32,965 nt of DNA from Bacteroidota bacterium (GTDB taxonomy: Bacteria; Bacteroidota; Ignavibacteria; Palsa-1295), in contig JAJPIQ010000033.1 in the NCBI GenBank assembly GCA_021324685.1, positions 1-32,965 on the forward strand, written 5' to 3'. The position numbers and the translations under genes are program-made. The number at the start of each line of letters is the position of its first letter. Within the stretch, counting starts at the first letter, position 1. Of this stretch, positions 1 to 32,965 are shown piece by piece. The notes beneath the pieces are model-generated. The model searched no databases. It was not told the origin of the DNA and saw only the letters and a list, made by a program, of their open reading frames with translations.

Positions 1-1320
1 GCGTATTTCCGGGCTGGAACGTACCCCGCGGAAGGCGGGCACGAGGCATTTTCGGTCGAACCGCAGGAGCCGGCCGGGGCATCGCTCCGAGAGCGCGCAC
101 TCGGAATGGACGCGTACGATCTGGTTTCGGATGAACCATGGATGTCCCCGGTCCAATCGAGCATCTACCGCCGCGGCGCGACCTCCATGAACGTCGATGT
201 TCGCTATACGGCCAAACTGCTTGAAACCCCGGGGCTGTATTGCGGCCGCATTTGGGCATACTCCAAAGGTGCTTCCCATACAAGGTCGAACGCCCAGTTC
301 GAATTACTGAATTCGATCATTGTGCCGTATCGCTTTTCGGACGCGAGCGACTATCGAGTCACGGTGCCGGCCATCAAACTCAAACCCGGCAGTCTCGAGC
401 GGCAGTTTTTTGCGATCCCTCCGGGAACGCGGTCGGTGAAAGTCACGATCGCGACGAGCGATCGAAAAGGGGAGTGCTCGATGGAACTATTCGATAATGA
501 CGGGAAGCAATTTTCGCGGCTCGGTCTGCCGCCGGGTACGATGCAGCGCACGGCCTATTTTTACGGAGACCAGGTCACCCCGGGCGTGTGGGAGCTCGAT
601 CTTTCGCGGACGATGTCCTCCGAAGATGAGCGGGAGGCGACGTTCGATCTCACGGTCGAGGTACAGCCGCTCGACGTGAATGCTACGAACGCCGGCTTCG
701 ATCCGGAGGGGCGCCCGACCCTTCGTGCTACGATCGCCAATCCGACTCGGAACGATTATGAGGCGCAGCCGGAGGCCGTCGTCGCCGGATATGAACGTAC
801 GATCGATACACTCATCACCTCGGGCGATAGCTACGTGCTCCCGTTCTCTGCTCGGGAGAACGAGCGCGGAGTAATTTTCAATATTTCGATCGCGCCGCAG
901 GATTATGATCTTTTTACCGATGTAGCCTGCCAGGTGCTGAAATCCGACTCGGTTGCTGTTTTTAATTCTGCGTTCGATTACGCGAGTAAGGTTGCGGCCG
1001 TGATGTTCAAATCGGAGGACGCGCAGGATTCATCGGAAGACTCGACTACCGATTATCTGTTGTACATTCGCGGAGCACTGGCGCTTCCCGACCGCGACCA
1101 TCCCTGGCATCTTCATATCGTGGAGCTTCGATATCTACAGCATCAAACGTTTCTCTCGACGCCCCAGGACGAGCTTATCCTTCCGCCGTTCACATCGCAG
1201 ACGCTTGCATTCGGAGCGAACAAAAGAGCGAGTGCGCCCCCGGAAGGGTATCGATTGTTCGGGAATATGGACCTGAAAAAGAATCAACAGGATCTCGTGA
1301 GAATTCCGATCGTCTGGTAA
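1..1320 (+). CDS. Tripeptidyl-peptidase II-like subtilase, C-terminal part (5' end outside window)
   Basis: The reading frame is open from base 1, so the N-terminal part, including any catalytic triad, lies outside the window; the first ATG inside is at 106. The visible part resembles the region after the catalytic domain of tripeptidyl-peptidase II (family S8). A stretch ending TPGLYCGRIWAYSKG is followed by a strand-rich module with the TPPII-like pattern KPGSLERQFFAIPPGTRSVKV and then a second beta-rich domain. TPPII is a very large serine exopeptidase that removes tripeptides from N termini. The gene ends 3 bases before a convergent lipoprotein gene. The family call is from memory of the TPPII pattern and rests only on the non-catalytic part, so another large subtilase is possible. 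Confidence 0.55.
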   Translation, partial: AYFRAGTYPAEGGHEAFSVEPQEPAGASLRERALGMDAYDLVSDEPWMSPVQSSIYRRGATSMNVDVRYTAKLLETPGLYCGRIWAYSKGASHTRSNAQFELLNSIIVPYRFSDASDYRVTVPAIKLKPGSLERQFFAIPPGTRSVKVTIATSDRKGECSMELFDNDGKQFSRLGLPPGTMQRTAYFYGDQVTPGVWELDLSRTMSSEDEREATFDLTVEVQPLDVNATNAGFDPEGRPTLRATIANPTRNDYEAQPEAVVAGYERTIDTLITSGDSYVLPFSARENERGVIFNISIAPQDYDLFTDVACQVLKSDSVAVFNSAFDYASKVAAVMFKSEDAQDSSEDSTTDYLLYIRGALALPDRDHPWHLHIVELRYLQHQTFLSTPQDELILPPFTSQTLAFGANKRASAPPEGYRLFGNMDLKKNQQDLVRIPIVW

Positions 1321-1323
1321 CGA

Positions 1324-2247
1324 TCACTGGGAAAGTTTCAACGTTCCGGCAGGAGAGGTTGCACTCCACGCATTTTGAAGGGCGATCGTATCGTTCGCGT
1401 CAATGAACCTGCGCAATCGCGTCCAGAGTACGACAAAGGGAGAAGGCGCGGGCGGGTGGTCCGCAGCAGTAGAAAAATCAGGTTCAAGCGTTACTTCAAG
1501 TCGGGCCCCGGGATCATTGAGCGGTGCAAGATTGGATCCGCCTGGGAACGGGAATTCCCCTCCCATCGAACTCGCACTGTCCGGATTCAGGAACGACCCA
1601 TAAAAGAAACGGTGCTGAGGATAAAAATTCGAGTCGAGCACCCACAACCCATAGCTCCATCCCGGTGGCGGGATCGGAAAGTCGACCCCGGATGCAACAG
1701 GAACTCCGTTCTGGAACTGCATCAAATAAAATTCTGATTTCGCGCGGTTCGTATCGCTCGAACGTGTGGCGAATGTGACCACGGCTTCTGCGGACGCGTA
1801 ATTTCCGATCCCTCCGGGATTCGTTGTGCTTAACAAGGCGGAATCGTTATTCACCACAAAATTGCCAGTGATAATAACGCTCGTTGGCACTGGAACGGAA
1901 GTATCCGGCTCTATGGAAAGGCTAACCTCTTCGATAGAATCGGCCGCGTGCGGCAGGCTGATCGTTCCGGGAAATGCCAGGGAATCGCGCAGGACCATCC
2001 AGAACGTAAGCGGCCGCTTTACCAAAGCGGTATCGCCCGTCATACGAAACCAAAGGATGTAGGTCCCACTCGCCGGATCGAGAGCGCGAAGATGAAGAAC
2101 GTCGAGATAGAAATTGTAGCTCGTTCCGGTTAAATGCTGAGGGGGTGGCGTTACCGGCTGCGGCGGCGTGCTGGAGGAGCAGCCCACAGTGAACAAACCT
2201 ATCGCGAAGTATAGGGTCGGAATGCCGAGAGGGAATGACCTGACCAT
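1324..2247 (-). CDS. Hypothetical lipoprotein, 307 aa
   Basis: The N terminus is a lipoprotein signal: charged start, hydrophobic run, lipobox FTVGC with Cys23 as the lipidation site, then a Ser/Thr/Pro linker. The mature part is rich in beta-type sequence and has no motif I recognise. It starts 13 bases after the stop of the AtuA-domain gene on the same strand, so the two are probably one transcript. It converges with the subtilase gene with 3 bases between the stops, which leaves no room for a separate terminator. Envelope location is inferred from the lipobox; function is unknown. Confidence 0.8.
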   Translation of the reverse strand: MVRSFPLGIPTLYFAIGLFTVGCSSSTPPQPVTPPPQHLTGTSYNFYLDVLHLRALDPASGTYILWFRMTGDTALVKRPLTFWMVLRDSLAFPGTISLPHAADSIEEVSLSIEPDTSVPVPTSVIITGNFVVNNDSALLSTTNPGGIGNYASAEAVVTFATRSSDTNRAKSEFYLMQFQNGVPVASGVDFPIPPPGWSYGLWVLDSNFYPQHRFFYGSFLNPDSASSMGGEFPFPGGSNLAPLNDPGARLEVTLEPDFSTAADHPPAPSPFVVLWTRLRRFIDANDTIALQNAWSATSPAGTLKLSQ

Positions 2248-2260
2248 TGGAACGAGTATA

Positions 2261-2635
2261 TCAGCGACTTCGCATAGAAGTTTTCTTTTTCTTTGGAGGT
2301 GGATTAGGCCTCAGCAGCGAAGGGGGAACATCAATTGTCATACGCAGCAATGCGGCGGCAAGCGTTTTACCCTGGGCATCGTGCTTGAGGCTGACCGTTC
2401 CACCTCCACCGAGCGTATTATGAAGAAGAAAATTTAGTGCCCACAGGTTCGGAAGTTCGAACCGCTCGACCGGGCCGAAACAGATACCCTTGAAATGCTT
2501 TTTTACTTCGGCGCGGGTAACGCTTTTTCGGATGATCGGATAAAACCGTTCTTCGCGTGCAATAAGCCCAATGTTAGCCGCATCGCCTTTGTCGCCGCTA
2601 CGCGCATGGCAGATTTTGAGAAGCTGTACTTTCAT
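2261..2635 (-). CDS. AtuA C-terminal (ferredoxin-fold) domain protein
   Basis: This small protein of about 124 residues matches the C-terminal domain of the AtuA/DUF1446 family. It has the opening ARSGDKGDAANIG and, further on, ERFELPNLWALNFLLHNTLGGGGT, ending with QGKTLAAALLRM. In AtuA proteins this domain follows a large N-terminal domain and is linked to acyclic terpene or acyl-CoA catabolism; free-standing copies occur. The start chosen is the ATG at 2635, directly before the conserved domain; an upstream in-frame start at 2692 would add 19 residues that do not look conserved. The C terminus is a Pro/Lys-rich tail. It is upstream of the lipoprotein gene on the same strand. No partner enzyme of the pathway is in the window. 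Confidence 0.75.
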   Translation of the reverse strand: MKVQLLKICHARSGDKGDAANIGLIAREERFYPIIRKSVTRAEVKKHFKGICFGPVERFELPNLWALNFLLHNTLGGGGTVSLKHDAQGKTLAAALLRMTIDVPPSLLRPNPPPKKKKTSMRSR

Positions 2636-2732
2636 CGCATGATAAAACAGAGCTTTCACCGGAGCCGTGCCAGCCACACCGGGAGGCGTCAAAGCACAAT
2701 TTCGCCATTTTTTACGGGCCTATATCTGCTTG

Positions 2733-2852
2733 ATGGAAGTACCTAAAATTAATGCACGCATAGAGCTTTCGAACTCCGCTTTTATGAAAAAGAATCTTTC
2801 CTCTTTATTAGATGCAATGAACTGGCAAACCAACAGCCCGGAAGCGAAATAA
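2733..2852 (+). CDS. Possible 39-aa small ORF
   Basis: ATG at 2733 opens a 39-residue frame starting MEVPKINARIEL and ending NSPEAK. It sits in the A+T-rich stretch between the AtuA-domain gene and the XRE gene. A TATATCTG box, one base from the TAnnTTTG consensus, ends 4 bases before the ATG. No family is recognised and there is no clear ribosome-binding site. It may be chance; it is listed because it would be the only coding content of this gap. Confidence 0.2.
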   Translation: MEVPKINARIELSNSAFMKKNLSSLLDAMNWQTNSPEAK

Positions 2853-2863
2853 CGTTCCGAGAG

Positions 2864-2885
2864 TCCGCCAGTCCTAAATGGCGGA
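2864..2885. repeat. Palindrome copy 1, 3' of the XRE gene
   Basis: Perfect 7-bp arms TCCGCCA (2864-2870) and TGGCGGA (2879-2885) flank an 8-base centre; GAGT and AACTC outside them extend the stem with one bulge. The 19-mer 2865-2883 matches the reverse complement of 3166-3184 at 16 of 19 positions, so the two copies face each other across the XRE gene. No T-tract follows on either strand, so this is not a normal terminator. It is 21 bases after the XRE stop codon. Confidence 0.6.
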
Positions 2886-2905
2886 ACTCAACTCTTAAAC
2901 GTTAA

Positions 2906-3127
2906 TTATTTTTTGAAGGCATTCTCGATCAACAGAATGCTCGGTTGAATTCCTAAGGCATCCGCCAATTGACACAAGTTCGATAAGGTGAGGTTCATTT
3001 CGCCACGCTCTACAGCGCCAATATAAGTTCGCTTGAAACCGGATTTCAGGGCAAATTTTTCCTGGGAATACCCCTTGGACTCCCGTAAAAATCGGACATT
3101 CTTTCCTACAGTACGCTGCATATCCAT
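2906..3127 (-). CDS. XRE-family helix-turn-helix regulator, 73 aa
   Basis: This is a single-domain DNA-binding protein of the Cro/CI (XRE) type. The domain fills nearly the whole chain, from VGKNVRFLRESKGYSQEKFALKS through the recognition-helix region FKRTYIGAVERGE to LCQLADALGIQPSILL. The size fits controller proteins and small phage-type repressors. The start chosen is ATG 3127 (MDMQRTV); ATG 3121 is also possible, while an upstream start at 3187 would run through the palindromic site. The gene is divergent from the secreted-protein unit beginning at 3266, with palindrome 3166-3184 and a promoter box between them, the usual layout for an autoregulating repressor. No methylase or nuclease gene is adjacent, so a restriction-modification controller is not supported. 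Confidence 0.8.
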   Translation of the reverse strand: MDMQRTVGKNVRFLRESKGYSQEKFALKSGFKRTYIGAVERGEMNLTLSNLCQLADALGIQPSILLIENAFKK

Positions 3128-3165
3128 GCAGTAATAATGAAGATTAGGACAAAAGTCTGAATTTA

Positions 3166-3184
3166 CGCCATTTAAGGATGGCGG
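3166..3184. promoter_or_regulatory. Palindromic candidate operator (copy 2)
   Basis: Arms CGCCAT (3166-3171) and ATGGCG (3178-3183) are perfect inverted repeats around a 6-base centre. The site lies 12 bases upstream of the TATATTTG box, where bound protein would block RNA polymerase, and 39 bases from the XRE start codon. Binding by the neighbouring XRE protein is inferred from position and symmetry. A second, inverted copy lies at 2864-2885. Confidence 0.55.
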
Positions 3185-3195
3185 CAAAAATGTTG

Positions 3196-3203
3196 TATAT
3201 TTG
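3196..3203 (+). promoter_or_regulatory. Bacteroidota-type -7 box, TATATTTG
   Basis: TATATTTG is an exact match to TAnnTTTG, the Bacteroidota primary sigma -7 element. The upstream box is weak (TTTA around 3171-3174). Transcription would start near 3210 and run into the small secreted ORF at 3266 and the two genes after it. Confidence 0.5.
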
Positions 3204-3265
3204 TGTCGAGTGTCTCACCAAAGAGACTTTTATAACCTATGTGGGTTATTTAAAAGAAAGAAAAT

Positions 3266-3451
3266 ATGCTCAAAGTACGTCCTGTTCGTTGCATGGCTTT
3301 CTTCGCTGTGCCATTGTTTTCAGTAAGCGGTGCCCGAGGACAATCGACCCGTTCTTAGCAGAATAAAGTTTATACAGCCGGTGATATGGATGTATTCAAG
3401 AGCTTCCATAACGCACTTTCCTTTTTGTTTAACCAATCCATTCAGAGGTAA
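3266..3451 (+). pseudogene. Small secreted ORF interrupted by one in-frame TAG
   Basis: ATG 3266 opens a frame encoding a signal-peptide-like start (MLKVRPVRCMAFFAVPLFSV, then SGARGQ) that stops at TAG 3356-3358 after 30 codons. The same frame then stays open for another 30 protein-like codons (QNKVYTAGDMDVFKSFHNAL onward) and ends with tandem TAA TAA directly before the next ATG at 3455. That fit to the next gene suggests a once-continuous 61-codon gene. Purine-rich AAAGAAAGAAAA precedes the ATG. It could be a pseudogene, a sequencing error, a readthrough gene, or two unrelated short frames. No family is recognised. Confidence 0.4.
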
Positions 3452-3454
3452 TAA

Positions 3455-4477
3455 ATGAAACGCCCTAACCACATTCTTGCGAGCATGGCAATCTTATGTT
3501 TGCTCGGAACGGCTTCAACGATTGCAACTGCGCAGCCGACACCGTATTACGGAGCATTGCTGTATAGTATGCATCTTGATACATCCGTACCGCCGGTTTA
3601 TTCGGGACAACCGACCCAAGTCACCGAAGGCTATCTTTGGCTTGATGACGCGATGCGGCTATACCCAGAATATAAAATCGACAGCTTTATGAATACGCTG
3701 ACATGGAGCGATTCGATGAAAACCATTGCCAGTGTCTTCTACCAGGCGCAGGACGATAACCCTCTTTCTTTCTTTTTTTGGTCTGGGTCTGCAATGCACC
3801 CAAATCCTTACAAAGGAAATCCCGGGGAGGGAATAATGGCCTTCAGGCAGAGAGTCGCTCAAATTGTTGGCGATACCGGCAGAACGAGCGCGCTTTTGAC
3901 TGCCGATATTATTTCTGACGTGTATGTAAATGATACGCTCTGCGTCAAGGACCCAACAGCACATATTGCTTTCGATGCTGTTTTTGTAAACTCGACAATC
4001 CTCGACGAAATAAAAGGTAAAAAAGTTCCACTTTGTGTCGAAGAAGGCATGAGAACACACAGAGGGTCGAAAGTAAAACAGGTACAAAACTCCGGGGCGA
4101 TACCCTGGGCGACGTATCCAATTCCTGCGGACTCTGGCGGATGCCTGCAATTTGAATATTCGCCAGAATGGTTACGTGTTCATAGCGATTATGGTCTGCC
4201 ACTGAAAGATTCTAACGGTTGGTGGGTAAAGCCGGGTCATGAGTACATTGTTTTTCTTAATCTCAGCGGAATTGGAGCCGATAGCACCGCCGGATACTTT
4301 ACGGTTATACCCGGACCAGCAAATCCCCCTTTGGGTAGCAGTGGGTGTATGTATCCCGTTGTAAACGGTATTGTTCAAGACCCAAATGATGATTTTGGGT
4401 TAGGCCATGCAAATCTCCCCGTCGCACAATGGAAGGCGGCATTGAGGGCTCGAATTAGCAAAATCGTTAATCCATAA
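3455..4477 (+). CDS. Secreted protein of unknown function, 340 aa
   Basis: A clear Sec signal peptide (MKRPNH, hydrophobic core, cleavage near ATAQ-P) heads a mature protein with no domain I recognise. The mature part has four cysteines and short beta-like segments such as GHEYIVFLNL and AGYFTVIPG. It lacks a type IX sorting domain at its C terminus (ends RISKIVNP), so periplasm or outer surface by another route is more likely. AGAGG lies 7-11 bases before the ATG as a ribosome-binding site. Its stop codon overlaps the Shine-Dalgarno sequence of the metzincin gene 12 bases downstream, so the two are probably translated together and may act together. Base composition is more A+T-rich than the neighbouring housekeeping genes. 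Confidence 0.8.
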   Translation: MKRPNHILASMAILCLLGTASTIATAQPTPYYGALLYSMHLDTSVPPVYSGQPTQVTEGYLWLDDAMRLYPEYKIDSFMNTLTWSDSMKTIASVFYQAQDDNPLSFFFWSGSAMHPNPYKGNPGEGIMAFRQRVAQIVGDTGRTSALLTADIISDVYVNDTLCVKDPTAHIAFDAVFVNSTILDEIKGKKVPLCVEEGMRTHRGSKVKQVQNSGAIPWATYPIPADSGGCLQFEYSPEWLRVHSDYGLPLKDSNGWWVKPGHEYIVFLNLSGIGADSTAGYFTVIPGPANPPLGSSGCMYPVVNGIVQDPNDDFGLGHANLPVAQWKAALRARISKIVNP

Positions 4478-4481
4478 GGAG
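4475..4481 (+). promoter_or_regulatory. Ribosome-binding site overlapping upstream stop
   Basis: TAAGGAG combines the stop codon of the 340-aa gene with a strong Shine-Dalgarno core, 8 bases before ATG 4490. Such sites are uncommon in this window, and the overlap points to translational coupling of the two secreted proteins. Confidence 0.6.
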
Positions 4482-4489
4482 TACGTAAA

Positions 4490-6442
4490 ATGAAAACGCT
4501 TTATTTTATGATCTCCTTTTTAGTTCTCGCACAACTCGGAAGGGCGCAACAGCCATGTGATTCCTGTTGCCAGCAGAGCTTTCCCTACGAGTTCTGCAAT
4601 CCGACCGATGGAAGTATTTTTGTTAGTTGTTCCATAAATCCAAACAGCGATACTTTAAACGGGGCACCCGTAAAAGCATTTATTCCGAGCTGCGTAATCG
4701 TCGATCCTATGCCAGATTATGCGATCTGGCAGCCAACGGGACCTCCGCCGAAAGCCGGGAGCCTTCTTAGCAACGATGCTCTGAATAACGATCCCAATGA
4801 AGAAACGGGAGCGCAGGCACAGCAATCGAGCGACGAGACGTTGTTCGACCAGATTCCGAGCCAACCGCCCGTCGATCCGAGCACCGAACCGGGACTTTAC
4901 CCTGTCACAACGGATCCAGGTCCAATGCCTTCGTGCGGCGACAGCGCGCCGTATCCCGACCCGCAGGCTCCGGATCGTCAGGCAATTTGGGATCGATATG
5001 TCAATTCTCGTTACAGCGAGTATGGATTAAACTATATAGTTCCACCCTGGATTCATCCCTACGATTACCAATGGCAAAACGAGTGGGATGACGATGAAGA
5101 CGAGTATCAGGCTGCGCTCGATCAATTCGAATTAGATAGTACCAATTTCCTAAACGGCCTCGACCAGGAAAAGACCAATGAAAGCGGGATGGACGACAAT
5201 TCCAAAAATGCCGTCGTATGGTACTATAACACCGATGCCGGTTGGCTATGGGAGGAATACGATAATGAGCTAACCAAGTATGACACAGAAGTGGAAGCCG
5301 ATAGTGCTTACACCGCGTGCCTCGCAGCTCTTACGAACGATATTAGTCAATGGCGTCAGGACACTACGGATTATGCGAAATACTTAGGTGCCGAAGCCCA
5401 GTACCAGTCCGATTTAACGGCTTGGAATAACGCTGCTAATTCCTACACTCAGGTCTTCAATCAGGACCAGGCTCAGGCCGATGCCGATTCAGCCCTGAGC
5501 CAGTGGCTCGATCAATGCACACCTCCGATCAAGCCATGCGAGGGACCACGGTGCTGTATTCATGTAGTAATGGACAATTCTATTCGTGATTTTCAGAGCG
5601 ATCCAAGTGGTATTGATGCTGAAACGATGGGAAGTAGTCCAAGCACGTTCTTAACTTGTCATCCGAAGGAATGCGAAAGTAATAGCGTAATCGAGGTCAA
5701 CGTTACGCAACAGCGACTACAAAATGAACTTGAGCTCGGCATCTCTGTCGATCCAACTCAATACACATTGCATACGGTCAATCGGCTGGGGTTTTATACT
5801 GCACTCGATGAAGGACCGAATACCGTTGATGGTTACGATAACATCAGCTTCTTCCAGTTGATGGAGCACGAAATTGGGCACTATCTTGGCCTTCATCATC
5901 CTGACGAATCGGTTAAAAGTTCAAAATGCAATAATTGCTATACTGCGAATCCGTTTTGGGTTTCATCGGGAGGGCCGAATGGAACTGTTAATCCCGCAGG
6001 TTACCGGACCGTGATGGCTGAAAATAATAACATTGGAGTGCCGGGGGTGCCACCTCATTATCCGCTCGGTTTGACCAGCGAAGATCAATGTCAATTCCAA
6101 AAACTATACTGTAATTCGTGCGGAGGTGGAAGCGGCACACCGCCCTGCGCTTATGACGCTGGAATTTTCGTTCCTTCGCAAAGCGAGTTCGAAGCCGAAG
6201 TACATCCAAATCCCTCCACAGGGGCAACAGAGTTGGATTATTCAGTTCCTGAACGAACGTTCGTTCAAATCGCAATTTACGATATGCTCGGAAAACAAAT
6301 CTTGCAGGTGTATTCAGGCTATCGCAATGTTGGAGTGCAGGTCATATCCCTCGGCACTGAGAATCTTGCAAGCGGTAATTATGTCTGTCGAGTCCGCGAG
6401 GGCGATCGTGTCAGTTATATAAACCTGGTAATCCAGAAATAA
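4490..6442 (+). CDS. Secreted metzincin-type metalloprotease with type IX sorting domain
   Basis: This 650-residue protein has a signal peptide (MKTLYFMISFLVLAQLGRAQ) followed by a Cys-rich segment (CDSCCQQ and later cysteines). Next is a long region rich in Asp, Gln, Trp and Tyr (about residues 165-345). The zinc site HEIGHYLGLHH is at residues 460-470, matching HExxHxxGxxH with His460, His464 and His470 as ligands and Glu461 as the catalytic base; Met509 (TVMAEN) is a likely Met-turn. The last 79 residues (from HPNPSTG, residue 572) form a type A type IX sorting domain ending NLVIQK. It should therefore be exported by Sec, cross the outer membrane by the type IX system and be attached or released by PorU. 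The substrate is unknown. It is the last gene before the terminator at 6465. Confidence 0.88.
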   Translation: MKTLYFMISFLVLAQLGRAQQPCDSCCQQSFPYEFCNPTDGSIFVSCSINPNSDTLNGAPVKAFIPSCVIVDPMPDYAIWQPTGPPPKAGSLLSNDALNNDPNEETGAQAQQSSDETLFDQIPSQPPVDPSTEPGLYPVTTDPGPMPSCGDSAPYPDPQAPDRQAIWDRYVNSRYSEYGLNYIVPPWIHPYDYQWQNEWDDDEDEYQAALDQFELDSTNFLNGLDQEKTNESGMDDNSKNAVVWYYNTDAGWLWEEYDNELTKYDTEVEADSAYTACLAALTNDISQWRQDTTDYAKYLGAEAQYQSDLTAWNNAANSYTQVFNQDQAQADADSALSQWLDQCTPPIKPCEGPRCCIHVVMDNSIRDFQSDPSGIDAETMGSSPSTFLTCHPKECESNSVIEVNVTQQRLQNELELGISVDPTQYTLHTVNRLGFYTALDEGPNTVDGYDNISFFQLMEHEIGHYLGLHHPDESVKSSKCNNCYTANPFWVSSGGPNGTVNPAGYRTVMAENNNIGVPGVPPHYPLGLTSEDQCQFQKLYCNSCGGGSGTPPCAYDAGIFVPSQSEFEAEVHPNPSTGATELDYSVPERTFVQIAIYDMLGKQILQVYSGYRNVGVQVISLGTENLASGNYVCRVREGDRVSYINLVIQK

Positions 6443-6464
6443 ACCATAATTTCTCAGAGAACAT

Positions 6465-6493
6465 AGAGCCGGGATTAAACCGGCTCTTTTTAT
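6465..6493 (+). terminator. Intrinsic terminator of the metzincin unit
   Basis: Perfect 8-bp arms AGAGCCGG (6465-6472) and CCGGCTCT (6480-6487) around a 7-base loop are followed by a T-rich tract. It begins 23 bases after the metzincin stop and closes the transcription unit that starts near 3210. Confidence 0.9.
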
Positions 6494-6850
6494 TTCTTCT
6501 GATTATTTTTGAAGAATGAAGGAACTATTTTGACGTAAAATTTGTATTACATTTTCGGAAAATTTTTAAATCAGTTGTCCCAACAAATATTTTGTATCAA
6601 AATTCATGAAAATAGGATGCGAGTTCATGAAAACTCTTCCAACACACAAAATTTTTCCTTTCTTCGGGCAAGCTAAAGTCCGATCGAATATTACGAGCAG
6701 CTTCTGAAAGCCTTCACCTACTGCCTGCGGTCCGGGCTGAGTTGAGAGAAGTGGGTAGGGTTGGCTTTGTAGGATATTTCACGGTCTGTCAGAGAAGAGT
6801 GACTTTCTTCGATCATGGCGAACAACCCAAATTAAGTTCGATTACAACAT
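6494..6850. other. Non-coding gap after the terminator
   Basis: No convincing gene was found here; frames are short and broken, the longest notable one being about 26 codons from ATG 6628. A TATTTTTG box (6504-6511) matches the -7 consensus, but no transcript is evident after it. Two TTCATGAAAA direct repeats start at 6603 and 6624. The left half is strongly A+T-rich; toward 6700-6800 composition returns to that of the neighbouring genes, which might reflect decayed coding sequence. Confidence 0.5.
6603..6633. repeat. Pair of TTCATGAAAA direct repeats
   Basis: TTCATGAAAA occurs at 6603-6612 and 6624-6633, 21 bases apart, close to two helical turns. TTCATGAA is itself a palindrome. The spacing would suit a dimer-pair binding site, but no regulator or target is evident; in A+T-rich DNA it could be chance. 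Confidence 0.3.
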
Positions 6851-7192
6851 CTATTTTTTAATTGCCGTAATATTCGTCACTCGGTAATTCCCTTGGCCAA
6901 GGTCCTGGAGTGTAAAGTGCACGGAGTCGCCTACGGCAATCGTGCGAAGCGATGCAGGGTCCGCGACGGGATATTGCATTGTCATGGCGTCCATCACTCC
7001 CGGGACCGTATTATGCTCGATCGTCACGGTTTTACCGGTCGTATCGACCGCTCGAACCAAGCCTTTTCCGTCGCCCTGCTTCATGACGACAAGAGCAGTA
7101 TCGGCGCTGGGTTGCGCTGTTTCATTTTTCGAACAGGCCAACAGAAGGGTCGATGCAAAGAACAGACAGCAGAGAGATTTCCAGGTGGTCAT
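6851..7192 (-). CDS. CusF-like copper-binding lipoprotein
   Basis: The 113-residue protein has a lipobox LLLAC with Cys20, then a CusF/PF11604-type domain: GLVRAVDTTGKTVTIEH, VPGVMDAMTMQYPVADP and VGDSVHFTL. In E. coli CusF, a periplasmic Cu(I)/Ag(I) chaperone, metal is held by a His and two Met; the equivalents here are probably His60, Met70 and Met72. The tryptophan that caps the CusF metal site is not at the usual place (VMDAMTM). The protein is probably anchored in the outer membrane or facing the periplasm. It starts 6 bases after the stop of the barrel gene on the same strand, so the two are probably cotranscribed. No CusABC pump gene is in the window. Confidence 0.75.
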   Translation of the reverse strand: MTTWKSLCCLFFASTLLLACSKNETAQPSADTALVVMKQGDGKGLVRAVDTTGKTVTIEHNTVPGVMDAMTMQYPVADPASLRTIAVGDSVHFTLQDLGQGNYRVTNITAIKK

Positions 7193-7198
7193 TGGATG

Positions 7199-7864
7199 TT
7201 ATTTAAAGAAAGCTTCGATGGAAGCGTTAATGGTAGTGATCCTCCAGCCGTTCGAGCCATGAAGGCCAATATCGGTAAAAGGGTCCAGGGTCGCATTCGG
7301 TCGAATGTTATTGAGCGGAAGATCGACGGTCAGCATGGGAGCTATTTCGAGCCCCGGAAGATCGAAAAAGTATCCCGCGCTAAGCCGAGCGGAAAACCGC
7401 ATCGATTCAAGATCGCCCATGGAACTATCGACATCGACGATCGGGTCCGGCACCGGATGGCTGGTATGCTCGAACGTATTGGAAAGTAAATATCCGGCTT
7501 GTGGCGCGGCCTGAACGAAGAAGTGAGAATGAGGAAATTGGAGGCGGACGTAGGGCTGGAGCGTCAGGTATCGCAGTTGCATGAGCAATTCATCGTCGCT
7601 TGGGGGATCGCTCGGATTTTCATAGGCATGAAACTGCTGAAAATCGAATCCGGGTTCGAGGCCGACCGTCAATCCCATAAAAGAAATAATGTTCCAGGGT
7701 ATGCCGACCAGGAGTCCTGCCCCTTTTCCATCTAAGAACGTGCAGCCGCAGGGTGCGCGAAAAGAACCGTTCTGAATATTATAACTTCCGCCAAGTTCAA
7801 TTCCCTGACCGTGAGCGGTCAGGACGGGAATCCATAATAACAAAATAGCGAGAAACCGCTTCAT
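7199..7864 (-). CDS. Outer-membrane beta-barrel protein, 221 aa
   Basis: A signal peptide (MKRFLAILLLWIPVLTAHGQ) precedes alternating amphipathic strands such as LRYLTLQPYVRLQF, FFVQAAPQAGYLL and MRFSARLSAGYFF. The chain ends in a strand with terminal aromatic residues (NASIEAFFK), as expected for a barrel inserted by the BAM machinery. The length suits an 8-stranded OmpW/OmpA-like barrel. A CGC motif follows the N-terminal strand. It lies 3 bases after the DinB-like gene and 6 before the CusF-like gene, all on the minus strand. A role with the copper-binding lipoprotein is possible but rests only on adjacency. Confidence 0.75.
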   Translation of the reverse strand: MKRFLAILLLWIPVLTAHGQGIELGGSYNIQNGSFRAPCGCTFLDGKGAGLLVGIPWNIISFMGLTVGLEPGFDFQQFHAYENPSDPPSDDELLMQLRYLTLQPYVRLQFPHSHFFVQAAPQAGYLLSNTFEHTSHPVPDPIVDVDSSMGDLESMRFSARLSAGYFFDLPGLEIAPMLTVDLPLNNIRPNATLDPFTDIGLHGSNGWRITTINASIEAFFK

Positions 7865-7867
7865 GGG

Positions 7868-8329
7868 TCACTTTCTATTTCGCAACGAGAGGATCTGCTC
7901 CACATGATGACGTCCATGTTCCGAATATAGATCGAGCAGGTTTTGCAGCGTCATCGTCCCGTTCTCCGGATGATGCGCGGTTCGAGAAAGTTCTTGTTCC
8001 GTTGCGGTGCCGAGCAAATTCGCCATTCGTTCCTGCACGCCGGAAATAATCGCGAGGGAGGGAGCAATGTCGCCCCGGTAATCCTTCGTCTTTGCCCAGG
8101 CGTCCTGATCGTACGGTTTCAGCGTAGGATGATCCTCGGTTTGGATCAACTTCATCCGAACGAACGCATTCAGGTGGGAGTCCGCAATATGATGGACGAT
8201 CTGGCGCGGGGTCCAGCCCCCTTCGCGATACGGTGTATCGATCAGGTTGGAGGGAAGGCCGTGGAGCGCATGCGCCAGTTCTTCTGGCAGCGATCGGAAG
8301 GCTGCAATTTTTTCCTCGTTCGAGTTCAT
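7868..8329 (-). CDS. DinB/YfiT-like (BstA-type) metal-dependent thiol transferase
   Basis: At 153 residues it has the length and motifs of the DinB_2/YfiT family. WTPRQIVHHIADSH (His46, His47 and His52) and HGRHH near the C terminus (His138, His142) supply the usual metal ligands on a four-helix bundle. Family members include bacillithiol S-transferases and other thiol-linked enzymes; many are annotated as putative metal-dependent hydrolases, and the thiol substrate here cannot be read from sequence. It is the first gene of a minus-strand run and begins only 20 bases after the 3' end of tRNA-Ser on the same strand, so it is probably expressed from the tRNA promoter. Confidence 0.8.
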   Translation of the reverse strand: MNSNEEKIAAFRSLPEELAHALHGLPSNLIDTPYREGGWTPRQIVHHIADSHLNAFVRMKLIQTEDHPTLKPYDQDAWAKTKDYRGDIAPSLAIISGVQERMANLLGTATEQELSRTAHHPENGTMTLQNLLDLYSEHGRHHVEQILSLRNRK

Positions 8330-8349
8330 GTGCTCGAATGTATAGTGAG

Positions 8350-8437
8350 CGGAGAGGGAGAGATTCGAACTCTCGGTACGCGATTAACGTACAGCCGCTT
8401 TCCAGGCGACCCAGTTAAACCACTCCTGCACCTCTCC
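8350..8437 (-). tRNA. tRNA-Ser (anticodon GGA)
   Basis: Read on the minus strand, GGAGAGG (8437-8431) pairs with CCTCTCC (8357-8351) as the acceptor stem, with G as discriminator. The anticodon loop CTGGAAA gives anticodon GGA (serine, UCC/UCU codons). A long variable arm marks this as class II, and the T-arm holds GTTCGAATC. It is 88 bases long and CCA is not encoded. Confidence 0.95.
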
Positions 8438-8479
8438 AAACCGCCGAAACAAATCGGTGAGGCACCTTATCGTTCAAAC

Positions 8480-8507
8480 GAAAGGCATAGTTCCGCCTTT
8501 CTTTTTT
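8480..8507 (+). terminator. Terminator-like hairpin with no gene before it
   Basis: Arms GAAAGGC (8480-8486) and GCCTTTC (8495-8501) are followed by six T on the plus strand. Nothing recognisable is transcribed into it: the tRNA and genes on the left are on the minus strand. It may end antisense or upstream readthrough, or mark a lost gene. Confidence 0.5.
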
Positions 8508-8563
8508 AAGGGTTGGAACGTTCCGCAAGTTGAACTGAACTGAAATGAATTTTGTGTAACTAT

Positions 8564-8599
8564 GCGAACGCTGGAATGACCGTCATTCCAGTGCTTCGC
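8564..8599. repeat. 36-bp inverted repeat with a 21-bp palindromic core
   Basis: The core has 10-bp arms CTGGAATGAC (8571-8580) and GTCATTCCAG (8582-8591) around one base. GCGAA (8564-8568) and TTCGC (8595-8599) extend the symmetry. It lies about 90 bases before porU. It could be an operator, an mRNA hairpin in the porU leader, or one copy of a dispersed REP-like element; no second copy was noticed in the window. Confidence 0.6.
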
Positions 8600-8685
8600 C
8601 TTCATGAGAGGCCGACCTTGCCCCCGAAGCTGCGCTCCTTCGTGGTCCGGTTTTTCACGAAAGAGGTGACGAAATTTCGAGTACT

Positions 8686-11600
8686 TTGTCGTTTGACTGT
8701 TGGCACCGCGTGCGGTGCGTCCTGTTTGCCGGGGCAATTAGCATTCTGCTGATTGTGGGCGGCGCTCGCGCTCAGAGTGCCGCGCGGCCTCATGTCCGTG
8801 AACTCTCTCGTTCGGGGAACACCGTCACGCTTGAAATCACGCTTCCGGCTCCCGTCTTCGATACCGTAAAACATTTGCTTTCGATTCGGCCTGTTGCCGG
8901 TCAGCTTGCAAATGGGGATCCACTGGCCCCGATTGTGATCCCACTCCGGGTTTCGCGCGAGGCGAGCGTTACCGTTCTCTCGCATAACGATGTAACCGTT
9001 TCTTCACTTCGGCTTGCGCTCACTCCTTCGCTGACGTCCGACGTCGCCGATAATGGAAGGTCCGGCCCCTTCGCATTGCATTCCAAAACAAGCAGCGCGG
9101 TCCATCGTGGCATCGGGTATGCCGCGCTTACGTTCATGGGAACGATGCGGGCATCCGACATTTCGAAACTGGAACTCGGGATTTTGGATGCGGCCGGAAC
9201 GAATGCCATTCGCGCGGCAAAAACGATTATCCTAAGGATTACCGATCCGGCGGGATTATCTTCCCGGGCCGTCGCCGATATCAACGAGCCGTTCAAAGTT
9301 CCGACTGCAATGTTTCGCTCTCGCTTAGCGTCGCGCGGAAAGGGGAACAGCCAGACCATGTCCGTGGGCGATGCCCAACAACTTCCCGGTATTCAATCCG
9401 GCGATGGGAACGTATATCGGATGGTCGTGCGGCAGTCGGGAATCTATCATATCACCTATGACGACATAACGAGCTATGGCCTCGATCCGTCCCACATCGA
9501 TCCCACGACGCTTCGTATCGTCAATAAAGGCCAGCAAATCGCCGTCTATGTCTTCGATCGGCAGAACGGAGTGTTCGGACCGGGAGATTATTTCGAGTTC
9601 TATGGACAGGAAGAGCGCTACCCAGGGCCGGGGACCTACGGCGATTGTTATTACGACCCGGATACCAGGGACAATGTCTACTACTTGGTCTGGGGAAGTC
9701 AGTATTCGCCGATCCCGGCCGGCGGTGTAAAAAGAATGGTCGAGGAGTCGGGAGAGATTCGCACTGCGAACCGGTCCATTTATCCACAGGATAGCGCCTA
9801 TGTCGACCTACGAGATAGTTCCTACGCGACGACGATCCATTTTGAACAGGACTTGGTCAACGACCCGTTGAACGTGTCGGACCTCGATGAGCGGAGCGAC
9901 CTCCGGGACCACAACTTCATGGCGATCCTCTCGACGGGGAATGTCGGTCCGGCAACGGCCACGTTCCATACGGTCGTGCCATATCCGGACGTTCGAGCGA
10001 ACCGGCCGGTTTCCTTTCGCGTCGCTCTCCATGGGATCTCGAACTTCGTTCCCGGCGCGACGGACGCCAAAGGGATCGAATTACCGAACGTTCCGGACGA
10101 GGACGATTGCATGGTCTCCGTCAACGGACAATTTGTATTGCATGGCGTCTGGAGTGGGCAAACGATGAAATTCCTTTCGACAGACACGGCCAGCCAGCGC
10201 GTTTCGAATCTGCCATCGTCGGTGCTGCTTGGAGTGACCGATTCGCTTGGCGGTATCCAGCCGATCGCGATCACCTTCGCCCAGCAAAAACAAACGACCG
10301 TACCGGCCTGCCGCTTTGCGGTGAACTGGATCGAGATCGGCTATAGCCGGCTGTATAATGCCTATCAGGACTCGATCACATTCCGAGCGCCCAAATACAG
10401 TACGGCCGGACTGTATCAGTTCACGCTGCAGAATTTCAGCCAGACCGATATTTCGATCTATCGCAAAGGCGTTTCGAAGATCACGAATGTCGTCTTTTCT
10501 TCCAATCCGAATCAGGCCAGAAGCACGTCTGCCATTTTTCAGGTGAACATTACGAGCGCTTCGGACGAGTTCATTGCCATTGCGGACTCGCTGAAACTCA
10601 AGCCCTATAAATTCCTGAAGGACGATTTTGCCGGGTTGCGATCCCCCAATAATTCCGGACAATATCTTATTATTACCGATAGCGAGCATCTTTCCAAGGG
10701 ACACCAGGGCGCTCGGGAACCGGTGCAGGACCTTGCCGATCTTCGCGCGAATACGTATCATGTGACGACGAAGATCGTCGATGTCGCAAATATCTACGAT
10801 GAATTCAATTTCGGTTCGCGTTCACCGAATGCGATCAAGGCATTCCTTTCCTATGCGTACCATGAGTGGCAGGACCCGCCGAAATATGTCCTGCTCGTCG
10901 GCGTGACGCACATGGGAACGAACGATAATTCCCCGAATGTCCCGAACGATCAGGTCCCGACGCCCTATATCCAAGCCTATTTGGAAGGAGAAGTTGCCGC
11001 CGATGCATGGTATTCCATGGTCGATGGTGACGACCTGATCCCCGACCTTATCGTGAGCCGGTTGCCCACGGCAGACGTTGCCGGCGATGCGGCGTATGTC
11101 GCGAAAGTCCGCGAATTCGAAGCGGACCGAACAACGCCCGGCGACTGGAAAGGCCGCGCATTCTTCATTGGAGCCGGTGGAGGCTTCGATGTCGATATCG
11201 ACGGGATCCTGGACCGCGCCGTCCCCCATCATGTTGGGATCGAAAGAATGTCCACCGTGCTCGGCTCGCCGTATAATGGCACGGACCAGACAGTCGTCAA
11301 TAACGTGAATAATGGCATTGGCCTCATGGCCTACTTCGGTCATGGGGGCACGGCCATCTGGGACGATCCGCTCGATAGCGTCGGCCGGGCCGTGCTGACA
11401 AACTACGACATGCCCCGTTTCCATAATCAGGGGCGTTATCCGTTTATCCTCAGCATGACCTGCTTTACGGCGACGTACGATGGCAGCTTCGAGGGAATTT
11501 TAAATAGTTTTGCGGAACAACCGAGCGCCGGGTCCATTGGCGGGATGGGGACCACCAGCTACGGCTGGGAACAAAATGACGATCGTCTCGCAGCGGCCAT

Positions 11601-13899
11601 TGTGCCCCATTTGTACGATTCGACCGATGAATCGTTTGCGGACCGCGTCGTCGACGGAAAGATCGACTATTTGCTCGAAGGCCTTTCGGGCGATCTTATT
11701 CCACCTACGCTCGTGTATTGCTATCATATTATTGGCGATCCGATGCTGCATCCGCTGCTGGCGACGGATCGTGCAACGCTCATGGTTGCGAGCCGCGTCA
11801 TTCAGCCCGGCGGAACGGTCCCGTTGCAGGGAACCAGCACCCTTGCCCAGGGCGTGGCCCGTATTGAACTTGCCGACGATGTTCGCAGTCCCCTTAACCC
11901 TCCGCACATCGTCGACAACATTCCTGTGGCGAACGGTCTCTACTCGTTCACCGATAATATCCCGAATACGGCCGTTCCTCAGGGAACGTATCGAGTGGAG
12001 GTCTACGACAAGTCATCGAACCGATTTGCGGAAGCCGCCGAGGATGTGACGATCACCAATTCACGGATTACCGAACTCGATTTCGAGCCCCGGCCATTAC
12101 CGGTCGGCGCCACGCTCGATTTTAGTGCGGCGGTCCAAAGCCCCCAACCGATTTCCGGCGTGACAGCAAATATTACGGTTTACTCCCAAAGCGCGAATGG
12201 TACCGTTACCGTAAAAACGTTACCTTCGCTTTCCATGGCGCCGCTTTCGGACCGATACGATGTCAAACTTCCCGGCTCGACATTCCAGGCCGGCGATAAA
12301 ATTGTCGCAAGCGTGACCCTCCTTTCCGGTTCTTCCACAGTAACGTCCGATTCCATAAATATTATTGTCGGTGCTGCGAGCGATCCTTCCGTCTGGAAAG
12401 ATCCCTACCATCGCACCCTGACAGGCAAGTTTGTCTCGACAAAATCCGGACTCGCCTGGATGGAACATCTTTACAATTGGGGTGCTTCGCCGATCAGTAC
12501 CGTAACGGCTTCTCTGGTCGATCTCTATTCGGGAACTCCCAAATCGATCGGGAGCACCATCGTCAGTTCGATACCGTCCCACGGCGATACGCTCGTCACG
12601 ATTCCGCTCGCGATCGCTTCGATCGACTCGGCACTGCTGGTCTTTGCGGTCAGTCCTGACGCCGGAACGAGTCCGCTCAATTTACGAGATAGTTCTACGT
12701 TGAACGATACGACCGTTCCCATCGGATTTCCGCTCGGAGCCGCTTCGTATCAAAGTTCCGTAGGTACCACGATCGATGGTGTGACGCCGGCGCAAGTGCA
12801 TTTCAATAATGACGAAGTCATCTTCAGCCTCCCGGCCGGAGCTGAAGCGAATGTTCCCGCCGACGTGATCCGGCTAAACCGTATCTATACACCGGCCGTG
12901 AACGTCCAGCCCGACATTCATTTTCTGCCCATGTATAGCGATAAAGGCCGTGTGTATACGGGTCTTCGCATTACGAGCGACTCCTTAGGGGCGATCCCTC
13001 TTGCCGCTTCCCAGACCGGGGCCTCCACGCTTTCCGTCAAACTCAATCTCGCCGATTCGCTGATCAACCTTCATCGTAACGATAGTATTTTTATCTACCG
13101 TCAGGACGACCGGACGAAGTTATGGACGATCCTTTCGACGACTCGTTCGCCTACTGGCGTCCTGACCGCGGCGATCACCAATCTGGGAACGTTCGGTGTC
13201 GCGTATAATACCGATACGAAACCCCCGCTGGTCGATATTTCGGTCGAAGGACAAGTATTCACGAACAACGGGGAAGTACCTCCGCAACCGCATATTCATG
13301 CGGTCATTCAGGATGCCAACGGGATCGACGTTACACCGGGTAAGACGATCGTCAAAATCGATAATCGGACGCTTGGAGCGAGTGAATACACCATGCTCGA
13401 TTCGAGCCGAACGGCGACGACCATCAATCTCGCAATGAACCCATCCCTCTCGGCCGGGACTCATGCCATTGTCATTCAGGCGACGGACGATAATGGAAAG
13501 ACGAACGCTCCCCCGAAGGAACTCGACGTTCATGTTTCGAGCGATTTTAGCGTAGGCGTCCTCGGCTCCTATCCCAATCCCTTCACGCGGGACTATATGT
13601 TCATCGCCTACGAAATTCGCGGGATCGCATTTGCGCAATCGGTCAGTCTCGATCTTTATACCGTGAGCGGCCGCAGGATCCGTACGATGTCGTATCCGTC
13701 GAACGATCCGACCCGAACGTTCGGCTTTCTCAAAGGCGGCACGGGCGATCCAACGAGCTTAGGATATCATGAGGTCTGGTGGGATGGCCGGGACGATGGG
13801 GGAGCGGAGGTTGCCAACGGCGTTTATTATTATCGACTGACGGTGACGACTCCCACGGCGACGAGGGATATTAAAGGAAAGTTTGCGCGTGTCCGTTAA
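8686..13899 (+). CDS. porU: Type IX secretion C-terminal signal peptidase/sortase PorU
   Basis: PorU is the cell-surface cysteine peptidase that removes the C-terminal signal from type IX cargo and attaches the cargo to lipopolysaccharide. A hydrophobic signal (RCVLFAGAISILLIVGGARA) is followed by a gingipain-like N-terminal region. The peptidase C25 domain comes next, with catalytic His886 in YFGHGG and Cys926 in LSMTCFTATYDGSF. Several Ig-like regions follow, and the last ~110 residues form a FlgD/type IX-like domain (YPNPFTRD...WWDGRDDGG...NGVYYYRL). At 1737 residues it is much longer than the roughly 1160 of Porphyromonas PorU. The start is uncertain: no in-frame ATG is present at the signal, so TTG 8686 or GTG 8710 is used. 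porV overlaps its 3' end, as expected for the porU-porV pair. Confidence 0.85.
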   Translation: MSFDCWHRVRCVLFAGAISILLIVGGARAQSAARPHVRELSRSGNTVTLEITLPAPVFDTVKHLLSIRPVAGQLANGDPLAPIVIPLRVSREASVTVLSHNDVTVSSLRLALTPSLTSDVADNGRSGPFALHSKTSSAVHRGIGYAALTFMGTMRASDISKLELGILDAAGTNAIRAAKTIILRITDPAGLSSRAVADINEPFKVPTAMFRSRLASRGKGNSQTMSVGDAQQLPGIQSGDGNVYRMVVRQSGIYHITYDDITSYGLDPSHIDPTTLRIVNKGQQIAVYVFDRQNGVFGPGDYFEFYGQEERYPGPGTYGDCYYDPDTRDNVYYLVWGSQYSPIPAGGVKRMVEESGEIRTANRSIYPQDSAYVDLRDSSYATTIHFEQDLVNDPLNVSDLDERSDLRDHNFMAILSTGNVGPATATFHTVVPYPDVRANRPVSFRVALHGISNFVPGATDAKGIELPNVPDEDDCMVSVNGQFVLHGVWSGQTMKFLSTDTASQRVSNLPSSVLLGVTDSLGGIQPIAITFAQQKQTTVPACRFAVNWIEIGYSRLYNAYQDSITFRAPKYSTAGLYQFTLQNFSQTDISIYRKGVSKITNVVFSSNPNQARSTSAIFQVNITSASDEFIAIADSLKLKPYKFLKDDFAGLRSPNNSGQYLIITDSEHLSKGHQGAREPVQDLADLRANTYHVTTKIVDVANIYDEFNFGSRSPNAIKAFLSYAYHEWQDPPKYVLLVGVTHMGTNDNSPNVPNDQVPTPYIQAYLEGEVAADAWYSMVDGDDLIPDLIVSRLPTADVAGDAAYVAKVREFEADRTTPGDWKGRAFFIGAGGGFDVDIDGILDRAVPHHVGIERMSTVLGSPYNGTDQTVVNNVNNGIGLMAYFGHGGTAIWDDPLDSVGRAVLTNYDMPRFHNQGRYPFILSMTCFTATYDGSFEGILNSFAEQPSAGSIGGMGTTSYGWEQNDDRLAAAIVPHLYDSTDESFADRVVDGKIDYLLEGLSGDLIPPTLVYCYHIIGDPMLHPLLATDRATLMVASRVIQPGGTVPLQGTSTLAQGVARIELADDVRSPLNPPHIVDNIPVANGLYSFTDNIPNTAVPQGTYRVEVYDKSSNRFAEAAEDVTITNSRITELDFEPRPLPVGATLDFSAAVQSPQPISGVTANITVYSQSANGTVTVKTLPSLSMAPLSDRYDVKLPGSTFQAGDKIVASVTLLSGSSTVTSDSINIIVGAASDPSVWKDPYHRTLTGKFVSTKSGLAWMEHLYNWGASPISTVTASLVDLYSGTPKSIGSTIVSSIPSHGDTLVTIPLAIASIDSALLVFAVSPDAGTSPLNLRDSSTLNDTTVPIGFPLGAASYQSSVGTTIDGVTPAQVHFNNDEVIFSLPAGAEANVPADVIRLNRIYTPAVNVQPDIHFLPMYSDKGRVYTGLRITSDSLGAIPLAASQTGASTLSVKLNLADSLINLHRNDSIFIYRQDDRTKLWTILSTTRSPTGVLTAAITNLGTFGVAYNTDTKPPLVDISVEGQVFTNNGEVPPQPHIHAVIQDANGIDVTPGKTIVKIDNRTLGASEYTMLDSSRTATTINLAMNPSLSAGTHAIVIQATDDNGKTNAPPKELDVHVSSDFSVGVLGSYPNPFTRDYMFIAYEIRGIAFAQSVSLDLYTVSGRRIRTMSYPSNDPTRTFGFLKGGTGDPTSLGYHEVWWDGRDDGGAEVANGVYYYRLTVTTPTATRDIKGKFARVR

Positions 13900-14971
13900 A
13901 AATTCCATGGCTCTCCGTATGGTATTCCTCGCCATCCTTTGTATGGCGTTTGGAATCGTGCGGCCGCTCTATGGGCAGACTTCGAAATATGCAGGGGAAT
14001 TTTTACAGATACCCGTTGGCGCGCGAGCGCTTTCCATGGGCGGGGCCTACACCGCTATTGCCAACGATGAGTCGGCATTTCACTGGAATGCGGCCGGAGT
14101 CTCCCTGGTCCCCGACCAACTGGTCGGCTTTATGTATTCGGCGGAGTATGGTACGCCCGGGAGTTCACTCGCGAATTTTTACCAGGTCGGCTTTACCTTC
14201 CCGCTCAAGGACATAACGCTCGCGGCGAATTGGGTGCGGCTCTCGGTCGGCGATCTCGTCCATACTCCCGATCTTACCACGATCAGCGTAACGGACGAAC
14301 GCGCGGCGATGGTCCGAGAAATTTTTGCCGGAGCCCCCGATTATTTCAGCGACAACGAAGATGCCTTCGTCCTCTCCATCGCTCGCGACAATAAATTTAC
14401 GCTGGACTGGGGATGGCTCTATTACAAAGAGCAGATCGAAGTTCCCATTGGGGTGAATTTCAAGATCATTCATCAGGGGATAGGGAATTTCGGTTCGGCG
14501 AGCGGCATTGGGGTCGATGCCGGCGCGATGGTGCGTTTTTCCCTTGCGGAATTTTTGCTTACTCCGGGGCTCGGGAAGTTATCGCTCGGAGCTTCGGCAA
14601 CGGACATTGCGGGCACCCAGCTGGCCTGGAGCACCCAGCGCACCCAGATCGTTCCCATGTATATTCACGGCGGCATCGCCTATGCGCAACCGATCCCATA
14701 CTTTCATACCGTCGCTACGTTCTCTTCCGATTTTTTGATCGCGCAGGCCGGCCAGCCTTCCTTTGGTGTCGATATGTCGTACGACAGCGATATTTCGCTC
14801 CGGTTTGGGCTCGATCAGGGCTTTTTTGCGACCGGGGCCGGCTTCAATTGGGAAAAGAAGGTCGATATCAACTATTCGCTCGAAATAAACGATGCGCTCG
14901 GTCCGGAGCACCGCTTAAGTTTTTCGGTCGATCTCGATCGGATGTTGAGAAAGGATACCGTCAGTGAATAA
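13889..14971 (+). CDS. porV: Type IX outer-membrane shuttle protein PorV
   Basis: PorV is an outer-membrane barrel of the FadL-like fold that receives folded cargo from the type IX translocon and carries it to PorU. The conserved start of PorV/PorQ proteins is present (FLQIPVGARALSMGGAYTAIANDESAFHWNAAGV), followed by barrel strands to a C-terminal LSFSVDLDRML. A signal peptide (MVFLAILCMAFGIVRPLYGQ) precedes it. GTG 13889 fits the AAGGA at 13874-13878; ATG 13907 is an alternative that keeps the signal peptide. The gene overlaps the end of porU, so the two are translationally coupled. Confidence 0.85.
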   Translation: MSVKNSMALRMVFLAILCMAFGIVRPLYGQTSKYAGEFLQIPVGARALSMGGAYTAIANDESAFHWNAAGVSLVPDQLVGFMYSAEYGTPGSSLANFYQVGFTFPLKDITLAANWVRLSVGDLVHTPDLTTISVTDERAAMVREIFAGAPDYFSDNEDAFVLSIARDNKFTLDWGWLYYKEQIEVPIGVNFKIIHQGIGNFGSASGIGVDAGAMVRFSLAEFLLTPGLGKLSLGASATDIAGTQLAWSTQRTQIVPMYIHGGIAYAQPIPYFHTVATFSSDFLIAQAGQPSFGVDMSYDSDISLRFGLDQGFFATGAGFNWEKKVDINYSLEINDALGPEHRLSFSVDLDRMLRKDTVSE

Positions 14972-15728
14972 GCGGATCCTCTTATTTTTTTCGCTTGTGG
15001 CCTTAGCCCTTTCGTGCAAAGCGCCGCCGGAACCGGAGATTACTCCGCCGCAACCTGTCTTTGTCGATAGTACGGCACCGCCCGACCCCGTGGACCACCG
15101 CATGTATGCCGACCCCGGCGCCGGCGATGCGATCGACATCGAATGGAAACCCGATTCCTCCGGCAATACAACGGGATACTTTCTCTATCGCTCCGTGAAC
15201 GATTCCACGGTCGGTACGGACGGACTCCTGGTCAATCGCACGGTCATCGCACAGCTTGAAAGCACGAGCCAGTTCGAGCCCCTTCCAACTTCGTTCCGCG
15301 ATACGGTCGGGATCGTTCCCGGCGCGACGTACTACTACCAGATCCAGGCCTACTACCGTCCGCCCACGAATGTGCTCAGTGAGAGCAAGCCGACGCACGT
15401 CGATCTATCGACCTCGTTCAAATATGCCGCGCGGCCGGAGCTCCTGAGCCCGAATACGGATATCGTGGACACCCTCCACGGATTTCCGGCAAAATTTCTT
15501 TGGAACGATCCGAACAACGGGGGGCTCTATCAGATCATCGTCCAGCGGCTGGATACGTATCAATACGTTTGGTCGTTCGATACCTCGGGATTTGGCAACC
15601 CGGAAGCGATCGAATATCCGCTTTCGGCGCCGCCGCTCGTGGCCGGAGTTCCGTATCAATGGCGCGTCAAATGGCTCGCACCCTACGGAGGCTCGACCTC
15701 CCCATGGATGACATTTACCGTGGAGTAA
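14964..15728 (+). CDS. FN3-domain lipoprotein coupled to porV, 254 aa
   Basis: A lipobox LALSC (Cys18) is followed by a Pro-rich linker and fibronectin-type-III-like sequence: AIDIEWKPDSSGNTTGYFLYRSVND and ATYYYQIQAYY. A second beta domain holds a Trp-rich stretch (YQWRVKWLAPYGGSTSPWMTF). GTG 14964 is chosen because AAAGGA lies 8 bases upstream; the gene overlaps porV by 8 bases. The overlap implies stoichiometric expression with PorV. A role as an accessory of the type IX system is an inference from position; no known Por component is matched. Confidence 0.75.
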   Translation: MNKRILLFFSLVALALSCKAPPEPEITPPQPVFVDSTAPPDPVDHRMYADPGAGDAIDIEWKPDSSGNTTGYFLYRSVNDSTVGTDGLLVNRTVIAQLESTSQFEPLPTSFRDTVGIVPGATYYYQIQAYYRPPTNVLSESKPTHVDLSTSFKYAARPELLSPNTDIVDTLHGFPAKFLWNDPNNGGLYQIIVQRLDTYQYVWSFDTSGFGNPEAIEYPLSAPPLVAGVPYQWRVKWLAPYGGSTSPWMTFTVE

Positions 15729-15740
15729 TGACAGACGCCG

Positions 15741-15748
15741 TATTTTTG
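15741..15748 (+). promoter_or_regulatory. Bacteroidota-type -7 box, TATTTTTG
   Basis: TATTTTTG fits TAnnTTTG exactly and lies 20 bases before the start codon of the SLBB gene, predicting a leader of about 14 bases. The upstream box is poor (TTTA near 15715). It would let the SLBB gene be expressed separately from porUV. Confidence 0.4.
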
Positions 15749-15768
15749 CCGCGACGTATCTCGCTTCT

Positions 15769-16296
15769 ATGAAATTCTGGGGACGAATTCTCGCTATTTT
15801 TTTTGCATTTCTGCCGGCGCTGGCCTTTGCTCAGCGGGGGCCTGCCATTCCCGGACAGACCGGTCCGGGCGCAAGCCAACCGCTCAATCCTTCGACGCCC
15901 AATATGCCGATCTTCAATGTGATGCGTGGCGGCGAAATTCAGATCGATGTCAATCTCTGGGGTTTTGTCAATGCTCCGGGACATTACCGTGTGCCAGGTT
16001 CCACATCGCTTGTGGAACTCCTGAGCTTTGCCGGCGGTCCCACGGCGCAGGCGCGTCTCGTCGATATCCGAATTGTCCATGCCGATACGGCGGCCGAAAA
16101 ACGGGTCGAAATGTACAACCTTGAGGCCTACCGCGATAATGGGGACCTCTCGCAAAATCCGCTTCTCGAACCGGGCGATACGATCATCGTGAGTGGCCGT
16201 GCCCTCGACGTCTTCTTTCAGGCGATCGGGGTGATCACAAACGTCATGGTGATTGTCACGGCGCTCATCAATTTCATTTCGTTTACGACGAAATAA
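15769..16296 (+). CDS. SLBB-domain export-type protein, 175 aa
   Basis: A signal peptide (MKFWGRILAIFFAFLPALAFAQ) and a Pro/Gly/Gln-rich linker are followed by one SLBB (soluble ligand-binding beta-grasp) domain. It reads VNLWGFVNAPGHYRVPGSTSLVELLSFAGG, ending LLEPGDTIIV. A hydrophobic segment near the C terminus (AIGVITNVMVIVTALINFISF) could span a membrane. SLBB domains occur in Wza-type polysaccharide export proteins, but the poly-export domain is absent, so this is a partial architecture. No glycosyltransferase or Wzc-like gene is nearby, and a link to polysaccharide attachment of type IX cargo is speculative. Confidence 0.75.
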   Translation: MKFWGRILAIFFAFLPALAFAQRGPAIPGQTGPGASQPLNPSTPNMPIFNVMRGGEIQIDVNLWGFVNAPGHYRVPGSTSLVELLSFAGGPTAQARLVDIRIVHADTAAEKRVEMYNLEAYRDNGDLSQNPLLEPGDTIIVSGRALDVFFQAIGVITNVMVIVTALINFISFTTK

Positions 16297-16323
16297 ACTG
16301 GCCTTTGAGAGTGTTTGGCACCT

Positions 16324-17556
16324 GTGCGCTTAATTCGCGTTATTCGATCCATAAAAATTCTTTTCGTTGGATCGCTTTCATTCGTATTTCTTTCCTGCAA
16401 TCGCGGCATTGAGCCGGGGGTGCTTCGTTTTTCGCACTTCTGGTCGGAGCCGACCGAGCGCGCCGCGATGGATTCGCTCATCGCTGGATTTCATCGCGAA
16501 CATCCGGAAATTCCCGTCGAAGTGACGGAGCTAAGCTGGTCCGACGGAAAGACAAAGCTCATGGCCGGCTTCAATGCGGAGACGGCGCCCGACGTCCTGG
16601 AACTGGGGAGCGATTGGGTCGCGCAATTTTCTTCCAGCGGAGTGCTCCAGTCACTGGATTCTGTAAGCTCGATCCTGCCACGTTTTACGAATTCACCCTC
16701 CTATTCGCACGCACCTGCCATGTGGGGCGGCCATTACTTTGCGGTGCCCTGGCTCCTGGATACGCGCGTGATGTTTATCAATGACGACCTCCTGCACGGC
16801 ATGGAAGATACCGCGCAGCCATGGGACTGGCAGGCGATGCGCTCCTGGGGCGAAGCGGCGGCGCGAAATCATTCCATTGGCATCGGGGTAAACGGCCCGG
16901 ACCAGCACCGGCTCTATAAAAAATTCCTGCCGTATGTCTGGTCCAATGGTGGCGATTTATTCGACCGTTCCGGGCGTCCGACCATGAACACGCCGCAGAA
17001 TATCGAGGCCCTTCGATTTTATTGCGATCAAATGAATGTGGGCGAAATGGAAACGCAAAAAGATCTGGACGACGCGTTCGTTCGCGGGACGCTGGCGATC
17101 TGGTTCAGCGGTTCGTGGCTTTTGCCGCCGCTTGCGAAGGTCCCGTTTCATTGGCATACCGTGTTATTTCCCGGTAACGACGGTCATACCGGCGAATCGT
17201 TTGCGGGGGCCGAGTATCTCGCGATCAATGCTTCCTCGCCCATGATGCGAGAAGCGGAGCTATTCTTGGCATACATCACGCAGCCGGAACACGAGCTTGC
17301 ATTCGCACGGAAGGTCAATGAGTACCCGGCCGACATTCGCTCACAGTCGGATACGTTTTATCTGCACCGAAGAGAAGGAAATGTTTTTACGGCGCAGCTC
17401 CAGTATGCCCGCATGACCCCGGTCATTCCTCAGTGGCTCGATGTCGAGGCGATCATCGAGGACGAGGTCTCGAAAGCGCTTTATAAGATCGAAACGCCGG
17501 AACAGGCGATGGCTTCCATGCAGCGTCGCACGGAAGAACGGATGAAACAACCATAA
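16324..17556 (+). CDS. Extracellular solute-binding lipoprotein, family 1 (sugar type)
   Basis: A lipobox VFLSC with its Cys near residue 25 is followed by a family 1 binding-protein pattern: LRFSHFWSEPTERAAMDSLIAGFHREHPEIPVEV, then APDVLELGSDWVAQF and YFAVPWLLDTRVMFIN. Family members capture oligosaccharides for an ABC importer. The start is uncertain: GTG 16324 is used, with TTG 16315 in frame just upstream. No permease or ATPase gene is in the window; the next gene is era. The transporter is either encoded elsewhere or the protein acts as a stand-alone sugar binder. Confidence 0.8.
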   Translation: MRLIRVIRSIKILFVGSLSFVFLSCNRGIEPGVLRFSHFWSEPTERAAMDSLIAGFHREHPEIPVEVTELSWSDGKTKLMAGFNAETAPDVLELGSDWVAQFSSSGVLQSLDSVSSILPRFTNSPSYSHAPAMWGGHYFAVPWLLDTRVMFINDDLLHGMEDTAQPWDWQAMRSWGEAAARNHSIGIGVNGPDQHRLYKKFLPYVWSNGGDLFDRSGRPTMNTPQNIEALRFYCDQMNVGEMETQKDLDDAFVRGTLAIWFSGSWLLPPLAKVPFHWHTVLFPGNDGHTGESFAGAEYLAINASSPMMREAELFLAYITQPEHELAFARKVNEYPADIRSQSDTFYLHRREGNVFTAQLQYARMTPVIPQWLDVEAIIEDEVSKALYKIETPEQAMASMQRRTEERMKQP

Positions 17557-17590
17557 TCATATCGATAATCATAACGGATGATGGAAACGA

Positions 17591-18544
17591 ATGGCCGATT
17601 ATAAGTCTGGATATTGCGCGATCGTTGGCATTCCGAATGCCGGGAAATCGACACTGCTGAATGCATTGCTTGGGACGAAGCTTTCTATTGTTTCCAAAAA
17701 ACCCCAGACGACTCGAAAACGGGTCCTGGGGATTTATTCTACGGCCAGCGAGCAGATCGTTTTTCTCGATACACCCGGCATTATGCCGCGACCGACCACG
17801 CTGCTTCATAAAGCGATGCTCGACGAAGTACGCCGTTCTTTCGCCGATGCCGATGTGATCCTTGTACTTGCCGAAGCGCCGAAGCCGTTCGAGCGGGCGT
17901 TGCCGCCGGCATGGGACGAATACCGAGCGATCGCAGGCGAAACTCCCATCGTGCTTGCCATCTCGAAGAGCGATCTGCTCAAAGACCGCGCCGCACTGTT
18001 TCCCATACTCGAAGCGTACGGAACGCACCCGGAATTTCATGACATCGTTCCCATTTCCGCGACAAAAAAATATAATGTGAAGGAGTTGATCGCGACCCTG
18101 CGAAAGTACCTTCCCGGGACGGAACCGTTTTACGACCCCGAACAACTTAGCGACCAGAACGACCGATTTTTTGTGGGAGAACTCATTCGCGAAGCCGTGT
18201 TTGAAAAATATAAAGAAGAGATTCCGTATTCGACCGAGGTCGAGATCGTGGAATTCAAGGAGCGCGAAATGCGCATCGAGGATTCGCGGGGGAGCACGGG
18301 CAAACAGAATGTCCCGGGCCCGATCAAATGGTTCGTCAGCGCGAATATTATCGTCGAGCGGGATACGCAAAAGGCCATCCTTATCGGGAAGGGTGGCGTG
18401 GCGCTGAAGGCATTGGGCGAGCGTGCGCGCCGCGCGATCGAGCGATTTTTAGAGCACCCGGTCTATCTCGAACTGCACATCAAGACAAAGACCGACTGGA
18501 GCCACAACAAAAAGTTCTTAGCCGAACGGGGATATCATCCGTAA
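17591..18544 (+). CDS. era: GTPase Era
   Basis: Era binds 16S rRNA and assists 30S subunit maturation. The 317-residue chain has G1 GIPNAGKS (residues 13-20), the G2 Thr region (PQTTRK, 38-43), G3 DTPG (60-63) and G5 (PISATK). A KH domain follows, with IIVERDTQKAILIGKGG, ending LHIKTKTDWSHNKKFL. G4 reads SKSD (125-128) rather than the usual NKxD, an odd substitution at a guanine-contacting position. An extra loop, EDSRGSTGKQNVPGPIKW, sits before the last KH strands. ATG 17591 follows GGAAACGA. Upstream lies an imperfect 12-base tandem repeat (17553-17576, one mismatch). Confidence 0.93.
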   Translation: MADYKSGYCAIVGIPNAGKSTLLNALLGTKLSIVSKKPQTTRKRVLGIYSTASEQIVFLDTPGIMPRPTTLLHKAMLDEVRRSFADADVILVLAEAPKPFERALPPAWDEYRAIAGETPIVLAISKSDLLKDRAALFPILEAYGTHPEFHDIVPISATKKYNVKELIATLRKYLPGTEPFYDPEQLSDQNDRFFVGELIREAVFEKYKEEIPYSTEVEIVEFKEREMRIEDSRGSTGKQNVPGPIKWFVSANIIVERDTQKAILIGKGGVALKALGERARRAIERFLEHPVYLELHIKTKTDWSHNKKFLAERGYHP

Positions 18545-18580
18545 GCGCGGGTGTTTATACCTCACAACTCCTCCACCCTC

Positions 18581-19825
18581 ATGCCGGAATTCCTCCCATT
18601 CGCTGGCACGCGTTACCGTGCGGATATCGACCCCGCACAGGTCACCTCGCCACCCTTCGATATTATTTCCACAGAATTTCGTGATATTCTCTATGAGCGG
18701 AATCCGTACAACGCGATCCGACTTGAATGGAATCGCGATCCCGATCCCTACCCGAGTGCCGCGCATTATCTGGAAGCGTGGAACCGGGAAGGAATTTTAC
18801 ACCGCGAAACGCGTCCGGCGTTTTATGTCTATCACCAGGTCTTTCGAACGCCCGACGGCGGGCACGTGACCCGCGCCGGCGTGATCGGGAGAATGAAGCT
18901 GCATCCCTACAGCGAAAAACAGGTCCTTCCGCATGAGCGCACTCATGTTGGCCCGAAGCGTGACCGGCTGGAGCTGATGGAACGAACGCATGCGAATTTC
19001 TCGCCTATTTTCGCACTCATCTCCGATCCTTCTTTTTTTTTCGATCAGTCGATAGAACCAGCGACCGCGTACGCGCCCATTGCCGATGTAACCGAACGGC
19101 TCGCGAGCGGCGAGCGGGTACGCCACATCCTGTGGCGATTGGACGATGAAACGGCCCAGAGCAGGATTTCGCACATTGTGCAAAACAGGCCGGCCATTAT
19201 TGCCGACGGTCACCATCGCTATGAGACCGCGCTCGAGTTTCACGAACTTCATCCAGACCTGCCCGGAGCCGCGTACGTTATGACGTTTCTCACTAATTTG
19301 CAGGCGGAGGGTACGGTGATCCTGCCAACGGACCGGCTGCTCCGCGATGTCCCGAATTTCAATCCGTATGAATTGCTCGCGGCCCTTCGCAAGGAGTTTG
19401 ACCTTGTCCCGTTCACGGGGCGCGAGGAGGGCTGGTCCGCACTCGAACGGGACGACGAAGCGCTTACGCTCATAGAGTTCCCACAGGACCCGAAGTGGGT
19501 ACTCGTAAGGGATCGAAATCCAAAGCCTCGAGATACGCAGGAACTTGCAGCGGCACGGCTGGAAGAAGAAATTTTTATTCCGATACTGGGCCTTTCGCGT
19601 GCTGTCATTCAGGAAAAGCGGTATCTGTATTATCCACATTCGATGCGCGAATTGGACGAAATGCAGGACGAGGCCGAATGGGACGCCGCGTTCCTGCTTC
19701 GGTCGGTCCGCCCTTCGGAACTCGAGGCCGTCGTCGGCAAGGGCGGATTTATGCCGCAGAAAACGACGTATTTCTTTCCAAAACTTCTGACAGGAATGGT
19801 GTTTCACGAGTTCGAAGCCCAGTGA
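18581..19825 (+). CDS. DUF1015 family protein
   Basis: The protein (about 414 residues from ATG 18581, MPEFLPFAGTRY) matches DUF1015 (PF06245). It has an N-terminal PPFDIIS with NPYNAIRLEWN, a central VLPHERTHVGPKRDRLELMERTHANFSPIF, and IIADGHHRYETALEF around residues 206-220. The DGHHR motif recalls the GERR-type nucleotide-binding motif of the ParB/sulfiredoxin fold, but the biochemical role is not established from this sequence. An upstream GTG at 18551 would add ten unconserved residues. It is cytoplasmic, with no signal or membrane segment. Confidence 0.85.
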   Translation: MPEFLPFAGTRYRADIDPAQVTSPPFDIISTEFRDILYERNPYNAIRLEWNRDPDPYPSAAHYLEAWNREGILHRETRPAFYVYHQVFRTPDGGHVTRAGVIGRMKLHPYSEKQVLPHERTHVGPKRDRLELMERTHANFSPIFALISDPSFFFDQSIEPATAYAPIADVTERLASGERVRHILWRLDDETAQSRISHIVQNRPAIIADGHHRYETALEFHELHPDLPGAAYVMTFLTNLQAEGTVILPTDRLLRDVPNFNPYELLAALRKEFDLVPFTGREEGWSALERDDEALTLIEFPQDPKWVLVRDRNPKPRDTQELAAARLEEEIFIPILGLSRAVIQEKRYLYYPHSMRELDEMQDEAEWDAAFLLRSVRPSELEAVVGKGGFMPQKTTYFFPKLLTGMVFHEFEAQ

Positions 19826-19944
19826 CGTTATAAGATATTACTTCAATACATCGGGACTGGCTTATCATGCCATGAGGGAACCGCTGTGTGGAACCGGAGA
19901 GCAATTTTAGGGAGAACAGCCAACTCCTCTCATAATATTTTTCG

Positions 19945-19952
19945 TATTTTTG
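19945..19952 (+). promoter_or_regulatory. -7 box TATTTTTG next to the fabI start
   Basis: TATTTTTG fits TAnnTTTG exactly and ends 4 bases before the fabI ATG. A transcript started from it would begin at or within a base or two of the start codon, giving a leaderless mRNA. The upstream box is weak, so confidence is moderate. Confidence 0.4.
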
Positions 19953-19956
19953 CACT

Positions 19957-20844
19957 ATGTCGCAACCATCCTACGGATTATTAAAGGGCAAAAAGGGAAT
20001 TATCTTCGGGCCGCTGGACGAGACGAGCCTTGGCTGGCAGATCGCCATGGCCGCGCACCGCGAAGGGGCTCAACTGGCGATCAGCAACGTTGCGATCGCG
20101 TTGCGCGTCGGCAAGCCGGCTGAACTCGCGGAGAAGGTCGGCGGCCCACTGATCCAGTGTGATGTCTCGAACAGCACCGAGATCGAGGCATGCTTTAAGG
20201 AAGCGAAAGAAAAACTCGGCACGCTCGATTTTTTCGTCCACTCAGTCGGGATGTCCCAGAATATTCGCAAGAGCCTGAAATACGACCAGGCGAATTACGA
20301 CTGGTTCCTAAAAACGCTCGATGTCAGTGGCCTTTCCCTGCACCGCCTCATTCATGGAGCGCTTGCCGAGGACGCGCTTGCCGATGGGGCCAGCGTGGTC
20401 GCGCTGTCGTATATCGCGGCCGAACGGACCTTCACGACGTACTCCGATATGGCCGATGCGAAGGCGCTGCTCCAGTCGATCACGCGGAGTTTTGGCGCTC
20501 GGCTCGGGGAAAAGAAGATCCGCGTCAATACTGTAAGCCAGTCCCCAACGCCGACGCGGGCCGGGACCGGAATCGTCGATTTCGATAAGATCTATGAATA
20601 TGCGAGTTTGCTTGCACCCCTCGGGAACCCGACAGCCGAGGAATGCGCCGATTATGTCGTCACGCTCCTCAGCGATCTCACCCGTAAAGTTACCATGCAA
20701 AATCTCTTCCACGACGGGGGGTATAGTGCGATGGGCATGACCACCGAATTGCTCCACCTCTTTCATAACGCGATCGAGAACAAAGAGAATATGCGCAAAG
20801 CCGGCTTTAGCGAGGCGCTTATCGAACGCGTTCGAAAGGACTGA
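19957..20844 (+). CDS. fabI: Enoyl-ACP reductase (NADH), FabI
   Basis: FabI carries out the last reduction of each fatty-acid elongation cycle, using NADH to reduce trans-2-enoyl-ACP. The 295 residues follow the Bacteroidota type: GIIFGPLDETSLGWQIA as cofactor-binding start, VHSVGMSQNIRKS, ALSYIAAERTF with Tyr152, and the catalytic Tyr162-x6-Lys169 (YSDMADAK). It continues VNTVSQSPT and DLTRKVTMQNLFHDGGYS. The usual FabI cofactor turn is altered, as in other Bacteroidota. It stands alone between DUF1015 and a convergent gene 6 bases after its stop. Confidence 0.92.
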   Translation: MSQPSYGLLKGKKGIIFGPLDETSLGWQIAMAAHREGAQLAISNVAIALRVGKPAELAEKVGGPLIQCDVSNSTEIEACFKEAKEKLGTLDFFVHSVGMSQNIRKSLKYDQANYDWFLKTLDVSGLSLHRLIHGALAEDALADGASVVALSYIAAERTFTTYSDMADAKALLQSITRSFGARLGEKKIRVNTVSQSPTPTRAGTGIVDFDKIYEYASLLAPLGNPTAEECADYVVTLLSDLTRKVTMQNLFHDGGYSAMGMTTELLHLFHNAIENKENMRKAGFSEALIERVRKD

Positions 20845-20850
20845 TCGAGA

Positions 20851-21885
20851 TTATTGTTTTAGGAGCTTTCCACTGCGGTTCCACTCCGAACCGCGCAGCG
20901 CATAGAAATAGGTGCCCGGCTGTAAGATGTGCGTATCGATGAGAAATTCGCGAATGCCCGGATCGAAATTTTCTTCACGAGAATAGACCTCCGTTCCTGT
21001 AATATCGTAAAGTGTGACTTTCACGCTTTCCGGCCTCACTAATGTAAATCCGATCCCAAGTTGATTCTGGAATGGGTCTGGAAGAGCATAGCTCAAGTCG
21101 GATGTGCTCTCAGAGACAGCCAGTGGGGCGTCCCAATGGACCGGCAATGCATAGCTAATTGTGGAGTCGATATTCCCATGTTGCATGCGGACAGAAAAAA
21201 TGACGGTGTCGAAACTCAAATAATTCGGCGAAGAAAAAATTAGATCGAGCGGATGCTTGCGAACAAAGGGCAGTTCAATATATTGATTGATGGGAATTGT
21301 GCTATCGAAGACCTGCAGCGAACAGGATGCGCCGTTTATAGGCTTTGCGGAAAAATTCGAGAAGATGGTAGTATCGGAGATCGGATTGTCGAACGTGGGA
21401 GCGGAATGATTCGTCCACACTTTGCCGAGGGAATCGGGAAGCAATGTGATCGACCAACCAAACCTCCCGGATCTATCTAAAGGGAGTGGCCTAATTTTCG
21501 GGAAGGAATCGTCAAGACCGAACCCATTCATTGTAATTGGATATACGTTCTGAGCACATCCATGGATCGGGCTGCCCATCAGATACATTGAAAACGGCGT
21601 ACTTGATGGTCCAACTTTTAGAGGTAAAAAGTATGTGTTTGCAACCCATGGTTCGGTACTGAAAACCTCGAATTCCATAAATGGATTGAAACCCCAACCA
21701 AGACTGAAAGAATATTCACATCCGTTTTCTGGCCCTGGTGGAGTAAGTAAGTACGTCCCTATTAAAGCTGTATCTCCTATTGCAATCGAATCCGAATAGG
21801 TTACTGATTGGAGGGATTGGGAGAACGCATCACTCCACGATATGATTAGTACCATCCAAAAGGCTAGGAATGCCATTTTGACCAT
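20851..21885 (-). CDS. Secreted protein with type IX sorting domain, ~344 aa
   Basis: A signal peptide (MAFLAFWMVLIISWSDAFSQ) is followed by a beta-rich mature region of unknown function. The C terminus is a type A type IX sorting domain (LPDPFQNQLGIGFTLVRPESVKVTLYDITGTEVY, ending FYALRGSEWNRSGKLLKQ), so it should be exported through PorV/PorU to the cell surface. ATG 21885 is used; ATG 21876 also works. A longer frame opening at 21924 would run through the predicted promoter. It is convergent with fabI, 6 bases apart. Its codon use looks more A+T-rich than the neighbouring rpsA. Confidence 0.75.
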   Translation of the reverse strand: MVKMAFLAFWMVLIISWSDAFSQSLQSVTYSDSIAIGDTALIGTYLLTPPGPENGCEYSFSLGWGFNPFMEFEVFSTEPWVANTYFLPLKVGPSSTPFSMYLMGSPIHGCAQNVYPITMNGFGLDDSFPKIRPLPLDRSGRFGWSITLLPDSLGKVWTNHSAPTFDNPISDTTIFSNFSAKPINGASCSLQVFDSTIPINQYIELPFVRKHPLDLIFSSPNYLSFDTVIFSVRMQHGNIDSTISYALPVHWDAPLAVSESTSDLSYALPDPFQNQLGIGFTLVRPESVKVTLYDITGTEVYSREENFDPGIREFLIDTHILQPGTYFYALRGSEWNRSGKLLKQ

Positions 21886-21889
21886 CCAA

Positions 21890-21918
21890 CAATATAAGAA
21901 ATTTTTTCGAGATATCAA
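21890..21918 (-). promoter_or_regulatory. Candidate promoter of the type IX cargo gene
   Basis: Read on the minus strand: TTG (21918-21916), 19 bases, then TATATTG (21896-21890). The spacing suits a Bacteroidota promoter, though the -7 box is imperfect. Transcription would begin near 21884, giving a very short leader or none. Confidence 0.4.
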
Positions 21919-21942
21919 GGTCACAAATCAATCCCTAAAGAA

Positions 21943-21978
21943 GAAAGCGGCGGTAACCTTTCGATTACCGCCGCTTTC
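21943..21978 (-). terminator. Intrinsic terminator of rpsA
   Basis: Perfect 14-bp arms (21943-21956 and 21965-21978; GAAAGCGGCGGTAA and its complement) enclose an 8-base loop, followed on the minus strand by TTCTTT. It begins 16 bases after the rpsA stop and separates rpsA from the type IX cargo gene. Confidence 0.85.
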
Positions 21979-21993
21979 ATCGTTTCAGATTCC

Positions 21994-24195
21994 TTATTCT
22001 TCGACCGGTGGAAGCTCTTCGCCCGGCGCGGGAGGCGCGGGTTCGAGCATTTCTTCCGGAAGATCGAAGTGGCCGAGTTCTTTCGGGCTCGGGGCCTGTT
22101 GCGCAAGCGCAGCAAGGTCGATCGTGCCTTCCTCGGACTCCGCTCCGGCTTCGCCAGTCTTCTTACGCGAGCGGCGCGGCTTTTTGCCACCGCCATCGTC
22201 GCGGCGTTTTTGAATCTCTTCGAGCGTCTCCTTCGGGATCGGGTGCTTCGCGTTGAACTCCTCGAGCGCGGCCCGGTCCTGGGACTTGAGCCATTCGGTC
22301 GCCGAAAGGACGATCTTCTTGTTCTCGGAGTCGAACTCGATGACGCGCAGGTTCAGCGTATCGTCGATATGGAACGAATCCCGGATATTCTTGATGGGGA
22401 AGAAGGCGAGCTGCGAGATCGGAACGAATCCATCGACGCCCATCGGGAGCTCGACGATCACGCCCTTATCGATAATGCGCACGATCTTACCCTCGGTATC
22501 GCGGCCTTCGCCATAGACGGTCTCGAGGTTATCCCACGGATTGTCGAGCACCTGTTTATGCCCGAGCGAAATCCGGCGGTTTTCGAGATCGATCCCAAGG
22601 ATCATGACGTCGATCTCTTCGCCTTTCTTCAGGATCTCACCCGGATGCTGGACTTTCTTGGTCCACGACAGATCGCTGATGTGGACGAGGCCATCGACAC
22701 CCGGCTCCAGCTCGATAAATGCTCCGAAGCTCGTAAGATTGCGGACGATACCGCGGTGCTTCGAGCCCATCGGATATTTTTCGAGGAAGAGCGTCCAGGG
22801 ATCGGGCTCCAATTGCTTGATGCCGAGCGAGATCTTTTTCTGGTCGTGATCGATATTCAGGATCACCGACTCGACTTCCTGGCCCATGCTTAAAATGTGC
22901 GATGGGTGCTTGATGTGCTGGGTCCAGGACATTTCGCTGACGTGCACCAGACCTTCGATGCCTTTTTCGAGTTCGATAAAGGCGCCGTAATCGGTCATGG
23001 AAACGACTTTGCCCTTCACACGCTGTCCGACCTGATAGCGCTGTTCGACGTCCGCCCACGGGTGTGGCGTGAGCTGCTTCATGCCAAGCGAAATGCGCTT
23101 TTTGTTCTCGTCGTAATCGAGCACGACGACCGTGACGATCTGGTCGAGCTTGATGACCTCGCTCGGGTGCGTAACGCGGCCCCACGAGAGATCGGTAATA
23201 TGCACCAGGCCATCGACGCCGCCAAGATCGACGAACGCACCGAAATCTGCGATCGCCTTCACGGTGCCTTCGAGCACCTGACCGCGCTCGAGCTTCTCGA
23301 CGATCTCTTTGCGCTGATCGAGTAAATGTTCATCGAGCAGGACCTTATGGCTGACGACGACATTCTCGTTCGGGAAGTTAATTTTCACCACGCGCACATC
23401 GAGCGTCCGGCCGAGGAACGCATCGAAATCGCGCACCGGCTTGACGTCGATCTGACTGCCCGGAAGGAATGCTTCGACGCCGAGGACATCGACGACCATT
23501 CCGCCTTTGATGCGGCGCAGGCATTTGGCTGCGAGCACTTCGCCCGATTTCTGGGCTTCGACAATGCGCTGCCAGGTGCGGGTGAACTCCGCGCGTTTGC
23601 GGCTGAGCACCAGCCGGCCTTCGCGGTCTTCGATCGATTCGAGGTATACTTCGACCTCATCGCCCGGCTGAACGTTCGGCGTTTGGGCGAATTCGTTTTT
23701 GGGAATGACACCTTCGGACTTAAAACCGATATCGACGGAAACTTCACTGTCGTTTACAGAGACGACGCGGCCTTTGACGATCTCACCGTCGGAGAGCGTA
23801 GAAAGGGAAGTTCCATATAAGCGTTCGAGCTCCGCGTGTTCCTGTGCGCTATAGCCGCCGCCTAACTTCGTTTTGGGATCGATGATGGTAAAATTATTGC
23901 GTCGTGACGAAACGGGGTTTTTCGAGTGCCCGTTGCGGAGCGGATGCTCCTCGCGGACGTTTACCGTTCCGGTCGAAGGGGTCGGATTGGCCGTGGCGTC
24001 CGTCATGAGCAGGGGAGTTGCTCCGGTCGTTGTGCTGTCGGGAATCGCCGGCTCGCCGCTGTTATGAGAAATGAGCTCGGCGGCGTGCGTCGCCGGTCGT
24101 GGATGTTCGAGAGTTGCTGCATCGGTGCCGTTAGCCCCGATGGCATTTGCAGCGTCCGCCGCTGCGGGCGAAGTTGGATGAATCGTATCGGTCAT
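21994..24195 (-). CDS. rpsA: 30S ribosomal protein S1
   Basis: S1 helps the 30S subunit bind and unfold mRNA. Six S1 (OB-fold) repeats are visible in order, beginning at [91 protein letters not shown] and [21 protein letters not shown]. An Ala/Thr/Pro-rich tail of about 130 residues precedes the first repeat, and a basic then acidic tail (KKPRRSRKK, later LPPVEE) follows the last. The length of 733 is well above the 557 of E. coli S1. ATG 24195 has no Shine-Dalgarno; an internal ATG at 24006 could shorten the extension. A pseudoknot-forming leader lies upstream. Confidence 0.93.
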
Positions 24196-24559
24196 GTATA
24201 AATAGGTTCTGCGGGTGTCTGATTAGTTATGAAAATGGCTTCAACACTACCCCGCGATGTGCTTCCACCGGTTGATTTTACGCCCTTTTCAAGGCGGGGT
24301 GAGAACCGAGTCCGGTGGTAAGTAGTGCCCATGATTTCGACCTGATGCGTTGTCATTTTCAGGGACTAAACTTTGTCACTTTGAGGTGCCGAAAAAGCTC
24401 CATTAATTCCCACTGGCCTACATCTTGACCGAAGGATAATGGTGACCCTCTGGAGCTACAAAAGAGTAATAAATTTTAACGGAAAACCAGGCAAACTTCA
24501 CGAAACAAAACAAGGCAAACTCGAAGGATTTGATACGATTCGAAAGGTTAGATAAGAAA
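24196..24559. other. Divergent intergenic region rpsA / secreted protein
   Basis: Apart from the pseudoknot-capable segment near rpsA, no gene was found. The half near 24440-24530 is A+T-rich and probably carries the plus-strand promoter (TAAATTTT near 24470 is a near match to the -7 box). No convincing rpsA promoter was identified. Confidence 0.5.
24249..24318 (-). promoter_or_regulatory. Pseudoknot-capable leader of rpsA
   Basis: Read on the minus strand, CCACCGG (24318-24312) can pair with CCGGTGG (24271-24265), and ACCCCGC (24300-24294) with GCGGGGT (24255-24249). The two perfect 7-bp helices interleave, so together they form an H-type pseudoknot with loops of 11, 22 and 9 bases, ending 53 bases before the rpsA start. 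S1 is known to repress its own mRNA through leader structure in proteobacteria; the same role here is inferred. Confidence 0.5.
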
Positions 24560-25198
24560 GTGATTAAAGTGCTGACATTACGTAAAGTGAAGACATTAAC
24601 CCAAATTCGACTTCTTTTGGCCACCGTTGCCCTATTTATGCTTCCGCGCGTGGGACAGGCGCAGTATTTTATGTCGGAACATCTGCAGCACAAAGTGCTG
24701 AAATCGAGCGGTCGGGACTCCGTTATATTGCTTTCCGCAACTCCGTTCTCGGTCCCAAAAATGAACGATACGCTTCCGCTGGTCTATCATGAACCCATGC
24801 CGGACTCGATCATGCCGCGCAGTGCGGTCGTGATCGGTACCATCGAAATTCAGGCGGAACTCCTTGAAGACGTCGTTCCCAATCTCGAAAAATATGCACG
24901 GCAGTTGGGCGCCGACTGGATCGTTTCGTTCCAGGAACCTCGGGCCCTTCTGACGAAGGACAAGTGGAAGGTCTATCGTTCTCGCGCGCTGTTATTGCGA
25001 GTGCTCGATCCGCAGTTCATCAATCAATCGGACATCGCCTATGCGTATTACGAGCAGCAGAGCCTTTCTAACTATGCAGCCGTGGACCATTGGTTCGATC
25101 AATTCGGCAAGGGTTATGGCGAAAAGCTCGATCAGCCGGAACAGATCGGGCCTTCAGAGATGGACCAACTCAATCCCGATCGCGAAGCCGCAAAATAA
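24560..25198 (+). CDS. Secreted protein of unknown function, ~212 aa
   Basis: A basic N terminus and hydrophobic stretch (RLLLATVALFMLPRVGQAQ) form a signal peptide. The mature part includes AVVIGTIEIQAELLEDVVPNLEKYARQLGADWIVSF, an alpha/beta-like stretch, and an acidic C-terminal tail (PSEMDQLNPDREAAK). No family is recognised. The start is uncertain: GTG 24560 is used, with TTG 24530 and GTG 24569 in frame. It is transcribed toward tRNA-Pro on the opposite strand, and the branched hairpin at 25229-25287 lies between them. Confidence 0.7.
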   Translation: MIKVLTLRKVKTLTQIRLLLATVALFMLPRVGQAQYFMSEHLQHKVLKSSGRDSVILLSATPFSVPKMNDTLPLVYHEPMPDSIMPRSAVVIGTIEIQAELLEDVVPNLEKYARQLGADWIVSFQEPRALLTKDKWKVYRSRALLLRVLDPQFINQSDIAYAYYEQQSLSNYAAVDHWFDQFGKGYGEKLDQPEQIGPSEMDQLNPDREAAK

Positions 25199-25220
25199 GA
25201 CCTGTTCCGTCGGGACGATG

Positions 25221-25287
25221 CAAAATAAAACCTGGATTACAGGGGTGGCCGATTTCGGAATCGGCTTGAATCCATATAATCCAGGTT
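25221..25287 (-). terminator. Branched terminator downstream of tRNA-Pro
   Basis: An outer 11-bp stem (AACCTGGATTA, 25229-25239, with its complement 25277-25287) encloses a second 7-bp stem (GCCGATT, 25248-25254, with 25259-25265) capped by a four-base loop. On the minus strand the outer stem is followed by TTATTTT, so it ends transcription from tRNA-Pro. On the plus strand no T-tract follows. Confidence 0.75.
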
Positions 25288-25294
25288 AGTGAAT

Positions 25295-25369
<75 letters not shown>

Positions 25370-25502
25370 AGTTTGTGCTACATGCATCGCCGAAGTTCCA
25401 GGATAGATCCCGATCCCGGAAAGCCGGACTAAGCGCCGCGTATAAGTCAAAATTTTGCTACCCCGTTCCCTGTTTTAAGGGTGAGAACACCGATTCTCGC
25501 TT

Positions 25503-25536
25503 TTTGCGGCATCTCGAAAATTCCGTATTATATTTG
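25503..25536 (+). promoter_or_regulatory. Strong Bacteroidota-type promoter
   Basis: TTTG (25503-25506), 22 bases, then TATATTTG (25529-25536). Both boxes match the consensus exactly, with a spacer near the long end. Transcription should start near 25542. Nothing of ordinary gene size begins here; a 15-codon frame lies at 25559. Confidence 0.6.
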
Positions 25537-25558
25537 CCCTACCGGTAAAAATAACGGT

Positions 25559-25606
25559 ATGTCCACGATGAAGCGGTCCACTCTGAGAAGAAAGGAAATT
25601 CACTGA
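25559..25606 (+). CDS. Possible 15-codon basic peptide
   Basis: ATG 25559 opens a frame encoding MSTMKRSTLRRKEIH, then TGA, starting about 17 bases after the predicted start of transcription. Five of 15 residues are Lys or Arg. A T/A-rich tract follows (25608-25626). It could be a leader peptide or chance; it matches no small ribosomal protein I recall. Confidence 0.2.
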   Translation: MSTMKRSTLRRKEIH

Positions 25607-25636
25607 TATTTTTTTTATAAAAAAACACGTCCGGTC

Positions 25637-25667
25637 TTGCTTTTTCCATTTTTATTGTTTAAATTAC
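25637..25667 (+). promoter_or_regulatory. Candidate promoter of the structured RNA
   Basis: TTG (25637-25639), 20 bases, then TAAATTAC (25660-25667). Spacing is ideal and the -7 box matches at TAnnTT. Transcription would start near 25673, at the 5' edge of the structured region. Confidence 0.4.
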
Positions 25668-25669
25668 GG

Positions 25670-25952
25670 TCGTTCAGGCAAGCGTATAGGCGGCGTTTAA
25701 CTCGGAAACCAACAATGAACGACAGGCTGTTCTTTGAATGAACGAGTTTTCATACATCGGTATCTTTTGACAACAGATTTTTAGCGAAACCTTAGCTCCC
25801 CGGAGCAAAGGTGCGAAGCTAACCTAAGTTGCCCTGCTGACCACAGGGCATATTGAACGAGAGGGGCGCTTCGGAGAGTCGCGAGGTGTTTCACAAAAGG
25901 GAGGACCAAATCTCTCACTACACCCGAATGACGCCGAAGCGCTTTTTATTTT
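25670..25952 (+). ncRNA. Candidate structured RNA or gcvP leader ending in an intrinsic terminator
   Basis: About 280 bases with no gene-sized ORF but several perfect helices. GTCGTTCA (25669-25676) pairs with 25716-25723, TTAGCT (25792-25797) with AGCTAA (25817-25822), and TGCCCTG (25830-25836) with CAGGGCA (25844-25850). A final rod follows: GCGCTTCGG (25866-25874) with 25934-25942, inner GGTGT/ACACC and GGGAG/CTCTC helices, then a T-tract at 25943-25952. The terminator precedes gcvP by about 160 bases, so this is either a free small RNA or an attenuating leader. I looked for tmRNA, SRP, RNase P, 6S and glycine-riboswitch motifs and found none. Confidence 0.5.
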
Positions 25953-26110
25953 AAACGATTGAGTTCCAAGCCTTTGCTCTCATTCCGTCGTCCGCCTCGG
26001 TTTGCAAGCCCGTTACGTTCGTAGTTTTTCATCTCGATTTTCCTCATAAAACTTTTCGTCTGGTTTTTACGTAGAAGCCGCCGGTTTTCCGCCCACAACA
26101 AGATATTTCG

Positions 26111-29026
26111 ATGAACTCCATTCTTACCTATTCCGAAAGATTTCAGGACCGGCATATCGGTCCCAATGAGCTGGACGTTGAAGCAATGCTTGCAGCGACA
26201 GGCGTGATGTCGCTTGCCGAGCTCGTCGATCAGACGGTACCTCGTTCGATCCGACTCAAAGACCCGCTCAAACTAAAGCCTGCGATGACCGAAGCGGAAT
26301 TTCTCGCTCATATTTCAGAGCTTGCAAAGAAGAATAAGGTCTATAAGTCCTACATCGGAATGGGGTATTATGACACGATCACTCCACCAGTCATTCTTCG
26401 AAATGTGCTCGAGAATCCAGGTTGGTACACGCAATACACACCGTATCAGGCGGAGATCTCACAGGGCCGGCTGGAATCGCTGGTAAATTTTCAGACCATG
26501 GTGGTGGAGCTGACCGGTCTTGAAATTGCGAATGCTTCATTGCTCGATGAAGGCACAGCAGCCGCGGAAGCGATGCACCTGATGCTTGCGGTTCATAAAA
26601 AGGACGACGCGCGTACGCTGTTCGTATCCGAAAACATTTTTCCTCAAACGCTCGATGTCCTTCGCACCCGAGCCGAAGCGATCGGCATCACGCTGAAGGT
26701 CGGCGATCACCGCATGATCGAGTGGACGCCCGATCTTTTTGGAGCGATCGTCCAATATCCGGCCGGCGATGGAAGCGTCTCCGACTACCGCGAATTTTGC
26801 GAACAAGCCCACGCCAATGGTTCTTTTGTGACCGTGGCCTGCGACCTGATGAGCCTCCTCTTGCTCGTGCCGCCTGGGGAGTTCGGTGCCGACGTCGCCA
26901 TCGGCTCGGCGCAACGCTTCGGAGTTCCCATGGGATACGGAGGTCCGCACGCCGCGTTTTTTGCGACGCGCGATGAATTTAAGCGCTCGATGCCCGGCCG
27001 CATTATCGGACTCACGATCGACTCGTATGGGAACCCTGCTTTTCGTATGGCGTTGCAGACCCGCGAGCAGCATATTCGTCGCGATAAAGCCACCAGCAAT
27101 ATTTGCACGGCCCAGGCTCTGCTTGCGAATATTTCCGCGATGTATGCCGTCTATCACGGGCCCGAAGGGCTGAAGAAAATCGCCGAGCGGATCCATGCCC
27201 TTACAGGACTTCTCGAGGAACAGCTTGCGCATTTGGGACTGAAGCAAACGAACGGGCAGTATTTCGATACGCTGAAGATCGAACTCGAAAGCGTGGTTGA
27301 ACTCGAAGCCGTTCGCCGAGAAGCGCTTGCCGCACAGATGAACTTTCGCTATTTCGACGAGCGCGCGATCGGAATTTCTCTCGATGAAACGACAACGCTC
27401 GCAGATGTGTCCGCGATCGCGGCCGTGTTCCAGGCTGCCCGTTCAACGAAGAATGGCAAAGCGGTACACAAGAACGGTTCCGAATGGAAGCTGACTTCTT
27501 ATCCGAAAAACCTGGCCCGGACCTCCGGCTATCTTTCACATCCGACGTTTCACAAGCACCATTCCGAGACCGAAATGCTGCGTTACCTGAAGCAGTTGGA
27601 AAACAAAGACTTTTCTCTGGCTCACGGAATGATCCCGCTGGGGAGCTGCACGATGAAGCTGAATGCGACCGCCGAAATGATCCCCGTGACGATGCCGGCC
27701 TTTGGCCGGCTGCATCCCTTCGTGCCGCTCGATCAGGCGGAGGGATATTTGGAACTCTTCGGCACCCTCGAATCCATGCTAAAGGAAATCACCGGGTTCG
27801 ATGCCGTTTCGCTGCAGCCGAATGCCGGCGCACAGGGAGAATATGCCGGCTTGCTCGTGATTCGGGAGTACCATAAATCGCGTGGCGAACAGCACCGCGA
27901 TCTCGTGCTCATTCCGGCCTCGGCGCATGGAACGAATCCCGCCAGCGCGATCATGGCGGGCATGCGCGTCGCCGTCGTGAAGACCGACGACCGAGGCAAT
28001 ATCGATGTCGAGGACCTTCGCCAGAAAGCGACCGAACACAAAGATCGACTCGGGGCGCTCATGGTGACGTATCCCTCGACACATGGCGTTTTCGAGGAAA
28101 GCATTAAGGACATCTGCCGCATCGTCCACGAAAATGGGGGGCTGGTCTATATGGACGGCGCGAATATGAATGCGCAGGTCGGCCTTACGAACCCGGCTTC
28201 GATCGGCGCAGACGTATGTCATCTTAATCTGCACAAGACATTTTGCATCCCGCATGGCGGGGGCGGGCCGGGCATGGGGCCGATCGGCGTTGCGTCCCAT
28301 CTCGCTCCATTCCTTCCCGGACACGCGGTGATTTCAGTCGGCGGGGAACGAGCCATCGGTGCTATCAGCGCCGCGCCATGGGGAAGTGCGAGTATCCTGC
28401 TTATTTCGTATGCCTATATTGCAATGATGGGGGCCGATGGACTGACGCGAGCGACCGAAATCGCCATCCTGAATGCGAACTATATTAAAGCGAGACTCGA
28501 AAAAGATTTCCCGGCACTTTACCAGGGAACTCACGGCCGGGTAGCGCACGAAATGATCCTGGACATGCGTGGATTCAAAGCGCAGGGCGTCGACGTCGAA
28601 GATATTGCCAAGCGCCTTATGGACTATGGGTTCCACGCGCCAACACTTTCATTCCCGGTGGCTGGGACGCTGATGGTCGAGCCGACCGAAAGCGAGCCGA
28701 AGGAAGAGCTCGATCGGTTCTGCGATGCCATGAGGGAAATCCGCAAAGAAATCGATGCCATCGCGAGCAGTGCCATGGACGCAAAAGACAATCCTCTCAA
28801 AAATGCGCCGCACACGGCAGAGTCCGTCATTGCGGATGCATGGCAGCATCCGTATTCGCGCGAACAGGCGGCGTACCCCGTTCGCGGACTGCGTATGAAT
28901 AAATTCTGGCCAAGCGTGGGCCGCGTTAATAATGCCTACGGCGACCGCCAGCTTATTTGCACCTGCCCACCGATCGAAGCGTACGATCACTCGACTTCAC
29001 TCGAAACACAGGCGGAACTGGTGTGA
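26111..29026 (+). CDS. gcvP: Glycine dehydrogenase (decarboxylating), P protein
   Basis: The P protein decarboxylates glycine with pyridoxal phosphate and passes the aminomethyl group to the lipoyl arm of GcvH. At 971 residues this is the full single-chain form, with an N-terminal half ([40 protein letters not shown]) and a catalytic half. The pyridoxal-phosphate lysine is probably Lys709 in [20 protein letters not shown], and [12 protein letters not shown] is also conserved. gcvT and gcvH are not adjacent. The upstream 740 bases are non-coding and hold a structured, terminator-ended RNA. Confidence 0.96.
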
Positions 29027-29089
29027 CTGCGGATAAATAACTACCTCGTCTGAACAGCCCGCCTCTTCCTTGCGTTATGTCCTCGCCGC

Positions 29090-29890
29090 ATGGGAAAAAT
29101 CATCACGATCGCAAATCAAAAAGGCGGGGTCGGAAAGACGACGACCGCCGTCAATCTCGCTGCTTCGCTCGCCGTAGGGGAATTTAAAACGCTCCTCGTC
29201 GATATCGATGCGCAGGCGAATGCGACGAGCGGCCTCGGAATCGATCCGAAATCCCTTACGAAAACGGTCTACGAAGTTCTGATCAATCGCGAGAATATTA
29301 GGGACGCGATCCAAACGACGACGGTCCCACATCTTGACCTGCTTCCGTCGAATATCAATCTCGCCGCCGCCGAAGTGGAACTGATCGATGTGCCGAACAG
29401 GGAACGAATGCTCTTGAATGCGCTCGCACCGGTGCGCGACGACTACGATTTTATCCTGATCGACTGCCCTCCATCGCTCAGCCTTCTTACCATCAATGCG
29501 CTCACCGCTTCCGACAGCGTACTTATTCCCGTGCAGTGCGAATACTATGCGCTGGAAGGCCTGGGACAGTTGCTCAATACGATCAATATCGTGAAGCGGC
29601 ACCTGAATAACGCACTCGATATCGAGGGAGTACTACTCACGATGTTCGACGGGCGACTTCGGCTATCCAATCAGGTCGTGGCCGAAGTGCGAAAATATTT
29701 CGGCGAAAAAGCCTTCTCTACGCTGATCGTTCGAAATGTCCGGCTTTCGGAAGCGCCAAGCTTCGGGCAGCCCGTGGTCCTCTATGATGCCGCTTCGACC
29801 GGCTCGAAAAATTATCTCGATTTGGCCGGCGAAGTGATAAAACGAAATCCGGCCGTCGCAAAAAAAGACCGCGTCGAGCGCGCTCGGTGA
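29090..29890 (+). CDS. parA: Chromosome-partitioning ATPase ParA (Soj)
   Basis: ParA binds DNA non-specifically in its ATP form and moves ParB-parS complexes apart. The deviant Walker A motif KGGVGKTT has Lys11 and Lys16; Walker A' is VDIDAQ and Walker B is ILIDCPPSL. The length of 266 is normal for the chromosomal type without an N-terminal DNA-binding domain. It lies 43 bases before parB, as expected, and the two are probably cotranscribed. Confidence 0.95.
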
Positions 29891-29932
29891 TTCAAGGAGC
29901 TTATTACTCCTCGATTTCGGTTCTAATTCGGA

Positions 29933-30889
29933 ATGTCGAAAACACGATCTGTATTGGGGAAAGGACTGAGCGCACTCATACCCGGTGCGGTACCGGAAGA
30001 GCCGCTCTCGGCAATAGACCTCACCCCGGTACGAGAAGAGCGTCGTCACGCGCCGCGGCTCGATTCGATCGAGATCGCCCGAATCGCACCGAATCCGCTC
30101 CAGCCCCGCAAGGAATTTGCTCCGGAACGGCTGCGCGAGCTTACCGAGTCCATCCGCGAACATGGCATCATTCAGCCGATCACCGTCCGTAATGCCGGGG
30201 GCGATAAATTCGAACTCATCAGTGGCGAACGCCGCATTCGCGCCTCGATCGAAGCCGGCCTTACGCATATCCCGGCCTACGTCATGGAAGCCGAAGGCGA
30301 TCGGAAAATGCTCGAGCTTGCGATCGTTGAGAATGTGCAGCGCGTTGAACTCAATCCGATCGAAGAAGCGGAAGCGTACGACCGACTGATCGAAGATTGC
30401 GGACTAACGCAGGAGGAAGTGGCCGCTCGCATTTCAAAAGACCGCACGACCGTCGCGAATTCCATCCGCTTACTCAAACTTCCCGAGCGCATCAAGGACT
30501 CACTTCGTGCCGGCGAACTCACGACCGGCCATGCCAAGGCCGTTCTTGCGATCGAAGATGTAGAGCGCCAGAATGCCCTCTGGGACGAAGCGATTCGGAA
30601 CTATTACTCCGTCCGAACACTCGAAGAGCTGGCCCGCAACGGGGAAGCCGTGGCCCGCCGGGCCGGCGCGCGGCACAAAGTTCCAAAACCGGTCCCGTTC
30701 GAAGCGCAAGGGGAAACGGTTGAAACTTCGCCCGATCTTCGATCGATAGAATCCGGGATGCAGCAGGCTTTGGGAACGCAGGTCCGAATTCGCCTTAAGG
30801 GCGATAATACGGGTGAGATCGCCGTCCAGTTTTATTCGATCGACGAGTTCGAACGACTACAGGAATTATTATCGGCCATTGTTTCGTAA
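29933..30889 (+). CDS. parB: Chromosome-partitioning protein ParB (Spo0J)
   Basis: ParB binds parS and slides along DNA as a CTP-dependent clamp. The N-terminal start SVLGKGLSALIPG, presumed to contact ParA, is followed by NPLQPRKEF, the CTP-binding GERRIRAS and ENVQRVELNPIEEAEAY. The HTH region is LTQEEVAARISKDRTTVANSIRLLKLP, and a C-terminal dimer domain closes the chain. The stop overlaps the AAGGA of the next gene, so parA-parB-ridA should be one transcript. No full parS site was seen in this window. Confidence 0.95.
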   Translation: MSKTRSVLGKGLSALIPGAVPEEPLSAIDLTPVREERRHAPRLDSIEIARIAPNPLQPRKEFAPERLRELTESIREHGIIQPITVRNAGGDKFELISGERRIRASIEAGLTHIPAYVMEAEGDRKMLELAIVENVQRVELNPIEEAEAYDRLIEDCGLTQEEVAARISKDRTTVANSIRLLKLPERIKDSLRAGELTTGHAKAVLAIEDVERQNALWDEAIRNYYSVRTLEELARNGEAVARRAGARHKVPKPVPFEAQGETVETSPDLRSIESGMQQALGTQVRIRLKGDNTGEIAVQFYSIDEFERLQELLSAIVS

Positions 30890-30898
30890 GGAAGCGTT

Positions 30899-31288
30899 AT
30901 GGAATCATTGTTGGAAATTATTTTATCGCCCGAGGCCCCGCCGCCGATCGGGCCCTACTCGCAAGCCGTCCGCAGCCGCGATTTTCTGTTTTGCTCCGGA
31001 CAGATCGCACTCGATCCGGCCTCGGGCGAAATGGTGCAAAGCACGATCGAGGACGAAACGAAGCAGGTCATGAAGAACTTGCGGGGCGTTCTTGCGGCCG
31101 GTGGCGCGACATTCGCGAATGTTGTCAAGACCACAATTTATCTCACCAATATGGCCGATTTTGCGGCCGTGAACCGGGTGTACGAGACCGGCCTGGGAAC
31201 GTCACGCCCGGCCCGCAGCACGGTGCAGGTCGCGGCACTCCCTAAAGGCGCTCGCGTCGAAATAGAATGCATCGCTTCGCTGGCCTGA
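30899..31288 (+). CDS. ridA: RidA family reactive intermediate deaminase
   Basis: RidA hydrolyses reactive enamine/imine products of pyridoxal-phosphate enzymes. The 129 residues show PPPIGPYSQAV, LFCSGQIALDP, NLRGVLAAGGATFANVVKTTIYL and SRPARSTVQVAALPKGARVEIE, with Arg106 the substrate-binding arginine. AAGGA in the parB stop region provides its ribosome-binding site. It is placed inside the parA-parB-DUF5683 cluster, and its 3' end overlaps the next gene by 22 bases. Confidence 0.93.
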   Translation: MESLLEIILSPEAPPPIGPYSQAVRSRDFLFCSGQIALDPASGEMVQSTIEDETKQVMKNLRGVLAAGGATFANVVKTTIYLTNMADFAAVNRVYETGLGTSRPARSTVQVAALPKGARVEIECIASLA

Positions 31289-31821
31289 CGCTCGCCGTCG
31301 CATCGATCTTCTGCTGCTCTTCGCTCCGTGCCCAGTCGGCTTTGGGAACTCCGAAGGATACCGTCCGCACGCCCGCCGATAGCGAATTCCATATGACCAA
31401 ATCGCCGCTCGAAGCGGTGCTCCTTTCGGCCGTCATTCCTGGGGCCGGACAGGTCTATCTTGACCAGGCCTGGAAACTTCCGATCCTCTATGGACTGGCG
31501 GGAGCGTTTTTTTATGGTGCGATTGTCCAAAACAATCGCTATCATTGGGCCCAGGACTCGGTCTCCAATCGCTATGCGCGCCTGACCGCCACCGATAGCA
31601 CGTGGGCGCATGCCTGGGAAAGTTCTCGGGAATTTTATCGGGACGACCGCGACAAATGGTGGATCTATCTTGGGCTCACGTATATTGCAAACCTGCTCGA
31701 CGCGTATGTTTCCGCAAACCTGTACGATTTCGATGTCAGCAATCCGAGTCCGGCGCCGTTCGAATCGTATTACGATCCGATCGAACGCCGTGTGACACTG
31801 AGTTATACGCTTCGGTTTTAG
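31267..31821 (+). CDS. DUF5683 membrane protein
   Basis: A signal peptide (MHRFAGLTLAVASIFCCSSLRAQ) is followed by the DUF5683 pattern SPLEAVLLSAVIPGAGQVYLDQAWKLPILYGLAGAFFYGAI. A second hydrophobic stretch (WWIYLGLTYIANLLDAYVSANLYDFDV) and a C-terminal strand-like end (VTLSYTLRF) complete it. In Bacteroidota this gene commonly follows parA-parB; its function is unknown. It overlaps ridA by 22 bases. Confidence 0.85.
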   Translation: MHRFAGLTLAVASIFCCSSLRAQSALGTPKDTVRTPADSEFHMTKSPLEAVLLSAVIPGAGQVYLDQAWKLPILYGLAGAFFYGAIVQNNRYHWAQDSVSNRYARLTATDSTWAHAWESSREFYRDDRDKWWIYLGLTYIANLLDAYVSANLYDFDVSNPSPAPFESYYDPIERRVTLSYTLRF

Positions 31822-31822
31822 T

Positions 31823-32770
31823 ATGAAGTTGCTCCGCTGGGTTTTCTTTCTCCTGCTTTCGGGTTGTGCGGCTGTCCCGCATGGCCCCATGGGCACGCTG
31901 ACGATTACCGGCCAGATCGTCGTCGTAAAAAAGCTTCGCGATTTCCACGATGCGACCGCGATGAGCATCGACCAGTTTCGGAACGTATTCATTGTCGAAT
32001 CTGCGGGGAATGTCGTGATCAAGATTTCTCCGAATGGCGACAGCCTCCGCGTGGCAAGCGGCTTTGGCGCCGATCATTACCAATTTAACGCTCCTTCGGA
32101 TGTCGATGCGCATCTCACAAACTCCGTCTTCATTTCGGATCGTTTCAATCATCGCATCGAACAATATACCAAGGATCTGGCCTATGTTTCCACGCTGTAT
32201 ACGCGCGATAATACCGACGCGGGAACCCGGTTCGGGTATCCGGCTGCGGTCGCGGTGGACGATGCCGGGAATATCTACCTGGCCGATGGCGAAAACAAAC
32301 GCGTGCTCAAAGCGCGCTCCGATTTTTCGGTCGAGCGCACGATCGGCGGCTATTCCGAAGCCGTTCGGCCCGACGCGGTGCTGAGCAATCCGATCGATCT
32401 TGCGATCGCCGATAACCAGCATTTGGTCGTGCTCGATAACGGGGGGCGGTCGCTCGTCGAATTCGATAACCTTGGGAACCTGCTTGCGCGCACTCCGCTC
32501 GCATCGCCGGTGCGCTCGATCGCGGCGTCGCATGATACCGTGTTTGCACTCGAAAGCGATAGCGCTCGCGTCCGGCTCTTTTCCGGTAGGGGCTTGGTAT
32601 CGATCGGTGGGTGGATCCTTCCGCGGACCGATTCCGATCTATCGCAGGCCGAGGATTTTCAGGTGCGGGGTGGAACGATCTATTTTCTCACGCGCGAGGC
32701 CCTTTATTCCTGCCGCCTCGCGCGTCCTTCTGAACAAGAGCCATCCTCTCCATCGGGCTCCGCTAATTGA
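31823..32770 (+). CDS. NHL-repeat (beta-propeller) lipoprotein
   Basis: A lipobox LLSGC (Cys15) leads into a beta-propeller of NHL-type repeats: ATAMSIDQFRNVFIVES, APSDVDAHLTNSVFISDRFNHRIEQY, YPAAVAVDDAGNIYLADGENKRVLK and NPIDLAIADNQHLVVLDNGGRSLVEF. NHL propellers usually mediate protein or ligand contacts. The gene starts 1 base after the DUF5683 stop and its TGA overlaps the next ATG by one base, so it lies inside a tight operon. Confidence 0.85.
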   Translation: MKLLRWVFFLLLSGCAAVPHGPMGTLTITGQIVVVKKLRDFHDATAMSIDQFRNVFIVESAGNVVIKISPNGDSLRVASGFGADHYQFNAPSDVDAHLTNSVFISDRFNHRIEQYTKDLAYVSTLYTRDNTDAGTRFGYPAAVAVDDAGNIYLADGENKRVLKARSDFSVERTIGGYSEAVRPDAVLSNPIDLAIADNQHLVVLDNGGRSLVEFDNLGNLLARTPLASPVRSIAASHDTVFALESDSARVRLFSGRGLVSIGGWILPRTDSDLSQAEDFQVRGGTIYFLTREALYSCRLARPSEQEPSSPSGSAN

Positions 32771-32965
32771 TGCGAATCGTTTCCTATCCTATTCGCCGGC
32801 ATGAACTCTATGACCTGATCGAATCCGGGGAAGGCGCGGATGTCGAATTCAAACGGCAGTTTTCTTCGCCCGAGAAGATCGCGCGCGAGATCATCGCCTT
32901 TGCCAATACGCGCGGTGGCTATATTTTGTTTGGCGTCGATGACGATGGGACGGTCGTCGGAGTCC
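32770..32965 (+). CDS. AlbA_2 (Schlafen-type) domain protein, N-terminal part
   Basis: ATG 32770 overlaps the TGA of the NHL gene by one base; the gene runs off the window. The 65 visible residues read ESGEGADVEFKRQF, IAREIIAFANTRGGYILFGVDDDG, the typical start of an AlbA_2 domain (PF04326). Such proteins are often DNA- or RNA-binding transcriptional regulators. The C-terminal domains are out of view. Confidence 0.85.
   Translation, partial: MRIVSYPIRRHELYDLIESGEGADVEFKRQFSSPEKIAREIIAFANTRGGYILFGVDDDGTVVGV

Follow-up and report, generated by a model that had tools for sequence, protein, structure and literature searches.

The window, i.e., the whole stretch of 32,965 nucleotides that was analysed, belongs to an uncultured Bacteroidota-type bacterium. 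All the elements listed in a preliminary description of this DNA (an XRE gene, a palindrome, a promoter, a small ORF, the genes of a 340-aa secreted protein, here S340, and of a metzincin, here MET, and a terminator) were found within it, in the following arrangement.

2866-2883, no strand: inverted repeat CGCCAGTCCTAAATGGCG, operator-like and the second of its kind, immediately past the XRE stop codon, with one mismatch to the pattern of the upstream palindrome
2906-3127, minus strand: XRE regulator of 73 aa, a DNA-binding domain only (HTH_3, E 2.5e-13)
3166-3183, no strand: operator-like palindrome CGCCAT-TTAAGG-ATGGCG (exact CGCCAT-N6-ATGGCG), with its centre some 21 nt before the TAnnTTTG box
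3196-3203, plus strand: TAnnTTTG-type box TATATTTG, assigned from the sequence as a putative -7 box, Bacteroidota-type, for the S340/MET operon
3266-3358, plus strand: ORF of 30 codons, a signal peptide alone, best read as the remnant of a truncated S340 copy
3455-4477, plus strand: S340, 340 aa, Sec-exported, with a predicted alpha-helical N-domain (about 54-149) and a predicted NTR/TIMP-fold domain (about 140-340)
4490-6442, plus strand: MET, a matrixin-like metzincin, with HEIGHYLGLHH at residues 460-470 and a C-terminal T9SS sorting domain (about 562-650)
6465-6487, plus strand: intrinsic terminator, whose 8-bp stem includes 6 G-C pairs and precedes a T tail

MET, a collagenase-like protease, starts 12 nt past the S340 stop codon and carries both a HExxHxxGxxH motif and a Por_Secre_tail domain (E 1.6e-7), in agreement with its earlier description as a type IX-sorted metzincin. 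When the MET family profile was compared with the PDB, MMPs were the best catalytic matches (matrilysin, 1e-7; MMP-1, 1.8e-7), and M10 was detected in 20 of the 25 family members; the window MET alone scored 19.4 bits against Pfam, below the 24-bit cut-off. The family thus combines the HExxHxxGxxH/D motif, the Met-turn and the MMP similarity by which a matrixin (M10) is recognised. The C-terminal sorting domain that marks type IX cargo is present in MET, with a T9SS tail in 19 of the 25 METs, and its fold matches the sorting domains of mirolase (Z 10.7), PorU and NucA. The structure search with the whole MET model (mean pLDDT 63.7 overall) matched this sorting domain, and no metzincin chain appeared among the matches listed; given the poor model of the catalytic part of MET, this was not taken to mean that none matches. 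A PHROG search with MET gave no match.

S340 carries a signal peptide and shows no lipobox, and no T9SS sorting tail was found in any member of its family. No match was obtained against Pfam, NCBIfam or PHROG, so that the "unknown family" of the preliminary description holds for the sequence of this protein, but not for its predicted fold. In a model of moderate confidence (mean pLDDT 76.6, with the loop 197-227 below 50), residues 140-340, approximately, are predicted to adopt an NTR/TIMP (NTR/OB) fold. Agrin NtA ranked first in the fold comparison (Z 9.8, rmsd 2.8, 118 residues), further matches were N-TIMP-3 (Z 7.8) and PCOLCE NTR (Z 7.5), and with Foldseek TIMP-2 was the top match, the best E-value being non-significant (0.16). 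By itself, a fold likeness to TIMP/NTR shows no function. TIMPs, which are known chiefly from animals, are inhibitors of matrixins and chelate the protease zinc through an N-terminal Cys. S340 has in common with the animal TIMP/NTR proteins (TIMP-1 to -3, agrin NtA, PCOLCE) the predicted fold and a matrixin-like partner protease, but it has no detectable sequence relation to animal TIMPs, possesses an extra helical domain, and its NTR-like domain is internal; a TIMP-type zinc-chelating Cys is absent both from the mature N-terminus and from the start of the NTR-like domain. A contig scan with a closer S340 alignment set returned 11 loci, in Ignavibacteriae or Bacteroidetes MAGs.

The small secreted ORF upstream of S340 does encode a signal peptide; both its leader and the beginning of its coding region can be aligned with the S340 gene in another locus (L011), so that it appears to be a truncated S340 remnant rather than a secreted product of its own, and a signalling-peptide role was dropped. 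An Rfam search of positions 2600-6900 gave no match.

Across the class, of 66 S340 copies, 36 adjoin a HExxH-type protease gene, which lies directly downstream in 26, downstream as judged by profile in 5 and upstream in 5, whereas in the background HExxHxxG genes account for 35 of the 500 other genes in the S340 loci and are mostly those same partners. Many of the remote S340 copies (21 of the 66) have no adjoining metzincin. Judged from gene neighbourhood, S340 and MET are an old, conserved gene pair, and the expectation that they keep together across the class was borne out. The block is A+T-rich, as had been described: the module has a G+C content of 0.471 against 0.547 in the flanks (XRE 0.441, S340 0.474 and MET 0.486, with most flanking genes at 0.51-0.58). 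This composition and the patchy distribution of S340 relatives, found in 55 of the 391 genomes of the class, would suit the preliminary reading of a laterally acquired module for attack, defence or feeding with its own dedicated regulator. However, the 11 S340/MET modules of the genus lie on average 6.7 points below their own flanks, so that low G+C is a trait of the S340/MET genes; homologues are present in the other genus members searched, at 52-58% identity, and elsewhere in the class; and XREs of this type are also employed at many other secreted genes. We therefore consider the lateral module improbable: a regulated secreted-protease unit is retained, and a recent lateral gain is not needed to account for it.

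The 73-aa protein has a HTH_3-type helix-turn-helix, as XRE regulators do, and is a member of a family-wide set of XREs of about 70-90 aa with many paralogues per genome. The XRE gene is divergent from its neighbour in 62 of 66 cassettes, against 196/515 in the background (P 1e-21), and this neighbour carries a signal peptide in 50 of 62 cases, against 209/572 (P 1.5e-12). Since genes other than S340/MET adjoin the XRE in 57 of the 66 cassettes examined, and S340 is mostly found without this XRE, the proposal of a single dedicated three-gene system is not supported by the test that the preliminary description itself had set. Two loci with like XREs and an identical palindrome (L126 and L119) have non-homologous secreted genes, and homologous secreted genes are paired with differing XREs. 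When the target families were mapped on the XRE tree, three of the four required at least as many changes as shuffled labels did; the label S340 showed some clustering (4/500 shuffles as low), so the uncoupling between XRE and target is incomplete. Together, these comparisons show that XRE relatedness and the family of the neighbouring gene are largely uncoupled. The unit is two layers rather than one system, namely an old S340-MET pair and an XRE/operator cassette. The autoregulatory phage Cro and the controller proteins of restriction-modification systems resemble the window XRE in their length of about 70-80 aa, in being made of a DNA-binding domain only, and in the palindromic sites in the intergenic promoter; the XREs described here differ in having many paralogues per genome, nearly every one diverging from its own neighbour, which differs from case to case and usually encodes a secreted protein. 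The window locus holds one XRE gene and not the two mutually repressing XREs of a CI/Cro-type double switch. No consensus RNA structure was found in the shared 5′ leaders of the secreted genes, and our literature search found no paper linking XRE regulators, type IX secretion and divergent genes.

The palindrome at 3166-3183 lies over the expected -33 region, a position common to the palindromes of other cassettes, and the distance between the TATATTTG box and the XRE start, 68 nt, recurs across many cassettes. Tested against shuffles of its own intergenic region, the palindrome alone is modest (p 0.08); what makes it significant is the copy past the XRE stop, together with the comparison with other cassettes. 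With up to one mismatch, two sites are present in the window against 0.15 expected. Upstream inverted repeats reached p<0.05 in 19 of 51 cassettes, most of the significant ones being centred 15-31 nt before TAnnTTTG, and a second copy past the XRE stop did so in 11 of 70, with operator calls that are based on shuffles and are non-significant for many single cassettes. The layout with an upstream and a downstream copy recurs in L113 (22/24 nt) and, more weakly, in L013, L019 and L016. The palindromes vary between cassettes and are common to examples of XREs with like recognition helices. The palindrome first assigned to L009 is probably not its operator; this locus and L123, which have like XREs, share TGACGCAAATAGACATCAAA instead. 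In the window, the repeat at 2866-2883 is a possible second operator, and could instead be the stem of an XRE terminator.

We propose, with a probability of about 0.5, that a repressor cassette which regulates itself controls both a protease exported by T9SS and the TIMP-fold protein that partners it from the periplasm. An exchangeable XRE/operator cassette would sit before the conserved S340-MET gene pair, and XRE would bind 3166-3183, and perhaps also 2866-2883. At the promoter of S340/MET, the bound XRE would obstruct the -33 region, and it would also limit its own expression; the position of the site points to repression and not to activation. With the XRE bound at its own operator, each secreted product would have its own switch and its own DNA address. 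Once the switch is open, one mRNA would be made, with S340 first and MET second. MET would then cross the outer membrane via type IX secretion and work outside as a matrixin-like protease, and S340, which has a Sec signal but lacks a T9SS tail, would be expected to remain in the periplasm. There, S340, which is probably an inhibitor of MET, would bind and restrain the protease in transit and so protect the producer, the inhibitory step being the least certain. A similar logic operates between AprI and the alkaline protease of Pseudomonas: AprA exits by type I secretion, and the periplasmic inhibitor AprI is encoded at the same locus, so that the proposed common ground is an exported metzincin and a periplasmic protein from one locus.

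S340 might instead be a chaperone, a folding aid or an activity enhancer of MET. The procollagen C-proteinase enhancer also contains an NTR domain and would offer a comparable logic; S340 precedes MET both in the operon and in the order of translation, and the internal place of its NTR domain is also that seen in enhancer and scaffold proteins. However, in several loci one MET is accompanied by two or three S340 genes (L011, L090) or S340 stands alone, which an inhibitor or immunity role suits at least as well, and we regard the enhancer as unlikely.

The preliminary description knew of no system with this composition, which proved wrong: the mtz-tim locus of Listeria encodes a metzincin and a TIMP-like protein under a cI-cro-like XRE switch (Boichis et al. 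2021, PMC8235301), and related pairs are present in several Firmicutes (PMC8235301). Both loci have a secreted metzincin adjoining a secreted TIMP-fold protein (a predicted fold here) and XRE control, and the HExxHxxGxxH/D motif range of mtz-tim and the MET family is the same. The Listeria locus differs in its two mutually repressing XREs, in placing the metzincin first, in its lipoprotein Tim, and in its phage and mobile-element links, whereas the window unit has one divergent 73-aa XRE, of a type common to many unrelated secreted genes, places S340 first and exports its protease by T9SS; S340 is also longer than Tim, with a helical N-domain. No metzincin ORF was found in the regions read of the Listeria phages A118, A500, PSA and A006. 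The fold of AprI differs from that of TIMP-like proteins (PMC8235301). The Listeria metzincin, Mtz, cuts Tim close to residue 50, and its activity is needed for the phenotypes (PMC8235301). By this logic S340 would be the substrate of MET, and the cleaved TIMP-like fragment, alone or with MET, would target the producer's own envelope or that of neighbouring cells. A potentially removable N-terminal region does precede the NTR-like domain in the S340 model, but Tim is a lipoprotein in a Gram-positive cell, whereas S340 lacks a lipobox, the cell is of Gram-negative type and MET exits by T9SS, so that we hold this substrate role to be doubtful and prefer the inhibitor.

A second bacterial lineage in which a TIMP-fold protein is paired with a matrixin-like protease suggests that the pairing is general, and S340-MET provides a testable Gram-negative, T9SS-linked version of it. 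The XRE cassettes supply naturally occurring short repressors, apparently orthogonal, together with candidate operators; they also raise the testable question of whether each secreted protein is switched on and off separately. More tentatively than for the single locus, the whole bacterial family may carry orthogonal, exchangeable XRE/operator switches in growing number, each serving one secreted or type IX gene, which would give a variable exoprotein repertoire; one of the units under such control would be the pairing, in a cell of Gram-negative type, of a TIMP-like inhibitor with a matrixin.

All the parts listed in the preliminary description of the window are present, and they are arranged as follows:

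2866-2883, near copy of the palindrome, directly beyond the XRE stop
2906-3127, minus strand, XRE gene (73 aa), pointing away from the S340-MET operon
3166-3183, palindrome CGCCAT-N6-ATGGCG, between XRE and S340
3196-3203, TATATTTG box, between XRE and S340
3455-4477, S340 (340 aa, Sec-exported), first gene of the operon
4490-6442, MET (650-aa metzincin with a type IX, T9SS, sorting tail), same operon as S340
6465-6487, terminator (8-bp stem and T-tail) that ends the S340-MET operon

The G+C content of the XRE-S340-MET unit is 47.1%, against 54.7% in the flanks. The small secreted ORF does exist (3266-3358), but together with its leader it can be aligned with an S340 gene start in a second locus of the same genome (L011), and its best interpretation is a truncated copy of S340. 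This second locus (G000:C1, 5616-10470) carries three S340 genes, one divergent XRE gene and one MET gene. In addition, a 357-aa gene with a G+C of 0.455 lies within a 55% G+C region of the window (20851-21924).

XREs like that of the window are numerous in the bacterial family from which all the XRE loci come. The neighbourhoods of 69 matches, ranked by similarity and selected blind to the neighbour, were analyzed in draft or metagenome-assembled genomes with mechanically chosen ORFs. The neighbour was divergent in 62 of the 66 XREs with a readable upstream gene (background 196/515; P = 1e-21), and, by a simple and crude rule, 50 of these 62 neighbours carried a signal peptide (background 209/572; P = 1.5e-12). 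At least six unrelated families are represented among the neighbours (S340, "SYQG" adhesin-like, BNR/YCF48 with T9SS tails, subtilases, FG-GAP and one without a Pfam match). Where the secreted genes are homologous (40-67% identity), their XREs differ in the recognition helix. In a tree of the 69 XREs the BNR, SYQG and fam5 labels clustered no more than shuffled labels; the S340 label was somewhat clustered, yet required at least three changes. The simplest reading of these sequences is that the XRE and its operator have been exchanged between secreted genes. The cassettes were often near contig ends (L115, L117, L125, L129, L132 and others), a pattern suggesting that assemblies break at repeated sequence next to the cassettes.

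Candidate operators were predicted against shuffles. In 19 of 51 cassettes the inverted repeats upstream of the promoter exceeded the shuffles (p<0.05). Most of these significant repeats have their centre 15-31 nt before the Bacteroidota-type TAnnTTTG box, which in many cassettes lies about 68-73 nt from the XRE start. The palindrome TCACACTATGAGTGTGA is common to L126 and L119, two loci with like XREs and unrelated secreted neighbours. A significant second copy of the upstream sequence follows the XRE stop in 11/70 cassettes, the window's among those with a copy and L113 having the strongest (22/24 nt). Because the palindrome in the window covers the expected -33 region, the XRE is read as a putative repressor, which would act locally and limit itself.

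A GTAAC...GTTATT sequence is common to the 5' leaders of many secreted genes that are linked to an XRE (L169, L164, L153, L129, L125, L165, L117, L161 and others), and a hairpin is often seen just past the expected transcription start; automatic consensus folding found no common structure in these leaders. The A+T-rich segment after the terminator (6501-6800) recurs in the same genome (G000), at C4 (96% over 198 nt), C20 (91% over 159 nt) and C86 (78%). The C20 copy lies immediately upstream of L123, a further XRE cassette. The segment could represent a dispersed repeat, or what is left of the leader of a different cassette.

Judged by sequence, the MET family is matrixin-like: 20 of its 25 members match M10, the best catalytic PDB matches are MMPs, and the motif HExxHxxGxx(H/D/P) is accompanied by a Met-turn region. 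Both sequence and fold identify the C-terminal domain as a T9SS sorting domain. In several METs (L013, L016, L017, L015, L018 and L024), XRE-linked ones included, the third His of HExxHxxGxxH is replaced, mostly by Asp.

A first search detected S340 relatives in 13 of 100 genomes, and a profile search of the class detected them in 55 of 391. Among the 66 S340 genes in the fetched loci, which likewise come from draft or metagenome-assembled genomes, 26 were immediately followed by a HExxHxxG gene of the same orientation and 5 more had a downstream partner detected by profile only. In 5 cases the protease gene lay directly upstream; 5 S340 genes were in tandem with another S340, 4 were at a contig end and 21, mostly remote family members, had no HExxHxxG neighbour. 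Within the genus the spacing between S340 and the protease gene is often 3-15 nt.

S340 had no match in Pfam, NCBIfam or PHROG. In the AlphaFold2 model, built with 21 sequences (mean pLDDT 76.6, pTM 0.78), a helical N-domain is followed by a β-rich C-domain that includes a closing helix. A structure search with this model placed NTR/TIMP domains on top (agrin NtA, Z 9.8; N-TIMP-3, Z 7.8; PCOLCE NTR, Z 7.5), followed by complement NTR domains, TIMP-1 and TIMP-2; Foldseek alone ranked TIMP-2 first with a non-significant E of 0.16. An NTR/TIMP fold is thus likely, at moderate confidence. The N-terminal Cys of true TIMPs is absent, so that by this test S340 is not a TIMP, and it may act in a TIMP-like manner by another route.

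The preliminary description knew of no system with such a composition; a precedent exists in Listeria, where a conserved locus encodes two XRE regulators that work as a CI/Cro switch, a secreted metzincin (Mtz) and a TIMP-like lipoprotein (Tim) (Boichis et al., PMC8235301). Before that report there was, according to its authors, no record of bacterial TIMP-like structures; related pairs were found near mobile elements in other Firmicutes (PMC8235301). The window unit occurs in another lineage than mtz-tim, and the two also differ in the order of the genes, the route of export, the architecture of the partner protein and the type of regulator. Mtz cleaves Tim, and joint expression of both sensitises Listeria cells to lysis (PMC8235301). 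S340 may be cleaved like Tim, or it may assist MET. S340 is encoded first and has a Sec signal but no T9SS tail, and MET carries such a tail; these features suggest that S340 would remain in the periplasm and encounter MET there. The pairing of a predicted TIMP-fold protein with a matrixin-like protease suggests that S340 may restrain MET.
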